Assembly: GCF_001484685.1 (NCBI RefSeq)
Contig: NZ_CP012200.1
Span: 862,321 to 926,320 of the forward strand
DNA: 64,000 nucleotides
Reading direction: 5' to 3'
Source: Thermococcus sp. 2319x1
GTDB taxonomy: Archaea > Methanobacteriota_B > Thermococci > Thermococcales > Thermococcaceae
Below the pieces are notes generated by a model. That model had not been told where the DNA came from, ran no database searches, and worked only from the letters and a program-made list of their open reading frames with translations. A program made the translations under genes and the position numbers. Shown one piece after another: positions 1 through 64,000 of the stretch (position 1 is its first letter; every line of letters begins with the position of its first letter).

Positions 1-240
1 GAAAAGTTCGTGGAGTTCTCGGGTGAGAGGGTAGTCAAGACCAGAGGAAGGGGGCTAATGATCGGGATAGTCCTCAGAAGACCAGCAGGAAACTACGTTA
101 AGGCCCTCCAGGAGAGGGGAATCCTCGTAAACACGGCAGGAAACAGAGTGATAAGACTCCTCCCGCCGCTGATAATAGAGAGAAGCACACTGAAGGAAGC
201 AGGGAAAGAGATAGAGGGTGTTCTGAATGATATCCTCTGA
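1..240 (+). CDS. lysJ: LysW-gamma-lysine/ornithine aminotransferase, C-terminal part
   Basis: This is the last 79 codons of a gene that begins before the window. The reading frame is open from base 1. The tail matches the end of class-III PLP aminotransferases of the ArgD/LysJ type: a GRGLMIGI stretch, then [20 protein letters not shown], which in this family closes the substrate pocket. The assignment to LysJ rather than general ArgD rests on the overlapping lysK, since the two enzymes act in sequence on the carrier-protein-bound intermediate in Thermococcales lysine/arginine synthesis. The end overlaps the start of lysK by 14 bases, so the two are almost surely co-transcribed and translationally coupled. 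Confidence 0.85.
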
Positions 241-1261
241 CGAGAAGATTGAGTTCCTAAAGAAGCTCGTCGAGATATACTCTCCCACCGGAAGGGAGGG
301 CGAGGCGGTTAAGTTCATCGTTGAATCATTCGAGAGCTTTGGGGTTGAGGCCTACGTTGACGAAGTTGGCAACGCGATAGCGATAAGGAAAGGAAAGGGT
401 CCGAGGATACTCCTGGCTGGGCATGTTGACACAGTCCCGGGAATAATCCCGGTAAGGATAGACGACGGCGTCCTCTGGGGTAGGGGGAGCGTTGACGCAA
501 AGGGGCCTCTGGCTACTTTCTTCTTCGCCACGCTGGAGAGCAGAGCCAACGTGATATTCGCGGGGCTAGTAGATGAGGAGGGCTTCTCGAAGGGCGCTAA
601 GAACCTCGACGTCCCCAGACCTGATTACATTATTATCGGTGAGCCGAGCGGTGTCGATGGCGTTACCATAGCCTACAAAGGGAGCTTAACTGCAAAATTC
701 GTTGAGAGCGTCGAGAAAGTTCACGGAAGCCTCGGAGTTAACGCAGCAGAGAAGCTAATAAACAGGTGGCTCGAGATAAAGTCCTCCTTCGGGGAGGGTT
801 TCAACGCCCTGAGCGGCAGAATAGCGGAGTTCCACGCCTATGAGAGGGACTTCGACTTCTACGGCGAGATGGTGATAAACCTCCGCACTCCGCCCGGTTA
901 CGAGCCGCCCGATGATTGGGAGATACTCGACTTCGTTCCGGCCTATCAGGTCGACAGGAGGGGTGCACTCGTCAAAGCCTTTGTCAGGGGCATAAGGAGG
1001 AACGGGATGAGGCCGAGACTGAAGAAGAAGACTGGAACGGCCGACATGAACATCCTCGGCCCGAAGTTTGGCGTTGATGCCGTCGCCTACGGCCCGGGGG
1101 ACTCCAGACTGGATCACACGCCCCACGAGCGCATAAGCCTTGATGAGTACCTCTTGGCAGTGAAGGTACTGGTTGACGTCATCGAAGAGCTCAAAGGCAC
1201 CAAGAGCAGGGTAGTTGAAGAAAGCGGAGATATGGAAATCGGAAAGGGCATCTCATGGTAG
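227..1261 (+). CDS. lysK: LysW-lysine/LysW-ornithine hydrolase (M20 metallopeptidase)
   Basis: A 344-residue M20-family zinc hydrolase that releases lysine (or ornithine) from the LysW carrier protein, the last step of the pathway. Visible metal-site elements are the AGHVDTVPG motif (His66, Asp68), the bridging Asp90 in [10 protein letters not shown], the catalytic Glu pair at 117-118 in GLVDEEG, Glu139 in IIGEPSG, and a His in the C-terminal DHTPHERI motif. The ATG at 227 lies inside the end of lysJ. The C-terminus carries about 20 extra residues after the usual family end. A short reading frame overlaps the stop. A cytoplasmic enzyme, likely bifunctional as in other Thermococcales. Confidence 0.88.
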
Positions 1262-1356
1262 AGTTCTCGTGGAGAGCATTGGACTTCTTCGTTGCCGCAT
1301 CTATGGTCTTCATTATCGCCGTTATTTTCCCTCTTCGAGCTCGATTGCAGTGCTGA
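1255..1356 (+). CDS. Possible 33-residue membrane peptide overlapping lysK
   Basis: ATG at 1255 sits in the overlap ATGGTAG with the lysK stop, a typical coupled arrangement. The 33-residue product has one clear hydrophobic helix (FFVAASMVFIIAVIF) followed by basic residues. I recognise no family. The second half lies antisense to the decayed end of proC, so the frame could be a chance product of that junction or the head of a larger gene that has been lost. Low confidence as a gene. Confidence 0.25.
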   Translation: MVEFSWRALDFFVAASMVFIIAVIFPLRARLQC

Positions 1357-1904
1357 GGAGCGTCTGAAGGGCAGCTATTTTTGCCACCTCTCTCGGAAGA
1401 CCGACCCTTATGCCGCCGTATATCATCGACTTAACGAAGACCGAAACTTAGGCAGGTCTCGAGCCTCTGAGCCCGTTTATTGCGTCCATGTGCTCCCCAT
1501 CGACGAGAAGACACTCGCCAAAGGCCCTGAGAAGGGATTTGGCCTTCTCTCTCATCGGGCTCAAGATCGGTCGTGGTGTGGCCTATGAAAGCCTCACCAA
1601 CGAGGATGGCTATGTTGGGCATCGCCCTGACGACCTTTGCCCCGGGGCGAGCTCCTTTAGGGTCTTTGTTGGGAACTCCAGCGGCTAAAGAAACCAGTAT
1701 CCTGCCTCTAAGTGCATCTCTTATTCCTCCCAGTACGTTTGCCACCTTGTTGGGCTTCACCGCCAGAAAAACGATTTCGGCCCACATGGCGTTAACCCCG
1801 TATTCCTCAAGCCATTTTGCCTTCTCAATGTTCCTCCTCGTGGCCTTTCTCTGCCAGAGCCCTCGCAACGGCCCCCTATAATTCCTGCCCTATGCTGTCC
1901 TCAT
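1322..1904 (-). pseudogene. proC: Decayed pyrroline-5-carboxylate reductase
   Basis: Read on the minus strand, pieces of one ProC protein appear in order but in different frames. The start region after ATG 1904 has an early stop. RRNIEKAKWLEEYGV, FLAVKPNKV, ILVSLAAGVPN and RAMPNIAILVGEAF follow in one frame. After a frameshift near 1555 come EKAKSLLRAFGE and MDAINGLRGSRPA, then an in-frame stop, then KSMIYGGIRVGLPREV and AALQTLLSTA to a stop at 1322-1324. The last C-terminal part of the family is missing. The enzyme makes proline from pyrroline-5-carboxylate; this copy cannot be functional. Base composition resembles the G+C-rich neighbours, so it probably decayed in place. Confidence 0.8.
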
Positions 1905-2060
1905 TTAACCACCGCATGCCAATTTTTGAACCGCATGATAACATTTTTGGACATCTGTTTGTCAAATTGGCAAAAATACATCAATTTTCCACTTATTTTT
2001 GACAGATTGGTTAGAGGTGAGCCCTATTTTAGGAATTGGACAGGTTTGCCTGACGAATGA

Positions 2061-2070
2061 TTTAAAAGGA
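2061..2070 (+). promoter_or_regulatory. TATA box of the aro operon
   Basis: TTTAAAAGGA is a good archaeal TATA element. Transcription would start near 2087-2090, just before the tandem GGTGATG repeats and about 25 bases before the first likely start codon. No other strong promoter is seen before tyrA except the internal one near 10397. Confidence 0.6.
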
Positions 2071-2097
2071 TTGTTGATTCATCTGTCTCCGGTGATC

Positions 2098-2134
2098 GGT
2101 GATGTCCCGCCAATGGGTGATGCCCCGCCAATAT
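2098..2134 (+). repeat. Tandem 18-base direct repeat at head of aro operon (candidate operator/leader)
   Basis: GGTGATGTCCCGCCAAT at 2098-2114 is followed, 18 bases on, by GGTGATGCCCCGCCAAT at 2116-2132; they differ at one of 17 positions. A third copy, GGTGATGTCCCACCAAT, lies at 10433-10449 before chorismate mutase. The repeat lies just downstream of the expected transcription start, where an archaeal repressor would block initiation. It also contains a short reading frame from ATG 2102 (MSRQWVMPRQY, stop 2135-2137), and in another frame the first residues of the regulator. Which role matters is not decided by the sequence. Confidence 0.6.
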
Positions 2135-2427
2135 TAGTAATCCCCGGCGGGGAAGAGGTAATCAGGAAGCTCGTTCTGAGGGCTTTGAATGAAAACCAGA
2201 GATTGATACTGAGGAGCATAAACGGTAGACACCGCTCCCTGAATTCTTTCCTTGAGGAGCTCAGCAGGAAGGAAAGAAAAGCCCTCTCGACGCTGAAGCT
2301 GAATGCCAGGATTCTCAAAGACCTTGGACTCATAGACTACGGCACCAAGGAAAACCCCAGACCCGTCAGGCTTACCGAGCACGGTAGGATGATTCTCAGC
2401 CTTCTGGAGGTGGACGGCCATGAGTGA
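2113..2427 (+). CDS. Winged-helix transcriptional regulator at head of aro operon
   Basis: A 104-residue protein with a helix-turn-helix pattern in the middle (NQRLILRSINGRHRSLNSFLEEL ... TLKLNARILKDLGLID) and a wing-like end (RPVRLTEHGRMILSLL), as in small archaeal MarR/ArsR-like regulators. I chose ATG 2113 because it follows the predicted transcription start and GGTGAT sequences; GTG 2092 in the same frame is possible, while the longer frame from 1999 begins upstream of the TATA box. It overlaps tktN by 8 bases. As first gene of the operon, next to a repeat that recurs before the tyrosine/phenylalanine branch, it is a good candidate for the local regulator of aromatic amino acid synthesis. 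I infer that; the ligand is unknown. Confidence 0.7.
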   Translation: MGDAPPILVIPGGEEVIRKLVLRALNENQRLILRSINGRHRSLNSFLEELSRKERKALSTLKLNARILKDLGLIDYGTKENPRPVRLTEHGRMILSLLEVDGHE

Positions 2428-3079
2428 GACCCTTGATCCAAGGGCAAAGCTCCAGAGCGTGCTCCAGCCCGTCAACAACTTCCACCTTGAGTCTTCCGAG
2501 ACCTGCCTTGAAATTCTCTCAGCAATTCTCGAAGAGAAGAGAGAGGACGACGTTGTGATACTCAGCAAAGGCCACTCGGCCCCAGCGTTCTACGTGATAC
2601 TCCACGAGATGGGCCTTCTCAGCGACGAGGAGCTCTACAGCTTCGCGGACATAGACGGCCTCCCGAGCCACGTTACCAGGGGATTGCCCTTCATAGAGGT
2701 TTCGAGCGGCTCCCTCGGCCAAGGTCTCTCGGTGGGTAACGGAATAGCGATGGCTAAGCGCATTGACGGAAAAAATGGCTACGTCTACGTCATACTCGGC
2801 GATGGTGAGCTGGATGAGGGCCAAGTCTGGGAAGCTGCTATGACTGCATCGCACCACGGGCTCGATAGAGTGATTGCCATAGTAGACAGGAACTACTTCC
2901 AACTAACTGGCAGCACTGAGGAGATAATGAACAAAGAACCATTGGCCGACAAGTGGAGGGCCTTTGGTTGGGAGGTGATAGAGGTTCCCAACCGGAAGGA
3001 AAAACTGAGAAAAGCCCTCGAAAAGGCGAAGAGGATCAGAGGGAAGCCCAAAGTCATCATAGCGAGGTGGGGAGTTTGA
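2420..3079 (+). CDS. Transketolase, N-terminal (TPP-binding) subunit
   Basis: A 219-residue N-terminal half of a split transketolase. The pyrophosphate-side motifs are present: SKGHSAP (49-55), GLPSHV, the SSGSLGQGLSVG loop, and the TPP/magnesium motif GDGELDEGQVWEA beginning at 127. It works as a complex with the next gene to make erythrose-4-phosphate, the sugar precursor of the shikimate pathway. The usual archaeal subunit is around 270 residues; this one is shorter at the N-terminus, where the early His region of other transketolases is replaced by NFHLESSETC. It overlaps the regulator before it and the C-terminal subunit after it. Confidence 0.88.
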   Translation: MSETLDPRAKLQSVLQPVNNFHLESSETCLEILSAILEEKREDDVVILSKGHSAPAFYVILHEMGLLSDEELYSFADIDGLPSHVTRGLPFIEVSSGSLGQGLSVGNGIAMAKRIDGKNGYVYVILGDGELDEGQVWEAAMTASHHGLDRVIAIVDRNYFQLTGSTEEIMNKEPLADKWRAFGWEVIEVPNRKEKLRKALEKAKRIRGKPKVIIARWGV

Positions 3080-3996
3080 TTGAGAGCTTCAGGGAGGCCT
3101 TTGGGAGGGCTTTAGTTGAACTGGGAAGGGAAAACCCAAACATCGTAGTCCTCGACGCCGATGTTAAGAGCTCGACGAAAACTGCCTACTTCGAGAAGGC
3201 CTTTCCCGGAAGGTTCATCCAGGTGGGCATAAGCGAACAAGACATGGTATCAATGGCGGGGGGTTTAGCCATAGCAGGCAAGATTCCAGTTGTCTCGGCC
3301 TTCGCCGCCTTCTTGATGCGGGCATGGGAGCAGATAAGGAACACGATAGCCAGGGACAATCTCAACGTCAAACTCATCCCTACCCACTCGGGCCTTTCAG
3401 ACCATATGGATGGTTCCTCCCATCAGTGCCTTGAGGACATAGCGCTCATGCGCGTCCTTCCGAATATGACGGTTGTTGTGCCAGCGGATGCCCCCTCAGT
3501 GCCCGTCCTTCTCCGGCAAGTCGTCGAGCTTGAAGGGCCTGTTTACATGCGCCTCGGCAGGGATCATGCGCCCAGGGTGTACAACAAACCGGAGCTGGAG
3601 CTGGGCAAGGCCAGCGTTCTAAGGAAGGGGAACGACGTTCTCCTTGTGGCCACGGGAGTTATGGTGTCGGTGGCACTTGAAACAGCGAGAAAGCTTGAGG
3701 AAAGGGGGATAAGTGCTGGAGTGGTCGACATGCACACGATAAAGCCCCTCGATGAGGAAACACTGCTAAAGCTTGTATCTAAGGTGGAACTCGTAATCAC
3801 ACTTGAGGAACACAGCATCCACGGCGGTCTCGGGGGAGCGGTGGCGGAGGTCCTCTCGGAAAAGATGCCAAAGAGACTCATCAGGATCGGAACTACCGAG
3901 TTTGGCAGGTCGAGCAGAGACTACTTGGCACTCCTGGAGCGCTATGGTTTAACAGCGGAAAATGTCGTGAGGAAGGTTGAGGTGATGCTGACGTGA
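3076..3996 (+). CDS. Transketolase, C-terminal subunit
   Basis: A 306-residue C-terminal half of transketolase with the pyrimidine-binding domain ([24 protein letters not shown] with the cofactor-activating Glu) and a C-terminal Rossmann-like domain ([15 protein letters not shown]). I chose TTG 3076, which overlaps the preceding stop as TTGA and has GAGGTGGGG a few bases upstream; GTG 3067 is the alternative. The longer open frame upstream reads through tktN and is not coding. It forms one enzyme with the preceding subunit and supplies erythrose-4-phosphate to the DAHP synthase encoded next. Confidence 0.88.
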
Positions 3997-4907
3997 AGTT
4001 CAAATTCGAGAAAGACTACAAGTCAAAAACGGTTGTCAAGGTCGGAGGGGTTAAAATCGGAGACGGCTTCACCGTAATAGCGGGCCCCTGCGCGGTGGAA
4101 AGCCAGGAGCAGATAATGAAGATTGCAGAGTTTTTGGCTGAAAAAGGCGTTAAAGTGCTCCGCGGGGGAGCTTTTAAGCCGAGGACCAGCCCATACTCCT
4201 TTCAGGGACACGGGGAGGATGCCCTGAAGTGGATGAGAAAGGCGGCCGATGAATACGGCCTCGTAACCGTTACAGAGGTTATGGAAGCATCGCAGGTTGA
4301 GCTGGTTGCAAAGTACTCTGATATGCTTCAGATCGGTGCCAGGAACTCCCAGAACTTCGAACTCCTCAAGGCCGTCGGAAAGGTCGACAACCCAGTGGTT
4401 CTGAAGAGGGGAATGGCCAACACAGTCCAGGAGCTCCTATACTCGGCCGAGTACATACTCAATGGCGGCAACGAGAACGTTATTCTCTGCGAGAGGGGTA
4501 TAAGAACCTTCGAGACCTCCACGAGGTTTACCCTGGACATCTCCGCCGTTCCAGTCGTCAAGGAGCTCTCTCACTTGCCGATAATAGTCGACCCATCACA
4601 CTCAGCTGGGAGAAGGGAGCTTGTGATACCCCTTGCAAAGGCCGCCTACGCCGTTGGGGCTGACGGTATAATAGTTGAGGTTCATCCAGAGCCAGAAAAG
4701 GCCCTCTCAGATTCTGCACAACAGCTGACATTTGAAGACTTCGAGAGGCTTTTGAGGGAGATTGAAGGGCTTGGATGGAAGGTAGAGACTCCCAGAGAAG
4801 TTGCAGAGGGCGTTCCGAGGTACGTGCTCTCAGAGAGGGTCGAGGAGAACGACTGGTACACGGAGGTATTCCTCATGGAGCTGGGGGGGCTCGGATGGAG
4901 AGCCTGA
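3993..4907 (+). CDS. aroF: 3-deoxy-7-phosphoheptulonate (DAHP) synthase
   Basis: First enzyme of the shikimate pathway, joining phosphoenolpyruvate and erythrose-4-phosphate. It is of the short class I-beta (KDO8PS-like) type known from Pyrococcus furiosus. Visible motifs are AGPCAVES (about 30-37), [31 protein letters not shown] and [11 protein letters not shown], with metal ligands Cys, His, Glu and Asp in these blocks. GTG 3993 overlaps the transketolase stop. It lacks the N-terminal regulatory domain of some bacterial homologues. The C-terminus runs about 40 residues beyond the usual end near GLGWK, and the extension overlaps the start of aroB. Confidence 0.92.
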
Positions 4908-5920
4908 CTTTCGGCCCCCTCTCCACCCTTCCATCCCTCGTGGAGGAGCTGAACCCCCACAAGGTCGCATTTCTGACAAACATGACAGTGGAGAGACTCT
5001 GGCTTAAAAAAGCCTTCAGCGGAATAGAGAATCCGATAAAAATAGTCATTCCAGACGGCGAGGAATACAAGAGCCTTGAGACCACCATGGCTATTTGGAA
5101 GAGGCTCCAGGAGGAGGGCTTCACAAGGAAGTCCCTCCTTATAGGCCTCGGCGGGGGAGTCGTGACTGATATAGCTGGCTTCGTGGCCTCAACCTACATG
5201 AGAGGAACCCTTCTCGGCCTCGTTCCAACGACGCTTTTAGCCCAGGTGGACGCGGCCATAGGGGGCAAGACCGGGGTGAACTTCAACGGAAAGAACATGA
5301 TAGGGACGTTCTATCTTCCTAACTTCGTCCTGATAGCCCACGAAACTCTCTCCACGCTCCCTGATGAGGAAATCAGGAACGGGCTCGGAGAAGTTGCCAA
5401 GTACGCCCTGCTTGACAAGAAAATCTACGCCCTCATCAGGAACTTCAAGGGGATAGATGAGGCCATAATACGGGAGTGCGCACTTTTCAAGGCTGAGGTC
5501 GTTGAGAAAGACCCGGAGGAGAGAGGGCTAAGGAGAATCCTCAACCTCGGCCACACGACCGGACACGCAATCGAGAAGCTGTCGAACTACAAGATAAAGC
5601 ACGGACTTGCGGTTTCCATGGGACTTATGGTGGCTTCAAAGGTTGGAGAAGAGCTGTACGGCTTTGATTCTGGAAAAACCGAAGAGCTCCTGGAAAAGCT
5701 CGGACTACCCACGAGGCATCCCTTTGGGGCCGATGAGATACTTAGGGAGATGGCGCTTGACAAGAAGGCTTGGTATGGGAAGATCGTCTTCGTTGCTCCA
5801 GTTGAAATAGGCGATGTCGTCGTTGAGGAAGTAGCTGAGGAGGTTTTAAAACGGGCCTTGGAGGCAACGAGTTATGATAGCGGGAGTGGTGACAGCCAAA
5901 AACCCGAGGGAAGCGCTTGA
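4895..5920 (+). CDS. aroB: 3-dehydroquinate synthase
   Basis: A 341-residue NAD- and zinc-dependent enzyme making 3-dehydroquinate from DAHP. It shows the NAD loop ([23 protein letters not shown]), [29 protein letters not shown] and the zinc-ligand regions [22 protein letters not shown] and [12 protein letters not shown] 4895 lies within the aroF end and gives the normal N-terminus MESLTFG. The C-terminus overlaps aroD by 47 bases in a different frame, so its last residues ([10 protein letters not shown]) are probably an extension shaped by the aroD start. Confidence 0.92.
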
Positions 5921-6515
5921 GAAGATTAAAGCATCGAACTTCGATCTCTACGAGATCAGGCTTGACTCCTTCTGGGAGTTTGAGGGACTGGAAGTGCTGG
6001 GGGAATATTCTAAAAGGCTCATCTTCACCCCAAGGAGAAAGGAAGAAGGGGGAATCAGACCCCTCGATGACGGGACGAGACTTAGGCTCTATCGGAGAGT
6101 TATGGCCCTAAAACCCGCCTACGTTGACGTCGAGTTCGGTTCAAAGATAGCCTCTGAGGTCATTGAACTCGCCAGGGAGAAGAGCGTAAGAGTTGTTCTC
6201 TCACACCACGACTTTAAAGGTACACCGGGCTTCGGAAAGCTTCTCGACCTCCTCAAGGAGATGGAAGAGCTGGAGCCCGGGATAATAAAGATAGTCACCA
6301 CCGCAAACTCGGTCCTCGACAACCTGAGAGTTTTGAGGCTCTATGAGTATGCAGAGAACCTTATAGCCTTCTGCATGGGGCCCCTTGGGAGGGTCTCCAG
6401 GGTCTTTTCGGCCCAGCTGGCCCCATTCACTTACGCCCCTGTTGACGGAGAGGTAGCCCCGGGACAGTTTCCGGCGGAGGAACTGGAAAGATTGAGGGTG
6501 ATGCTCTTTGGTTGA
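5874..6515 (+). CDS. aroD: 3-dehydroquinate dehydratase, type I
   Basis: A 213-residue type I (Schiff-base) dehydroquinase. The substrate-binding EIRLD motif is at 27-31, the catalytic His lies in SHHDF (111 or 112), and the Schiff-base lysine is Lys139 in IIKIVTTA. The conserved C-terminal APVDG...PGQ block is present. It converts 3-dehydroquinate to 3-dehydroshikimate. The start ATG 5874 lies inside aroB and the end overlaps aroE, in keeping with tight translational coupling through the operon. Confidence 0.93.
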
Positions 6516-7326
6516 CGCAAAAACAAGGCTCTACGGGGTAATCGGCTTTCCAACAAGACACTCGCTCAGTCCATCCATGCACAACGCAGCTTTTAGAGCC
6601 CTTGGAATCAACGCGGTATACTTAGCCTTCGAAGTCCACCCAGAAGAGCTCGGGGATGCCATCAAAGGCTTCAGAGCCCTGAGCATCTCTGGATTGAACG
6701 TAACAATGCCGCACAAGGAGGCGATAATCCGCTTCCTCGACTCACTCTCCGAGGACTCCGGAGAAATCGGGAGCGTCAACACGGTCGTTAACAGAAACGG
6801 AAAGCTGGAAGGCCACACAACCGATGGTATAGGTGCCAGAAGGGCCCTCGAAAGAGTGATTGAGCTGGGGGAAAGGAGGATCCTCATTATCGGTGCCGGT
6901 GGTGCAGGCAAAGCGATAGCCTATGAGCTTGCCAAGGACAACGACGTGGTCGTTCTCAACAGAACCCCCGAAAAGGCTAAGGTACTGGAGCGCTTCGGAA
7001 TAACGGGGGACGCTCTGAACAGGGGGAATCTTGGGAAGTATCTGAAATGGGCCGAAGTTTTGATAAACGCCACCCCCGTCGGAATGAACTCTTGGGAGAC
7101 GCCGGTTCCGGGAGAGATGCTAAGGAAAGATCTCGTCGTCATGGACATAGTTTACAAGCCCCTGAAGACGCGCCTTCTCACCGAGGCCGAGCTGAGGGGC
7201 TGTAAAACCGTTGATGGCCTCTGGATGCTCGTCTATCAGGGCATCGAGAGCTTCAGGCTTTGGACGGGGTTGGAACCAGATGAAGGGCTTATGAGGGGGG
7301 CTGCGCTTGAGAGCCTCAGCCAGTAG
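6508..7326 (+). CDS. aroE: Shikimate dehydrogenase
   Basis: A 272-residue NADP-dependent enzyme reducing 3-dehydroshikimate to shikimate. The shikimate site is SLSPSMHN (19-26), the catalytic Lys70 is in NVTMPHK and Asp105 in HTTDG. The nucleotide-binding GAGGAGKA loop is at 129-136 followed by NRTPEKA, typical for NADP. The TTG start at 6508 overlaps the aroD stop. Confidence 0.93.
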
Positions 7327-8122
7327 CGCCATCACCGTTGTGAACGCCTTCGCAACCGGCATTGGTTCTGCGATAGGGATAGACCTCTGGACGAGGGTGG
7401 ATGTTAAACTAACGGGTGAGGGGATTGAGGGGGAGATCAGGGTTAGAGGAGAAAATTTGAGAGATTTCAGGCTCGTTAAAGCGGCCGTTGATGTTTTCAG
7501 GGAGATAACTGGCGAGGACTTCGGGATCAAGTTCAGAATAGAGTCGGAGATACCCGTCGGGATGGGTCTCAAGAGCAGCTCTGCAGCTGCGAACGCCCTC
7601 TCAAAGGCCCTGGCTAATGCCCTCGGGCTTGGTATGAGCGAAATGGAAGTTGTTAAAGCCGGAGTCGAGACCGCTAAGAGGGCGGGGGTTACCCTAACCG
7701 GGGCATTTGACGACGCCTGCGCCTCCTACTTCGGTTCGTTCTGGGTAACCGACAACCTCAGAATGAAGGTTCTCCGCAGTTCCAAAGTCGAGCCCCTTCC
7801 CGTTCTACTCATGCTCCCGGGGAAGACTCTCCTGACCGAAAACCTAAGCGGGAGGGACTTTTCTCCAATCAAACCTTACGTGGAGGAGGCCGTAAGGCTG
7901 GCCCTCGGTGGAGAGTGGAGAAAAGCGGCCCTCATTAACGGCCTGGTTTACTCGACGTACCTCGGCTACTCCCTCGAGCCATTCAGGATTGCCCTAGAGA
8001 GGGGAGCTGTGGTAGGGCTGAGCGGGAAGGGGCCAGCGGTTTTTGCCGTCACGAATGAGCCCGAAGAGCTTGCTGAGGAGTGGGAACAGTTTGGAGAAGT
8101 TTTGACAACCGAGCTGAGGTGA
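7307..8122 (+). CDS. aroK: Archaeal shikimate kinase (GHMP family)
   Basis: A 271-residue kinase of the GHMP superfamily, the archaeal replacement for the bacterial NMP-kinase-like AroK. The ATP loop PVGMGLKSSSAAA is at 83-95; the N-terminal NAFATGIGSAIGID and C-terminal GLSGKGPAVFAV motifs are also family hallmarks. TTG 7307 is the first usable start (an in-frame stop lies at 7292) and has GAGGGGGG just upstream. It overlaps aroE by 20 bases. It phosphorylates shikimate at position 3. Confidence 0.92.
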   Translation: MRASASSAITVVNAFATGIGSAIGIDLWTRVDVKLTGEGIEGEIRVRGENLRDFRLVKAAVDVFREITGEDFGIKFRIESEIPVGMGLKSSSAAANALSKALANALGLGMSEMEVVKAGVETAKRAGVTLTGAFDDACASYFGSFWVTDNLRMKVLRSSKVEPLPVLLMLPGKTLLTENLSGRDFSPIKPYVEEAVRLALGGEWRKAALINGLVYSTYLGYSLEPFRIALERGAVVGLSGKGPAVFAVTNEPEELAEEWEQFGEVLTTELR

Positions 8123-8127
8123 TTGCG

Positions 8128-9327
8128 TTGATAATCACGCCCGTTGACGAGATCAGGGGAGAACTTGAGGCTCTTCCCTCGAAGAGCTACACCCACCGGG
8201 CCTACTTCTTAGCCCTACTGGCTGAAGAGGAGAGCACCATAGAGAATCCTCTTTTCTGCGACGACACGCTGGCTACTGTGAGCGCCATAAGGGCTTTTGG
8301 CGCGGAGGTTAATGGAAAAACCGTTAGTCCCCCTGAAGAACCCTCCCCTGGCTTTGTATACGCCAGGGAATCGGGGACGACGGCAAGGTTTTCAACTGCC
8401 CTCGCCGGTGGCATCAACGGAAGAACTCTCATAGACGGGGCGAGAAGGTTGAGGGAGAGACCGATGGACGGGCTTGTGAAAGCCCTGAAGGACCTTGGGG
8501 CAGGGATTAGTAGTTCTCATCTCCCTCTGGCCGTGAAGGGTCCCGTAAAGTCTGGAAAGGTCTCAGTAGATGCTTCCAAGTCCTCCCAGTTCGTCAGCGG
8601 TCTGCTCCTCCTGGGGGCAAAGGTAGGACTGAAGGTTGAGGCCATGAATCCCGTTTCGAGGCCCTACATCGAGATGACGCTCAGGACGATGGAGGCCTTT
8701 GGTGTTGAATTTGAAAGGGAGGGCTTCTCCTTCGAGGTATATCCCGGGGTTAGGAGAGCCAAGTACAGGGTTCCAGGTGATTACTCAACGGCTTCATTCT
8801 TCTTGGGAGCTGGGGCCCTTTACGGTAAAGTTAGGATAAACAACCTCCTGAGGGACGATGTGCAGGCAGACATTGCCTTCCTGGATGCGCTTGAGGAGTT
8901 TGGGGCGAAGGTGAGGAGGGGAAGTGACTACGTGGAGGTCGAGAGGGGCGAGCTTAAAGCGATTACCCTTGACTGTTCCGATTTTCCCGATTCGTTTCCC
9001 ATACTCGCGGTTATTGCGGCTTACGCAGAGGGAAAAAGCGTGATAAGAGCCAAACAGCTCAGGTTCAAGGAGAGCGACAGAGTGAGGGCGATGGCAGTCA
9101 ACCTGTCGAGGATGGGGATTAAGGTGAGGGAGCTTGGAGACGGGCTTGAGATAGAGGGCGGAAGGCCGAAGGGAGCGAGGATAGAGACCTTCAAAGACCA
9201 CAGGATAGCCATGGCGATGAGCATAGCCGCGCTGGGTGCTGAGGGCCCCTCAGTAATCGAGGATACCGAAAGTGTCTCGAAGTCGTATCCGGGATTTTTT
9301 GACGACCTGAGGAGGCTTCTGGGATGA
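8128..9327 (+). CDS. aroA: 3-phosphoshikimate 1-carboxyvinyltransferase (EPSP synthase)
   Basis: A 399-residue two-domain enzyme adding enolpyruvate to shikimate-3-phosphate. Recognised blocks are LPSKSYTHR near the N-terminus, ARESGTTARFSTALAGG, SSQFVSGLLLLGA, PGDYSTASFFLGAGAL, DFPDSFPILAVIAA, LRFKESDRV and FKDHRIAMA. TTG 8128 was chosen because GAGGTGA lies 5 bases upstream and it gives the family N-terminus; the frame is open further upstream inside aroK. Confidence 0.92.
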   Translation: MIITPVDEIRGELEALPSKSYTHRAYFLALLAEEESTIENPLFCDDTLATVSAIRAFGAEVNGKTVSPPEEPSPGFVYARESGTTARFSTALAGGINGRTLIDGARRLRERPMDGLVKALKDLGAGISSSHLPLAVKGPVKSGKVSVDASKSSQFVSGLLLLGAKVGLKVEAMNPVSRPYIEMTLRTMEAFGVEFEREGFSFEVYPGVRRAKYRVPGDYSTASFFLGAGALYGKVRINNLLRDDVQADIAFLDALEEFGAKVRRGSDYVEVERGELKAITLDCSDFPDSFPILAVIAAYAEGKSVIRAKQLRFKESDRVRAMAVNLSRMGIKVRELGDGLEIEGGRPKGARIETFKDHRIAMAMSIAALGAEGPSVIEDTESVSKSYPGFFDDLRRLLG

Positions 9328-10484
9328 GGGGAAGACTGTTGAGCTTTTCCCTTTTTGGCGAGAGCCACGGAAAGGCGATTGGAGTACTGATAGAGGGGCT
9401 TCCCCCCGGGATAGAGGTCAGCCTTGAGGAGCTAAGAAAGGAGCTTGAGAGGAGGAAGGGCATAGAGAGGTTCTCCACCAAAAGGAAAGAGACCGACGAG
9501 CCAAGGATCATCTCCGGAGTCTTCAGGGAAAGAACCACAGGGGCACCAGTTGCAGTGATCGTGGAGAACAGAGATGTAGATTCCTCACACTACGAAGAGA
9601 TAAAGAACACGCCGAGACCGGGGCATGCGGACTATCCCGCGAGGGTAAAGTACTTCGGCTACAACGACTACCGAGGTGGGGGCCACTTTTCGGGGAGACT
9701 GACGGTTGGGGTCGTTATAGCGGGCTACTTCGCGAAAAAACTCCTCGAAAGGGAAGGAATAGCTGTTAGGGCTTACCTCAAGAGGATAGGGTGCGTAGAG
9801 GCTCATGTTTCTCCCGGGGAACTGCTCAACTCAGAAAACCCCTACTGCCCCGACGAGAGGGCCTTCGAGGCTATGATGGAGGAGATGGAACGGGCCAGAA
9901 AGGCTGGCGATAGTGTGGGGGGTGTTATTGAGGCCGTCGCCTTCAATGTTCCTCCCGGCCTTGGCGGGCCCTGGGAAGAGGACATTGAGGCGGACATAGC
10001 ATCGGCCCTCTTCAGGATCCCCGCTGTCAAAGGGGTTGAGTTTGGACTTGGCTTCAGGTTCGCCGAGCTCAGGGGAAGTCAGGCCAACGATCCCTTTCTC
10101 CTGAAGGACGGAAAGGTTGTGACCGAGACCAACAACCACGGCGGTGTTCTCGGTGGCATAACCACGGGGATGCCGCTCGTGGTTAGAGTTGCTTTCAAGC
10201 CGGCCCCCTCTATATACCTCCCCCAGAGAACAGTTGACCTGGAGAGGATGGAGGATGTTACACTCAAGCTTAGAGGGCGCTTTGACTCCTGCATAGTCCC
10301 AAAGGCCCTCCCCGTCGTGGAGGGAGCCCTTGCTTTCGTAATAGCCGACCACCTCCTAAGAAGGAGGGCCTGGGAAGGGTTGGTTGGTGAGTCCAAAATA
10401 TTAAATTCCGGGATTCGACTCCAAAACGGTGAGGTGATGTCCCACCAATATCAAACCCAGAACCTTTGGAGCTCGCCCTTTTGA
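9324..10484 (+). CDS. aroC: Chorismate synthase
   Basis: An FMN-dependent lyase forming chorismate from EPSP. It shows SFSLFGESHGKAIG at the N-terminus, RPGHADYPARVKYFGYNDYRGGGHFSGR, GGVIEAV, TNNHGGVLGGITTGMP and RFDSCIVPKALPVVEGALAF. ATG 9324 overlaps the aroA stop (ATGA). At 386 residues it is about 25-30 longer than expected: the natural end seems to be near HLLRRRAWEG, and the tail to 10484 runs through a TATA-like box and the third GGTGATG repeat. The extension may be a lost stop codon rather than functional protein. Confidence 0.93.
   Translation: MRGRLLSFSLFGESHGKAIGVLIEGLPPGIEVSLEELRKELERRKGIERFSTKRKETDEPRIISGVFRERTTGAPVAVIVENRDVDSSHYEEIKNTPRPGHADYPARVKYFGYNDYRGGGHFSGRLTVGVVIAGYFAKKLLEREGIAVRAYLKRIGCVEAHVSPGELLNSENPYCPDERAFEAMMEEMERARKAGDSVGGVIEAVAFNVPPGLGGPWEEDIEADIASALFRIPAVKGVEFGLGFRFAELRGSQANDPFLLKDGKVVTETNNHGGVLGGITTGMPLVVRVAFKPAPSIYLPQRTVDLERMEDVTLKLRGRFDSCIVPKALPVVEGALAFVIADHLLRRRAWEGLVGESKILNSGIRLQNGEVMSHQYQTQNLWSSPF
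10397..10451 (+). promoter_or_regulatory. Internal promoter and repeat before the Phe/Tyr branch
   Basis: An AT-rich TATA-like stretch, AAATATTAAA at about 10397-10406, is followed by GGTGATGTCCCACCAAT at 10433-10449, the third copy of the repeat at the aro operon head. The distance from TATA to repeat is alike in the two places. ATG 10437 in the repeat, with GGTGAGG just upstream, begins MSHQYQTQNLWSSPF, in phase with the extended aroC frame and ending at its stop. This suggests separate, co-ordinated expression of chorismate mutase, the aminotransferase and tyrA. Confidence 0.45.
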
Positions 10485-10714
10485 GGAGAAGGATAGACGA
10501 GATTGATAAGGAGATTATCCACCTCCTCCAGGAAAGGTTTGAGATAGCAAGGAAAATTGGGGAGGTTAAGCTCAAGTCGGGCCTCCCGGTTTACGACCCG
10601 AAGAGGGAGGAGGAAGTCCTCCTGAGGGCCGGCAACTTCAGGAGGGTTTTTGAAACAATACTTGAGGTGAGCAAGGATGTTCAACGTTTACGAATTCTTC
10701 AACAGGATAAATGA
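10466..10714 (+). CDS. Chorismate mutase (AroQ type)
   Basis: An 82-residue all-helical AroQ-fold mutase that rearranges chorismate to prephenate. LRRRIDEIDKEIIHLLQERF at the N-terminus and IARKIGEVKLKSG with DPKREEEVL are the usual active-site helices (Arg, Lys, Asp, Glu). TTG 10466 is the only reasonable start; an in-frame stop lies at 10430-10432 and the ribosome site is weak, so translation may be coupled to the aroC end, which it overlaps. It is a stand-alone mutase, not fused to prephenate dehydrogenase or dehydratase. Confidence 0.88.
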   Translation: MELALLRRRIDEIDKEIIHLLQERFEIARKIGEVKLKSGLPVYDPKREEEVLLRAGNFRRVFETILEVSKDVQRLRILQQDK

Positions 10715-11771
10715 GGTAAAACCTGAATCAAGACTCGACGTCGGACAGCCGGACATACCGGTTCGGGTAGAGATCATTGAGGAGACCATAGAGTCTCTCA
10801 GGAGGGGAGAGACTGGTTACACGAACACTGGCGGAATACGGGAACTCAGGGAGAAGATAGCCGAGGTCGAGGGAGTTTCAGCTGATAAAGTAATAATCGC
10901 CCCGGGTGCCAAGATCCTCATAGCGGCCGAGATAGCCTCCGCGAGGAGAGTTGCTGTTGTTTCACCCCACTGGAACGCCTATTCGCTGATAGCCCATCAG
11001 TTCGGGAAGGAGGTAGAGGTGATAAGAACGACCATTGAGGAGAAATGGACTCCAGGAGTTGAGGACATAAAAGCCGACCTCCTAATCATCAACTATCCAA
11101 ACAACCCGACGGGGAGGGTTTTATCGGCAAAGGAGCTCAGGGGAATCCTTGAGGCCGCTGAAGAAAAAGGAGTTAAGGTGCTGTCCGACGAGGTTTACGC
11201 TGAGCTCAGCTTCACTCGCTTTACTCCCGCGAGAGAGCTTTGCGAGAACGTTGTTACTGTGAAGAGCTTTTCCAAGCTCTACTCGATGACGGGCTTCAGG
11301 CTGGGCTACGCTATAGGCGAAAGGGACGAAATAAGAAGGATTCAGAGGTTCATTGAGAGCACCGTAACTTGTGTTCCGCCCTTTGTCCAGAAGGCTGGAA
11401 TAAAGGCCCTTGAACTCAGAGAGGAGCTCTCAAGGGAGGTCAGGAAAATCTACCTCGAGAGGGCCAGAATGGCCTCAAAGGTGCTCGGGGGATTCGACTT
11501 CGTTGAGCCCGAAGGAGCGTTTTACATCTTCCTCAGAACGCCTCAGGACGGCATGGCCTTCGCAGAGAGGCTGCTCTCCAAGGGCGTGGCTGTTTTTCCG
11601 GGCATAGCATTTGGGGATTATCCAAACTTCATAAGGATATCCCTCTCTGGAAGGGGGCTTGAGAGGGGCTTAAGAATCATTAGGGAGGAGTTGGAATGCG
11701 CCTTGGAATCGCGGGCTACGGAAGGATGGGAAGGCTCTTCGAGAGGTGTCTCGGTGGAAGGTTCGAGGTGA
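10677..11771 (+). CDS. PLP-dependent aminotransferase, probably aromatic/aspartate type
   Basis: A 364-residue fold-type-I aminotransferase. The PLP lysine is in KSFSKLYSMTGFRLGYA; NYPNNPTG, SDEVYAEL and the C-terminal arginine region FIRISLSGR are also seen. Its place between chorismate mutase and prephenate dehydrogenase suggests it transaminates prephenate, phenylpyruvate or hydroxyphenylpyruvate. The specificity is an inference from position. ATG 10677 overlaps chorismate mutase. The last 25 residues (after REELECAL) overlap tyrA and look like an extension past the usual end. Confidence 0.85.
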   Translation: MFNVYEFFNRINEVKPESRLDVGQPDIPVRVEIIEETIESLRRGETGYTNTGGIRELREKIAEVEGVSADKVIIAPGAKILIAAEIASARRVAVVSPHWNAYSLIAHQFGKEVEVIRTTIEEKWTPGVEDIKADLLIINYPNNPTGRVLSAKELRGILEAAEEKGVKVLSDEVYAELSFTRFTPARELCENVVTVKSFSKLYSMTGFRLGYAIGERDEIRRIQRFIESTVTCVPPFVQKAGIKALELREELSREVRKIYLERARMASKVLGGFDFVEPEGAFYIFLRTPQDGMAFAERLLSKGVAVFPGIAFGDYPNFIRISLSGRGLERGLRIIREELECALESRATEGWEGSSRGVSVEGSR

Positions 11772-12466
11772 TCTTCTACTCCGAGCACGGGCGGAGCGAC
11801 GTAGAATCACTGGAGGAGCTCTACCTGAAGTCCGACGTAGTAATGGTGGCTTCCTCCCTCGCCTCCACTCCCGAAAGGCTTGGGAAGCTCGCGGAGATTT
11901 CAAGGGAGTACGGTGGAAAAAAGATCGTCTTTGATATAGCCACGTTCAAGTCCCACGTTATCAAGGCCTACACTGGTTTCAGCGAGGAAACAACCGTCGC
12001 AAGCGTGCATCCCATGTTCGGGCCCGGCGCGAAGACCATCGAGGGGAAGAGGTTCATAGTCGTCCCCATACCCGGAAGGGAAGAAGGTGCGGAGAAAGTT
12101 GCTGACTTTATACGTTCCTTCGGGGGGAAGGTGACCTTCCTCGACTGGAAGACCCACGATAAAATGATGGGCTTCGTCATAGGCGTCCCCTACTTCATCG
12201 GATTAGGTTACCTCTCATTCTCCCGCAAGCTTAGACTGGAGGAGTTCGGCGGCACGTCTTGGGCCTTCCTGGAGACCTACGGAAAAGCTGTGCTCCACGA
12301 CTCTCCCGATTTTATAAGAGATGTTCTCAGCCTGTCCAGGGAGCAGATAGAGGATTTCCTCAACTTCCTCAGGGAAAACCCGCCGAATCCCGGGGCTCTT
12401 ATAGGGGAGTTTGAAAGGGAAGAAATAAAGGAAGCTTACAGGAGGTTCTACAAAACCTTGGAGTAG
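11696..12466 (+). CDS. tyrA: Prephenate dehydrogenase
   Basis: A 256-residue NAD(P)-dependent enzyme with the N-terminal GIAGYGRMG Rossmann loop, DIATFKS, the catalytic-site SVHPMFGP (His105) and an all-helical C-terminal domain. It oxidises prephenate to 4-hydroxyphenylpyruvate for tyrosine. It starts inside the aminotransferase gene and its last 19 bases overlap the end of trpA on the other strand. No prephenate dehydratase gene for phenylalanine is visible in the window. Confidence 0.88.
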   Translation: MRLGIAGYGRMGRLFERCLGGRFEVIFYSEHGRSDVESLEELYLKSDVVMVASSLASTPERLGKLAEISREYGGKKIVFDIATFKSHVIKAYTGFSEETTVASVHPMFGPGAKTIEGKRFIVVPIPGREEGAEKVADFIRSFGGKVTFLDWKTHDKMMGFVIGVPYFIGLGYLSFSRKLRLEEFGGTSWAFLETYGKAVLHDSPDFIRDVLSLSREQIEDFLNFLRENPPNPGALIGEFEREEIKEAYRRFYKTLE

Positions 12467-13203
12467 CCCGAAAGCTCCGCCACTTTCTTCCTCAGCTCCT
12501 CCACAGGGTTATCGCTCCGTGAGATAACCTCTATCAGCGCGCTACCGACAACAACCCCGTCCGCTCCGGCATTCAAAAGCGCCTCCACCTGCTCCCTTCT
12601 CGAAACGCCGAAGCCGACGGCCACCTTGTTGTTGCACACCCGTTTGGCACGCCTTACGAACTCAAAAGCGGTCTCGGGAAGCCTTTCGCGAGCTCCGGTA
12701 GTTCCGTAGAGCGAGATGAGATAGACGAAGCCGGTCGATGCCTTGTCTATCTCCCTGAGCCTTTCATCAGGGGTGTTTGGAGCCGCCAAAAATACTGTCT
12801 TTATCCCCTCCTCCCTCGCAATGTCGAGAAATTCGCCAGCGTGGCTCACGGGAAGATCTACCACGAGTATTCCATCGGCACCACAGGCCTTGGCCTCTCC
12901 GAGGAACTTTCTAACGCCCGTCCTGAAAACCGGGTTGTAGTAGGTCATCAGGATTAAGGGGATTGAAGAGTGCCGCCTGAACTCGCGGAGGAGCTGGAAG
13001 AGGCTCCCAAGTTTGAACCCGTTCTTGAGGGCCCGATAGTGGGACTCTTGGATCGCCTTCCCATCGGCTATCGGGTCGCTGAATGGAATTCCAAGCTCTA
13101 TCACTCCGGAAAACTCCTCGATTGCGAGTAAGAACTCAAGGGTCTTTTCAACGCTGGGATCCCCGGCGGTGAGGTAGGGAATCAGCGAGTCCCTCTCAAA
13201 CAT
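12448..13203 (-). CDS. trpA: Tryptophan synthase alpha subunit
   Basis: A 251-residue TIM-barrel that cleaves indole-3-glycerol phosphate to indole and passes it to TrpB. Catalytic Glu and Asp regions are visible in [15 protein letters not shown] and in [10 protein letters not shown]; the phosphate-binding [11 protein letters not shown] and GVVVGSALI follow. It is the last gene of the trp operon, overlaps trpB by 22 bases, and its 3' end overlaps tyrA convergently. Confidence 0.94.
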
Positions 13204-14366
13204 TTCCCAAACCTCCTGACTATGTCCAGATCCTTGTCGCCCCTCCCCGATAGGTTCACGATTATTATCTCATCCCTCTCCATCTCGGGGGCAATTTTCA
13301 TCGCGTAGGCTATCGCGTGGGCCGATTCGAGCGCTGGCAATATTCCCTCCGTCCTGGAAAGCTCGTGGAAGGCCTTAAGGGCTTCACCGTCAGTTACTGT
13401 GACGTACTCGGCTCTTCCACTCTCCTTGAGATACGCATGCTCGGGACCCACACCGGGGTAATCGAGTCCCGCCGAAACGCTGTGTGCGGGGGTTATCTGT
13501 CCCTCCTCGTTCTGGAGGAAGTAGCTGAGCATGCCGTGGAAAACACCGAGCTCACCCGCGTTCAGCGAAGCCGCGTGAAGACCCGTTTCGAGACCCTTTC
13601 CCCCGGCCTCAACGCCTATGAGCCGGACTCTATCCCCCATGAAGGGGTAGAAGATGCCCATTGCGTTGCTTCCCCCTCCGACGCACGCAATCACTGCATC
13701 CGGTAAAGTGCCCTCGGCTTCAAGTATCTGCTCCCTGGCTTCCCTGCCTATTACCGACTGGAAGTCCCTCACGATGATAGGGTAGGGATAGGGCCCGACG
13801 ACAGAGCCTATGAGGTAGTGGGAATACTCAAAGGTGGTGACCCAGTCACGTAGGGCCTCGTTTATGGCATCCTTTAGAGTTCTTGAGCCACTTTCAACCG
13901 GAATAACCTTCGCACCGAGGAGCTTCATACGGAAGACGTTCATCCTCTGCCTCTTGACGTCTTCAGCACCCATGTAGACATCAACCTTCATCCCTAAAAG
14001 CGCGCCTGCCATGGCCGTAGCAACTCCGTGCTGGCCCGCTCCAGTTTCGGCTATTAGCCTCTTCTTCCCCATGAACTTGGCGAGGAGGGCCTGGCCTATG
14101 CCGTTGTTCGTCTTGTGGGCCCCTCCGTGTAGGAGGTCTTCCCTCTTGAGGTATATCTTCGCCCCTCCAAGCTTCTTACTCAACCTCTCCGCGTAGTAGA
14201 GGGGCGTTGGTCTGCCGGCCCAGTTCCGAAGGTAGTACTCAAGGGCATTCCGGAATTCTGGATCGTCCTTAAACTTTTTGTAAGCCTTTTCAAGCTCTCT
14301 CAAAGGTTCGATAAGTGTTTCGGGGACGAACTGTCCCCCAAACCTGCCAAAGAACATTTCATCCAT
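13182..14366 (-). CDS. trpB: Tryptophan synthase beta subunit (TrpB1)
   Basis: A 394-residue PLP enzyme condensing indole with serine. The PLP lysine is in [14 protein letters not shown], the substrate loop in [12 protein letters not shown], and the phosphate-binding [10 protein letters not shown] is present. The N-terminal [12 protein letters not shown] marks the classical TrpB1 type that pairs with TrpA rather than TrpB2. It overlaps trpF by 8 bases and trpA by 22. Confidence 0.95.
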
Positions 14367-14985
14367 TCCTCACCACCGCCATGAAAGCTTCTATCAAATC
14401 CCTGTCCTTGACGCCGTTCCTCTCAACGCCACTTGAAACGTCAACCCCGGCGGGTTTAACCCACCTAATCGCCTCCCCCACGTTCTCGGGGGTCAAACCT
14501 CCAGCTAAGACTATCGGGTACTTCCTCGCTATTATCGCGCTTACCCTGTAGTCGTGCCTTTTCCCGCTACCGGCTCCGGTGTCAAGGAGTATCTTGTCCA
14601 CCTCGTACTCTCCTATAAGCTCAAGGAGCTTTTCCGCATCTTCCAAGGGATCGTCGCTCTTCCTGGGAACCGTGAAGGCCTTCATAACACTTACCCCGTA
14701 CTCCTCTTTCAACCTGTTGACGGCCTTGGGGTGCATGTCCGAGTGTACCTGGACGTATTCAGCTCCGGTCTTCTCTACCGCGTTGGCCCACTCAGGGAAG
14801 GTCTTCATAGTCGAGACGAGGTATACCGAGATCTCGGCCATCTCAATCAGCTCTGCGGCCGTTTTCAGTGGCACCTTTCTCTTCGACTTTGAGTTCACAA
14901 CAACGCCCGTTGCATCCGCGTACCTCTCGACCAGTCTGAGCTCGTCTACCGTTTTTATGCCGCATATCTTAACGAACTCCACCAT
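14359..14985 (-). CDS. trpF: Phosphoribosylanthranilate isomerase
   Basis: A 208-residue TIM-barrel isomerase. The catalytic Cys is in [10 protein letters not shown] at the N-terminus and the general acid Asp in [24 protein letters not shown] and [15 protein letters not shown] form the phosphate site. It overlaps trpG and trpB. Confidence 0.94.
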
Positions 14986-15556
14986 CCCTGCTCATCTCTA
15001 CGAAGTTTTTGATTATCCTAACCCCCTCCTTCCTCTCCCATTCGGTCAGAACGCTTTCAGGGTGGAACTGGAGGCCCTCTATCGGGAGCTTCCTGTGCCT
15101 TATCCCCATCACCACGTTATCGTCGAGGGAAACCGCGCTCACCTCGAACTCCCTCGGCACTTCCAGAACGGCAAGGGAGTGGTACCTGCCTGCCCTCAGA
15201 GGGTTCTTGACGCCCCTCAAAACGCCCTTTCCGTCGTGCCCTACTGGGCTGGCCTTTCCATGCCTTGGATTGACCCTCCCAACCTTACCACCAAAAGCCG
15301 TCGCTATTATCTGGTGACCGAGGCAGACTCCGAGGACAGGCACTTCCGCTTCAAGGACTATCTCCGGCGAGTTTCCCACTTCCCTTCTCTCGAGCGGGTG
15401 CCCCGGCCCGGGGGAGATTATCACTCCGTCAGGATCGAGCCTTCTGAGCTCTCCCAGCGTTATCGTGTTCGGAACGACCTTCACCCTGTCGAAGAGGGAA
15501 GCATACTCGGCTAAATTCCAGACGAAGGAGTCCCTGTTGTTTACGAGGACTATCAC
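14969..15556 (-). CDS. trpG: Anthranilate synthase, glutamine amidotransferase subunit
   Basis: A 195-residue class I glutaminase. The oxyanion strand is ISPGPGHPLER, the nucleophile Cys lies in GVCLGHQIIA, and the His-Glu pair is in LQFHPESVLTEW. It feeds ammonia to TrpE. It overlaps the trpE stop by 4 bases, as is usual for the pair. Confidence 0.94.
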   Translation of the reverse strand: MIVLVNNRDSFVWNLAEYASLFDRVKVVPNTITLGELRRLDPDGVIISPGPGHPLERREVGNSPEIVLEAEVPVLGVCLGHQIIATAFGGKVGRVNPRHGKASPVGHDGKGVLRGVKNPLRAGRYHSLAVLEVPREFEVSAVSLDDNVVMGIRHRKLPIEGLQFHPESVLTEWERKEGVRIIKNFVEMSRDGGVR

Positions 15557-16854
15557 CCTTCCACCCCCAGCGCCTTCAGAACGGCCCTCATCTTGTTCTC
15601 GGTCTCGAAGAACTCCTTCTCCGGAACCGAATCCGCAACTATACCTGCCCCGGCCCTAACGCTCGCTTTCCTACCCTCAATCTCAGCCATCCTTATCGCT
15701 ATCGCCATGTCAGCATCTCCAGTGAGGGAGAAGTACCCAACCGCTCCCCCGTAGACCCGTCTCCTACTCCTCTCCAGCTCGTCTATGATCTCCATCGCCC
15801 TTATCTTCGGTGCCCCAGTGAGCGTTCCGGCCGGGAAAGCCGCCTCCATGGCGTCGAACGCGTCCTTTCCATCGTCGAGCTCTCCAACGACCTCACTCTC
15901 TATGTGCTGGACGTGGCTGTACTTTAGGACGTCGAAGAAGCGGACAAGCCTAACGCTCCCGGACTTTGAAACCCTCCTGACGTCGTTCCTCGCAAGGTCA
16001 ACGAGCATGACGTGCTCGGCCCGCTCCTTCTCGTCGGAGAGAAGGGCTTTCTCCAGCTCCCTGTCTTCTTTCTCATTTCTCCCTCTCGGCGCTGTTCCGG
16101 CTATGGGGTTTATCTTGAAGGTTCTCCCCTCCACCGAGCCCATGGTTTCAGGTGAAGCCCCCACGACTGTCTTCTCGAACTCCAGAATGAAGGTATAGGG
16201 GGAAGGGTTGAGCTCCACTAATCTCCCGTAGATTTCGAGGGCATCGAGCTCCGTCCTGACCCTGTACTCGCGCGACAGAACCACCTGGAATACGTCGCCG
16301 GAGTAAATGTACTCCTTCCCAGCCCTTACCATCTCAATGAAATCCTCCATACCTGCGTCGGTCGAGATGACCTCCGAACTGCCGTCTTCAAACCTTAGCT
16401 CTCTCCTCCTGGCTCTTTCAACTATGGCCTCGGGATCAAAGGGGGCTTTCCCGAGGTAAAAGAAGGAGAGACCCCCCGTTGAATGGTCATAGATGAAAGT
16501 CCAGGGATAGTAGCCAAAGACGGAGGGCTCCTCTATTTTCCCCCCTATGACGGAATGGACCGAATCGTAGGATACGTAGCCCACAAAGCCGCCCATGAAC
16601 CTTCTACCATAGATTCTCTCCCCCATGAGTCCCTTGAGTGCCATAAAGGGGTTCCTCTCATCGGAAACCCGCTCCCCGTCGAGCTCAGTCCCCTCACCGA
16701 TCTCCACGACGAACTCCGGCTCGGCAGATATGTAGGTGAACCTGGCCTTCCTGGAGTCCTTTTCTGCAGAGCGAAGCATGAAGGGCATCCTGAGGTCTCT
16801 GAGGGCGCTGTAGAGCTTCAGAGGGTCAACGGGCTTCAACTTTTTGAGAGGCAT
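15553..16854 (-). CDS. trpE: Anthranilate synthase component I
   Basis: A 433-residue chorismate-using enzyme. The catalytic domain shows SPYTFILEFEKTVVGASPE, INPIAGTAPRGRNEKED, ERAEHVMLVDLARNDVRRV, FPAGTLTGAPKIRAMEIID and YGGAVGYFSLTGDAD. The N-terminal part carries ARFTYISAEPEFV, where feedback by tryptophan is usually sensed. It overlaps trpD by 19 bases. Confidence 0.95.
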   Translation of the reverse strand: MPLKKLKPVDPLKLYSALRDLRMPFMLRSAEKDSRKARFTYISAEPEFVVEIGEGTELDGERVSDERNPFMALKGLMGERIYGRRFMGGFVGYVSYDSVHSVIGGKIEEPSVFGYYPWTFIYDHSTGGLSFFYLGKAPFDPEAIVERARRRELRFEDGSSEVISTDAGMEDFIEMVRAGKEYIYSGDVFQVVLSREYRVRTELDALEIYGRLVELNPSPYTFILEFEKTVVGASPETMGSVEGRTFKINPIAGTAPRGRNEKEDRELEKALLSDEKERAEHVMLVDLARNDVRRVSKSGSVRLVRFFDVLKYSHVQHIESEVVGELDDGKDAFDAMEAAFPAGTLTGAPKIRAMEIIDELERSRRRVYGGAVGYFSLTGDADMAIAIRMAEIEGRKASVRAGAGIVADSVPEKEFFETENKMRAVLKALGVEG

Positions 16855-17813
16855 GCTATCTCCTCCAGTTTTTCAAGCATTCCTTGGCCTAAGGCTTCCC
16901 TGGCCATCTCAAAGCCCTCCCTGAAGTCCTCCGCAACCCCAGCGGCGTATAGGGCCGCTGATGCATTCACGAGAATGAAGTCCCTATCCTCCCTTCTTCC
17001 CGAACCCCCAAGAACTGCCCTTATCCTCGCGGCGCTCTCCTTTGGGGAAGAGCATGGAAGAGGTTTCACAGGCTTTATTCCAAAGTCCTCTGGCGAGAGG
17101 GTGTACCTCTCAATCCCTCCACCAACCTCCAGAACGAGGGTCTTTCCATGCGGAGATACCTCGTCCATGCCCGAACCGTGAACCACAAGGGCTCTCTCAA
17201 CCCCAAGGAACTCAAGGGCCTCCGCAACTGGCTCGAGGAGCTCTGGAGAATTGACCCCGACGACCTGGTATGCTGGATCCGCTGGGTTCGTGAGCGGCCC
17301 AAGGACGTTGAAGACGGTCTTTATACCGAGGGCTCTTCTCACGGGCATTATGGGTTTTAGTGCCGGGTGATAGGCGGGAGCGAAGATGAACGTAAAGTTC
17401 GTCTTTTCAACCATATCCCTGGCCTTTTCGGGCGGAATCCTTACGTTGATACCAAGCGCCTCAAGTACGTTGGCTGAGCCGCTCTTCGATGTTATGGAAA
17501 CGTTTCCGTGTTTAGCGACCCTCGTAAATGTTGAGAGAACCAACGCTGATGCCGTGCTTACGTTTATGGTTGAACTGCCGTCTCCCCCCGTTCCAGCAGT
17601 ATCGGCCACTTCCCCGAGGTCAAGCTTGATGGCGCTGTCCCTCATTGCCCTCGCCAGACCCGCGAGCTCTTCGCCGGTATAGCCCTTGGTCTGGAGCGCG
17701 GCCAGGTATGCTCCAATCAGTGCTTCACCGCTCTCCTTTAGCTCCGTAAAGAGCCCGTAGGCCTCTTCAAAGCTCAGGTTCTTCCCCTCGACGATCTTTG
17801 CCAGAAGGCTCAT
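16836..17813 (-). CDS. trpD: Anthranilate phosphoribosyltransferase
   Basis: A 325-residue enzyme joining anthranilate to PRPP. The PRPP-binding motif is DTAGTGGDGSSTINVST; KHGNVSITSKSGSANVLEALG, FTFIFAPAYHPALK, RRALGIKTVFNVLGPLTNPA and VHGSGMDEVSPHG are diagnostic. It overlaps trpC by 4 bases. Confidence 0.95.
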   Translation of the reverse strand: MSLLAKIVEGKNLSFEEAYGLFTELKESGEALIGAYLAALQTKGYTGEELAGLARAMRDSAIKLDLGEVADTAGTGGDGSSTINVSTASALVLSTFTRVAKHGNVSITSKSGSANVLEALGINVRIPPEKARDMVEKTNFTFIFAPAYHPALKPIMPVRRALGIKTVFNVLGPLTNPADPAYQVVGVNSPELLEPVAEALEFLGVERALVVHGSGMDEVSPHGKTLVLEVGGGIERYTLSPEDFGIKPVKPLPCSSPKESAARIRAVLGGSGRREDRDFILVNASAALYAAGVAEDFREGFEMAREALGQGMLEKLEEIACLSKS

Positions 17814-18496
17814 ACTTCCACCTCCACGAGCTCCCTGAGAAACTCTTCGGGGTTTGGAGCCCTCATGAGTGCGGTGCCTATCAAAGCAGCGTCCGTATGC
17901 TTAAGGGCCCTCCTCAGGTCTTCCGTGCCCACTATGCCGCTCTCGCTGACCTTCACGTATCTTTTTGGTATGAGCGGCGCTAACTTCTCGGTTAGACTCA
18001 CGTTGCCGTCGTCGAGCTCAAGCTTCCCTATGTCTCGGTTGTTTATTCCTATCATCGTTGAGTCCGTCTGGAGTGCTATTCCAAGCTCCTCCTCGCTGTG
18101 CACCTCCACAAGGGTGTCCAAGCCGTGCTCCTTCGCGAAGTCCACGAACTCTGGCAGTTGCTCCCTCAGAAGGCGCGTTATTAGGAGAACCGCCGAAGCT
18201 CCGGCTTCAGCTGTTTTCTCGACTTCCTCCTTAGTGGCTATGAAGTCCTTCCGCAAAACGGGCAGTTCTGTTTCCCTGCAGAGGGTTTTGAGGAACTCAA
18301 AGCTTCCCCTGAAGTACTTCGGGTCGGTTATGTAAGAGATACCAATCGCACCGGCCCTTTCATAGGCCCTCAGAATCTCAAAAGGATCCCTGCCCTTCAG
18401 AAGGTCCCCGTATTTCGGAGAATAGACCTTCAGCTCAGCTATTATGGCGTTCTTTTTGGCTTTTTTAATAGCCCTGCTCAATCCAAAAACAATCAC
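17810..18496 (-). CDS. trpC: Indole-3-glycerol phosphate synthase
   Basis: A 228-residue TIM-barrel. Catalytic Lys and Glu regions are visible in IIAELKVYSPKYGD, LPVLRKDFIATKEEVE, LDTLVEVHSEEEL, IGINNRDIGKLELD and VSESGIVGTEDLRR. It lacks any fused TrpF domain. The start is a GTG at 18496, ten or so bases after a GGTGAG site and about 14 bases after the predicted transcript start. It is the first gene of the order C-D-E-G-F-B-A, usual for Thermococcales. Confidence 0.94.
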   Translation of the reverse strand: MIVFGLSRAIKKAKKNAIIAELKVYSPKYGDLLKGRDPFEILRAYERAGAIGISYITDPKYFRGSFEFLKTLCRETELPVLRKDFIATKEEVEKTAEAGASAVLLITRLLREQLPEFVDFAKEHGLDTLVEVHSEEELGIALQTDSTMIGINNRDIGKLELDDGNVSLTEKLAPLIPKRYVKVSESGIVGTEDLRRALKHTDAALIGTALMRAPNPEEFLRELVEVEV

Positions 18497-18532
18497 CCAC
18501 TTGAGCTCACCGGTATTAAAAAGGAGAGCTCC

Positions 18533-18540
18533 AATTTAAG
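18533..18540 (-). promoter_or_regulatory. Promoter of the trp operon
   Basis: On the minus strand AAAGACTTAAATTGG contains a BRE-like purine stretch and a TATA box (CTTAAATT). Transcription would start near 18510. Two GAGCTC palindromes lie in the leader about 20 bases apart. The GGTGATG repeat of the aro operon is not found here, so trp may be controlled separately. Confidence 0.55.
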
Positions 18541-18745
18541 TCTTTGGACATGCTGAGGTATCCACGACACTGTTAGGATAAAGCTGTGTGGTGTCAGGTT
18601 TAAATCTCTGAAACTACCTCTGAAAAAGAAGGAGAACATGTTAGAAACATTTCTGGAATATTCAGAAAAGAAAAGCCCCCCATGGAGAAGCCCTTAAGAG
18701 CTTTAGAAGCAGCAAAAGCGTCGAAAAATTTGGAGAAAAGAGGGA
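18541..18745. other. Intergenic stretch with an IS-end-like sequence
   Basis: No gene is seen here. ACTGTTAGGATAA at 18569-18581 is nearly identical to the terminal inverted repeats of the dead IS element at 36935-37640 (ACTGTTAAGATAA left, ACTGTTAGGATAA right). No partner end is found nearby. A short frame from 18634 is broken after 19 codons. The place coincides with the visible fall in G+C between the trp operon and the next genes. Confidence 0.4.
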
Positions 18746-19870
18746 CTAACTTACCTGCTTCACTCCAAGGTCTTCGAGCTTGAGGTAGGCATATATATAA
18801 AGCTCCTCGTTGGTCTTTGGGTCTTTATATCCATAAGTTCCCTCACCCTCTATCACGAGAGGCAGGTAAGGGGAGATCTTTCCTTTTCCACTCAATGAGA
18901 GTCCCTCCGCTCCGGCGTAACTCCATTGAGCTTCTACAACCTTGAATGAGAGGCCTCCAAGCGTAATACTTCCATCCGGTTTTGTCTCCCAGGTCCATGT
19001 GTGCAGTCCATCGCTCCAGGTTCCGCTCTGTGGAACGAGCAAGTTGTAATCTTCCCATGTGTACCATATCCCGAAGTGAATTGTCGCAAACCAACCCATG
19101 TAGAGGTAGCTCAAATCATGGTCAACCTTAGAGAGAATGTCATTGTCACCCTCAAAGTAGGGGAACAAACCGCTCTGGAATGGCGTTGGATTGTAGAATG
19201 CAAATGTTTTTCCATTGTATTCAATTCTCATCCCCACAAACTGTGCGTCTCCCCCATAGGGGGATAATGCCCCAAACCATGCGATATCCCATGGATAAAT
19301 AGCCGCAGTGGTCTGGTTGCTCTTGTACCAAATTGTTATTGTTAACTTTTCCTCTAAGCTTTCGGCCTTTATTGGAGTAACTATCGTCCGATACGCCCAA
19401 ACCTCGAATTCGCCCAAATCTTTTTTGTTCATCTGAATATCCTGCCCATAAACATGGATAGTTTCCTTTCCAATTTTCTTCTCAATTTCATACTCATACA
19501 TAGGGGCTGTTTGATTTGGTTTGATCTTGTAGTAGTATTTGTAGTAAGTTATGATGTACCTTTTTCCATTAAGTTCGAAGGGAGCGTACTCCCATGGTTT
19601 CCAATAAGCTTCCTCTGTGGGGGTTTGGGTGGTTGTAGTTTGAGTTGGAATCTCGGTTGTGGTGGTTGTAGTGTAAGTTGTGGTTGTTTGTGTGGGGGAA
19701 GAAGTCGTTGTGGTTTGAGTTTGAGCGGTTGTGGTGTGGGGAGGAGTTTCGGTTTGTGAAGTCTGTGTTGTGGTAGAAGTTTCCTGAGTCTTTGTTCCTC
19801 CTCCAATGCAGCCAGCTATAAAAACCAAACCCACCAAAAAGAAAGCCAACAGGGTGCTAAATTTTCTCAT
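18746..19870 (-). CDS. Secreted lipoprotein with Thr-rich stalk
   Basis: A 374-residue protein with a signal peptide and lipobox (LVFIAGCIGGG, Cys about 21), then some 70 residues almost wholly Thr, Gln, Ser and Pro, as in O-glycosylated stalks of Thermococcales surface proteins. The rest is a globular domain rich in aromatic residues (YYKYYYKIK, GIWYTWEDYN, HTWTWETK). I do not recognise the domain. It is anchored outside the membrane by inference. A GGAGG-type ribosome site precedes ATG 19870 and a TATA box lies at 19923-19934. Monocistronic. Confidence 0.8.
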   Translation of the reverse strand: MRKFSTLLAFFLVGLVFIAGCIGGGTKTQETSTTTQTSQTETPPHTTTAQTQTTTTSSPTQTTTTYTTTTTTEIPTQTTTTQTPTEEAYWKPWEYAPFELNGKRYIITYYKYYYKIKPNQTAPMYEYEIEKKIGKETIHVYGQDIQMNKKDLGEFEVWAYRTIVTPIKAESLEEKLTITIWYKSNQTTAAIYPWDIAWFGALSPYGGDAQFVGMRIEYNGKTFAFYNPTPFQSGLFPYFEGDNDILSKVDHDLSYLYMGWFATIHFGIWYTWEDYNLLVPQSGTWSDGLHTWTWETKPDGSITLGGLSFKVVEAQWSYAGAEGLSLSGKGKISPYLPLVIEGEGTYGYKDPKTNEELYIYAYLKLEDLGVKQVS

Positions 19871-19922
19871 ACCCTTTTCCTCCCCGATTTTGGAGACTTA
19901 CGTTACTATTTTGGACATTCAT

Positions 19923-19934
19923 CCTTAAATATTT
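19923..19934 (-). promoter_or_regulatory. TATA box of the lipoprotein gene
   Basis: Minus-strand AAATATTTAAGG lies about 55 bases before the start codon, giving a leader of roughly 30 bases that includes GGGGAGGAAAAGGG. Confidence 0.5.
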
Positions 19935-20017
19935 TTCTCTTATTCAAAATGAACCAAAAATTTGACGAAAATAATTCTAAGATCGAACCTTAAATCTTGA
20001 CATTAACATAGTAAATT

Positions 20018-20464
20018 TTAGCCCTTTAGATACCCTTCAAGCTCTCTCAACACTTCCATTTGTTCTTGAGTCTCGACTGCGGAAGGCTTAAGAGAACGCA
20101 CCTTTGCAAGGGCTTCCCTTAAAGAAAGTCCGTAAGCGTGCATAAGGTATGCAGTTACCACAGTTCCGCTTCTTCCACTTCCACCGAGGCAATGTATCAG
20201 GACCTTTTTGCCTTCTTTGGTTTTCTTTTCTATCCACTCGACAATCTTAAGCAGCTCCCCTAAAGATGGTGCGGTAAAGTCCTCTATTGGTGCATAAAGA
20301 ACTTCAACGCCTCTTTTGCTAAGTTCCTCCAAGTCGTAATACAGCTCGTATTCGTAGGTAAGAACAACCACAGCATCAAATTTTTCCGCAATTTCTGGAA
20401 TGTCTTCCGGGTAGGGCATAGGTGAAAAAGCCACCTTCCCGTCAACGAACTTCGGATACACCAT
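20018..20464 (-). CDS. Dual-specificity protein phosphatase
   Basis: A 148-residue cysteine phosphatase. The signature P-loop HCLGGSGRSG starts at 91 with nucleophile Cys92 and Arg98; Asp63 in IEDFTAPS is the likely general acid. The size and N-terminus (MVYPKFVDGKVAFS) resemble the small archaeal phosphatase described from Thermococcus kodakarensis. I chose ATG 20464: the minus-strand TATA box at 20497-20506 puts the transcript start near 20476, downstream of the in-frame ATG 20482. Confidence 0.85.
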   Translation of the reverse strand: MVYPKFVDGKVAFSPMPYPEDIPEIAEKFDAVVVLTYEYELYYDLEELSKRGVEVLYAPIEDFTAPSLGELLKIVEWIEKKTKEGKKVLIHCLGGSGRSGTVVTAYLMHAYGLSLREALAKVRSLKPSAVETQEQMEVLRELEGYLKG

Positions 20465-20496
20465 TTTTAGTCCCCATCCCAAAATTCGCTGGATAA

Positions 20497-20506
20497 CATT
20501 ATAAAC
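20497..20506 (-). promoter_or_regulatory. TATA box of the phosphatase gene
   Basis: GTTTATAATG on the minus strand; it decides the downstream start at 20464. Confidence 0.5.
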
Positions 20507-20538
20507 TCTTACGCCGATCTTCAGTTAAGGTGAGGAAA

Positions 20539-22140
20539 ATGAGAAAAAAAGAGCTTGGGCTCTTTCTGCCAGTTTTGATTTTTATAGGAATCTTGTGGTT
20601 TTTCAGACCGTGGTTCCATGGAATTGTCATGAGCTTTTACCGAAATCCAACGATAATATACCTCTTCATCATATTAGCAGCCATCTTAATATACAGCTCC
20701 AAGAAAAGGTTTGTTGAAGGAAATACAAAAAGGAATGCCTCATTGGGAGGCACCTTTGCCTTGGTGATTCTCTTATTGATCATTATCTCGGTATTCACTG
20801 GAGCCCTTTCAAACACGGCCCTCTACAAAGAATACCACCCAACTCAAGTTTCAAATGAGCTTGAGCTTTCAAGCAGCAAGATAAGGATTTTGCCCAAGCT
20901 AACCGCATACCGTTATGCGGTCGATACGATAGAATACGCCCGATATACACTGGGTTCTTCCCATTTAACCATTAGGGACGGAACTCCGGTCTGGGGGTTC
21001 TTCATAATACCGGATGGAGCGTGGAACGCAATAAGGCTCAAAGACAAAGGTGTTCTCTTCGTTGACATGAACACTACCCAAGCAAGAATGGAAAGAATCG
21101 AGAACGAACTCCAAGTCGGCCCGGGAATGCAGATTTTTGACAACCTTGAGTGGAATCTCTACAAAAAGCACTATCTAATAGACCTCGACATTCCGCGGGC
21201 ACTCTATCACGAGGGCAAGATTTACATTGTTATTCCCTACATCTCGTACAGCTTCCGCGTCTTTTACACCGTTCCCAAATGGGGAGGAGTTTTAATAGTT
21301 GATGAAGAGGGCAACGTTGAGGATTTAACTCCAGAAGAAGCCCTTAAAGATGAACGCCTCAAGGACTTTCCAATCTTTCCAGAGCTTTTAACAAGAAAGA
21401 TCGTCCATGCCCAGAACTACTGGAAGGAAAGTGTGCTTTCAAACGTAAAGAACCTCTGGCTTCACCACGAGAACCAGATAGAGCTAATAGACGTGAGCGG
21501 CCAAGGAAACAGACAGCCCTTCTTAGTCATTGCCAACGATGGGAGGGAATACTGGATGATTGCGGTGGAGCCATACGGTAGGGCACATGGACTGGCTGCC
21601 ATATATTTAATCAATGCCCAAACCGGAGAAATGAGCCAAGTAAAGTTTGAAACTCCCCTTACCGGCCCTGTAAAAGCCATAGACTATGTTAAAAAAGCCC
21701 TCCCAACATTTGACTGGAGCCAGTTCATGGCTGTTGAACCGATTCCAATCTTTCTAAACGGAGAACTCTGGTGGAGAGTTGCAATAATTCCCGGAAGCGG
21801 TTCGGGTGTTGCGAAGATAGCTTTTGTAAACGCAGAGACCAAAGAAGTGAAGATTTTTGAAAACGAAGACGAAGTTAGAGCATTCCTTCTCTATGGGCAG
21901 GTAGGAGCAAAGATTGAAGAGATCAGCGGGATTGTTGGGGCAATTTACTCATACATCAAAGATGGGAACACCCACTGGATACTAATAATTGACAATGAAA
22001 CCCTCTACCTAAGTGCAGGTCAGCTGAGTGATGAGCTCATCCTCAAAGTGCTTGGCCTGAGAGAAGGGGATAACGTAACTGTAAAAATGAGTGAAGGGCG
22101 GGTCGTAGAGATCGAGAAAATGTGGAGGCAAGGAACATGA
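20539..22140 (+). CDS. Membrane-anchored protein of unknown function
   Basis: A 533-residue protein. Three hydrophobic helices lie in the first 90 residues (LFLPVLIFIGILWFF, IIYLFIILAAILIY, FALVILLLIIISVF); the remaining 440 residues are soluble and probably outside. That part has repeated beta-like units such as PFLVIANDGREYWMIAVEPYG, TGEMSQVKFETP and GELWWRVAIIPGSGSG, suggesting a repeat-built fold. I do not recognise the family. ATG 20539 follows AAGGTGAGG; GTG 20530 is the alternative. It overlaps the next gene by 4 bases. Confidence 0.75.
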   Translation: MRKKELGLFLPVLIFIGILWFFRPWFHGIVMSFYRNPTIIYLFIILAAILIYSSKKRFVEGNTKRNASLGGTFALVILLLIIISVFTGALSNTALYKEYHPTQVSNELELSSSKIRILPKLTAYRYAVDTIEYARYTLGSSHLTIRDGTPVWGFFIIPDGAWNAIRLKDKGVLFVDMNTTQARMERIENELQVGPGMQIFDNLEWNLYKKHYLIDLDIPRALYHEGKIYIVIPYISYSFRVFYTVPKWGGVLIVDEEGNVEDLTPEEALKDERLKDFPIFPELLTRKIVHAQNYWKESVLSNVKNLWLHHENQIELIDVSGQGNRQPFLVIANDGREYWMIAVEPYGRAHGLAAIYLINAQTGEMSQVKFETPLTGPVKAIDYVKKALPTFDWSQFMAVEPIPIFLNGELWWRVAIIPGSGSGVAKIAFVNAETKEVKIFENEDEVRAFLLYGQVGAKIEEISGIVGAIYSYIKDGNTHWILIIDNETLYLSAGQLSDELILKVLGLREGDNVTVKMSEGRVVEIEKMWRQGT

Positions 22141-22700
22141 GAAAAACATTTCTCGCCTTTCTTCTCTTTTTAATTGTCTTGGTTTCCCTTTGTATAACTC
22201 GGCCCTCAACCACCCCTACCCCCCCACCAAACGAGGCTTCAAAGGTTGTTTCATTTCTAAATGAAGCCAAAGAAAATCTTAATAAATGTAATACTACCTT
22301 AAAATCACCCTTAAACCCCCAGAGCGATCCAGCATACCTCAACATGACTATCCTAAACGAAACAACGCTTAAACTAAATGGCGAGTTATATAAATATGTG
22401 GTTTTAGGTGTGCAAGATGTTAACTTCTCAGGTGAAGTGTTGTTTAAAGGATACAGAATAATATGGAACACTCCAAAGAATCTCACAACTACAGGGGGAC
22501 AGAGAATCGATTTTAAAATTTACAAAGGAAGTTCAGTTGTTGACTCATTCATATACTGGTACATACCGTTTCAGCTTGATTCTTACTGTGTCTCAATTTA
22601 TACCAAAACTCTGAGTCTTCCAGAAGAAAAGATGACCTTCATTTTCATCCACATAGAGGAGAAAGATTTGTGGATGGCTCTGGCAAAAAATAAATATTAG
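22137..22700 (+). CDS. Small secreted or membrane-anchored protein, unknown
   Basis: A 187-residue protein with an N-terminal hydrophobic signal or anchor (TFLAFLLFLIVLVSLCI) followed by a Pro/Thr stretch (TRPSTTPTPPP); the Cys at the signal end could be lipidated. The rest is an unrecognised beta-rich domain. ATG 22137 overlaps the preceding stop (ATGA), so the two are co-expressed. Confidence 0.65.
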   Translation: MRKTFLAFLLFLIVLVSLCITRPSTTPTPPPNEASKVVSFLNEAKENLNKCNTTLKSPLNPQSDPAYLNMTILNETTLKLNGELYKYVVLGVQDVNFSGEVLFKGYRIIWNTPKNLTTTGGQRIDFKIYKGSSVVDSFIYWYIPFQLDSYCVSIYTKTLSLPEEKMTFIFIHIEEKDLWMALAKNKY

Positions 22701-22728
22701 TTCTACTCTATTGACTTTGGTGAACTGA

Positions 22729-23133
22729 ATGGAAAGAAGCACTAAGGCATTCATCTTTCTTATCTTTGCAACTCCATTGTGGGCCCTAGTAGCTTTTGGG
22801 ATAGAAAAACTTGAAAGCATGTATGGCAAAATTTCCCCGGAAATTCTTATCTTTGTTTATCCGACTCTTATTGTGGCTTTAGTATCTACGCTCTTTCTAT
22901 GGAAGTTGCGGATTTCTCTTCTAGAATTTGCTGTAATGGCAAGTATCGTTCCCCTCATAGTTGTAATAGCACTTTCCGTAGTTACCATGATTGAAGATCT
23001 TCTCTCCAGCTCTTATCACAGCGACGATTCAGGATTTTTTATTTTCTTTCTCTTTTATCTGTTCCCTGTGGTTTCTTTCCTTTTAGGGGCAATTATGTAC
23101 TACACCATAACCCGTTTAAAGGGTGATGCATAA
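22729..23133 (+). CDS. Four-helix membrane protein, unknown
   Basis: A 134-residue protein made almost wholly of hydrophobic segments (about four helices, near residues 7-24, 36-60, 66-87 and 105-125). I recognise no family. It ends in TAATG, sharing bases with the next gene's start, so both are translated from one message. Confidence 0.6.
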   Translation: MERSTKAFIFLIFATPLWALVAFGIEKLESMYGKISPEILIFVYPTLIVALVSTLFLWKLRISLLEFAVMASIVPLIVVIALSVVTMIEDLLSSSYHSDDSGFFIFFLFYLFPVVSFLLGAIMYYTITRLKGDA

Positions 23134-23684
23134 TGAAACGCCAAACTTTCGTTCTAATTTTAATTTCCATTGTGCTTTTGCTTCTCTTAACCCCCATAAG
23201 ACTCGCTATAATGATTTTGCTTGACATAAGCGACGTCTCTAAGCTTCTGCCACGTAGCGTCTCTTTCTTACCAATAACTGGAAGTGTCTTGTCTGCGTTT
23301 ATTGTGGGATTTTTAGTTAAAATTGTGGCGTTGGAGATTTATAAAGAAGAAAAACCAGCCAGAATATCTTTTTTGGTGGTCTTTTTCATTGCGCTTTTTA
23401 TCTCTATGTATATAATCAACGTTCCCAGCATTGGGCCCTCTCCACAGAAAGTCATCTACTACACCCTTTATGAAAATGAAGCTTATGTCAACCCATATTT
23501 CGGAGAAATTTCTCTTCCCTTTAAAGAAAGGGACTGGACAAAAGAATATGGTCTAAGACGTAGCAGAGACCCAAAGAGAAAGGAGGGAAGGCTTATCAAT
23601 GCCACGATGCTTCAGCAAGGCAACAAAGCTGTGTACTTAGAATGCTCGGATGTGATGGCCTATGGAAGGCTAATTCTGTACTGA
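23133..23684 (+). CDS. Membrane protein with extracellular tail, unknown
   Basis: A 183-residue protein with three hydrophobic helices in the first 100 residues and a hydrophilic tail ending GNKAVYLECSDVMAYGRLILY. This tail resembles the end of the truncated gene at 37643-37892 (GNTAVYIDYSRVMGFDRVIILYG), so the two may come from one lineage-specific family. Coupled to the preceding gene. Confidence 0.6.
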   Translation: MKRQTFVLILISIVLLLLLTPIRLAIMILLDISDVSKLLPRSVSFLPITGSVLSAFIVGFLVKIVALEIYKEEKPARISFLVVFFIALFISMYIINVPSIGPSPQKVIYYTLYENEAYVNPYFGEISLPFKERDWTKEYGLRRSRDPKRKEGRLINATMLQQGNKAVYLECSDVMAYGRLILY

Positions 23685-23726
23685 GAAAAAGGGGAAGTTA
23701 TTGAACTGGCTTCAATCTTGAGCTAG

Positions 23727-24515
23727 CTATTCCCTTATGAACAAAGCCGCGCCCATGCCAAAGTATGATGGGCATGCATAAGCAGTTCTTTTAACCGTCA
23801 TTGGCACCTTCTTTAAAACCCCATAAAGGACGAGTAGCTGCCAGTAGCTGTCCGGCAAAGCTTTGTTTATCAGCTCATCCGGCATCTCGAGGAGCTCCTC
23901 AAGTCTGTTTTCTTCAATTATTCTCATGACAATCTTGTCATATTCCTTAGCCTCCGGTGCGTAACCGTATGGGCCGTTGCCATGTGCATGGGCATGATCC
24001 GCACTCGCTACGAAGGCCACCCTTTTTCCATAACTTTCGAGAGCTTCACCAATAACCTCCCCAAATTTAACAAGCGTTTCTTTCGGAATGTGCCGTGCGG
24101 GAGTTAAAAGCACCAATGGTCTCTTTTCCAAGAAATGAAGAGGTATGAGCTCTCCCCAGGTTAGAGGAAAACGGGAGTATTCTCCGCTCAGCGAGGCAAA
24201 GTTTATGTCAACCACGGGCAAACCTTCAGCCTTTGCCCTTAGGTATATCTCCTTAGCAAGCTCTTTGTCCGTTTTGTATTCTCCTGAAAGCTGCACTCCA
24301 GCAAAACCGAGCCACGAAATCAGATTTTCAGCCATTATAACACCAAGGGCTTCGCTCATGCGAATGTTGTGGGGGCTTATAAGAACATAAACCTCTGCCC
24401 TTGAAAGCTCCTTGCCAATTTTCTTAAGAACCTCTGCAAGCTTTTTTGTTTCCTCATCCTCTGGCTTGAGAACGGGATTTCCATGGGGCATCATAGCAGC
24501 ACCGATTAACATCAT
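23727..24515 (-). CDS. LigB-like (class III extradiol dioxygenase fold) protein
   Basis: A 262-residue protein. AAMMPHGNP near the N-terminus, ISPHN, LTPARH and ASADHAHAHGNGPYG give the His-rich metal site of the LigB/MEMO fold. The archaeal family's substrate is not known to me; MEMO-like proteins are often not dioxygenases. ATG 24515 follows GGGAGTGAG, and the gene lies directly after threonine synthase; a longer frame to 24539 would overlap that gene. Confidence 0.75.
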   Translation of the reverse strand: MMLIGAAMMPHGNPVLKPEDEETKKLAEVLKKIGKELSRAEVYVLISPHNIRMSEALGVIMAENLISWLGFAGVQLSGEYKTDKELAKEIYLRAKAEGLPVVDINFASLSGEYSRFPLTWGELIPLHFLEKRPLVLLTPARHIPKETLVKFGEVIGEALESYGKRVAFVASADHAHAHGNGPYGYAPEAKEYDKIVMRIIEENRLEELLEMPDELINKALPDSYWQLLVLYGVLKKVPMTVKRTAYACPSYFGMGAALFIRE

Positions 24516-24516
24516 C

Positions 24517-25668
24517 TCACTCCCCAAAACACTCTTCAAAGGATTCCAAGAGGCATTCCTCCACTTTTGGAGCTTTAATGTAGCTTAAAGTCTTCAATCC
24601 GGCTCCGGTGAGAATGCCAACGACCTTCGCCCCTTTTTCAATAGCCTCTCTTTCTCTAAGTTTTCTTATTGCAGCTACTCCCGTTGCAGAAGCAGGCTGA
24701 ACAAAGAGGCCTTCTCTGCCAAGGGCTCTCTGTGCTTCCAGTATTTCCTCATCTCTAACGGTAACGCATAGACCGCTAAGTTCTTTCAAACGCCTCAACA
24801 CTGCATTCCCGCTTGGCGGGTAGGGGTTTTCTATGGCGTGGGCTATCGTGTGTGGACTCTTAAAGCGCTCTATTTTCTCTTTCCCCTCCCTGAACGCCCT
24901 GCATATAGGCGAACAGCCCTCTGCTTGAACCACCACAAAACGAGGGAGGTTCTCGATTAACCCACTCTTTTTAAGCTCTAAAAACCCCTTCACAACTCCT
25001 CTCAATAACCCTCCCGAGGAAGTAGGGACTAAAACATAATCCGGCGTTATCTCCTCAATTATCTCAAAGCTTATACTCTTGTAACCTTCTACTCTGAAGG
25101 GATCATCCGAGTTTATGAAGTATATACCCTTTTTCTGGCCTATTTCAAGGCTTTTGTAATAGAGCTCCCCGTAATCTCCGTGAACCTTAACGATTTTTGC
25201 CCCATAAACTTCTAAAGCTTTGAGTTTTTCTTCTGCTATCGTCGATGAAACGAGGATGTACGTTTCGAGGCCAGCAAAAGCTCCATAAGCGGCCACACTT
25301 GCTGCCATATTGCCCGTTGATACGGTTCCAATCTTTTTAAAGCCAAGCTGAAGAGCCCTATGGATGCCCAGATAAGTTCCCCTGTCCTTAAAGCTCCACG
25401 TGGGATTTGTGGTTTCGTTTTTGAGATAGACTTTAACTCCGATCTCCCTTGAGAGCTTTTTAGCCTTCGTCAGTGGGGTATCCCCTTCCCCAAGACTTAG
25501 CTCTGGCTTAAGGTCAAATGGGAAAAATCCAGAGAATCTCTTCCAAACTCTTCTCCCTATCCCGGGAACGCTCTCGAAAGGTTCAAGCTCTAAAGGCTCC
25601 CCGCACTCACACCTCTGGTAGGGTTTCCTCATTGAGTATTCCCTTCCACATGCGGTGCATTTAAGCAT
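24517..25668 (-). CDS. thrC: Threonine synthase
   Basis: A 383-residue PLP fold-type-II enzyme converting O-phosphohomoserine to threonine. An N-terminal zinc ribbon (CTACGREY ... CECG) precedes the catalytic domain with the PLP lysine in TWSFKDRGT, STGNMAASVAAYGA and the phosphate loop SSGGLLRG. LTGAGLKT closes the fold. The zinc ribbon is usual in archaeal ThrC. A second, shorter fold-type-II protein lies at 28687. Confidence 0.85.
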   Translation of the reverse strand: MLKCTACGREYSMRKPYQRCECGEPLELEPFESVPGIGRRVWKRFSGFFPFDLKPELSLGEGDTPLTKAKKLSREIGVKVYLKNETTNPTWSFKDRGTYLGIHRALQLGFKKIGTVSTGNMAASVAAYGAFAGLETYILVSSTIAEEKLKALEVYGAKIVKVHGDYGELYYKSLEIGQKKGIYFINSDDPFRVEGYKSISFEIIEEITPDYVLVPTSSGGLLRGVVKGFLELKKSGLIENLPRFVVVQAEGCSPICRAFREGKEKIERFKSPHTIAHAIENPYPPSGNAVLRRLKELSGLCVTVRDEEILEAQRALGREGLFVQPASATGVAAIRKLREREAIEKGAKVVGILTGAGLKTLSYIKAPKVEECLLESFEECFGE

Positions 25669-25687
25669 AAAGCCACCTCCAACATGC

Positions 25688-26524
25688 TTATATACCTTTT
25701 GCGACTTTTCCTAGAACTTCTCTGATTATCTTTGCTGTTGCAAAGGCTGTTATTCCCTTATAATCGTAGTTGGGGTTGACTTCAACTACATCAAAAGCCA
25801 CAACTTCAGCATTTAGGCCTTTTATCACTTCAACAAGCTCCCTCGTGCTCAGACCTCCGGGCTCAGGATTTCCCACTCCAGGAGCAAAGGCCGGATCGAG
25901 GACGTCCATGTCAAACGAAAGGTAGGCTTTTTCAAAGGGCACATCCACCTTCCGGCCATGGTATACCTCAGAAGCTGAGATAATCCTTATCCCCTGCTTC
26001 TCTGCAAATTCAATCTGCTCTTTGGTAGGAGCCCTAACCCCTATCTGGACTACCTGTTCTCCCCTCACAAAATCTTCTTCCACAAGCCTTCTAACAGTAC
26101 ACGCGTGGGAGTATCTGTCTCCTTCGTATTCAGGGTACAAATCCGGATGGGCATCGAAATATATAAGGCCAAATTCCTCTCTGGAAACATTTTTCAAAGC
26201 CCGAAAAGTTGCATACGTTACCGAGTGATCTCCTCCAAGAAAGAGGAAAAGTTCTCCATTGTAATGACTTTTAACGAGTTCATGAACCTTCCCAACAAGC
26301 TCCTCAAAGCTTTCTGCCCTTACATCCCCTAAATCTTTGTAACTCCAGTGCTCGGCAAGGTTCACAAGATCCTCATTAAAGCTGTTGTAAAGCTCCTCGG
26401 AAGTTGCCTCTCTTATTGCCCTTGGCCCTTCAGCACAGCCCCTTCTAAAGGAAGAGGAGTTATCCCACGGAATCCCAAGGATGTAAAGGTTTGGCTTTTC
26501 AGACGAGGGGATTCCAAAGAGCAT
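25688..26524 (-). CDS. speB: Agmatinase/arginase-family ureohydrolase
   Basis: A 278-residue binuclear manganese hydrolase. The ligands are seen in FLGGDHSVTY, IYFDAHPDLY and SFDMDVLDPAFAPG, with EVNPNYD near the end. The likely reaction is agmatine to putrescine plus urea; arginase or guanidinobutyrase cannot be excluded. Its start codon touches the stop of the tRNA-binding protein gene upstream on the same strand, so the two are probably one transcript. Confidence 0.8.
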   Translation of the reverse strand: MLFGIPSSEKPNLYILGIPWDNSSSFRRGCAEGPRAIREATSEELYNSFNEDLVNLAEHWSYKDLGDVRAESFEELVGKVHELVKSHYNGELFLFLGGDHSVTYATFRALKNVSREEFGLIYFDAHPDLYPEYEGDRYSHACTVRRLVEEDFVRGEQVVQIGVRAPTKEQIEFAEKQGIRIISASEVYHGRKVDVPFEKAYLSFDMDVLDPAFAPGVGNPEPGGLSTRELVEVIKGLNAEVVAFDVVEVNPNYDYKGITAFATAKIIREVLGKVAKGI

Positions 26525-26854
26525 TTACCACACCTTCGTTCCTATTGGAACTTCATCCGGAACTGGCAGAAGATAAACTTTGCCGTCTTCGCTCTCGGCA
26601 ACTATAAGCATCCCCTGACTCTCAACACCTGAAAGCTTCTTGGGCTTCAGGTTTAAGACGAAAATGAACCTCTTTCCTTCAAGATCCTCGGGAGCGTATT
26701 GGTCAGCCAGACCGGTTATTATATTCCTCTGCTCGCTTCCAAAATCAACTTCGAGTTTTATGAGCTTCTTCGTTCTCTTCAGCTTTTCAGCTTTCTTAAC
26801 GAGGCCCACTCTAAGGTCGAACTTCCAGAATTCATTGACATCATAAAGTTCCAT
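26525..26854 (-). CDS. MetG C-terminal-like (EMAP/Trbp111) tRNA-binding protein
   Basis: A 109-residue OB-fold protein: KFDLRVGLVKKAEKL, KLIKLEVDFGSEQRNIITGLA, FVLNLKPKKLSGVESQGMLI and LPVPDEVPIGTKVW match the tRNA-binding domain found free or fused to methionyl-tRNA synthetase; in Thermococcales it is a separate beta subunit. ATG 26854 follows GGTGAAAT; the longer frame upstream overlaps the MFS gene. Confidence 0.87.
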   Translation of the reverse strand: MELYDVNEFWKFDLRVGLVKKAEKLKRTKKLIKLEVDFGSEQRNIITGLADQYAPEDLEGKRFIFVLNLKPKKLSGVESQGMLIVAESEDGKVYLLPVPDEVPIGTKVW

Positions 26855-26888
26855 AGATTTCACCACAAAAATTGGGGAAAGCGAATAT

Positions 26889-28202
26889 TTAGACTTTGTG
26901 GTGAGAAGAGACGTTTGCATTAAACTTCCAGACAATAAAAATGCTGAGAAGGATTAAAAGGGAAGCAAAAAGAAAGTCCACGAAAAATCCACGGGAGTTC
27001 ACTATGATGCCGCTTAAGGTACTTCCAATGATGGCACCGAGAGAACTTATCAAGTTATAAAAGCCCATCATCGCTCCCTGCTCTCTTTCTTTTGCAAGCT
27101 TGGAGATTATTGAAGTTGTTGATATGCCTATGTATGCCCAGGAATAACCGGCCAGTGCATAGGAGGCGAAGGCATAGAGTTTAAATACCATTCCAGTTTG
27201 AGATAAGCCGAGCAGAATAAGGGAAAAGCCAAAGCTCCGTATGCTCAATCCCCTAATGAGAGAGGCTTTTCCACCCATTCTCTCGGTGTGTATTCCGGCT
27301 TTCATATACATGTAGGCTGATATTGAGGAGTTTAGAACAGCAGCCAGATATATCTCGGGCGTGCTAATGTTGCGGGATTTTAACAGGACGGGGAATTGTG
27401 AAAAATACAACATTGCTCCTATCCAGAGGAGGATTGAGGCGAGATAAAACTCTTTAAACTCCAAAAATCTTGTGAAAGCCCGCTTGTTGTAGTCGGGCAG
27501 GTGAATCATAATATTTGGCAAATACCTAAACTTTTCGACAATGTAGTTTGCATAAACTCCAAGATTCTTTCTTTCAATCCTAAACGGAACCTCCTGAATC
27601 CATTTAACTCCCAAAACGATCGAAAAAATATTAACGAGGGCAAAAACCACAAGGAGCTGTCTAATATTTAAAAAATAAGCCAGAAAAAATCCTAAAATAA
27701 GCCCAACAACCCATGCCCAACCACCTATCTCGTTAAACTTCGCAATCCCATAGTTGAGTTGCTTTTTCTTTAGGACTCTTGCAATAAGTATAACCGGAAT
27801 TGGGATTGTGGCTGCGATGAAAAAAGAATACAGAAAGTTGAGGATCATTAGGTGAGTGATATCTCTTGAAAATGCCATTAGAAACGAGAATAAAGATGTT
27901 CCTATAAAACCCAGCATCAAAAATGGTTTTCTCTTAAGCGTCTTATCCGAAAGCCTCCCCCAGAATGTGCCTCCAATCATTGAGGCAATGCTTCCAATAG
28001 CGTTAATTACTCCCACTTCTTGAGGGGATCCGCTCGCTTCTAAAGTTAAGAGGGGTATCAGTGTAGAGGTGCCACCTGTTGAAATTTTGAACGGGACAAA
28101 TGCATAAAACCATTTAATCTTGGACTTCTTTGTGTAGGCAGAAAGGACTGAATTTTCAAGGGTTCTTAGAGATGCAATCTCCCTCTTCCGAGAAGCTTTC
28201 AT
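26889..28202 (-). CDS. Major facilitator superfamily transporter
   Basis: A 437-residue membrane protein with about 12 hydrophobic helices in two halves. The loop GGTFWGRLSDKTLKRKPFLMLG between helices 2 and 3 is the MFS motif A. Helix-rich segments at both ends and a basic cytoplasmic N-terminus fit the fold. The substrate cannot be read from the sequence. ATG 28202 follows AGGTG; GTG 28211 is the alternative. Confidence 0.8.
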   Translation of the reverse strand: MKASRKREIASLRTLENSVLSAYTKKSKIKWFYAFVPFKISTGGTSTLIPLLTLEASGSPQEVGVINAIGSIASMIGGTFWGRLSDKTLKRKPFLMLGFIGTSLFSFLMAFSRDITHLMILNFLYSFFIAATIPIPVILIARVLKKKQLNYGIAKFNEIGGWAWVVGLILGFFLAYFLNIRQLLVVFALVNIFSIVLGVKWIQEVPFRIERKNLGVYANYIVEKFRYLPNIMIHLPDYNKRAFTRFLEFKEFYLASILLWIGAMLYFSQFPVLLKSRNISTPEIYLAAVLNSSISAYMYMKAGIHTERMGGKASLIRGLSIRSFGFSLILLGLSQTGMVFKLYAFASYALAGYSWAYIGISTTSIISKLAKEREQGAMMGFYNLISSLGAIIGSTLSGIIVNSRGFFVDFLFASLLILLSIFIVWKFNANVSSHHKV

Positions 28203-28244
28203 TGGGGACACCTAAAAGTGGTGAAAGAAGAAAAGAGAGAAAAA

Positions 28245-28406
28245 TCACCAGTCTTCATCTTCTTCCCAGTCTTCCTCCTCCCACTCTTCTTCGTCCCAGT
28301 CTTCTTCAAAGTCTTCATCAAATTCCTCATCAAATTCTTCTTCCTCTTCCACCAGGGGCTCTTCTTCGTAGTCTTCTACCTTTTTCTTTTTCTTAGGGGG
28401 CTGCAT
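28245..28406 (-). CDS. Very acidic 53-residue protein
   Basis: A complete small gene with promoter and ribosome site (GGGAGG 8 bases ahead of ATG 28406). The product begins MQPPKKKKKVEDY, and the remaining 40 residues are nearly all Glu and Asp set with Phe and Trp at intervals (EFDEDFEED, DEEEWEEEDW). There is no hydrophobic core. It is likely an intrinsically disordered tail or nucleic-acid-mimic binding to a basic partner; that is inference. Strand, promoter and codon phase make a true gene likely. Confidence 0.7.
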   Translation of the reverse strand: MQPPKKKKKVEDYEEEPLVEEEEEFDEEFDEDFEEDWDEEEWEEEDWEEDEDW

Positions 28407-28434
28407 ATTTGATACCTCCCGCCCTCTCTAAGGG

Positions 28435-28444
28435 CGTTATATAC
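28435..28444 (-). promoter_or_regulatory. TATA box of the acidic-protein gene
   Basis: GTATATAACG on the minus strand, about 30 bases before ATG 28406, giving a leader of less than 10 bases plus the GGGAGG site. Confidence 0.55.
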
Positions 28445-28686
28445 GGAAATCATGAGTTTATAAACTTTTCGCCATGGTTTCTCGGTTCTCATCCGAGATC
28501 TAAAAATATTAGGGGTGGATAACAATGTTAACTGGATATAACAGCCATATCTGGGAGAAAGGTTTATATACCCATAACCAACCTTAGAATGTTTAATATC
28601 CAGAATACATGGATCGGATAATCGAAGATTATGATAAGGCCGATATAATCCTTTAAATCCAAAAATAGAGACATTTGGTGTAAGAA
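28445..28686. other. Intergenic region with promoter elements
   Basis: AT-rich, no gene. GTTTATATACCC near 28561-28572 and CTTTAAATCC at 28651-28660 are TATA-like on the plus strand; the second fits a short leader ahead of ATG 28687, with GGTG at 28677-28680. Confidence 0.4.
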
Positions 28687-29589
28687 ATGGAGACAGAATT
28701 GAGCTCCGACGAATCACCACTATTGAGGGCAACAAACCTAGAGAGGAAATTAGGAGTCTCAAAAATACACCTAAAGCTCGAGATAGTGAATCCAACAAAA
28801 ACGCATAAAGACAGGATTGCAAAAGCACACGTGAAGTATGCTAAAGAGCTTGGCTTTTCTGGGATCACTGTGGGAACGTGTGGCAATTATGGGACATCTA
28901 TAGCATATTTTGCAGAAAAAGAGGGATTAAAAGCCGTGATCTTTATCCCAAAGCACTATGAAAACTCAAGAGTGGAAGAAATGAAAAGGTACGGGGCAGA
29001 GGTTATACTTGTAGACGGGTCATATGAATCGGCAGTCTTTATGAGCAAAACCTTTGCAGCTACTATGAATTATTACGATGCAAACCCGGGGTCACAACCT
29101 ATGGTGGATTACGAAGCCTATTCCCTCATTTCAAAAGAAATTCTCAAAGAAGTTGAGCCATATGCAGTCTTTGTTCCGGTAGGAAACGGTTCCACCTTGG
29201 TTGGGGTTTACTATGGTTTCAAGAAGTATGGAAAGATGCCAAAAATCATTGGGGTTACAACAAGCTACGGAAATCAAATACTGAACGCGTTTTATACCGG
29301 CAGTACGGAGGAAGTTAGAGACTTCGTGGAGACTCATCTTAATGAACCCCTTGTCTCATCGATATCTTTTGATCTTCAAAAAGCATTAGAGGCTATAAAA
29401 TCATCGGGAGGTTATGTTTTTGGTTTTGCCGATGATACCGCCTTAAAATATGCCAGAATTCTGGAAACGAGTGAGGGAATAAAAGTACTTCCCGCCTCTG
29501 CTCTAACGATGGCCGGACTTGTTAAATTTGTCAAAAAATTCGGGATAACTGACGAGGACTTTGTTTTGCTTCTCACTGGAGGGGTTTGA
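28687..29589 (+). CDS. PLP fold-type-II enzyme (threonine synthase/dehydratase-like)
   Basis: A 300-residue protein with SPLLRATNLERKLG at the start, the PLP lysine in NPTKTHKDRIAK, the TCGNYGTSIAYFAEKEGL motif, VPVGNGSTLVG as phosphate loop and LLLTGGV at the end. It lacks the zinc ribbon of thrC and is shorter. The family covers lyases, synthases and racemases of amino acids, and the reaction cannot be told. It heads a compact four-gene cluster, three bases ahead of the next start. Confidence 0.75.
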   Translation: METELSSDESPLLRATNLERKLGVSKIHLKLEIVNPTKTHKDRIAKAHVKYAKELGFSGITVGTCGNYGTSIAYFAEKEGLKAVIFIPKHYENSRVEEMKRYGAEVILVDGSYESAVFMSKTFAATMNYYDANPGSQPMVDYEAYSLISKEILKEVEPYAVFVPVGNGSTLVGVYYGFKKYGKMPKIIGVTTSYGNQILNAFYTGSTEEVRDFVETHLNEPLVSSISFDLQKALEAIKSSGGYVFGFADDTALKYARILETSEGIKVLPASALTMAGLVKFVKKFGITDEDFVLLLTGGV

Positions 29590-29591
29590 AA

Positions 29592-30689
29592 ATGGAAGAA
29601 GCATTGATCCTTGCGGAGGGAAGATATAAAACAACCGACGGAAAGACCGCCCACGGGTTGGTTAGATATTCCAAGAGGTTTAAGATTGTGGGGGTAATAG
29701 ATTCCACTTTGGCCGGAAAAGATGCTGGAGAAATCTTGGATGGTATCCCAAGAGGGATCCCCATCTACGGAAGTTTCGAGGAAGCGGTTGCAGAGAACCC
29801 CGATGTCAAGTACCTCATAATTGGAGTGGCAACCCCTGGCGGATATTTGCCTCCCCTCTACAGAGAGATTATAAAAAAGGCAATAAAAAGAGGTATAAGC
29901 ATAGTTAACGGTCTCCACAACTTTCTTAGCGACGATCCCGAATTTTCTCGCTTAGCCAGAAGGTACAAGGTTCAGCTGATAGATGTAAGGAAGATATACA
30001 GAGACCTAAAAATTCCTTTCACAGGAAAAATTGAAGAAGTCAAAGCTATAAAAGTCGCTGTGCTGGGCACGGATGGGGCAATAGGTAAAAGAACCACTGC
30101 GATAATGCTTCATGAGGCATTTAAGCACTTTGGAAAGAAGAGCGTTTTTGTGGCAATGGGACAAACAGGATGGATGCAAGGGGCAAAATATTGCATAGTA
30201 ATGGATTCGATAGTAAACGACTTCGTTGCTGGAGCCATTGAAGACGTAATTTGGAGGGCTTGGAAGGAAGAAAACCCTGACGTCATAGTTACACACGGCG
30301 AAGGTTCTCTCCTCCATCCAGCTTACCCGGGAGGTTTTGAGTTAATAGCCTCCGGAAGACCTGACTACATTGTGCTCCAGCATGCTCCGGCAAGAAAATT
30401 CTTCGATGACTTCCCCCAGTATGAGATTCCACCCTTAGAAAAATACATACAGCTAATTGAACTTTTGTCTGGTAAAAAACCGATAGCTATCACAATAAAC
30501 TCTGAAAGACTCACAAAGGAAGAGGCTCTCCAAAAAGCAAGAGAAATAGAGGCAATGTATGGCATTCTAACAAGAGTTCCTCTATATGAGGGTGTCGAAG
30601 ACATAGTTAAGGTAATTCTCGAAGATGCAGGACACTTAAAAGCGGTGGTCCAGCAAGAGGTGAGTGCAAATGCTTCTCAGGTGCTTTGA
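29592..30689 (+). CDS. DUF1611 (DgcN-like) protein
   Basis: A 365-residue protein. The first part is Rossmann-like (HGLVRYSKRFKIVGVIDSTLAGKDAGE). The second has a P-loop-like VLGTDGAIGKRTTAIML and THGEGSLLHPAYPG, hallmarks of DUF1611. A bacterial member, DgcN, acetylates the amino group of D-glutamate. ATG 29592 follows GGAGGGG at good spacing. By context it may acylate or otherwise activate an amino acid made by its neighbours; that is inference. Confidence 0.72.
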   Translation: MEEALILAEGRYKTTDGKTAHGLVRYSKRFKIVGVIDSTLAGKDAGEILDGIPRGIPIYGSFEEAVAENPDVKYLIIGVATPGGYLPPLYREIIKKAIKRGISIVNGLHNFLSDDPEFSRLARRYKVQLIDVRKIYRDLKIPFTGKIEEVKAIKVAVLGTDGAIGKRTTAIMLHEAFKHFGKKSVFVAMGQTGWMQGAKYCIVMDSIVNDFVAGAIEDVIWRAWKEENPDVIVTHGEGSLLHPAYPGGFELIASGRPDYIVLQHAPARKFFDDFPQYEIPPLEKYIQLIELLSGKKPIAITINSERLTKEEALQKAREIEAMYGILTRVPLYEGVEDIVKVILEDAGHLKAVVQQEVSANASQVL

Positions 30690-32103
30690 TTACATAACCA
30701 TTGGAAAACCAAAGGTATCTTCCCGGAGAATTTCTGCCGTTTATACCCTTTCCATCGATGGAAACGAGGAAAAATTCAAGCTGATCCACACCTACAAAGA
30801 AAACATTCCAAAAAATGAGGTCTTCGCAAAGCTTATGGTCATAACTCCAGCGATAAACTACGCCCTCTTCACCCCAGAAATTTCCTTTAACTTCTCCCTC
30901 GATCCAAGAGACCTGCAGTTCTTTAAAGAGATGATGGAGCTTACTGCTAACGATATCCTCGTGAACAGGATATACAAGAGGACGGGATTTGTTAGAGAGG
31001 AATTCATCCCCAAAGAGATAAAACCCCAGCCACTGGCAAGGGTTGTTCCCGAAAGAATTGAAGAGGAAGAAATTGAACTCACTCCGGACTACAACAGATG
31101 TGGGGTAATGCTCAGCGGCGGAAAGGAAAGCCTTCTCACTTATGGACTCATGAAGGAGATTGGCTGTGAAGTATATCCCTTCTTTTTTAATGAATCAGGT
31201 GGCCACTGGAAGGTCGCTTTAACTGCGTATAATTGGTTTAAAGAACACGAACCAAATACCAAAAAAGTGTGGAGCAACGTGGACAGGCTTTACACGTTTA
31301 TAGAGAAGCATATGAAGATACTCCAAAACGTAGGGAAACCAAGAACAGAGGTGTATCCCATAAGGCTGTTCTTCTTTGAGCATTACGTTTTCTCCTTCCT
31401 GCCACTAATTGAAAAATACGGCATAGGGAACGTTTTACTCGGCAACGAATACGACGATCCAAGGGGTCTCACCTACGAGTTCCATGGGATACCTCACTTT
31501 TATGCCGTCCTCGACCAGAGTCAATTCTTTGACAAATACATGAGCTCATGGTTCGCCGAAAGAGGCTTAAATATAAGACAGTGGTCCGCTGTAAGGCCGA
31601 TAACGGGACTCATCGTTGAGAGAATCCTCTACAACCGTTATCCGGAGCTCTTTAAACTCCAGAGAAGCTGCCATTCAGTCCACAGAGAGGGTGAAGACTA
31701 CGTACCATGTGGAGAATGCTTCAAGTGCAACGGGATCTTAACTTTTCTCCTCGCAAACGGCATAGATCCTCAGATCATCAAGTACAAACCCGAGCACATA
31801 GAAACGCTCCCCAAGAGGATTGCCGAAGGAAAGATAAGACTTGACGAAGATGAGCTCCAGCACTCCCTCTATCTGATAAAGCAGAGAGACCCCAGCTTCC
31901 AACTGGAAGGAAAAAGAAGGGACCACGTGGAGATGCTCCACTTCGATGATAAAAACTCTCACTTCGACAACATTCCCCCGGAGTTCAGAGAGAGGATATA
32001 CTCAATATTCGAGCAGTATACGAAAGGCTATGCCTACCTAAAGGGAAATGAATGGGTTGAAATAACAAGGGAGGAAGCACTCCATGGAGTACAAAATAGT
32101 TGA
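30670..32103 (+). CDS. MurL-like PP-loop ATP-utilising enzyme
   Basis: A 477-residue protein. The N-terminal 150 residues are a separate unrecognised domain. Then comes a PP-loop (CGVMLSGGKESLLTYGLM, near 145), the ATP-pyrophosphatase signature, and further on a cysteine cluster CGECFKCNG that may bind zinc. The arrangement recalls MurL, which epimerises a terminal L-glutamate using ATP in an unusual peptidoglycan route; asparagine-synthase-like or tRNA-modifying PP-loop proteins are alternatives. ATG 30670 follows GAGGTGAG and overlaps DUF1611. Thermococcales have no peptidoglycan, so its substrate must differ. Confidence 0.6.
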   Translation: MLLRCFDYITIGKPKVSSRRISAVYTLSIDGNEEKFKLIHTYKENIPKNEVFAKLMVITPAINYALFTPEISFNFSLDPRDLQFFKEMMELTANDILVNRIYKRTGFVREEFIPKEIKPQPLARVVPERIEEEEIELTPDYNRCGVMLSGGKESLLTYGLMKEIGCEVYPFFFNESGGHWKVALTAYNWFKEHEPNTKKVWSNVDRLYTFIEKHMKILQNVGKPRTEVYPIRLFFFEHYVFSFLPLIEKYGIGNVLLGNEYDDPRGLTYEFHGIPHFYAVLDQSQFFDKYMSSWFAERGLNIRQWSAVRPITGLIVERILYNRYPELFKLQRSCHSVHREGEDYVPCGECFKCNGILTFLLANGIDPQIIKYKPEHIETLPKRIAEGKIRLDEDELQHSLYLIKQRDPSFQLEGKRRDHVEMLHFDDKNSHFDNIPPEFRERIYSIFEQYTKGYAYLKGNEWVEITREEALHGVQNS

Positions 32104-32554
32104 TGGGGAAAGCTACTTAGAAGAGATCAAAAAGCTTGACAGGGAAATAAGTTATTCATTCGTTCACTTTTCTATTCCCTATGAGGAATTTGCGAAGAGG
32201 CACGAAGAGCTCTTTAAAGACCTTCTCTCTCACGGAGAGCACAAATTCTTCGCCGCCATAGATGAAAATGGAAAGCTCCTGGGCCACGTCTGGGTTTGTT
32301 TAACCCTTGACACGGTGGATTACGTCAAAATAGCTTATATCTATGACATTGAAGTTGTTAAAAAGGCAAGAGGTCTTGGAATTGGTTCGGCTCTTTTAAG
32401 AAAAGCTGAAGCATGGGCAAGAGAGAAGGGAGCAAAGAAAGTTGTACTTAGGGTAGAAGTTGATAACCCTGCGGTAAAATGGTACGAAGAACGAGGATAC
32501 CAAGCAAGAGCACTTATAATGGAAAAATTGTTAGACGACGATTTCATCATATAG
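32084..32554 (+). CDS. GNAT-family N-acetyltransferase
   Basis: A 156-residue GNAT enzyme. FFAAIDENGKLLGHVWV, AYIYDIEVVKKARGLGIGSALL (the acetyl-CoA loop) and VEVDNPAVKWYEERGYQ are the family motifs. The acceptor is unknown. It overlaps the MurL-like gene by 20 bases, so it is the last member of the four-gene cluster. Confidence 0.82.
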   Translation: MEYKIVDGESYLEEIKKLDREISYSFVHFSIPYEEFAKRHEELFKDLLSHGEHKFFAAIDENGKLLGHVWVCLTLDTVDYVKIAYIYDIEVVKKARGLGIGSALLRKAEAWAREKGAKKVVLRVEVDNPAVKWYEERGYQARALIMEKLLDDDFII

Positions 32555-32580
32555 CTCTCGCTCCACTGAAGTCCCACTCC

Positions 32581-32660
32581 CTAAAACCCGTGAGGCAGTG
32601 GAAACTGAGAGTTTCCATCTTCAACGTGCATCGGGATTAGGGCACCTTCATCAAAAATTA
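32581..32660 (-). other. Possible TnpB C-terminal scar (IS200/IS605)
   Basis: On the minus strand a short frame reads GALIPMHVEDGNSQFPLPHGF then stop. This looks like the tail of an IS605-type TnpB protein, with nothing of the rest of the element nearby. The call rests on memory of the tail only. Confidence 0.22.
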
Positions 32661-32674
32661 TAACAATAAAAGTG

Positions 32675-33350
32675 CTAGAGTTTTAGTTTAAAGCCCTCCA
32701 TCTCAGTGTTAATTGCCTTCAAAACCATAACATGCACGTATGGCTTGGTTTCTTCCTCATCTTTTGCCCTCACAGCTCTTATTACAGTGGTTGCCAATTC
32801 TTCCAAGAGAGACATCACGTATCTGGAACCATCATCCAAGACATCCATGTTCACAAAGTAAAATATGGTCTTTTTCTGGGAGTTCTCGTATTCCACAAGA
32901 AGGTCAATGAGCATAAGGGCTTCAAACTTTGATTCAGCAAGCAAAAACAGTTTAGATAAACCTAAAACAACAACGATAGTTTGTTTGTTTTCATTTTGGG
33001 AGAAATAGGGGGTGCAGGTTAGTTCAAAATCCTTAATGAGCTTTGGAATATCACTCGCTGGTAGCCTAGCAAGCACTTTGCCTACGTTTAAGCGACCACC
33101 AACTTTAATGACTTCCACGTTGTCGAGAAACTCAACTTCCAGCTTTGCAAGGCCTATTTGAGTTTTGTACAAGGATAGGGTATCAAGAATGTCGATGATC
33201 ATAACATCATAGCCTTTTTTTTCTGGCCCAGGTGATCAAGTAATAAAACCCCTTGTAGGGAAGTCTCAGTGAATCGTACTCTATTAGGACGCTCTCTCCC
33301 GGAACAATCGATTCCCATATTTTAGCACCCTCGGTCATTGCGATCTCCAT
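32675..33350 (-). pseudogene. DUF257 protein with frameshift in an A8 run
   Basis: From ATG 33350 the minus strand reads MEIAMTEGAKIWESIVPGES ... YYLITWARKK and then meets a run of eight A (33215-33222). In the next frame the protein continues GYDVMIIDILDTLSLYKTQIGL to the stop at 32675. Removing one A restores a protein of about 224 residues, much like the intact paralogue at 51123-51806 (compare EVIKVGGRLNVGKVLARL with SVIKIGGNKDVGKVLGKV). DUF257 proteins look like degenerate RecA/KaiC-like folds without a Walker A. It may be a true mutation, a sequencing slip, or a site of transcript slippage. Confidence 0.7.
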
Positions 33351-33433
33351 CTTATCCCCCTCATTATATAACTGCGGGATTCACTACTTATTAGTTTTTG
33401 TGTCAAAAGTCAAAAACACTTGTATCGTGAGAA

Positions 33434-33616
33434 CTACCTCTTCAGCCGTTTACTTATTTTAAGCATCTCCTCTGAAAGCTCATCCGGAATATCAAATGGA
33501 TTTTGGTACTTGTTGAGTTCTTTAAACAGGCTATCAAATTGTTTTAGGGTCTCTAAATTTTCCTCAACGTCCTTCCTCTTTGAAACATTGTTTAGAAACT
33601 CAAATAAACCTTTCAT
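33434..33616 (-). CDS. 60-residue helical protein, unknown
   Basis: A charged, helix-prone small protein (FEFLNNVSKRKDVEENLETLKQFDSLFKEL ... DELSEEMLKISKRLKR). A minus-strand TATA-like sequence lies only about 10 bases before ATG 33616, which would make the message start inside the frame, so the start is uncertain. It stands alone in a zone of broken genes. It may be an orphan antitoxin-like peptide; I cannot say. Confidence 0.35.
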   Translation of the reverse strand: MKGLFEFLNNVSKRKDVEENLETLKQFDSLFKELNKYQNPFDIPDELSEEMLKISKRLKR

Positions 33617-33660
33617 CGCAATATAAAGTTTCTAAAACTTCTCTTCTTTAGAAGCTAAGA

Positions 33661-33819
33661 CTATAAATTAGCAACAAAAACATCATCACGATAGTTTCGG
33701 GCATATGGTTGGATAACTTCATCAGAAGCATTGTTCTGGAGAGGATACTCAAAAATTTCTCCCATTGATTCAAGCTCCCACCTATTCAACTCGAACTTCG
33801 CGCACACCTTAACAAGCAT
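33661..33819 (-). CDS. Possible 52-residue protein or gene remnant
   Basis: ATG 33819 follows GAGAAGGAAG and opens MLVKVCAKFELNRWELES, ending at 33661. No family is recognised. Given the ruined genes on both sides it may be what is left of a longer gene. Confidence 0.25.
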   Translation of the reverse strand: MLVKVCAKFELNRWELESMGEIFEYPLQNNASDEVIQPYARNYRDDVFVANL

Positions 33820-33887
33820 TTTTCTTCCTTCTCTTTACACTGCCACCAGGAATATGTTGAAAGGGCGTAATGCTATGAGAGGGTAAA

Positions 33888-34388
33888 ATTATTTAGATAA
33901 TCTCAAAAAGCGAGGCTTTGATAATGAACTAATGGAAGTTTATGACCTTCAGATCACACAATGCAACCACCACAACTATGAGTGTTTCTCTGGAAAGTAT
34001 CTCATCGAAGATGACGTTCCCTGTTCTACGAAAAGGCCATGAAAGCTGATGTCTTGATCTTTGCCGTGCCCACTTATGGAGGGCATGCTTCAGCTCTTTA
34101 CATAGCTTTCTGCGAGAGAGGACAGGCGGTTTTTAAGATTATGAAGAATGGAACGACTTTGCAAAGAAGCTAAACTTCATCGTCGTGGGAAACTTGCCTT
34201 CGGGTGGAGACATGGCGCTTCATGAGGTTCTCCATGGGATTGCCACATCGAACTACTGCCCCAAAGCAATCCTGATATCTTCAAGTGAATACCTGAGAAG
34301 CTCAATTAAGGGAGGTTTAATCAAGAAAGATGAAATCAAAGCTCGGATAAATAGATTTGCAGGAAGGATAATCCAAAAGATGGGGTGA
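33888..34388 (+). pseudogene. Broken flavodoxin-fold NAD(P)H:FMN reductase-like gene
   Basis: Three frames must be joined to read the protein: LDNLKKRGFDNELMEVYDLQ with CNHHNYEC, then FYEKAMKADVLIFAVPTYGGHASALYIAF, then DYEEWNDFAKKLNFIVVGNLPSGGDMALHEV to IIQKMG and stop. The middle block is the usual flavodoxin-like ADV(I/L)(I/F)..PTY.G motif. The N-terminal FMN-binding loop is missing. It is not functional. Confidence 0.7.
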
Positions 34389-34394
34389 AAAGAA

Positions 34395-35019
34395 GTGTTT
34401 AAAGACCTCGGCTATACTGATTCACCCTTTTACGAAAAGACCCAAGATGAACAGGATATAGAAAGCGGGAGAGGTAAAGAAAGATTTTCAGAGTTAAGAG
34501 AGATTCTTTCAAGACACTTACCCATTAAGAGCGGCAGGGCTTTGGACATTGGCTGCAACACTGGGCTAAGCAGTTTTGTTTTAGAAGAGTTGGGTTTCAA
34601 CGTTGTGGGCATAGACATTCAAGAAAAGGCCGTAGAGCGGGCTAAAGAGTTAGCCAAAAAGCGAGGTTCAAAGGCAAAATTTTATGTTATGAACGCTAAA
34701 AATCTGGTTTCAAAGAAAACACCTTTGACCTCGTTGCTCTGCTCGGTTATCCACTGACACATTTTAGCATCTGGGATTTTGATAAGATTTTGCAGGAAGT
34801 TAGACGAGTTCTGAAGCCTCAAGGCTGGATTGCGATTCAAGAAAACGACTTCCTCTGGACGCTTATAAGGGGTTCAACCAGTCGGGACTTGAGGCTGAGG
34901 GCTTGATTAGAATAAACATAGATGTAAACGTTTACGAGGGATATCTTGAGAGACTGCTCATTGATTTTGAAAAAGGTGTATCCTCAAGGGATAAGTTCCA
35001 CATAAGGATAAGGACTTGA
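34395..35019 (+). pseudogene. Broken class I SAM methyltransferase
   Basis: GTG 34395 opens a frame with the SAM-binding ALDIGCNTGLSSFVLEELGF and VVGIDIQEKAVERAKELA. Near 34715 the frame shifts; ENTFDLVALLGYPLTHFSIWDF and LQEVRRVLKPQGWIAIQEND follow, and a second shift near 34875 leads to GFNQSGLEAEGLIRINIDVNVY and the stop at 35017. Two frameshifts in an otherwise recognisable Methyltransferase_11-like protein. Confidence 0.75.
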
Positions 35020-35043
35020 TTCTTGCTCGAATGAGGTGATACT

Positions 35044-35404
35044 ATGTTCAAAAACCTTAGAGAGACTTTTGAGCCAACTTATAAGAAAAAGCTCTGGATG
35101 TACGACCCAAGAACTGAAGTTGGTAAGAAAAGAATGAAAAAGCAGAAAGGACTGCTTGAGAGAAGATACATGCAAAGTTGATGCCCTTAATGAGAGAATG
35201 AAGCTCTTAGAAGTGCTGAAAAGTGCTGATGTAATAGTCATCGGAACGTCAACTTGCAACATGGACGTTCCTTCTAAGCTGAAGGCTTTGTTGGAGCGTG
35301 ATTTTCTTGAGAACTATTTAAAAACATTTACTTCAGTTCAAAGCTGGTTGAAAAGTTTCTTTGCGGTTTATAATTTTCTGGAGGTGATGCCTAACTTATC
35401 TTGA
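35044..35404 (+). pseudogene. Remnant of a second flavin-reductase-like gene
   Basis: A frame from ATG 35044 (MFKNLRETFEPTYKKKLW) stops at about 35180, and in another frame REDTCKVDALNERMKLLEVLKSADVIVIGTSTCNMDVPSKLKALLERD follows. This second block is typical of NADPH-dependent FMN reductases (Cys-x-x-x-Cys, ADVIVIGT, VP.KLK..ER). Either one gene is frameshifted or two remnants are fused. Confidence 0.55.
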
Positions 35405-35456
35405 CAGTCTCAGTCAAGTATTATTAACTAAATCCAAAAACTAAAAATATGAAAAT

Positions 35457-36884
35457 TCAGCGAGATTCTATGTAGATGCCGATGGGCACTTGAGTATCGC
35501 ATGTTCCTACATGGTATGTGTAATCACTAACACCTACATAGATGTATTCTGAGACATCCTGATCTACGTTCCCCCATTCTCCGTAATTCTGAATGCCTCC
35601 ATAAATATTAAGAAAACTTGGGGAAGTATAGTATATCCCGGCACTCAGCCCAGCAGCCCATGGAGGAACTGCCCCACCACTTAATGCCACTGCAAGTGCA
35701 CCTATTGGAATTCCAATACCAAAATCTGCCGAACAGGAGCCTGAAGCGTCTGAAATCAATAAGGCGAGGCTTTTCGAATCACTAACTGCAAGAGAATCTG
35801 CATATCTCATCTCTGTTCCACTGTAAATCCAGTTCATAATCTCCGAATCGGGGAGGCCATTGCTGCTTCCCCCTACAATTTCATTATCTCCAGTAGTCTC
35901 TATGTCATTAACACCCTCTTGGATTCTCTCATCGCCGGTGGGAACACAGTTTTCAAGACTCGCTGTGCAGTAGTACTCCTTCTCGTGCAGATGATAGGGC
36001 TTTGCATAAATGTAAATGTGTCCCTTCTCCTCTGGCCCGAGTATGAGACTACGGGAAAAGTAAAACTTGTCGTGGATTGTGTAGAAATCGTTTCCATAGA
36101 TGTCCAAACTCGGAGTGTCTTTTTCTGAGATTTTGTAGCCGTAAGCGACTGTAAGCCCAAAGTTTGTATAATATTCCTTGATAATATCTACCCATGCATT
36201 GACGACTCCTGACGCGGGATACTTGTTATCCACGATTAAGACGGGAACCCTAATATAATCTTGTGGTCTCCATGAGAAGCTCCAGTCGGTCTTCCAGTAG
36301 TAAAACTGCCTGTTGGAGCCTTGAATTGAAACATCCCCGCTTGAAGCCTTCTCTGGGAGCGGTTTGGGGGGTAGCTTGTGAATGTTGATTTTTGCAGTCT
36401 TCTTGAACCCCTTTTTAATGTCTCTGGTGTTGTAGTTCACCACAGTAAAACCTCTATAAACCTTTCCTCTCTCATAGTCAAGAACCCATACAGATATCAC
36501 AAAAGATGCTCCAATGCCCTTTGGGTAGCGCTTCTCCCATTTTGAGAGGACACTTCGAAGTTTCTGATCTGATAGTGGAATTTTGACGACATTTCCAGAG
36601 TCCCAGAACTTTAAGCTATTTGGCTTTTTAAGAACTCCATAAAAAATTGTCTCATACACTTCCCCTGTAGGTACAAGGGCATCTATCTGAACCTGAACTT
36701 CTGCATTCTTTGAAATCTCTGTTAGAGGTTTCCCTTTTTCATCCAGCAGAATCAACTGTATCGCCGCAAGTTCTTGGGCTTTTACTGTATATATGGCAAC
36801 ACTCCCAAACACCCCAAAAACAACAAGCGCCGTTAATAATATTGCCCTTTTTTTACTAAGCTCATTGTTACCACCGCAAGACAT
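35457..36884 (-). CDS. Secreted protein of unknown function
   Basis: A 475-residue protein with an N-terminal signal peptide (RAILLTALVVFGVFGSVAIYTVKAQE, cleavage likely after KAQ). The mature part starts with a beta-sandwich-like segment (LAAIQLILLDEKGKPLTE) and has WKTDWSFSWRPQDYIRVPVLIVDNKYP, four or more cysteines, and a Gly/Ala-rich segment near 400 (IPIGALAVALSGGAVPPWAAG) that might insert in a membrane. The family is unrecognised. The TATA box at 36904-36913 makes it nearly leaderless. It is intact amid broken genes. Confidence 0.7.
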   Translation of the reverse strand: MSCGGNNELSKKRAILLTALVVFGVFGSVAIYTVKAQELAAIQLILLDEKGKPLTEISKNAEVQVQIDALVPTGEVYETIFYGVLKKPNSLKFWDSGNVVKIPLSDQKLRSVLSKWEKRYPKGIGASFVISVWVLDYERGKVYRGFTVVNYNTRDIKKGFKKTAKINIHKLPPKPLPEKASSGDVSIQGSNRQFYYWKTDWSFSWRPQDYIRVPVLIVDNKYPASGVVNAWVDIIKEYYTNFGLTVAYGYKISEKDTPSLDIYGNDFYTIHDKFYFSRSLILGPEEKGHIYIYAKPYHLHEKEYYCTASLENCVPTGDERIQEGVNDIETTGDNEIVGGSSNGLPDSEIMNWIYSGTEMRYADSLAVSDSKSLALLISDASGSCSADFGIGIPIGALAVALSGGAVPPWAAGLSAGIYYTSPSFLNIYGGIQNYGEWGNVDQDVSEYIYVGVSDYTYHVGTCDTQVPIGIYIESR

Positions 36885-36903
36885 ATTATTTTAAGACATC
36901 ATT

Positions 36904-36913
36904 ATTTATATCG
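36904..36913 (-). promoter_or_regulatory. TATA box of the secreted-protein gene
   Basis: CGATATAAAT on the minus strand, about 25 bases ahead of ATG 36884, so the message begins at or just before the start codon. Confidence 0.5.
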
Positions 36914-36930
36914 CTTTTTCTATTTATCAG

Positions 36931-37634
36931 ATGGATACTGTTAAGATAAGGCTTCTAGTATTTACCCATCAGCTCATCCTAACAGTATCGAATAAAGTTC
37001 CAGAAGAAAGAAAAATCAGAGCAGTAGAATTATACCTGAAAGGCCTCAGCTATCGCCAAATCACAGAAATACTGGAAATCAGCCACACGACAGTCTGGGA
37101 AACAGTTCAAAAACTAGCAGAAGCAGTTTACCAGCCAAAACTCCTCGCAGTGAGGAAACAAAGGAATTTTATCGCAGTTGACAAGACTGTAATAAAAATC
37201 AACGGGGAAAAAGATACCTCTGGGCCGCAATTGACGTTGAAAGCAGAGAAATCCTCGCAGTCCGGACTACAACAACCAGAAATTGGTGGATTGCCAGGGA
37301 TTTTATTCTGGTTGTTTTAAAGTCCTGCGAAAATCAGCCTGTTTTTCTGGTTGATGGAGCGGAGTGGTATAAGTCTGCTTTTAATTCCCTTGGGCTGGAT
37401 TTTGTTCATGTAACTTTCGGGCCGAGGAACAGTATTAAACGCTGATTCAGGACTGTTAAAGAACGGACAGAGCGTTTCTGGAACAATTTCAGGAGTAAGG
37501 ACTGGTGTAGGGTTCAAAAGTTTGTTTTTCTGTTTGCTTTCTGGTATAATTTTGTTAGAGTTCATTCTCGGTTTGGTTCCCCGCCTAGTGATGTGACTGA
37601 ATGGCTTCATAAGGTGATGCCAAAGTTATCCTAA
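36931..37634 (+). pseudogene. Broken IS6-family DDE transposase
   Basis: A frame from 36931 gives an HTH (AVELYLKGLSYRQITEILEISHTTVWETVQKL) and the first catalytic Asp region (NFIAVDKTVIKINGE). A frameshift near 37210 leads to YLWAAIDVESREILAV and the second Asp (VFLVDGAEWYKSAF). A TGA at about 37442 interrupts just before the Glu helix (FRTVKERTERFWNNF), and the frame runs on to HKVMPKLS and stop. At least two disabling changes. The first residues read across the terminal repeat, so the original start was probably further in. Confidence 0.8.
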
Positions 37635-37640
37635 CAGTAT
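36935..37640 (+). mobile_element. Dead IS6-type (ISPfu-like) insertion sequence
   Basis: The left end reads ATACTGTTAAGATAA and the right end, reversed, ATACTGTTAGGATAA: terminal inverted repeats with one mismatch. A further inverted copy, ATCCTAACAGTAT, lies at 36976-36988 just inside the left end, so the first 54 bases form an imperfect palindrome. Between the ends is a broken transposase. The flanking octamers (TCAGATGG and GAAACAGA) differ, so no target duplication is visible; the element is old or rearranged. The family is inferred from the transposase. Confidence 0.75.
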
Positions 37641-37642
37641 GA

Positions 37643-37892
37643 AACAGAAAATTATGTTTATCCGGAAGGTTGTGGGAAAGAGGTCTTTCTTGGGGTGCGA
37701 GATGCCTTAGCGGATAGCTGGGAAGAAATCAGTGTTCCTGCTAACTTATCCATCGGAACCCTAAGCGTAAACGCCATATTCAAAAAAGGCAATACGGCTG
37801 TTTACATTGATTATTCAAGGGTGATGGGTTTTGATAGGGTAATAATTCTGTACGGAAGCGAGGAGGAAGTCAAAAACTGGCTTCGATATTGA
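37643..37892 (+). pseudogene. 3' fragment of an unknown gene cut by the IS element
   Basis: Directly after the IS right end the frame TENYVYPEGCGKEVFLGVRDA runs without a start codon into LADSWEEISVPANLSIGTLS and GNTAVYIDYSRVMGFDRVIILYG. The tail resembles the end of the membrane protein at 23133-23684. The 5' part is missing. Confidence 0.5.
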
Positions 37893-38039
37893 TGTGGAAG
37901 GTAAATTTCATGTTAGAGGTGTTTTCATGCCAAATAACTCACAGATGCCGAGATAGTAGAGATCGTGCAGAGCTATCCACACACAGGGGAGCACACCATG
38001 GAGAATGCTACTTTCACTTACTGGAAAGTGAGGATGTAA
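37886..38039 (+). pseudogene. Remnant of another unknown gene
   Basis: FDIDVEGKFHVRGVFMPNN, a frameshift, then LTDAEIVEIVQSYPHTGEHTM and ENATFTYWKVRM to a stop at 38037-38039. Read together this is a coherent protein tail of unknown family. Confidence 0.4.
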
Positions 38040-38135
38040 CTCCTTCTTATTTTTACTTTTCGCACTTCAAAAAGTTTCATCTTTTTAGAACACGAAGCTT
38101 AAAAGGCTTGGTGAGGATTTTAAACGGTGAAGTGC

Positions 38136-38957
38136 ATGAACCCCATAATTCGCGAGGCCAAACCCGAAGACAAGCCATTCATCGAAGAGATAGCAAAGCT
38201 AACATGGGAAGGTGAAGACTACTTAGCAAGAGTTTTTGAGAGCTGGTTAAAAGATGGAAACTTTTATGTTCTTGAAGTTGAGGGAAAGGTCGTCGGAACG
38301 GCAAAGCTGACTCTTTTACCCGATAAAGTTGGCTGGCTTGAAGGGCTTAGAGTACATCCAGATTACCGCGGAAGAGGCTTTGGAAGAATGATTCACAACT
38401 TCATGCTGCAAAAAGGAGAAGAGCTTGCAAAAGAGGGCATCATAAATGCTTTGGAGTTTTCGACTTATTTTCTCAACAGGGAGAGCATAGCAATGGCGAA
38501 GAAGGATGGTTTTGAGGTCATCAAGCGTTACTATATCATGGGGAGACCTGTAGAAGGGATTAAACCTTTAAAGCCATCCAATAGCACAATAGCATCCCTT
38601 GAAGAGCTTGAGTATGGAGAGTATATCCCTGTAGGATGGAAGTTCGTCCATAAAGTCCCGGAAGCTTTAGACTGGCTTAAAGAAAAAGCTATTGTCAAAG
38701 AATGCGGCGGAGCTAAGTTTATGATGCCCAAAGATTCCGAGAGCGCTTTTGTACCGTTTCATCTTTCGAAATCTTATGTGGAGCAACTCCTTCCCTGCAT
38801 GGCCCAAGAAGCTTTGAATACGAGTCGAAAATACATTGAAATTATGGTGCCCGAAGAAAGGATGGAATTGCTTGAGCCCTTCAGAGAGCTTGGCTTTGAG
38901 GTCTGGGACAACTGCAAGGAGCCCAACGTGTTGGTGTTCAAAAAGAAGCTGAAATAA
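38136..38957 (+). CDS. GNAT-family N-acetyltransferase with C-terminal extra domain
   Basis: A 273-residue protein. The first 150 residues are a GNAT domain (IREAKPEDKPFIEEIA; LEGLRVHPDYRGRGFGRMIHNFML as acetyl-CoA loop; NRESIAMAKKDGF). The last 110 residues are a separate domain, perhaps a degenerate second GNAT fold. The TATA box GCTTAAAAGG at 38097-38106 gives a leader of about 10 bases; ATG 38136 follows GGTGAAG. The acceptor is unknown. Confidence 0.8.
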   Translation: MNPIIREAKPEDKPFIEEIAKLTWEGEDYLARVFESWLKDGNFYVLEVEGKVVGTAKLTLLPDKVGWLEGLRVHPDYRGRGFGRMIHNFMLQKGEELAKEGIINALEFSTYFLNRESIAMAKKDGFEVIKRYYIMGRPVEGIKPLKPSNSTIASLEELEYGEYIPVGWKFVHKVPEALDWLKEKAIVKECGGAKFMMPKDSESAFVPFHLSKSYVEQLLPCMAQEALNTSRKYIEIMVPEERMELLEPFRELGFEVWDNCKEPNVLVFKKKLK

Positions 38958-39049
38958 ACATGCCGGTAGTAGCGGCTACCAGCCAATTGTTCTCCCTTCT
39001 CACCGGATTAGTGGGGAGAACTTTCAAAAACGTCTGTTTAGTGTGTGGC

Positions 39050-39235
39050 TATTTGATGAAGAGCAACGTCTCTAATGAAATGGGGTGAAATCCCGCGACG
39101 CTAAGGCTTACATGCTCTATCGCACTTTCATAGCGCCGGCACCGAAATAGCGTCCTCACGGTAGTAGTAACCTCGGCCCGTATCTTGTGCCTATGTAGGC
39201 ATCCCCAAGCCCCATGGGGAGGCTTCTGTGACCTT
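39050..39235 (-). other. Structured sequence, possible IS200/IS605 right-end scar
   Basis: On the minus strand GAAGCCTCCCCATGGGG is followed by mixed G+C-rich sequence and GGGATTTCACCCCATTT, which can fold into short hairpins like those at the 3' ends of IS605-type elements, where guide-RNA-like transcripts arise. No TnpA or TnpB is present. It breaks into a HEPN gene. The assignment is tentative. Confidence 0.3.
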
Positions 39236-39480
39236 ATGAAATCCATCACCTTCTCTTCCGCTTCAAGGGCTTTCCCAAGAGCCACCAGAAGCCCCTCACC
39301 GGGTGAGCCCCCAGTACCAAATCGGTCTATTTAATCAACATGGCTTTGAGGTAGAACTGGAGTGCCTGCTCTGCGAGAAAAATTGCGACATCGCACCTCC
39401 TCTCTTCAAAAGCGGAATTCGCAAGTTCCATGTGGTCATGGGTCGTCTCATCAAGATTTCGACTTCCCCGTAGTGCGTCT
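39236..39480 (-). pseudogene. Broken HEPN-domain gene
   Basis: Minus strand: LDETTHDHMELANSAFEERRCDVAIFLAEQALQFYLKAMLIK then a stop, and after a frame change GLLVALGKALEAEEKVMDFIRSQ. These are the first and middle parts of a HEPN protein, usually the toxin half of a HEPN/MNT pair. The remainder is replaced by the structured sequence downstream. No MNT nucleotidyltransferase partner is seen. Confidence 0.5.
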
Positions 39481-39552
39481 TCCCACGAAAAGTGTTTGGG
39501 CCTGAGAAGTTAATACCTTTTCGGTGCTAAGATTTAAGAAGCGGAAGAAAAC

Positions 39553-41289
39553 TCAAACCCCGCCCATCTGAGAGGTGTAGAGCCTGTAGAAGTGGCCTCT
39601 CCTCGCGAGCAGCTCCTCTGGAGAACCTTCCTCCACTATCTTTCCGCCGTCAACCACGACGATCTTATCGGCGAAGCGTGTTATTCCGAGGCGGTGGGCG
39701 ATTATGATGCTTGTCCTGCCCTCCATCAGTCTGAGCATGGCATCCTGCACCAATCTTTCGGTCTTGGGATCAACGCTTGAGAGCGCCTCGTCGAGGATGA
39801 CTATATCAGGATCCTTGAGGAGCGCCCTCGCGAGGGATATGAGCTGCCTTTCCCCAACGGAGAGCAGCTTTCCGGCTTCTCCCGCGGAGGTATTGTAGCC
39901 CTGTGGAAGCCTCTCTATGAACTCGTGGACGCCAAGCTGCTTGCAGACCCTTATAACGTCCTCCTCGCTCGCCTCGGGATTCGCCAGGAGGATGTTCTCC
40001 ATTATCGTCCCCGGGAAGAGGTAGGTCTCCTGCGGGACGTAGCCTATTCTCCTCCTCAGGCTCTTCCGACTCAGCTCTCTCCCATCGATTCCGTCATAGA
40101 GAATTCTACCTTTAGTAGGATCGTAGAAGCGCATTATCAGGTTTGCCATCGTAGTCTTTCCGGCTCCGGTCTTTCCGACGACGGCCACCTTTGTGGCGGG
40201 AGGTATGTGGAGGTTTATTCCCTCGAGAACCGGAACCCCCGTATCGTACTCAAACCAGACGTTTTCAAACCTTATCTCTCCCCCCAGCCTCTCCACTTCC
40301 CTTCCGGAGTAGTCCTCGACGTTCTCATCGTCAAGAACCTCGTATATTCTCTCAAGCGCGGCCAAAGCCGACTGCAGGCTGTCGTAGAGCCCTATGACCT
40401 CGTTTATCGGCTCGCGGAAGCGCTGGGCGTACTGGATGAATGCAACGAGCACACCAACGCTCACGGCCCCTTGGTATGCAAGATAGCCTCCATAGGCTAT
40501 AACAACTATGACCGAGAGCAGGCTGGTTATGTTCATGAGAGGCCAGAAGAGGCCCATGTACACGGCTACCCTTAAATAGGCCTTTATGGTCTCCCTTGAG
40601 ACCTTCGAGAACTCCCTCTCGACGTCACCTTCCCTCCCAAAGGCCCTTATGGTTTCAACTCCAGCGACGCTCTCCTCAACCATGCTCGAAATACTCGCTA
40701 TCTTCTGCCTCGTCTCCCTGTATGCCCTCCTCATCTTCCCGCCGAAGTAGTAAGCGACAGCAACCATCAGCGGGACGCTCGTGAGGGTCACAAGCGTCAG
40801 CTTTACGTCGAGGAAGAGCATGGCGATTATTATGCCTATAAGGCTCAGCAGACTGCCGAGGCTGCCGAGAAGGCCTGATACGAGGACGTCGTTCACTATT
40901 CCGGTGTCGTTCACTATCCTCGAAACGAGGTCGCCCGTTGATTTGTCCTTGAAGAAGTTTAAATTCGAGAGGAGAACCTTCTCGTGGAGCCTCGCCCTCA
41001 GGTCGCGGAGGACTTTCTGGCCGAAGACCTCGATGTAGAACGTTTGAAGCGTGGCGAAGAACCACTGGGCCACGAGGGAGGCGAGGTAGAGCATAGCCAC
41101 AACCAGAAAGCCGGAATACCTGTTAGCCAAAATGTAGCGGTCTATCGCTATCCTCAGGATGTACGGGGGAGCGAGCGTGGCCAGAGCAGAACCGACGATG
41201 CTCGCAACGACTATCGCGAGGGTTCTTTTATGGGAGAGGGCCTCGCCCATGAACCTTTTCAGGAGCGAGAGGGACGAGCTATCAGCCAT
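39553..41289 (-). CDS. ABC exporter half-transporter, catalytically complete subunit
   Basis: A 578-residue protein with an N-terminal six-helix exporter domain (residues about 1-320) and an ATPase domain. Walker A is GKTGAGKTT, Q-loop YVPQETYLFPG, Walker B IVILDEALSSVD with the catalytic Glu, and the switch His in IIIAHRLG. The signature motif is altered to LLSVGERQ. ATG 41289 overlaps the partner gene by 8 bases. With the next gene it makes an asymmetric heterodimer. The cargo is unknown; lipids or drugs are usual for this class. Confidence 0.88.
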   Translation of the reverse strand: MADSSSLSLLKRFMGEALSHKRTLAIVVASIVGSALATLAPPYILRIAIDRYILANRYSGFLVVAMLYLASLVAQWFFATLQTFYIEVFGQKVLRDLRARLHEKVLLSNLNFFKDKSTGDLVSRIVNDTGIVNDVLVSGLLGSLGSLLSLIGIIIAMLFLDVKLTLVTLTSVPLMVAVAYYFGGKMRRAYRETRQKIASISSMVEESVAGVETIRAFGREGDVEREFSKVSRETIKAYLRVAVYMGLFWPLMNITSLLSVIVVIAYGGYLAYQGAVSVGVLVAFIQYAQRFREPINEVIGLYDSLQSALAALERIYEVLDDENVEDYSGREVERLGGEIRFENVWFEYDTGVPVLEGINLHIPPATKVAVVGKTGAGKTTMANLIMRFYDPTKGRILYDGIDGRELSRKSLRRRIGYVPQETYLFPGTIMENILLANPEASEEDVIRVCKQLGVHEFIERLPQGYNTSAGEAGKLLSVGERQLISLARALLKDPDIVILDEALSSVDPKTERLVQDAMLRLMEGRTSIIIAHRLGITRFADKIVVVDGGKIVEEGSPEELLARRGHFYRLYTSQMGGV

Positions 41290-43018
41290 TCCAACCACCT
41301 CTGCCGAGCATCTCGCTGAAGAGCCCGCCTTTCTTTGCCAGCTCTTCCGGCTTCCCGTCCTCCACGACCCTGCCATCGACCATAACTATGACCCTGTCAA
41401 CGAGCCTCGCCATCGAAAGCCTCTGGGAGACGATTACTGCAGTCCTGCCTTCGAGAATCCCTCTGAGGTCTTCAATCAGGCTCTCCTCGGTCTTTGCGTC
41501 GAGGTTCGATACCGGATCGTCGAGGAGGATTATCTTGGGCTCGAGGAGGAGCGCCCTGGCGAGGGCTATCCTCTGCCTCTGGCCGCCGGAAAGGGTTACG
41601 CCTTTCTCACCAACTACAGTGTCGTAGCCCTCTGGAAGCGAGGAAATGAAGTCGTGGATTTTCGCTATTTTGGCTGCCCTGATTATCTCCTCAAGGCCCG
41701 CGTCGGGCTTCGCCAGCGCTATGTTCTCCCTTATGCTCCTGTTGAAGATGAAGGGCTCCTGCGGTACATAAGCCACTATCTTCCTAAGGCAGGACGTCTT
41801 TATCTTCCTCACGTCCACGCCATCAATGAGGACTTTCCCCTTTTCCGGCTCGTAGAAGCGCGCTATGAGCTTTAGGAGGGTGCTCTTTCCAGAGCCGGGT
41901 GGGCCGGTTATGAGGACTTTCTCTCCCGGGTTTATCCTCAGGTTCAGCCCCTTGAGCACGGTCTTTCCGGTGTGATAGGTGAGGTAAACGTCCTTAAACC
42001 CGATCTCACCACGCGGGCTGGTGAGCTCCACAGCGTCTGGCGGGTCAATATGTTCCGGAGCAGAATCGATTACCTCGAAGAGCCTTGAAGCAGCTGCGAG
42101 ACTTCTCTGGATGTCGCCTATGGTGAAGCCCAGAGCTCTTAGAGGCCACGTCATGGTAAGCATGTACGTTAGAAAGGCGGTAAGCTCTCCGACGGTCAGG
42201 TTTTGAGCCATTATTGCCCTTCCGCCGTAGTAGAGCATGACGCTCATCGCTATCCCCATTATGAGGAACGGCGCATTGCCGTAGAGTGCCGTTATCTTGG
42301 TGGCCTCGACGTTGAGAGAGTAGAGCTTCTCGTTCTCTCCCCGGAACTTCCCCTGGATTTCTTCCTCCACGGAGAGGGCCTTTATCGTCTTAACCCCCGC
42401 TATGCTGCCCGTGGAGACCGAGGCTATGACTCCCGTCTGGTGCCTCACCTCGTCGTATATGGGCCTCACCTTCTTCGCGTAGGTGGTGTTTAAAGCAACC
42501 ACGAGGGCTATCGTGAGGAGGGCAACACCCGTGAGATTCAAGTTCATGCGGGCCATGTAGTAGAGCGAGACGATGATTAGGAAGACGGAATAGACGAACA
42601 TCCTAACGCGGAACGAGAGAAAGCGCGTTATTCTCTCCGTGTCGTTGGTTATTCTGCTTATGAGCTGGCCGGAGTATGTTTTGTCGAAGAACTCCATCCT
42701 CTGCCGCTGGATTGCCCTGAAGGCATCCATCCGGAGGTGGTAGACAGCATACTGAGCCGCTTTGACCAGAAGGTACCTCCCGCCGAAGCTGAAAACACCG
42801 TTGAGGATCGAAACGAGAAGGACAAGGAGGGCGTAGCGAATGGCAACTCTATACTCGCCGGTGGTTACACCCCGGTCTATGGCCTCCCTTATGAGAACCG
42901 GAATCACGCCGTTGGTGTACGACATAAGGAGAACTATGATTAAGCCGCCTACGAAGTGTAGTTTGTGGTCTCTGAGGTAGCTCAGGAGCCTTTTGAGTTG
43001 ATGTATCGAGTCGCTCAT
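41282..43018 (-). CDS. ABC exporter half-transporter, degenerate-site subunit
   Basis: A 578-residue partner with the same domain order. Walker A is GPPGSGKST, the signature is canonical (LSGGQRQRIALARAL), but Walker B reads ILLDDPVSNLD with Asp in place of the catalytic Glu, and the switch His is Gln (IVSQRLS). With the altered signature of the partner this builds one canonical and one degenerate ATP site, as in the TM287/288 exporter. ATG 43018 is almost leaderless behind the TATA box at 43040-43051. Confidence 0.88.
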   Translation of the reverse strand: MSDSIHQLKRLLSYLRDHKLHFVGGLIIVLLMSYTNGVIPVLIREAIDRGVTTGEYRVAIRYALLVLLVSILNGVFSFGGRYLLVKAAQYAVYHLRMDAFRAIQRQRMEFFDKTYSGQLISRITNDTERITRFLSFRVRMFVYSVFLIIVSLYYMARMNLNLTGVALLTIALVVALNTTYAKKVRPIYDEVRHQTGVIASVSTGSIAGVKTIKALSVEEEIQGKFRGENEKLYSLNVEATKITALYGNAPFLIMGIAMSVMLYYGGRAIMAQNLTVGELTAFLTYMLTMTWPLRALGFTIGDIQRSLAAASRLFEVIDSAPEHIDPPDAVELTSPRGEIGFKDVYLTYHTGKTVLKGLNLRINPGEKVLITGPPGSGKSTLLKLIARFYEPEKGKVLIDGVDVRKIKTSCLRKIVAYVPQEPFIFNRSIRENIALAKPDAGLEEIIRAAKIAKIHDFISSLPEGYDTVVGEKGVTLSGGQRQRIALARALLLEPKIILLDDPVSNLDAKTEESLIEDLRGILEGRTAVIVSQRLSMARLVDRVIVMVDGRVVEDGKPEELAKKGGLFSEMLGRGGWNG

Positions 43019-43039
43019 GGGAAAACGTTGCACCCGCTA

Positions 43040-43051
43040 CTATAAATATTT
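43040..43051 (-). promoter_or_regulatory. Promoter of the ABC exporter operon
   Basis: AAATATTTATAG on the minus strand; the transcript would start about 25 bases on, close to ATG 43018. This argues against the longer frame from 43033. Confidence 0.6.
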
Positions 43052-43056
43052 GTCGG

Positions 43057-43365
43057 TTAAGATGTCCATCTGATAAGTTCCCCCAAGTTGGGCATAGCCC
43101 TGCGAAACTCCAAGGGAACGGCGAAGGTCGTGAGCTTATGAGGCTCCCTAAAAGGATCCAACGAGTAGCTCATCTCACAGAGAGGAAATATGAAACTCCT
43201 CTTTTCCCCGGGCAGGAGTGTTACAGGACAATAAGACAAACCCGCTGGCCAAACAAAAGCTGTAGGCTTAAGCCCAGTACAAGCCGACGCCACCGTGGAG
43301 GCGGTCTCTTGACCTCTTTACTTTTATACCACATTCTTTAAATACCCACCGGCTTACCCCTTCTC
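43057..43365. other. Intergenic region, unexplained, with promoter for next gene
   Basis: Some 300 bases without a clear gene. The part from 43075 to 43310 is G+C-rich unlike true spacers here and holds a long minus-strand frame (TGLKPTAFVWPAGLSYC ...) of no known family with no promoter. It may be another IS200/IS605 scar. CTTTAAATAC near 43336-43345 is the TATA box for the gene at 43375. Confidence 0.35.
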
Positions 43366-43374
43366 GGTGAGAAT

Positions 43375-43758
43375 ATGCTAAACACGATGGTTCTGATAAG
43401 GACGGACAACTTCGACAAAGCACTAATAGCGCTGGCAGACCTCGTTAGGTATGCCGGGATGGAGATAAGGGGAAAGCCAAGGATAATACCTCCAGCCCTC
43501 TCCGATTGGGCATTTGAGAAGCTTGTGGGAGAAAAGCCCAGGAAAAAATATCGGGCCCATGTTGTAGCTCAGATAGATCTGCCTCCCGCAAAGGCAATAG
43601 GGAGATTGAGAGAAATACACCCCCCAGCACACATAATAGTTATCCCTCCGGATTCTCCCGTTCACAGGGAGCTCCTCAAAATGTGGGGAACTTTTGAAGT
43701 GCTGAAGGGGTTTCACCCTCCCAAGAAATTCGGAAAGGGAGAAGAAAGCGAGGAGTGA
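43375..43758 (+). CDS. DUF356-like conserved archaeal protein
   Basis: A 127-residue protein, MVLIRTDNFDKALIALADLVRY and GKPRIIPPALSDWAFEKLVG at the start, resembling the small archaeal DUF356 family. It has a charged tail (KKFGKGEESEE). The function is unknown. GGTGAG precedes ATG 43375. It ends one base before the MBF1 gene on the opposite strand. Confidence 0.65.
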   Translation: MLNTMVLIRTDNFDKALIALADLVRYAGMEIRGKPRIIPPALSDWAFEKLVGEKPRKKYRAHVVAQIDLPPAKAIGRLREIHPPAHIIVIPPDSPVHRELLKMWGTFEVLKGFHPPKKFGKGEESEE

Positions 43759-44289
43759 TCACTTCTTTTTCTTCTTGATTCTTATATTCGCGACGTCTCC
43801 AAGTGTTGGCTCGTAGTCCCTTGGGATTGTAACCTTTTCCTGCACGCTCTCCTCTGCTCTCTCAATTAAGGTTATCTTAAAGTATCTTTCGAGCTTCTTC
43901 GCTTCTTCTATGGTCGGCATGTACTCACCATGGGCTATCCTCCTAAGGAGGTTGGTAGAGAGACCCACCTTGTGGGAAAGTTCTTCATAGCTCAAACCGC
44001 TTTTTTGAATCGCTTCTCTAACCCGCTCCGCATAATCCTCAACAATATCCTCCGTGTAAAGCGGTCTTTGCTCCCTTAGGACTGGTTTTGGCTTTGGTTT
44101 TGGCGTGTAGATTCTCCTTGGCTCCCTTCCGGTAGGCATTGGACTCCACGTCCCGGGCTTTTTTCTGCCGTATTTTTGGTAGCATCCATTACAAACCAAG
44201 AGCTCTGCACCCTCTATTTTTATTGTATGCCCCTGTCCTCTAATCTCTGCCCCACAGATTTCACAAATCCTTGGTTTGGCTTTTGCCAT
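43759..44289 (-). CDS. mbf1: Multiprotein bridging factor 1 homologue
   Basis: A 176-residue protein with an N-terminal zinc ribbon (CEICGAEIRGQGH ... CNGCYQKYG), a Lys/Pro-rich linker (YTPKPKPKPVL), and a C-terminal Cro-type helix-turn-helix (VREAIQKSGLSYEELSHKVGLSTNLLRRIAHGEYMPT). Archaeal aMBF1 binds the ribosome's small subunit. ATG 44289 follows GGTGATTT. Confidence 0.92.
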   Translation of the reverse strand: MAKAKPRICEICGAEIRGQGHTIKIEGAELLVCNGCYQKYGRKKPGTWSPMPTGREPRRIYTPKPKPKPVLREQRPLYTEDIVEDYAERVREAIQKSGLSYEELSHKVGLSTNLLRRIAHGEYMPTIEEAKKLERYFKITLIERAEESVQEKVTIPRDYEPTLGDVANIRIKKKKK

Positions 44290-44369
44290 TAAAATCACCT
44301 TCAGCGCTCTCTACTCTGAGTTAAGGATTGGATTTTATAAACCCATCTGATAACCTAACACCGAGGGAC

Positions 44370-44858
44370 ATGGCGGATGAAATCAAAATAGAGAAGCTAA
44401 AGAAAATGGATCAAGAGATCCTCGAGACCCTTGTCGGGATCTACATGAGGGGCTATGAGGGCATGAGAGAATATGGAGGAGAGGGAGAGAGCTATGCTAA
44501 AAGGTATCTTAGATGGTGCTGGAGCAAAGCCAGCGAGGGATTTTTCGTGGCAAAAGATGGTGACAGAATAGTTGGATTTATCGTGTGCGACAACGACTGG
44601 CACAGCGGATATGAGGATAGAGTGGTAGGAGCTATACACGAGTTTGTGGTTGATAAGGGCTACCAGGGAAAAAGCGTTGGCAAGAAGCTTATGGAAAAAT
44701 GTTTGGAGTATTTGAGCAAATATAACGACAGAATAGAGCTATGGGTTGGGGAGAAAAATACCAAGGCAATTGAATTCTACAAAAAGCTCGGCTTCAAAAT
44801 AGCGGAAAAGAGCGGCATATGGATAAGAATGATAAAAGACCTAAAAGAGAAAAAGTAG
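44370..44858 (+). CDS. GNAT-family N-acetyltransferase
   Basis: A 162-residue GNAT protein with GFFVAKDGDRIVGFIVCD, IHEFVVDKGYQGKSVGKKLMEKCLEYL (acetyl-CoA loop) and NTKAIEFYKKLGFKI. The TATA box at 44332-44341 (TTTTATAAAC) favours ATG 44370 over an earlier in-frame ATG. It is divergent from MBF1. It ends base to base with the DUF35 gene on the other strand. Confidence 0.82.
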   Translation: MADEIKIEKLKKMDQEILETLVGIYMRGYEGMREYGGEGESYAKRYLRWCWSKASEGFFVAKDGDRIVGFIVCDNDWHSGYEDRVVGAIHEFVVDKGYQGKSVGKKLMEKCLEYLSKYNDRIELWVGEKNTKAIEFYKKLGFKIAEKSGIWIRMIKDLKEKK

Positions 44859-45266
44859 TCATTTTATTGGCGGCCTAAACTTGTAGCCGTAGAGGATTAT
44901 TCCGTCCTCTTCGAACTCCCTGACCTTTCTCGTGACCATCTCCACTTCCATGCCAAAGTCTATTTCCTCTGGCTCCACATCTGTGAGCTGAGCCAAAACC
45001 ACCGGTCCCTCTTCGAGCTCGACCAGTGCTATGGGGTATGGCTTGTAGTATTCGTAACCGCTTGGTGGGTTTCTCACTATAGTCCAGCTTATCACTTTGC
45101 CCTTTCCGCTGAACTGGAACTCCTCTATCTCTTGACTTCCACATTCAGGGCAAACGGGTCTCTTCGGGAAGTGAACGTGACCGCAGCTCTTACATTTGCC
45201 TCCAATGAGGCGGTACTTCTCTTTAAAGTGCCTCCAATACCTAGAAACTTGCATTGGTCTCCCCAT
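44859..45266 (-). CDS. DUF35 OB-fold zinc protein, bridge of thiolase and HMG-CoA synthase
   Basis: A 135-residue protein: a rubredoxin-like zinc ribbon (CKSCGHVHFPKRPVCPECG) and an OB-fold (GKGKVISWTIVRNPPSGYEY). In archaea such proteins hold thiolase and HMG-CoA synthase in one complex that passes acetoacetyl-CoA along. The gene order thiolase, DUF35 behind HMG-CoA synthase fits. ATG 45266 follows GGAGGGTG. Confidence 0.88.
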   Translation of the reverse strand: MGRPMQVSRYWRHFKEKYRLIGGKCKSCGHVHFPKRPVCPECGSQEIEEFQFSGKGKVISWTIVRNPPSGYEYYKPYPIALVELEEGPVVLAQLTDVEPEEIDFGMEVEMVTRKVREFEEDGIILYGYKFRPPIK

Positions 45267-45268
45267 CT

Positions 45269-46426
45269 TCACACCCTCCTCAATATGGTTACGGTTATGT
45301 TTGAACCCGTTCCACCTATGTTTTGGGTCAACCCGATCTCTGCATCAGGTACTTGGTTTGGAGCTTCACCCCTAAGCTGCCACACTGCCTCTACGGTTTG
45401 ATAAACACCAGTTGCTCCCACAGGATGTCCCCTCGCTTTTAATCCGCCGAGTGTTTGAATTGGATAGTCACCATCTATTGCTATCTGTCCTTCCTTCGCA
45501 AGCATGGCACCTTTTCCTCTCTCAGTAACGCCTATTGACTCCAAACTTAAAGCCGCCATTACCGTAAAGGCGTCGTGAATTTCAAAGAAGTCTATGTCTT
45601 TAACCTCAATACCGGCCATCTTATATGCCCTTTCTGCAGCAACCTTTGCCGCTCTGAGGAACAAGAACTCCTTTCTGTGTGAGAGGTTTATTGTGTCAAT
45701 TGCCCTCCCCATTCCCGCAACTTCGACCATCCTTGCTTTATCTACGAACTCCTTAGCCTTCTCCTCGGTGGTTATTATCACGGCAGCGGCTCCGTCAGCT
45801 ATTGGGGAGGCATCAAAGAGCTTTAATGGGTCGGCTACATAAGGGCTCTTCATAACGGTTTCAACTGTTATCGGCTTTTTGAACATTGCATAGGGGTTTT
45901 TGGCACCATTTGCGTGAGCGTTAACTGCAAAAAGAGCCAAATCTTCTTCAGTGTAGCCGTATTCCTTCATGTAGAGCCTCATAACGAGGGCGTTTAAGGC
46001 GACAAAGCTCACCCCATGGAAGAGCTCCCACTCTGCATCCGCGGCATAGGCAAGATATCTCGTAGCGTCGCTTGGCCAGGCATCGGTCATCTTTTCAACG
46101 CCTACAACGGCAACAACATCTTCAAGACCGCTCATGACGGCTTTTACTCCCTCTTGGACTGCAGCTCCACCGCTTGCACACGCTGCCTCAACTTTAACCG
46201 CTGGAACGTTGCCAAGGCCAGCCCAGTCCGCTATTAGTGCACCAAGGTTTTCCTGTTCAACGAATGAACCAGAGGCCATGTTGCCAACATAAAGTGAATC
46301 CACCTTATCAACGCCCGCATCTTCCATGGCATTGAGTAAAGCTTCAACGGCTAAATCTCTAAGGGCAAGCTTCCAGTGCTCTCCAACCGGAGTCAATCCC
46401 ACACCAATAATCACTGGCTTCCTCAT
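45269..46426 (-). CDS. Acetyl-CoA acetyltransferase (archaeal thiolase)
   Basis: A 385-residue thiolase-fold enzyme joining two acetyl-CoA. The nucleophile is Cys83 in VEAACASGGAAV; IHDAFTV and GGLKARGHPVGATGVYQ hold the other catalytic residues. This is the first step of the mevalonate route to archaeal membrane lipids. ATG 46426 has GAGGTGG ahead of it. Confidence 0.9.
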   Translation of the reverse strand: MRKPVIIGVGLTPVGEHWKLALRDLAVEALLNAMEDAGVDKVDSLYVGNMASGSFVEQENLGALIADWAGLGNVPAVKVEAACASGGAAVQEGVKAVMSGLEDVVAVVGVEKMTDAWPSDATRYLAYAADAEWELFHGVSFVALNALVMRLYMKEYGYTEEDLALFAVNAHANGAKNPYAMFKKPITVETVMKSPYVADPLKLFDASPIADGAAAVIITTEEKAKEFVDKARMVEVAGMGRAIDTINLSHRKEFLFLRAAKVAAERAYKMAGIEVKDIDFFEIHDAFTVMAALSLESIGVTERGKGAMLAKEGQIAIDGDYPIQTLGGLKARGHPVGATGVYQTVEAVWQLRGEAPNQVPDAEIGLTQNIGGTGSNITVTILRRV

Positions 46427-46436
46427 TTTGACCACC

Positions 46437-47489
46437 TCACAAGATGTACTTACCTCTGTGCTTTGCATATAAGGCGTAATCGATGTATTTCTTCCTGTTT
46501 ACGTAATCCATAGTCTTTGGTGCCAGATCTCTCTTTTCTTCAATTGCATCCTGCACCACTAAGCTGAACGCATCGCTACCCGCACCGCTTCCAAAGCTTA
46601 CCCAGAGAATCCTCTCTCCCGGCTTCGCTATGTCCAAAACAGCTGAAATGCCAACTAAAGTAGCACCGCTGTATGTGTTTCCTATTATTCCACTCAACAA
46701 TCCCGGAAGGACTTTTTCTTTGGGGATTCCAAGAATCTTTGCGGCTGTGAGCGGGAACTTAACGTTTGGCTGGTGGAAGACAGCGTAGTCAAAATCGCTT
46801 GGCGAATAGCCCAGCTCTTCCATTAAGCCCTTTGCGGCGCTTATTATCTGGTGGAAGTAAGCAGGCTCTCCGGTAAATCTATTCCCATGCCTCGGATAGT
46901 GTTCATGCTGTCTCCTCCAGAAATCTGGAGTGTCCGTTACGTAGGAATAGCTCCCCTCAAAATAGGCAACCGTCTCAGGGCTCTTCTCACCAACGATATA
47001 AGCGGCTCCTCCAGCGGAGGCCGTAAATTCCAAATGATCACCGGGCCTTCCCTGAGAAGTGTCGGCACCAATTGCCATTGCATATTTTGCCATTCCACTC
47101 CCAACAAAGCCAATAGCTGCTTGTAAGGCTTCGGTTCCAGCTTTACATGCGAATTCAAAGTCTGCAGCATCTAAATCCGGAGTTGCTCCAATTGCCTCGG
47201 CAATAACGGTTGCAGAAGGCTTAACAGCATAGGGCTTGGATTCGGTTCCAAACCACAGTGCCCTAATTTCTCTTGGGTCTATTTGAGCTCTTTTAAGGGC
47301 ATTTCTTGCCGCTTCAATTCCTATTGTTATGGCATCTTCATCCAAATTGTTTACGGACTTTTCCTGGATGGGGAAGTCGCTTACTCCCCAAACCCTTCCG
47401 ATCTCCTCGTTTTTAATTCTATACATCGGTATATAGGCACCATAACCAACAATTCCGACGTCCTTTATTGGCTTCAGCAGTCTTCTCAT
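46437..47489 (-). CDS. Hydroxymethylglutaryl-CoA synthase
   Basis: A 350-residue enzyme condensing acetoacetyl-CoA with acetyl-CoA. Cys115 in [12 protein letters not shown] is the nucleophile; FHQPNVKFP carries the conserved His and [11 protein letters not shown] is typical. AAAGGTGATG precedes ATG 47489. It is first of the three-gene mevalonate operon. Confidence 0.93.
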
Positions 47490-47548
47490 TCTTCATCACC
47501 TTTCCAGGAGATTAGCTTAAATGTGTCCTCTCGAAGGTTAAGGATGTA

Positions 47549-47560
47549 CGTTATAAAAGC
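47549..47560 (-). promoter_or_regulatory. Promoter of the HMG-CoA synthase operon
   Basis: GGCTTTTATAAC on the minus strand, about 65 bases before the start codon, giving a leader of roughly 40 bases. Confidence 0.5.
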
Positions 47561-47636
47561 CTTTCGGTAAATGTGTAATGTTTTTTCGACAATTAGCGAT
47601 AAAACAATGCCCCGGAGTAGGTTTAAAAGCTCAACT

Positions 47637-47645
47637 CTTTTATAC
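47637..47645 (+). promoter_or_regulatory. Promoter of the nop5-fibrillarin operon
   Basis: CTTTTATAC, about 25 bases ahead of the expected start site near 47665 and an AAAAGGTGATG ribosome site. Confidence 0.5.
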
Positions 47646-47677
47646 TTCTTCAACAAAGAATAGAAAAGGTGATGCTC

Positions 47678-48922
47678 ATGAAAGCATACATAAGCGAAAA
47701 TGTGCAGGGGATTTATGCCTTTGATGAAGAGGGCAACCTAATAGGAAAAAAAATCTTCACAGAAAAGCCGGAGATTGCACTGGATAGGCTCCTAAAGGGG
47801 GAGGTTACAGAAGACCTTGTTGCTCTCCTAAAAGAACTAAGAGATAGAGGATACTCAAGCTTTGTGCTTGAACATCCAGAATTAAGCAGAAATATTAGAG
47901 AGCTTGGTTTTGAAGCTGAGTTTGAATTCCCCAACTTAGCCGGGGAAAGGCTCAGAGAGAACCCGGAGGAGTTTTTGGGAAAAGAATGGTTCGAGAGATA
48001 CTTCACTGTGGGGGTGGCCTTAACCAGAATTAGAATACAGGAGCAGAGCGGTGCAAGGGATAAAATGATAATTCAGGCTATAGAAGCGCTAGATGACATT
48101 GACAAGGTCATAAACCTCCTCGTCTCTAGGTTAAGGGAGTGGTACTCGCTTCACTTCCCGGAGCTTGATGAACTTTTGCCTAAGCACCCCCAGTATGTGG
48201 CCTTTGTTAAGAACATTGGACACAGGGAGAACATCACAAAAGAGAACCTAGAATCCCTTGAACTTGGTGAAAACAAGACAGCAAAGATTCTCGAAGCAAA
48301 GGAGATGACTATGGGGGCATGGATGGATGAGAAGGACATTAGGGTTATCCAAGACTTAGCAAAGAAAATTGACGATTTGTACAAGCTGAGAAGCGAGATT
48401 GAAGATTACATAGACAAGGCAATGGACGACGTTGCTCCAAACTTAAAAGCCTTGGTGGGGGCAAAATTAGCTGCAAGGTTGATAAGCCTCGCTGGAGGAC
48501 TGAAAGAGTTAGCAATGATGCCTGCCTCAACGATTCAAGTTCTCGGTGCAGAGAAAGCCCTCTTCAGGCACTTAAGGAGCGGTGCAAAGCCGCCAAAGCA
48601 CGGGGTAATCTACCAGTATCCAGCTATTAACAAGTCCCCATGGTGGCAGAGGGGTAAAATCGCAAGGGCTTTGGCTGGAAAACTTGCAATAGCTGCTAGA
48701 GTGGACTATTTCTCCGGTGAATACATAGCTGAGGAGCTCAAGAAGGAGATTGAGGCAAGGATCAAGGAGATCAAGGAGAAATACCCCAACCCACCAAAGC
48801 GCAAGGAGAAACCAAAGAAGGAGAAGAAAAAGAAGATGTTCAAAAAGAAGGAAAAAGAGAAGAAATTCGAAGGGAAAGAGAAAGAAAAGAAAAAGAAACA
48901 CAAAGAGAAGGGTAGGAGGTGA
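47678..48922 (+). CDS. nop5: Nop5/Nop56/Nop58-family box C/D RNP protein
   Basis: A 414-residue core protein of the box C/D small RNP that guides 2'-O-methylation. An N-terminal fibrillarin-binding domain, a coiled coil (EALDDIDKVINLLVSRLREWY ... LYKLRSEIEDYIDKAM) and the Nop domain (LVGAKLAARLISLAGGLKELAMMPASTIQVLGAEKALFRHL) are in the usual order. The last 50 residues are almost all Lys and Glu. I chose ATG 47678 for the spacing from AAAAGGTG; ATG 47672 is close. Confidence 0.94.
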   Translation: MKAYISENVQGIYAFDEEGNLIGKKIFTEKPEIALDRLLKGEVTEDLVALLKELRDRGYSSFVLEHPELSRNIRELGFEAEFEFPNLAGERLRENPEEFLGKEWFERYFTVGVALTRIRIQEQSGARDKMIIQAIEALDDIDKVINLLVSRLREWYSLHFPELDELLPKHPQYVAFVKNIGHRENITKENLESLELGENKTAKILEAKEMTMGAWMDEKDIRVIQDLAKKIDDLYKLRSEIEDYIDKAMDDVAPNLKALVGAKLAARLISLAGGLKELAMMPASTIQVLGAEKALFRHLRSGAKPPKHGVIYQYPAINKSPWWQRGKIARALAGKLAIAARVDYFSGEYIAEELKKEIEARIKEIKEKYPNPPKRKEKPKKEKKKKMFKKKEKEKKFEGKEKEKKKKHKEKGRR

Positions 48923-48927
48923 GATGA

Positions 48928-49608
48928 ATGAACGTTAGGAAGCACAAATTCCCCGGCGTTTACATCGTCATCGACGATGATGGGAGCGAGAAGATAGCGA
49001 CCAAGAACTTGGTACCCGGGCAGAGGGTTTACGGGGAGAGAGTTATCAAGTGGGAAGGAGAGGAGTACAGAATATGGAATCCAAACAGGTCAAAGCTTGG
49101 CGCTGCAATCCTTAATGGACTTAAGAACTTTCCAATAAAGCCCGGAACCAACGTATTATACCTCGGAATAGCAAGCGGTACAACAGCTTCACACGTAAGC
49201 GACATCGTTGGCTGGGAAGGAAAAATATTTGGTATCGAGTTTTCACCAAGAGTCCTCAGAGAGCTAGTTCCCCTCGTGGAGGAGAGAAGAAACATAGTGC
49301 CTATTTTGGGCGATGCAACAAAGCCCGAAGAATACAGGGCTTTGGTGACAAAAGTAGATGTAATCTTTGAGGACGTTGCCCAGCCCACGCAGGCCAAAAT
49401 ACTCATAGACAACGCAAGAGCCTACCTTAAGAGCGGCGGCTATGGAATGATTGCCATCAAGAGCAGAAGCATTGACGTCACGAAGGAGCCGGAAGAGGTG
49501 TTCAGAGAAGTAGAGAAGGAACTCGGCGAATACTTTGAGGTTGTGGAGAGAATCTCTTTAGAGCCATACGAGAAGGACCACGCACTGATAGTCGTGAGAA
49601 AGCCTTAA
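48928..49608 (+). CDS. flpA: Fibrillarin-like rRNA/tRNA 2'-O-methyltransferase
   Basis: A 226-residue SAM-dependent methyltransferase of the [25 protein letters not shown] is the SAM loop; [29 protein letters not shown] and the catalytic [13 protein letters not shown] are diagnostic. It lies 5 bases after nop5 with GGAGGTGAG upstream. Confidence 0.95.
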
Positions 49609-49659
49609 GCTTTTCTTCAAAATTTTTCAACGTTTTTCAAAATTTTAAAAAGAAAAGAA
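49609..49659. terminator. Shared T-rich termination region, fibrillarin and enolase
   Basis: Between the two convergent genes lie runs of T on both strands (TTTTTCAACGTTTTTC on plus; TTCTTTTCTTTTT on minus), as at archaeal termination sites. Confidence 0.45.
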
Positions 49660-50952
49660 TCAAAGCAGCGGGTTCCTAAACTTCTTGCCCGGGTAATAGG
49701 CAATTCCTTCAAGCTCTTCTTCAATTCTTAAGAGCTGGTTGTACTTGGCGTTTCTATCACTCCTTGCTGGAGCACCGGTCTTAATCTGGCCCGCATTGAG
49801 GGCAACGGCTATGTCGGCAATTGTTGAATCTTCCGTTTCACCGGAGCGGTGGGACACAACGACTCCATAACCCGCTCTAAAGGCAAGGTAAGCGGCATCA
49901 ATAGCTTCGCTGAGCGTTCCAATCTGGTTTACCTTGAGTAGCAGAGCGTTTCCAGCTCCCATTTCAATACCCTTCTTGAGCCTCTTGACGTTTGTAACGA
50001 AGATGTCATCTCCAACGAGCTGGACTTTCTTTCCAAGCTCCTTTGTAACCATTGCAAAGCCCTCAAAGTCCTCCTCTTGGACTGGGTCTTCTATTGAGAC
50101 TATTGGATAGGTGGAGATGAGCTCCTTGTAGAGGTCGATAAGCTCTTCTCTCGTATACTCCTTGCCCCCAACGACATAAACGTTCCTCTCTTCCTCGTAG
50201 AACTCACTTGATGCAACATCAAGGGCAAAGGCTATTTCATCCCCAACCTTGTAACCGCTCTCTTCAATTGCCTTTACGAGGGCATCCAGTGGCTCGGTTA
50301 CTTCCTTCATCGGTGGTGCAAAGCCACCTTCATCACCAACGTTAACTGCTAACTTGCCGTATTTCTCCATGAGAATCTTCTTCAAAGTATGATACGTCTC
50401 GCTCACCATTTGAATGGCTTCTCTAAAGCTCTTCGCGCCAACTGGCATAATCATGAACTCCTGAAAGTCCAGATCGTTACCCGCATGTGCGCCTCCGTTG
50501 ATAACGTTGCTCATCGGAACAGGCAAAACATAAGCGTTTACTCCCCCAAGGTAGCGGTAGAGGGGCATTCCAAGGCTATTGGCTGCAGCTTTTGCAACGG
50601 CTAAAGATACACCAAGAATAGCGTTTGCACCAAGGTTGCTCTTGTTCTCTGTGCCGTCAAGCTCAAGCATGAGCATATCTATGTCCCTCTGAAGCGTAAC
50701 GTCCATGCCAATTAACTCGGGAGCGATTATCTTGTTAACGTTCTCAACGGCCCTCTTAACGCCCTTTCCGTGATATCTCTTCCCACCGTCTCTGAGCTCT
50801 AAGGCCTCGTGAATTCCCGTTGAGGCACCGCTTGGCACTGCCGCCCTTCCCATTGCAACTGGGGTGTATACATCAACCTCAATTGTCGGGTTTCCTCTTG
50901 AGTCCAAAATTTCCCTTGCCACTATTCCGGTAATTTCGAGGGGGTTTTCCAT
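49660..50952 (-). CDS. eno: Enolase
   Basis: A 430-residue glycolytic and gluconeogenic enzyme converting 2-phosphoglycerate to phosphoenolpyruvate. [65 protein letters not shown] and [11 protein letters not shown] are the standard motifs with magnesium ligands and the catalytic Lys. ATG 50952 follows GAGGTGAAAG. Its promoter region holds a TGM-like operator. Confidence 0.96.
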
Positions 50953-50955
50953 TGC

Positions 50956-50972
50956 TTTCACCTCGGGTGATA
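50956..50972 (-). promoter_or_regulatory. TGM-like operator before enolase
   Basis: On the minus strand TATCACCCGAGGTGAAA matches TATCAC-N5-GTGATA, the glycolytic operator of Tgr/TrmBL1 in Thermococcales, in all but one base. It lies downstream of a TATA box (CTTTAAAG, 50985-50993), where the repressor would block. The right half overlaps the ribosome site GGTGA, so part of the match could be chance. Confidence 0.5.
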
Positions 50973-50992
50973 TTTGAGGTTCCTCTTTAAAG

Positions 50993-51122
50993 CTTTTTCA
51001 CATGGGTTTGATTGTGAATTTTGGGAACCCTTAGAACACTCATTTTCCTGGGAGGAATTGAAACTAAGAACAGCATGGCATTTTATTTTGGAGAACTCTA
51101 CCAAGTGAAAAGCAGAAAACAA
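50993..51122. other. Short spacer upstream of enolase
   Basis: AT-rich, no reading frame of note. It holds the end of the DUF257 transcript on the minus strand. Confidence 0.3.
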
Positions 51123-51806
51123 CTAATGTTTAACAAGCTTGAAGAAATCTTCACCCGACAAAGAAATTTCTGAACCCACGATGCTGAGATTTGGGGATTT
51201 AACGATTCTGAACTTGTAAATCTCTTTATGCAGCTCCCATGTAAAAACGCTAGTAACGCTTTCCTCAAGAAGACCAAGAATTTCCGGGAATCTTTCTTCT
51301 AAGGTCTCTCGATTTATAAAGTACACTGCAAAACGGGTTTCGGTTCCTACAAAACTTTCAATGTTGCGGACAAGTCTCATAGCATCTTGAAAATCAAGGG
51401 ATGCAAAAAGCTTGTGAATACCCAAAACTGGATTGCAAACGGGTTTCTTTGGAACAACTTTCTCGTAAACTTCTTTATATACAGAAAAGTCTAAGGAGTA
51501 CCTTCTAATTTCAACTTTTCCCAGAACTTTTCCAACATCCTTATTTCCGCCAATTTTTATAACAGATACTTTCAATAAGTCCTCAGTTGGAAGTCCTGTG
51601 ATCTTGAGCCTCTTTATATATTCTGAAAAAGTGTCGGCGATGTCATCAATTATAACTGGGATATCCCTTTTCAAGCATCCATTTACCATAAGATAAAACA
51701 AGAGTTCGGGTGATGAGACGGAGGTATACTCAACTAATGCAGTTTCTCCGGGTTTGATTCCAAGCAATATTGAATCCAACGTTAGCTCTCTCTCACCTTT
51801 ATCCAT
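51123..51806 (-). CDS. DUF257 protein (degenerate KaiC/RecA-like)
   Basis: A 227-residue protein: LDSILLGIKPGETALVEYTS, where RecA-like folds carry a P-loop, has no Walker A lysine. SVIKIGGNKDVGKVLGKV and VYFINRETLEERFPEIL match the frameshifted paralogue at 32675-33350. The function is unknown. A GGGGG site precedes ATG 51806 and a TATA box TTTTATAG lies near 51840. Confidence 0.75.
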   Translation of the reverse strand: MDKGERELTLDSILLGIKPGETALVEYTSVSSPELLFYLMVNGCLKRDIPVIIDDIADTFSEYIKRLKITGLPTEDLLKVSVIKIGGNKDVGKVLGKVEIRRYSLDFSVYKEVYEKVVPKKPVCNPVLGIHKLFASLDFQDAMRLVRNIESFVGTETRFAVYFINRETLEERFPEILGLLEESVTSVFTWELHKEIYKFRIVKSPNLSIVGSEISLSGEDFFKLVKH

Positions 51807-51902
51807 ATAACCCCCTTTTTTTTCTTGGAATACAGACTATAAAACATTTTCGTTTATGAGGGTAGTGCTGCATCAACTCGAAATTAAGGGAAAAGAAAGA
51901 GC

Positions 51903-53352
51903 TTAAGAAAGCTCAAAAGCCCTTTCAAATTCCCTGTCCACAGGTTCTGGAGAAGTCAAAAGGCTGACAAGCACCATGACAACTGCTGAGACGAGTGCAC
52001 CACTGACGTAAATGTACTCCCAGTAGCTGAAGCTCACTATCCCGGTTATTCCAACAACTGCCGTTAATGAACCCGCTATCATTCCAAGTAAAGCCCCTTC
52101 CCTTGTAGCCCTCTTCCAGTAGATTCCAAGTATCAGCGGAACGAAGACTCCCGAAGTGTAGATGTCGTAGGAGTATATGAGGAGCTCAACTATGCCTTGA
52201 ACCGCAAGCGCCGCCACAAGCGCCAAAAGGCCTATGATTATCGTAGTCACTATTGAAAGTTTTAGCAACTTTTTATCCTCCGCTTCCGGATCTATAAAGC
52301 TCTGGTAAAAGTCCTTGACCACGTGGGAGGTTGCTGCTGATAATAGAGAATCAGCAGTGCTCATTACCGCCGCAAGAATTGCGGCCACGAATATTGCTCC
52401 CACCCCACTTCCAAACACCGTAATTACCAATTTTGGCACTGCAGTCTTTGGTGAATCGACTATCGCCTGAGGATCGTTCGAAAGGGCCAGTGCAAGCATC
52501 CCTGCGAGGGCTGGAAGAAATGACAATAGCATTAGCAGTATTCCACTGTAAATTGCCCCCATTCTTGCGGTTTTCTCGTCCTTTGATGCAAAGAGCCTCT
52601 GATAGAAGTCTTGCCCTATTAGAGTATACATAACCGTCGCTGCCAATGTCAGGGTAAACAGCGAGAACCCTAGAGACATGAAGTTAAAATACTCTCCGCT
52701 CGCTTGGGGCAGGTTAGGAATTGACGAGAGAGCCCCTCTTAGCCCTTCAAGCCCTCCCACTTTGCTCAGTCCAAGCACCACTGCAACCAAAACGCCAATG
52801 CTTCCGAGTATTATTTGAACAAAATCCGTCAATGCAACCGCCCACAGCCCTGAGAAGGCAGTGTAAGCTATGAAGATTAAGGTGGCAAATACCGCTCCAG
52901 CAGTTCCCGGCAATCCTATAGCTTCAAAGACAGCCGATGCTGCCCATACTTGTGCTCCGAGTATGCCTACGAGAGCTAAAAGCGATAGCGTTGCTGCCAA
53001 AAGTCTTATTGCCTTACTCTTATAGCGCATCTCCAAGACATCTGGGACTGTGTACAAGGCCAGAGCACGCATAGGCTTCGCAAGGGTTATACCCAAGAGA
53101 AGAAGCCCCAGACCACAGGCAAAACCGTACCAAATTCCTCCTAACCCGTAGGTGGCTCCCCAGCTAGCGCCTCCTAAGATGAAAGCCACCACCATAGTGA
53201 GTGGCTGCAAGAGTTGCAGTGGTTAGTGCTAACCCAAGCCTTCTCCCGGCCACCAAAAAGTCGGCCGAGGTCTTGATGTATTTCCTGGCATATGCTGAAA
53301 TTCCCAGCATTGCTCCCATGTATAAAACAAGTGTTGTCCAAACTACGCTCAT
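51903..53352 (-). pseudogene. Sodium:solute symporter with one frameshift
   Basis: The N-terminal part, from ATG 53352, reads MSVVWTTLVLYMGAMLGISAYA, YIKTSADFLVAGRRLG and ATLAATHYGGG and then shifts frame at about 53182-53186. The next frame carries on FILGGASWGATYGLGGIWYG through twelve or so helices to 51903. One extra T in GGCTTTCAT explains the break. The protein is an SSS-family (PutP-like) transporter; the core motif VGGRRLG appears here as VAGRRLG. A minus-strand TATA box is seen near 53400. One base may be a sequencing slip, so the gene could be intact in life. Confidence 0.75.
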
Positions 53353-53376
53353 TTTCCTGCACCCTCCTGGAAGCAC

Positions 53377-53676
53377 AAGTCAAAGACCTTTGGAAGTTAT
53401 TTAAAGTTTTTGGAAGAAAAATTGACAAAATGACAGAAGATATCAAAGAATGCCTACCCCCCATAGCCGTCATGCATTTCAAACCCTTGAAATTTGTTGG
53501 CAGAGCATTGGAATATAATTGACAAGATTATGATGCTCTTGATTTAATTACAACATCATCACCCAATATGTGGCATAAGTTCCAAAGCAAAACCGAAAAT
53601 CTTAAATATTTTGCAACGCTTATGTTATCAGGTGTAATGAAGCGAAGGTTATCACTTTTTCTTGGGGGTGAGGGCA
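53377..53676. other. Divergent control region of symporter and archaellum locus
   Basis: About 300 bases, AT-rich. It holds the symporter TATA box on the minus strand (53398-53408) and a plus-strand TATA box CTTAAATATT at about 53599-53608 for the regulator. A 30-codon frame at 53430-53522 has no ribosome site and is not called. Confidence 0.4.
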
Positions 53677-54003
53677 GTGGGGCTGATAATCGACCCACAC
53701 GTATTGCGATCGTTGCACAGAAGCGAACTGAGGAAGAGAATACTTTTTTATCTAAATGAGATTTACCCTTCCGGGACTTATCTTTCAGAGATCGCTAGAG
53801 TTATCAGATCTGATCCATCAAATGTAAAGGGTGCCCTCGTTGGTATGGGTAACAGATACAACGGAGAGAGCTCTCTCGTCTATCTTGGACTTGTTGAAGA
53901 GGTCAATCAAGATGGTTTTCGATACTACAGGTTAACCGAATATGGGAAAAAAGTTGTAGAATTTCTAAAAACCTATCAAACCTATTACACCAGATTTATG
54001 TGA
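53677..54003 (+). CDS. earA: Archaellum operon regulator, EarA-like
   Basis: A 108-residue winged-helix protein: LRKRILFYLNEIYPSGTYLSEIARVIRSDPSNVKGAL is the helix-turn-helix, and LVYLGLVEEVNQDGFRYYRLTEYGKKVVEFL the wing. EarA, the archaellum activator described in methanococci, has relatives in Thermococcales ahead of the arl operon; place and fold agree. I chose GTG 53677 because GGGGTGAGG lies 6-14 bases before; TTG 53662 and GTG 53668 are possible. Confidence 0.7.
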   Translation: MGLIIDPHVLRSLHRSELRKRILFYLNEIYPSGTYLSEIARVIRSDPSNVKGALVGMGNRYNGESSLVYLGLVEEVNQDGFRYYRLTEYGKKVVEFLKTYQTYYTRFM

Positions 54004-54013
54004 GGTGCCAAAG

Positions 54014-54976
54014 ATGGAAAATCAAATAAAAAAGTTTGACTTTAATCTGGAAACTCTAATCGACTTTTTCTTCTTTAATGTAATAAGGATAGGTCTTGAG
54101 TTGGGTGTTTTTAGGAATATTGAGAAAGCTAAAACCCTTGAGGAGCTCTTAAATTCGATAGACGTTCAAAATAAGACCTACCTAAAATCACTCCTCAGCA
54201 CGTACTACAATCTCGGCATTATAGAGGTTAATGAAAGGGGAGTGAGCAGCAAAAAGTTTCTAAGAACATTTCTGCTTGAATATGATAGACTAAAGGATGT
54301 AATTCCGGAATGGATACCAATTCAAGATAAGATTGTTGAGATGGCCAACTATGCCTTCTTGTCATTTGAGAACTCCAAAGTGATGATGGACTTTGACAAA
54401 GATGCGGACTTCTGGGACATTCGACTTTCGAATCCCCTCAACGCCCTATACCGGGAGATAATGGCTGAAATAGGCAAGCTTAGGGATGGTCTCAGGGTTC
54501 TTGACTTGGGATGTGGTTCGGTCTCCCCGGTAGAGCTCGGGAGATATGTAGGTCCAAACGGGGAATACGTAGGTGTTGACTTCTCTCCGGGACTTTTAAG
54601 CATCGCCCAGCAAAGGGTTAAGGATTTGGGCATGGACTGGGTAAGTTTAAAGGAGATGGACATAAGAAACGTAATCCCAAAGAGAAAATACGATGTTGTA
54701 ATAATGAGCTTTGTGCTCGAGTACATTCCAGAAATTCACCAAACCGTGTCAAAAGCCCTTGACTTTGTCGATGAGGGCGGAAAGCTAATAATAGTGGAGC
54801 CCTTCAGAGAAAACTTTGAAAACATAGCCGCCTGGGAGTTCTTTGAAAGGCTAACCAAAGAATTTCACAGGTTCCCGAGAAAAGCAGACGTAATTGATGC
54901 CCTTGAATATTACGGAAAGGAAGCGAGGGTAAAGGAATACGGGAAGTCAATTCTTGTTCTCGAGCCCGTCTATTAA
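54014..54976 (+). CDS. SAM-dependent methyltransferase with winged-helix N-terminus
   Basis: A 320-residue protein. The first 110 residues have a wHTH-like dimerisation domain (FNVIRIGLELGVFRNIEKA), as in O-methyltransferases of the DhbB/TcmN type, followed by the SAM domain (LRVLDLGCGSVSPVELGRYV, YVGVDFSPGLLSIAQQRV, YDVVIMSFVLEYI). ATG 54014 follows GAGGTG. It lies between the regulator and archaellin. It might modify archaellin, its glycan, or a lipid; the sequence does not say. Confidence 0.75.
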   Translation: MENQIKKFDFNLETLIDFFFFNVIRIGLELGVFRNIEKAKTLEELLNSIDVQNKTYLKSLLSTYYNLGIIEVNERGVSSKKFLRTFLLEYDRLKDVIPEWIPIQDKIVEMANYAFLSFENSKVMMDFDKDADFWDIRLSNPLNALYREIMAEIGKLRDGLRVLDLGCGSVSPVELGRYVGPNGEYVGVDFSPGLLSIAQQRVKDLGMDWVSLKEMDIRNVIPKRKYDVVIMSFVLEYIPEIHQTVSKALDFVDEGGKLIIVEPFRENFENIAAWEFFERLTKEFHRFPRKADVIDALEYYGKEARVKEYGKSILVLEPVY

Positions 54977-55033
54977 TTTGAATTTTTGCCTGTCCTATTC
55001 TCGCATCGTTACTACTCAAAGTTAGTGGGCACC

Positions 55034-55052
55034 TACATATGTATCTACATGT
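55034..55052 (+). promoter_or_regulatory. Candidate EarA boxes upstream of archaellin
   Basis: TACATATGTA at 55034-55043 contains TACATA on both strands, followed by TACATGT at 55046-55052. EarA boxes in methanococci are, as I recall, TACATA-like repeats upstream of the BRE/TATA. Here they lie about 30 bases upstream of the TATA box. Confidence 0.45.
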
Positions 55053-55080
55053 GCAAAAACCAATGTAAAAACAAAAAATT

Positions 55081-55090
55081 GCTTTATATC
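55081..55090 (+). promoter_or_regulatory. Promoter of the archaellum operon
   Basis: GCTTTATATC, a strong TATA element; the transcript would start near 55112, leaving a leader of about 28 bases with GGAGGTG. Confidence 0.65.
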
Positions 55091-55139
55091 CCAGCTGTTC
55101 TAACATATATTGCAAAACTTCCAATGGAGGTGCCAAGAG

Positions 55140-55790
55140 ATGAAGGAGATTTTTGGTAGGAAGAGGGGTGCCGTTGGTATTGGCACCCTGATAGTGTTCA
55201 TAGCCATGGTGTTAGTAGCTGCAGTAGCTGCAGCAGTACTCATCAACACCAGCGGCTACCTCCAGCAGAGAGCAGAAGCTACAGGAAGGCAAACAACAAA
55301 AGAAGTAGCAAGCGGTCTGAAGATTGACAAAGTTACGGGACATGTGAACACATCATATACCGGAATAGACAAACTTGCTATATATATCTCACCAAACGCA
55401 GGAAGTGAAGCAATCGACCTAAGTCAAGCCAAAGTGTACATAAGTGATGGAACCAACGCCTATGTACTTAGCTATAATTCCAGCGCATTTACAGATGATA
55501 GCACTTTTGACGGAAATGTCTTTGGAAATGCAACGAATTATCCCACAACTAAAACATTTGGAGTAATAGTAGTTCAAGATGCCGATGGCTCACTCACCTC
55601 AAGCAATCCAACTATTAATGCCGGTGATATTGTAATTCTCACTGTGAATGCAAATTCCGTATTTGGCAGTGCAATCCCAACAAGAACCGAAGTCACAATC
55701 GAAGTTAGACCAGAATTTGGTGCTCCAGGATTCACTAAGGTCGTCACACCTCCAAGCTATGGAACCAAAAATATAATAGAGCTTAAGTGA
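55140..55790 (+). CDS. arlB: Archaellin
   Basis: A 216-residue filament protein. The class III signal peptide ends KRG, with cleavage by the prepilin-type peptidase before AVGIGTLIVFIAMVLVAAVAAAVLI, the conserved hydrophobic helix that packs in the filament core. The C-terminal beta domain has several N-glycosylation sequons (NTS, NSS, NAT). ATG 55140 follows GGAGGTG. It is the only archaellin gene here, while many Thermococcus species have several. Confidence 0.95.
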   Translation: MKEIFGRKRGAVGIGTLIVFIAMVLVAAVAAAVLINTSGYLQQRAEATGRQTTKEVASGLKIDKVTGHVNTSYTGIDKLAIYISPNAGSEAIDLSQAKVYISDGTNAYVLSYNSSAFTDDSTFDGNVFGNATNYPTTKTFGVIVVQDADGSLTSSNPTINAGDIVILTVNANSVFGSAIPTRTEVTIEVRPEFGAPGFTKVVTPPSYGTKNIIELK

Positions 55791-55840
55791 CGCCAGTTCT
55801 TTTGATTTTTCTTTACATTCTCTTTATTCCACTAACCTTT
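55791..55840 (+). terminator. Pyrimidine-rich partial terminator after archaellin
   Basis: TTCTTTTGATTTTTCTTTACATTC follows the arlB stop. It would stop part of the transcripts and so leave archaellin in excess over the motor genes, as is known for these operons. Confidence 0.4.
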
Positions 55841-55853
55841 GGAGGAACCAGCA

Positions 55854-56348
55854 ATGTCGTTCAGCTATTTGAAAGAGAAGTTCAAGAAAAAGCCAGAGGA
55901 GCAGAAGGAAGATAGGGGAGAAGACAAGCTGGAGCTCGCATTGGGCGAAGAGCCTCAAGTGCCAGAGGAGCAGAAGAGAGAGGAAGAAGAAAGGCTGACC
56001 ATGGTAATGAACAGGTTAAATGAAATCGAAAACGAGCTTCCGAGAATTAAGGTAAACATCGACACCCTAAAAAGCCAGATTCAGGAGCTCAGGGAAGACA
56101 TAGAAAAGCTCGACAAGACAATCAAAGACGTTATGATGCTTTACGAAGTCGTCTCCCAAGAGATCAATCCTTTCAGAGACTTAGAGAGCGAGAACCCAAT
56201 AATGAAAGAAATCCACGAGTTAAAGCAGGAGATCGATGACATTAGAAAGGAGATAGCCCAGATAAAGGCAGATTTAAGGCTGCTCTCCTACCACGGTGTT
56301 GACCTGGATAGGATAATCTATGAAGCAATTTCGGAGGGAGAAGCATGA
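55854..56348 (+). CDS. arlC: Archaellum protein ArlC
   Basis: A 164-residue protein, acidic at first (KKPEEQKEDRGEDKLELAL) and then a long coiled coil (LNEIENELPRIKVNIDTLKSQIQELREDIEKLDKT). ArlC with ArlD/E forms the cytosolic ring linking the motor to chemotaxis. ATG 55854 follows GGAGG; it overlaps arlD by 4 bases. Confidence 0.87.
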   Translation: MSFSYLKEKFKKKPEEQKEDRGEDKLELALGEEPQVPEEQKREEEERLTMVMNRLNEIENELPRIKVNIDTLKSQIQELREDIEKLDKTIKDVMMLYEVVSQEINPFRDLESENPIMKEIHELKQEIDDIRKEIAQIKADLRLLSYHGVDLDRIIYEAISEGEA

Positions 56349-57163
56349 TCACTGAAAATGAAATAGACGCAAAGCTCCAACAACTTCAAGGGAAAGTGCC
56401 GAGTGTCCTCATCAAGGACCTAAGGGACAAGCTGGTTTCAAAGATGGACATACTAACGCCTGAACAGGTTGATGTTATAATAAAAAAGGTGCTTGAAAAC
56501 TATTCAAGCCAAGTTGAGAGGCTTAAGAGATTAGACAAAAGAATAGAGGAAATAGGGAAGTATTTGGAAGAAATAAGGGAGAGATTATCAGAAAGTCGGA
56601 GCCCCCTTGAGAGGCAGAATACAGGAATCGCAGAAAGTTCAATCAGCTGGGAACCACAAAGAATTGAGTTTGAAAGGGTTGAACCCCCGAAGGAGGAGAG
56701 GGAATTTGAAGAAGAGGGTGAGAGGGAGTTTTCAATGACTGAGGAAATTCAAATCCCCAAAGAAATAAGGGATGTATTGATAACACCCACAAAAAGCAGG
56801 GCAAGATTGGAAAAACTCCCTGACGATGCACTCTCCACGATGATAGCCTTAAAGTGGCTGGGATTCCTTATAGAGAGAGCGGGAATGCAGAATCTGGAGA
56901 ACGTGCTCGAGTTTTACTATACAATAGGTTGGATATCCGAAGAAGTCCTTGAGGCACTGTTAAAGTATGCAAATGGCACAAGACCCCATCAGAGAGAGCC
57001 AAACTGGAAGCCTGACGACAAGCTTACTATTCAGGATCACCTGATATCCTTGCTCTTCATCGAGAGGCTAAGGGGAACAAGAATAACTCCAGAGGTTCTA
57101 AACTCCATTGAGAGAGAACTGAAGATGATGACCAAGATACTGGAACATGTTTATGGGGTTTAG
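56345..57163 (+). CDS. arlD: Archaellum protein ArlD/E
   Basis: A 272-residue protein: a coiled-coil N-terminal half (VERLKRLDKRIEEIGKYLEEIRERL), an acidic linker (EEREFEEEGEREF), and the conserved ArlD/E C-terminal domain (KLPDDALSTMIALKWLGFLIERAGMQNLENVLEFYYTIGWISEEV). It acts with ArlC as the switch complex. A GGGG-rich site upstream and overlap with arlC mark coupling. Confidence 0.9.
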   Translation: MITENEIDAKLQQLQGKVPSVLIKDLRDKLVSKMDILTPEQVDVIIKKVLENYSSQVERLKRLDKRIEEIGKYLEEIRERLSESRSPLERQNTGIAESSISWEPQRIEFERVEPPKEEREFEEEGEREFSMTEEIQIPKEIRDVLITPTKSRARLEKLPDDALSTMIALKWLGFLIERAGMQNLENVLEFYYTIGWISEEVLEALLKYANGTRPHQREPNWKPDDKLTIQDHLISLLFIERLRGTRITPEVLNSIERELKMMTKILEHVYGV

Positions 57164-57173
57164 GGGATAGGGT

Positions 57174-57689
57174 ATGGGATTCAGCGTATCCGCAAGCTTC
57201 GCCGTAATACTTATCGCATCCATAGTGGCGTTTGGAACACTTTATTTGTCCCTTGAAAACAGCTATCTCTCGGTGGCGAACTCAGTAGAGGTGTATAAGG
57301 AATCTTTCGTAAAGAGACAGACCTCAAGATTATCCCTTTACAGCTACTCCTACACTGATCCGGGTTCAGAATCATCAATATACTCCATAACGTTCAATAT
57401 TACCAATAACGGCTCTACCCTATCCCCTAAATATTGGAATTTCATCAGGGATGGAAGATTGAAAAATCCCGACGGCTCAACCCTCATCGTCGAAAACAAA
57501 TCCTTTCTCCTCCCTGGGGAGCATATAAGCGTTACAACAACTGAGATTAAAGATAACGATGTTCACAGCCTAGTGATAGCTACCGAAACCGGATGTTCCT
57601 TGAAGATAGAATGGAGATGGGTATGGCTGGACCAAAACCAGACGATAGGGGAGCCCTCTATAGTTGGAACCTCATGGTACTGCAACTAG
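57174..57689 (+). CDS. arlF: Archaellum stator protein ArlF
   Basis: A 171-residue protein with one N-terminal membrane helix (SASFAVILIASIVAFGTLYLSL) and an outer beta-sandwich domain (IYSITFNITNNGSTLSPKYWNF). ArlF binds the S-layer and fixes the motor. The next gene codes for its partner ArlG. Confidence 0.9.
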   Translation: MGFSVSASFAVILIASIVAFGTLYLSLENSYLSVANSVEVYKESFVKRQTSRLSLYSYSYTDPGSESSIYSITFNITNNGSTLSPKYWNFIRDGRLKNPDGSTLIVENKSFLLPGEHISVTTTEIKDNDVHSLVIATETGCSLKIEWRWVWLDQNQTIGEPSIVGTSWYCN

Positions 57690-57698
57690 GTGAGTATC

Positions 57699-58139
57699 AT
57701 GGCAAGTTCAGTGGTTTCAGAGATTATACTCTTCATAGTCTCACTCCTCGTCGCCGCAACGGTGGCAGGGGGGCTTTACGTTGTTACGCAAGATCTAGCC
57801 GATGGAATAACGTATAGAGGAACCACAATAGCCAAGAATCTCAGAACAGACTTCACAATAATAAACGATCCGGAAAACATTCCGGTGTCAGGAGGGGCAT
57901 ATGTATTTTACATAAAAAATACGGGAAGTGAGACCTTCCCTTTCACCTCCGATACCGTTGTGGTTTTCATCGACGGAAACCTCATACCGGCTTCAAACCT
58001 CACTCTAACCCCCTCACTATTAGCCCCCCATAACGTTGGAGAGCTAAAGGTGGCAACCACATTATCAGCTGGATATCACAAGCTCGTGGTAGTAATTGAA
58101 AACGGAAAGCAGAGGGAGTTTGTATTCAAAATAGGGTGA
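57699..58139 (+). CDS. arlG: Archaellum stator protein ArlG
   Basis: A 146-residue protein, N-terminal helix (SEIILFIVSLLVAATVAGGLYVV) and outer beta domain (GAYVFYIKNTGSETFPFTSDTVVVFIDG). It forms filaments capped by ArlF that brace the motor in the pseudoperiplasm. ATG 57699 lies after AGGTGAG; GTG 57690 is possible. Confidence 0.9.
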   Translation: MASSVVSEIILFIVSLLVAATVAGGLYVVTQDLADGITYRGTTIAKNLRTDFTIINDPENIPVSGGAYVFYIKNTGSETFPFTSDTVVVFIDGNLIPASNLTLTPSLLAPHNVGELKVATTLSAGYHKLVVVIENGKQREFVFKIG

Positions 58140-58144
58140 TGACT

Positions 58145-58840
58145 ATGGCACATTTGCTGAAAATCCAGATACCCAACGATGAGCTCCACAGGAGACTTGG
58201 GGGTGGCATCCCCTCTGGAAGCATAGTCCTGATAGAAGGTGAGAGGGGTACCGGTAAGTCTATCTTCTCTCAACGCCTTGCTTATGGGTTTTTGAGAAAC
58301 GACGTTTCTGTTAGCTATGTTTCAACCCAGCTAACTACCCCCGAGTTCATAAATCAGATGGAATCACTTGGCTATAGTGTAATCCCCTTTCTGATAAAGA
58401 GAAAACTCCTCTTTGTATCCCTCTATCCTCTTCTCAGCAGCGTTTCCAAGAGAGAGAAATTCTTACCCAGATTTTTGAGTGAAGAGAGACTCTGGGAAAA
58501 GGACGTCATTATTATAGACTCACTTGCCCCTATTTTACCCCCAAAGTTAAATGAAGATACGCTCAGGCAATTCACAGAACACCTCAAAAAGCTCAGCGCT
58601 CTGAACAAGGTGATAATACTAACTTCAAGCCCCAATGGAATTGAACCTTCTGCCCTTTCCGTGCTGGAAGAAATCTCTACAATGCTGATAAGACTCCAAG
58701 TGAAAGTTTTTGGGGGGGATTTAAAGAACTCCGCTACCATAATCAAGTACAACAACGCTATGGGGATCTTCCAAAAGATAATTCCATTCAGAGTTGAACC
58801 GAAGGCAGGATTCATCGTGGAGATAGCCGCGGTGGTGTGA
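58145..58840 (+). CDS. arlH: Archaellum motor regulator ArlH
   Basis: A 231-residue RecA/KaiC-like ATPase. Walker A is GERGTGKS (32-39) and Walker B DVIIIDSLAP. Nucleotide binding to ArlH controls its interaction with ArlI. It lacks a second KaiC domain. ATG 58145 follows GGTGATGAC. Confidence 0.93.
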   Translation: MAHLLKIQIPNDELHRRLGGGIPSGSIVLIEGERGTGKSIFSQRLAYGFLRNDVSVSYVSTQLTTPEFINQMESLGYSVIPFLIKRKLLFVSLYPLLSSVSKREKFLPRFLSEERLWEKDVIIIDSLAPILPPKLNEDTLRQFTEHLKKLSALNKVIILTSSPNGIEPSALSVLEEISTMLIRLQVKVFGGDLKNSATIIKYNNAMGIFQKIIPFRVEPKAGFIVEIAAVV

Positions 58841-58841
58841 G

Positions 58842-60467
58842 ATGGCAGAAAGAACTAGTGAAACCCTCGAAACCGCAATGGCAAGGAATCCTCACTTGAG
58901 GGAATACGTCGAAGACTTCGCTAGGAAATACGGCAAGATGCCGGAGTTTCACGTTCAGCTCAGCAGGGATATGAAGGAGATAAAATACCCGAACATAATA
59001 TACCCAGTTGGGGATCCAATTTTTGTCCACATCTACGGAGATCCCAAAACCGAGAAGAGATATATTGTGATAGAGCCCAGAATCCAAAATGCTGAGGAGA
59101 AGGCAAAGTATGAATTGGTAAAAGAAAAAATTCTTGAGCTGGCTCCCACCAAGGTCGTTCCCGAAGAGAGGGAAGAGTTTGAAATATTTCTCGACGAGCT
59201 ATATAACGAAGCCCTAAAAAAAATCAACGGTGGAGGTTTATTCTCCAGAAACAGTGTGAAATTAACTCAAAGAGAGATAGAAAAATTTAGGTATCTGCTG
59301 AAAAGAGACATAATCGGTATTGGGCCTCTGGAGGTTTTAATCAGAGACCCATATATCGAGGATATACACATAATCGGTGCCGATTACATCTCCCTAATAC
59401 ACAAGATCTTCGAGGCACTGCCCACCAACATAACCTTCGAAAGCAACATAGCCCTGGCGGATTACTTTAAGGCCTTGAGTGAGAGAATCGGAAGGCCCGT
59501 AAGTGACAAGAATCCAATTGTCGATGGAACCCTTCCCGATGGCTCGAGAATAAACATCATATACAGCCCAGACGTTAGCATAAAGGGTCCCTCAGCGACG
59601 ATAAGAAAATTCTCCGCAACTCCTATAAGCGTTGTCCAGCTCGTAAAATGGAACACATTCTCAGCTGAAATTGCCGCTTACCTGTGGCTTGCCTTGGAGT
59701 ATGGAATGAGCATATTTGTGTGTGGTGAAACGGCAAGTGGAAAAACAACGACTTTGAACTCCATCATCCCTTTCATAAAACCTCAAGCGAAGATATTCAC
59801 CGCTGAGGATACTCCGGAGGTTGTTGTGCCACATCCAACATGGCAGAGGCTAACGACAAGAGAAAGAGGGCCCGAGGAGAGCAGAGTAACGCTCTTTGAC
59901 CTCCTTAAGGCTGCTTTAAGATCGAGGCCCAACTACATCATAGTTGGTGAGATAAGAGGTGCGGAAGGAGCAATAGCCTTTCAGGCAATGCAGACCGGAC
60001 ACCCGGTTATGGCTACGTTTCACGCGGGTGATGTTAAGAAGATGATACAGCGTTTTACCGGACACCCCATAAACGTCCCCGTAACCTTCATAGATAACCT
60101 CAACATTGCCCTTTTCCAGCAGGCAGTTTACGTAAAGGGAAAGTTCCTGAGGAGAGTCCTCAGTGTAGTGGAGATAGAGGGCTACTATGAAGAACTCGGA
60201 GGAGTTGCTACGAGGAGTGTTTTTGAATGGGATTCAGTCAGCGATAAGCACATCTTCAGAGGAATGAACAACTCCTACATTTTGGAGAGAAAAATAGCGG
60301 AAGTAGCTGGCTATGAAGACCCAAAAGACATCTACAACGAGCTGTTTTTGAGGGCAAGGATAATCCAGAGAATGGCGGAGCTGGGAATAACGGACTACTG
60401 GGATGTCTATAGGGAGATAAAGAACTTCTATGAAAAGGGCATACAAGGATTGAGCTTTAGGCTTTAG
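58842..60467 (+). CDS. arlI: Archaellum motor ATPase ArlI
   Basis: A 541-residue type II/IV secretion ATPase driving both assembly and rotation. An N-terminal region of about 100 residues precedes the VirB11-like domain: Walker A FVCGETASGKTTTLNS near 293, the Asp box TAEDTPEVVVPHP, Walker B NYIIVGEIRGAEG and the His box GHPVMATFHAG. It starts two bases after the arlH stop. Confidence 0.95.
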   Translation: MAERTSETLETAMARNPHLREYVEDFARKYGKMPEFHVQLSRDMKEIKYPNIIYPVGDPIFVHIYGDPKTEKRYIVIEPRIQNAEEKAKYELVKEKILELAPTKVVPEEREEFEIFLDELYNEALKKINGGGLFSRNSVKLTQREIEKFRYLLKRDIIGIGPLEVLIRDPYIEDIHIIGADYISLIHKIFEALPTNITFESNIALADYFKALSERIGRPVSDKNPIVDGTLPDGSRINIIYSPDVSIKGPSATIRKFSATPISVVQLVKWNTFSAEIAAYLWLALEYGMSIFVCGETASGKTTTLNSIIPFIKPQAKIFTAEDTPEVVVPHPTWQRLTTRERGPEESRVTLFDLLKAALRSRPNYIIVGEIRGAEGAIAFQAMQTGHPVMATFHAGDVKKMIQRFTGHPINVPVTFIDNLNIALFQQAVYVKGKFLRRVLSVVEIEGYYEELGGVATRSVFEWDSVSDKHIFRGMNNSYILERKIAEVAGYEDPKDIYNELFLRARIIQRMAELGITDYWDVYREIKNFYEKGIQGLSFRL

Positions 60468-60477
60468 GTGAGGTAGA

Positions 60478-62187
60478 ATGCCAAAACAAAAGGCCAACAT
60501 ATTCGTGCAGGCAGATCTGGACATGAAAACTTACGTGAGAAGAATATTAGCGCCAAGCATAGTGGCCAGTGTAGTTCTTTTTGTCGTGCTCTCGCTTCTC
60601 ACAACGTTTATCTCAACCTCCTCTATGATCAGAATAGCACTCTATGCAATTTCCCTGCTTCCCCTGATATATGCCTTTATGCACCCCTACTCCGTCGCAA
60701 GTGGAAAGAGGGTCAAGATAAACTCAAAAATTCCCTACTTTGTGACGTATTTTGCCGTTCTCTCAACAAGTGAAGTTGGTAGAGACGAGTTAATCTTGAA
60801 TCTAGCAAAGGAAAAGGTGCTTGAGCCTATTTCCAGAGACATGGAGAAGATTTACTACCTAATAGCAAAGTTCAACAGGGGAATGCCAGAGGCTTTTAGG
60901 TTCCTTGCAAAAAGGACTCCAAGCAAAGTATTCTCGGACTTTCTTGAGAGGCTTGCATATTCCCTTGACAGCGGTGTGGAGTTAAAAGACTACCTGTTGC
61001 AAGAACAAAAAATTGTGATGGACGATTATCAGACGTTTTATGAGGGTGCTCTTTACGATCTGGATGTCTTTAAGGAAGTCTACAGCTCACTTATAATCTC
61101 CGTGGTGTTTATGGTAACTTTCATCATAATAGGACCCATAATAACCGGTCAAGACTTGGTAACACTAACGATTTTTACATTCATTCTGGTTATGGTGGTT
61201 GAGATAGGGGTTCTTATTCTAATAAAACACAAAATGCCCGAAGATAGCATATGGGCCAGCAACGCCATGAACGCAGAAAGAAGGGCTAAAGTTACCAAGG
61301 GGGCCCTAATATCAATCACCGGAACTGTAGTCGTTGCCCTTTTGTATCTTTTTGTACTGAGAGTTAGGTTCAACATCCCGATGGAGATAGCGTTGGCCTT
61401 GATTATGAGTCCCTTGGCTTATATAGGCTATGTCCTCACAAAAGAAGAGGAAAACATTCTAATAAAAGATGAAAACTTCCCAGCATTTATGAGAAGCCTC
61501 AGCTCATCTTTAGCAGCAAGTGGGGCATCCATGGCATTAGTTTTGAAATATCTCAGCTCTCATGACTTCGGAACGCTGACAAAAGACATCAAAAACCTGA
61601 ATAAAAGAATATCCCTAAAAATAGACGACACAAAATCTTGGAAGTATTTTGTCTCAGATACGGGAAGCTGGCTCATAGACATCTTCTCCGATATATTTAG
61701 AAAGAGCCTCCATCTAGGAGCAGATCCAGACTACGTGGGAAGGGTAATCTCAAACAACTTTGAAAGACTCCTCAGGCTAAGAAGGAAAAGGAAGCAGAGT
61801 GTGGCAAGCTTTAAGGGTGTAATATACGGTGTTACGGGAGCCTTTGCCTTCTCAGTTGCAGCTGCATTTCAGGTTGCAGTTTATATGACCCACTTATTCT
61901 CCAACATCCAGCTTCCGGGGGAGTTCATTCAGGATATCCTTTTTATACCAAGTGCCAGGGGTCTTCAACTAACCAACTATATTCTGATCTCGATACTTCT
62001 GCTTCACTCATTGCTCTCAGCGTTTTCAATAAAAATCGCAGACGGTGGACATCTGGGCATAGCCCTTTATTACTTTGTAATACTCACATGGATGTCTGCC
62101 ATAGGTCTTTATCTCGGTGAGTTTGTGATGGGGAAGATGATGAGTTTTTCAGGGTTGATACTACCTCTAATGGGGGTGGGACTGTGA
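60478..62187 (+). CDS. arlJ: Archaellum membrane platform ArlJ
   Basis: A 569-residue polytopic protein of the GspF/TadC class. Two helices lie near the N-terminus (28-75), a cytosolic domain follows, then groups of helices around 200-265 and 280-320, a second cytosolic basic domain (ERLLRLRRKRKQSVASFKG), and three or more helices to the end. It anchors ArlI and the filament base. Its stop overlaps the next gene. Confidence 0.93.
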   Translation: MPKQKANIFVQADLDMKTYVRRILAPSIVASVVLFVVLSLLTTFISTSSMIRIALYAISLLPLIYAFMHPYSVASGKRVKINSKIPYFVTYFAVLSTSEVGRDELILNLAKEKVLEPISRDMEKIYYLIAKFNRGMPEAFRFLAKRTPSKVFSDFLERLAYSLDSGVELKDYLLQEQKIVMDDYQTFYEGALYDLDVFKEVYSSLIISVVFMVTFIIIGPIITGQDLVTLTIFTFILVMVVEIGVLILIKHKMPEDSIWASNAMNAERRAKVTKGALISITGTVVVALLYLFVLRVRFNIPMEIALALIMSPLAYIGYVLTKEEENILIKDENFPAFMRSLSSSLAASGASMALVLKYLSSHDFGTLTKDIKNLNKRISLKIDDTKSWKYFVSDTGSWLIDIFSDIFRKSLHLGADPDYVGRVISNNFERLLRLRRKRKQSVASFKGVIYGVTGAFAFSVAAAFQVAVYMTHLFSNIQLPGEFIQDILFIPSARGLQLTNYILISILLLHSLLSAFSIKIADGGHLGIALYYFVILTWMSAIGLYLGEFVMGKMMSFSGLILPLMGVGL

Positions 62188-64000
62188 AAAAGTTCTTCAT
62201 AATTTTTCTCTTGACCCTCTTCTTACCTTATGTAAGCGCACAGTCTGTTTTCACTGGATGGATTAGAGTACCTTCTCATGTAGGAATAGAAGGAAAGGAG
62301 ATAGAGCTCAAAGATGTATCACTGGATGGCAGGTTTCTAGTGTTAACCCCCAAAGGCAACTTCTTTGTAACCCCCGGAGAGACTGTAAATTCAAGTATCT
62401 ATTCCCTTCGTCTCATTTCAGGCTTTGTAAAGGATGACGGTGGTTATGCAAAGCTGAACATCACATTCCCGTACATATTAGAAAATCAAACCCTGCTGCT
62501 TGGAGACTACAAAATCTCACTAATAAGTGTGGGCGACAAAGAAGCAAAGATAAGACTGCTGTATAAAAACACGTCAAAGGAGATCCTATACAGCGGAGGA
62601 AAAATTGAGTTTAATGAACTTCTCGGGTCGTTCAAAATAATGCCAACTATATTCGATGGTTATCTATACAAGGGTGGTACCAAAGAGATTTATGAGTGGA
62701 CAGTAAAGTTTGAAGACTTTAACATAACGGAAGTCAATGGAGAGTTCAGAGAGTTTGTTGGCATATCTATAAACGGGAAGGAACACTGGGTCGGAGTGGG
62801 AAAAACAATAGAAGCTGATGGAATCATAATTGACGTAAAAGACCTTGTTGGATCAAGTTATGTGAGAGTTTTAATAAAATTAAAAGGAGTGTACGCAACG
62901 TTATCCATTTCGCCCTCGGTGTATAAAGAGGTGGAAGAAGGAAAAGACACCCAAATAGGGCCATATCTGGTGAGAGTTGAAAAGGTATTTTCAGATGGGG
63001 CTTATGTAACTATAAGAAACTTCTGTGGAATGACACTCAAAAGCGGATGGGTGTATACAAACACACTAATTTCTTATGGGGGGCTTTACATAGGGGTTGA
63101 AGGGATAAAGGATCTGAAAACAAAGAAAATTGTAACTCTGGTTGGATTCCTTGAAAGTGAAAAAATTCCAAAACCAGAGGCAGACGTCTTTGTGAACGTC
63201 TCTTTCTCAACCCCCGAAAAGGCGTTGCAGTTTGAGCCCTTTAATGCCACCGTAGTAATTAAAAACGAAGGAGAAAAAGACCTACACTTCGTTGAGATAA
63301 TCCCCAACCTCACCAGCGGGTTTAAGATAACAAGCCCGTATCCAACGTATATCCCGGAGCTAAAGGCAAAGGAGAGCATACACTTTAACCTAACTCTCCT
63401 GTCAGAAAACTCCGGACTTCTCAAGTTGGGCTCCATAAAAGTGCGTGGAAACGTACCTTTTCAGCTATCATGCGATGGCTTTGCCAGAATATCATTTTCG
63501 TCAGAGATCAGATGGATAAACATTGAAAACGCATCTCCTTATTATCTGCTATCAATCCAAAGTTCCGATGGAAGCATTGGAGAGCCTATTCCCCTAAATA
63601 TTACCGTTGTAAACAAAGGAAATACACGCGGACCGTTTACACTTACAATAGCCTTGCCAGAGCATTTTGGAATAATAGGGGATAAGCTAACAGCCTCTGG
63701 AAGGTTTGCATATATAACCGGCTCTCTGAAACCCGGAGAAAACAAAACGTACAGTTTCTACTTTATTCCAACAAAAGAGGGGGAATTTGAAGTGCTTGCA
63801 GCGCTCAAAGAGCGGGAGTACATAGCCAAGAACTCCACCATAGTAAAGATCGAGGCTCCGAAGATCTCTCAAACCCAAATTCCCGAAGGAACAAAAGAGA
63901 CCGAGGTCTCATCAAATTCCACAAAAATTGTGGAAACCTACACAGAAACCATAACCTACACGGAAATTAGAAACACTACCATAGAAATATTTCCAACAAA
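62184..64000 (+). CDS. Large secreted protein at the end of the arl operon (cut by window edge)
   Basis: GTG 62184 overlaps the arlJ stop by 4 bases; the frame is open for over 600 codons to the window edge. A signal peptide (KKFFIIFLLTLFLPYVSAQ) is followed by beta-rich domains; from about 335 on, repeats such as FEPFNATVVIKNEGEKDLHFVEIIP and EPIPLNITVVNKGNTRGPFTLTIALP look like CARDB or Ig-like archaeal surface modules. Many NxS/T sequons, then a Thr/Glu-rich segment (TETITYTEIRNTTIEI) like a stalk before a membrane anchor. The function is unknown. Translational coupling to arlJ ties it to the archaellum. Confidence 0.75.
   Translation, partial: MKKFFIIFLLTLFLPYVSAQSVFTGWIRVPSHVGIEGKEIELKDVSLDGRFLVLTPKGNFFVTPGETVNSSIYSLRLISGFVKDDGGYAKLNITFPYILENQTLLLGDYKISLISVGDKEAKIRLLYKNTSKEILYSGGKIEFNELLGSFKIMPTIFDGYLYKGGTKEIYEWTVKFEDFNITEVNGEFREFVGISINGKEHWVGVGKTIEADGIIIDVKDLVGSSYVRVLIKLKGVYATLSISPSVYKEVEEGKDTQIGPYLVRVEKVFSDGAYVTIRNFCGMTLKSGWVYTNTLISYGGLYIGVEGIKDLKTKKIVTLVGFLESEKIPKPEADVFVNVSFSTPEKALQFEPFNATVVIKNEGEKDLHFVEIIPNLTSGFKITSPYPTYIPELKAKESIHFNLTLLSENSGLLKLGSIKVRGNVPFQLSCDGFARISFSSEIRWINIENASPYYLLSIQSSDGSIGEPIPLNITVVNKGNTRGPFTLTIALPEHFGIIGDKLTASGRFAYITGSLKPGENKTYSFYFIPTKEGEFEVLAALKEREYIAKNSTIVKIEAPKISQTQIPEGTKETEVSSNSTKIVETYTETITYTEIRNTTIEIFPT

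Follow-up and report, generated by a model that had tools for sequence, protein, structure and literature searches.

The window analyzed here, a stretch of 64,000 nucleotides from Thermococcus sp. 2319x1, carries four contiguous open reading frames on the forward strand (28687-32554). Counted from the first possible starts, the overlaps between them are 4, 26, and 20 bases, in agreement with the first-pass annotation, which had described these genes as overlapping or nearly touching (Table 1). For the DUF1611 and PP-loop genes, ATG 29592 and ATG 30670 are the likely starts, because these codons are conserved as starts in relatives. The genes for the PLP enzyme, the DUF1611 protein, and the PP-loop protein constitute the core of the unit and the GNAT gene is accessory; in Thermococcales, the unit also includes the divergent MFS gene and a gene for an acidic small protein. 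The earlier description of a four-gene cluster is borne out, but it was drawn too small, as the MFS and small-protein genes were overlooked. The GCCC-N-GGGC repeat is possibly an operator or an RNA hairpin, and no Rfam RNA was found in the region.

Table 1. Features of the unit and its divergent flank (positions within the window)
Feature	Position	Strand	Basis
MFS transporter, divergent from enzyme operon	26889..28211	-	MFS_1 2e-33
Small, very acidic, Trp-rich protein, 53 aa, MQPPKKKKKVEDYEEEP...EEEDWEEDEDW	28245..28406	-	At same place in 20 Thermococcales loci
GCCC-N-GGGC inverted repeat, directly before the small protein's ribosome-binding site	28421..28435		Read in upstream sequences of several loci
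TATA-like promoter element GTTTATAAAC, small-protein/MFS side	28452..28473	-	Consensus alone
TATA-like promoter element AAAGGTTTATATACC, enzyme operon	28554..28575	+	Consensus alone
Threonine-synthase-like PLP enzyme (fold type II) of a separate subfamily, TCGN invariant	28687..29589	+	PALP 2e-56; PRK06381 423.6 bits
DUF1611 (DgcN-like) protein	29586..30689	+	Pfam DUF1611_N 4e-32, DUF1611_C 4e-68
PP-loop protein, unnamed family, distant MurL relative, QueC/QatC-like fold	30664..32103	+	Motifs, structure model, profiles
GNAT acyltransferase	32084..32554	+	Acetyltransf_1 5e-19

Conservation of the unit and its acidic small protein

Neighborhoods were compared across archaea. The DUF1611 and PP-loop genes were adjacent in all 24 Thermococcaceae genomes that have DUF1611, and they occurred together in 37/37 of the Thermoplasmatota loci sampled that had a true member; the PLP gene was also present in 32 of these. 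The pair was likewise found together in 13 of 16 loci from a third archaeal phylum; the remaining three had a split operon, with PP-loop and GNAT genes apart from those for PLP and DUF1611 (the latter pair being readable in two genomes). GNAT followed the PP-loop gene in every Thermococcales locus with cover, and it followed that gene in four third-phylum loci as well (L160, L165, L170, and L171). The arrangement is not due to chance, because its gene order returns in two further archaeal phyla and, within Thermococcales, at genomic sites unrelated to one another. The enzyme genes form one conserved, co-occurring unit, and the genes of the first-pass annotation are neighbors elsewhere as well, across three archaeal phyla.

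The hosts are archaea without peptidoglycan, among which the unit is patchily distributed, turns up at new genomic sites, and has decayed repeatedly (G031, G075, G077, G032, and G061). No members were found in the phyla of G058 and G059 (23 and 152 genomes, respectively), viral contigs yielded no relative, and a match in G081 was rejected as a different, short PP-loop protein. Of 40 Thermoplasmatota neighborhoods fetched, 21 had a gene for the D-aminoacyl-tRNA deacylase DTD2 next to the unit, as did L053 and L054; such proximity may reflect synteny inherited along with other housekeeping genes. For the three core genes at 62 loci, gene-tree distances correlated at 0.68 to 0.81, values that do not discriminate, since DTD2 correlates equally well.

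The acidic small-protein gene is preceded by a GGGAGG ribosome-binding site and a TATA-like box. Comparison with its counterpart at L011 gave 16 synonymous versus 2 D/E changes, with differences by codon position of 1/0/17, a pattern indicating that the protein is under strong purifying selection. In most Thermococcales loci, the MFS gene is next to the unit, also at sites whose remaining flanks differ; this MFS gene was absent from G012 and G086. The idea that the acidic protein is tied solely to this transporter was weakened by G086, which keeps the protein.

Such retention, together with the selection on the reading frame and its presence in all readable Thermococcales loci, would suit a protein that is itself the substrate or carrier, either a RiPP precursor or a LysW-like amino-group carrier whose Asp/Glu residues the PP-loop enzyme modifies, and MurL does target a peptide-end Glu. 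However, the acidic protein cannot be the general substrate, as the other two phyla yielded nothing but one weak candidate (L162). It also has no conserved C-terminal residue and is shortened in G012, where all four enzyme genes are intact. We consider this role very unlikely.

A QueC-type fold and remote kinship to MurL in the PP-loop protein

Profile searches gave the PP-loop protein no Pfam or NCBIfam assignment, and searches of PDB, Pfam, and plasmids with it returned nothing useful. The protein carries SGGKES and SCH..PCGxCxKC, the latter present in 42/42 family members. No base for C-alpha inversion could be named in this putative epimerase. A structure model built on the 42-sequence alignment (pLDDT, 93.8; pTM, 0.93) displayed a PP-loop/QueC-like fold, whereas 8 near-identical sequences gave a pLDDT of only 47.8. 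Foldseek matched the model to QatC (5e-6) and QueC (1e-4; 9.6e-5 to 2pg3), folds whose enzymes form amides or nitriles rather than epimerize.

The connection to MurL rests on the MurL profile, which matched 8 of the 42 members (best E value, 3.8e-4) and gave no match to the window protein. A bridging protein, L172, matched the same model at 1.4e-9; its group aligned by profile with the PP-loop family, A5 (99.7%, E value of 3e-26), and the A5 model in turn found the genome of L172 at 3e-17. Many members also match PRK13795, another PP-loop model, so a share of what the MurL model picks up is generic to PP-loops. By sequence, MurL is nonetheless the nearest characterized relative, at a distance, and the likeness first noted by eye proved correct at the level of remote homology, extending over the PP-loop and Cys-rich part. 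Unlike MurL, the protein falls far below the 700-bit equivalog cutoff (NF041275), and no Mur ligase neighbors the archaeal gene, with no MurD-type ligase among the flanking open reading frames and families. MurL requires ATP and Mg, releases AMP, and acts on N-acylated Glu (PMC8788868, PMC5808125), running from L to D only (PMC5808125). Activation of the carboxylate of an N-acylated amino acid, with conversion of ATP to AMP, is a likely shared feature.

With QueC, Cap9, and QatC (the PF06508 scaffold), the protein shares the fold, an SGGxDS-type loop, and a Cys4 zinc-type motif, and with QatC an N-terminal extension. A QueC-type deazaguanine enzyme, acting in tRNA or DNA base modification or in protein deazaguanylation, would have this fold and a related zinc motif, but the substrate motifs YxQxHxxE, VPxRN, and YPDC (as defined in PMC13329287) each occurred in 0/42 members. 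The protein had no match to PF06508 at E values up to 10, and the PF06508 matches in the genome do not include this locus. The genome encodes its own QueC elsewhere (205 bits), and neither queD nor queE was found among the neighbors of the unit. Deazaguanine chemistry is thus extremely unlikely, and we rejected it as the function. Clear membership of a tRNA-modification or queuosine-type family was what the first-pass annotation had named as refuting its view; by sequence the queuosine/QueC assignment fails, yet the nearest solved folds are of QueC type. A QatC-like defense role was also rejected: PADLOC gave no match, the motif C(x)19CGxCxxRR was present in 0/42 members, and no defense or deazaguanine genes lie nearby.

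A candidate amino-acid pathway

The DUF1611 protein has as its nearest PDB entries 2g0t, 2obn, and 7xrj, the last being DgcN, a D-glutamate N-acetyltransferase, which aligns at 6e-51. Both DUF1611 domains are shared, and comparison of the two sequences shows that the archaeal protein keeps the DgcN blocks GTDxxxGK, GQTG, DFxAGxIE, EGQGS..H, and HxPxR. The label "DgcN-like" is accordingly right for the superfamily, but not as an equivalog, where the score of 163.9 bits is far from the cutoff of 480. The bacterial partner of DgcN is DgcA, an epimerase of the enolase superfamily. No DgcA-type epimerase lies beside the archaeal gene; the PP-loop protein is in that place instead. DgcN has been described as the key gene of an irreversible racemization of acidic D-amino acids (PMC12363236), and the DgcN-DgcA route is catabolic (PMC12363236, PMC10845958).

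The PLP enzyme resembles threonine synthase in its type II fold and in a PLP lysine within a KDR motif, and it exceeds the PRK06381 cutoff (423.6 versus 266 bits). In contrast, it misses TIGR00260 (96.8 versus 167.1 bits), which is satisfied by another PLP protein of the window (24517-25668). TCGN replaces STGN in 22/22 relatives, and the ThrC motifs STGN, NSxNPxR, and GNAGN were found in none of these. A genuine threonine synthase was therefore rejected, and the subfamily is flagged as misnamed.

Taken as a whole, the unit probably makes or handles an amino-acid compound in mirror-image or acylated form. A D-amino acid or a peptide end, as proposed in the first pass, would fit the predicted enzymes and the DTD2 neighbor in Thermoplasmatota. 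Our main reading, to which we assign a probability of roughly 0.38, is that the core acts on a free amino acid by N-acylation and ATP-driven inversion at C-alpha, yielding an exported product. By the combined logic of DgcN and MurL, DUF1611 would N-acylate the amino acid, as DgcN does D-glutamate, and ATP would drive adenylation of the carboxylate, followed by inversion at C-alpha, a step that would replace DgcA of the bacterial route. The PLP enzyme may make or consume the amino acid, GNAT may modify the product, and, in Thermococcales, MFS would carry it across the membrane with the acidic small protein as a putative accessory. Synthesis (L to D) is favored over salvage, because ATP makes the step one-way. 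Against this reading, both the MurL and the DgcN equivalog cutoffs are widely missed, and the nearest solved folds belong to amide- or nitrile-forming enzymes.

Put in full, and a shade more tentatively, peptidoglycan-free archaea may possess a dedicated route, driven by ATP, to an amino-acid compound that is D-configured or acylated. A DgcN-like acyltransferase and an enzyme of a new PP-loop family would make up this route, with export in Thermococcales aided by the dedicated acidic small protein. If so, both the small molecule and the enzyme reaction would be new, MurL-type ATP-driven stereo-inversion would not be limited to bacterial cell walls, and archaea would have a free-standing acyl amino-acid route. 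A function and a testable substrate class would follow for the PP-loop family and for DUF1611 proteins in all three archaeal phyla, and the role of D-amino acids in archaea would become directly testable in genetically tractable Thermococcus.

The fold matches bear on a different outcome of carboxylate adenylation, in which the PP-loop enzyme joins an N-acyl or unusual amino acid to an amine (by amide, peptide bond, or ring closure) to give a peptide-like natural product exported by MFS. QueC, Cap9, and probably QatC activate a carboxylate and pass it to an amine (PMC13279940). Enzymes of this kind head the Foldseek matches, the patchy distribution, new sites, and repeated decay resemble secondary metabolism, and GNAT plus MFS would suit a natural product. 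This ligase chemistry is the less likely reading, however, as the nearest relative by sequence is MurL, not a ligase, the signatures of QueC and QatC are missing, and a broad spread beside housekeeping genes in Thermoplasmatota is less like a secondary metabolite.

The catabolic direction of the DgcN-DgcA route and the DTD2 neighbor are instead what salvage would lead one to expect: D-amino acids from the environment or from damage would be acylated and inverted to L, with import by MFS and clearance of misacylated tRNA by DTD2. We regard salvage as distinctly improbable, given that MurL works in the opposite direction and that ATP and acyl-CoA are costly for energy-limited peptide fermenters, which own reversible PLP racemases, as in Pyrococcus horikoshii (PMC6047364).

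The gene unit and its distribution

In the window, four ORFs lie head to tail, each overlapping the next, which bears out the compact cluster of the first-pass annotation; comparison with relatives suggests the start codons of the second and third genes (Table). Genes 1, 2 and 4 fall in Pfam families PALP, DUF1611_N/C and GNAT, respectively. Gene 3, a PP-loop protein with the motif SGGKES and a SCH..PCGECFKC cluster, was assigned no family in Pfam and NCBIfam searches. The enzyme families are already known; what would be new is their combination, which appears to be undescribed.

Within the window's phylum, PP-loop and DUF1611 profiles matched 28 and 26 of 115 genomes, and the PP-loop gene adjoined DUF1611 in 24/24 DUF1611-bearing Thermococcaceae. 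PP-loop matches without DUF1611 were remnants (G032, G061) or lay at a contig end (G098); that of G081, a different, short PP-loop protein, was rejected. Two genomes of another family (G037, G045) had DUF1611 matches and no PP-loop match. The unit occupies unrelated genomic sites in G031, G012 and G030, and it decayed more than once, with an internal deletion in the PLP gene (G031), a broken PP-loop gene (G075) or all genes in pieces (G077).

A collection scan found two Thermoplasmatota loci (35-37% identity) with the order PLP, DUF1611, PP-loop, as in the window. Profile searches matched 68/390 Thermoplasmatota genomes; 37 of 40 fetched neighborhoods held a true member, with DUF1611 adjoining the PP-loop gene in all 37 and the PLP gene too in 32, mostly with overlaps or short gaps. 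A third archaeal phylum gave matches in 20/300 genomes, 16 with near full-length members, and all three core genes were together in 13 of these. At L165, L170 and L171 the operon is split, the PP-loop gene being with GNAT and DUF1611 elsewhere in the genome; in two of these genomes, G922 and G960, DUF1611 follows the PLP gene at that other site. GNAT lies directly 3' of the PP-loop gene at these three loci and L160, as in the window. No match was found among 23 and 152 genomes of two further phyla. The core recurs together in three archaeal phyla. In the tree, the Thermococcales proteins form a single clade among third-phylum lineages, suggesting a possible transfer.

Relationships of the core proteins

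A PP-loop structure model built from 42 sequences was confident (pLDDT 93.8, pTM 0.93), and its closest solved folds were QatC (5e-6), QueC (1e-4 and 1e-3) and Cap9 (2.5e-3). Although the fold is common to these proteins, the QueC-defining substrate motifs (PMC13329287) and the QatC pattern each occurred in 0/42 members, the window protein did not match the QueC family PF06508, and the genome's own QueC is encoded outside the cluster. By sequence, the protein lies outside the queuosine/QueC family and is linked to MurL, as the first-pass annotation had judged. The MurL model NF041275 matched 8/42 members (best 3.8e-4), and a bridging archaeal group matched MurL at 1.4e-9 (L172) and the unit's family at a profile match of 99.7%. 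Because PRK13795, a second PP-loop model, also matched 10/42 (best 1.6e-4), "MurL-like" is best read as remote homology and not as proof of function. MurL goes unmentioned in a 2026 review devoted to the QueC scaffold (PMC13329287). All 42 members carry NESGxHW, a candidate active-site signature. The archaeal group nearer MurL (L172, L173, L121, L122) lies outside a DUF1611 context.

The DUF1611 profile matched PDB 7xrj, which we take to be DgcN (entry title, putative epimerase/dehydratase), across 283 positions, with the shared blocks GTDxxxGK, GQTG, DFxAGxIE, EGQGS..H and HxPxR. The window protein missed the DgcN equivalog cut-off; the proposed likeness holds at superfamily level. The two papers mentioning DUF1611 that a full-text search turned up both deal with other subjects.

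TCGN is present in 22/22 PLP proteins of the unit, at the place of the STGN seen in PDB threonine synthases. NSxNPxR and GNAGN, whose residues in ThrC bind substrate phosphate, are absent from the 22, making the name threonine synthase doubtful. In most members, from each of the three phyla, the N-terminal tail is acidic or rich in Ser (EDDSSS, SSDDDGG, EEEKPPG). A second threonine-synthase-like gene, 3 kb from the cluster, meets TIGR00260 (189 bits).

Proposed chemistry

MurL uses ATP to activate an N-acylated L-Glu at its carboxylate, with release of AMP, and the conversion runs one way, to D-Glu; an adenylate is proposed by the authors (PMC8788868, PMC5808125). DgcN belongs to a route racemizing acidic D-amino acids irreversibly (PMC12363236). 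By analogy, a DgcN-like acylase beside a MurL-like enzyme in three phyla suggests that the DUF1611 protein would first acylate an amino acid, and the PP-loop enzyme would then adenylate its carboxylate and invert. Adenylation, common to epimerase and ligase readings, is the safest inferred step; stereo-inversion is less certain. The D-aminoacyl-tRNA deacylase gene DTD2 adjoins the unit in 21/40 Thermoplasmatota neighborhoods and also lies directly upstream of it at L053 and L054; this fits a D-amino-acid theme but may be synteny among housekeeping genes. Divergent from PP-GNAT at two split operons is a beta-aspartyl-peptidase/asparaginase gene (L165, Asparaginase_2 6e-89), a hint of acidic amino acids or isopeptides.

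Divergent transporter, small acidic protein and flanks

In most Thermococcales loci the same MFS transporter is divergent from the unit, although the remaining flank differs. Between the MFS and PLP genes, on the MFS strand, a small gene encodes a very acidic, Trp-rich protein (53 aa, 60% acidic) resembling nothing in Pfam. The first-pass annotation missed both. The small gene occurs in 20 Thermococcales loci and once elsewhere in the whole set (L162) at equal threshold. In comparison with relative L011, 16 of its changes are synonymous and 2 conservative, with differences by codon position of 1/0/17, marking it as a translated gene under strong purifying selection. Upstream are a TATA-like box and a ribosome-binding site and, between them, a GCCC-N-GGGC inverted repeat conserved in relatives, a possible operator or RNA hairpin. 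The gene is truncated in G012 and kept in G086, both without this MFS; MFS accessory, carrier or substrate are candidate roles.

Downstream, a degenerate stretch adjoins a DUF257 gene; in the relatives L011-L014, an additional ORF of 224 aa lies next to their own DUF257 gene.

Coordinates of features in the window and in related loci (L)
Feature	Position	Strand
Second threonine-synthase-like PLP gene	24517-25668	-
MFS transporter	26889-28211	-
Small acidic gene	28245-28406	-
GCCC-N-GGGC repeat region	28410-28470	
Four-gene unit	28687-32554	+
Suggested DUF1611 start	ATG 29592	+
Suggested PP-loop start	ATG 30670	+
Flavoprotein-type reductase remnants, truncated methyltransferase	33880-34760	
Same reductase, intact	L016:4467-5036	
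Short ORF like broken transposase (helix-turn-helix, DDE domain start; by eye)	36931-37320	
PP-loop group nearer MurL	L172:836-2197; L173:6707-8068	
DTD2	L053:4927-5682; L054:5030-5821	
Asparaginase gene	L165:9624-10565; L170:9877-10812
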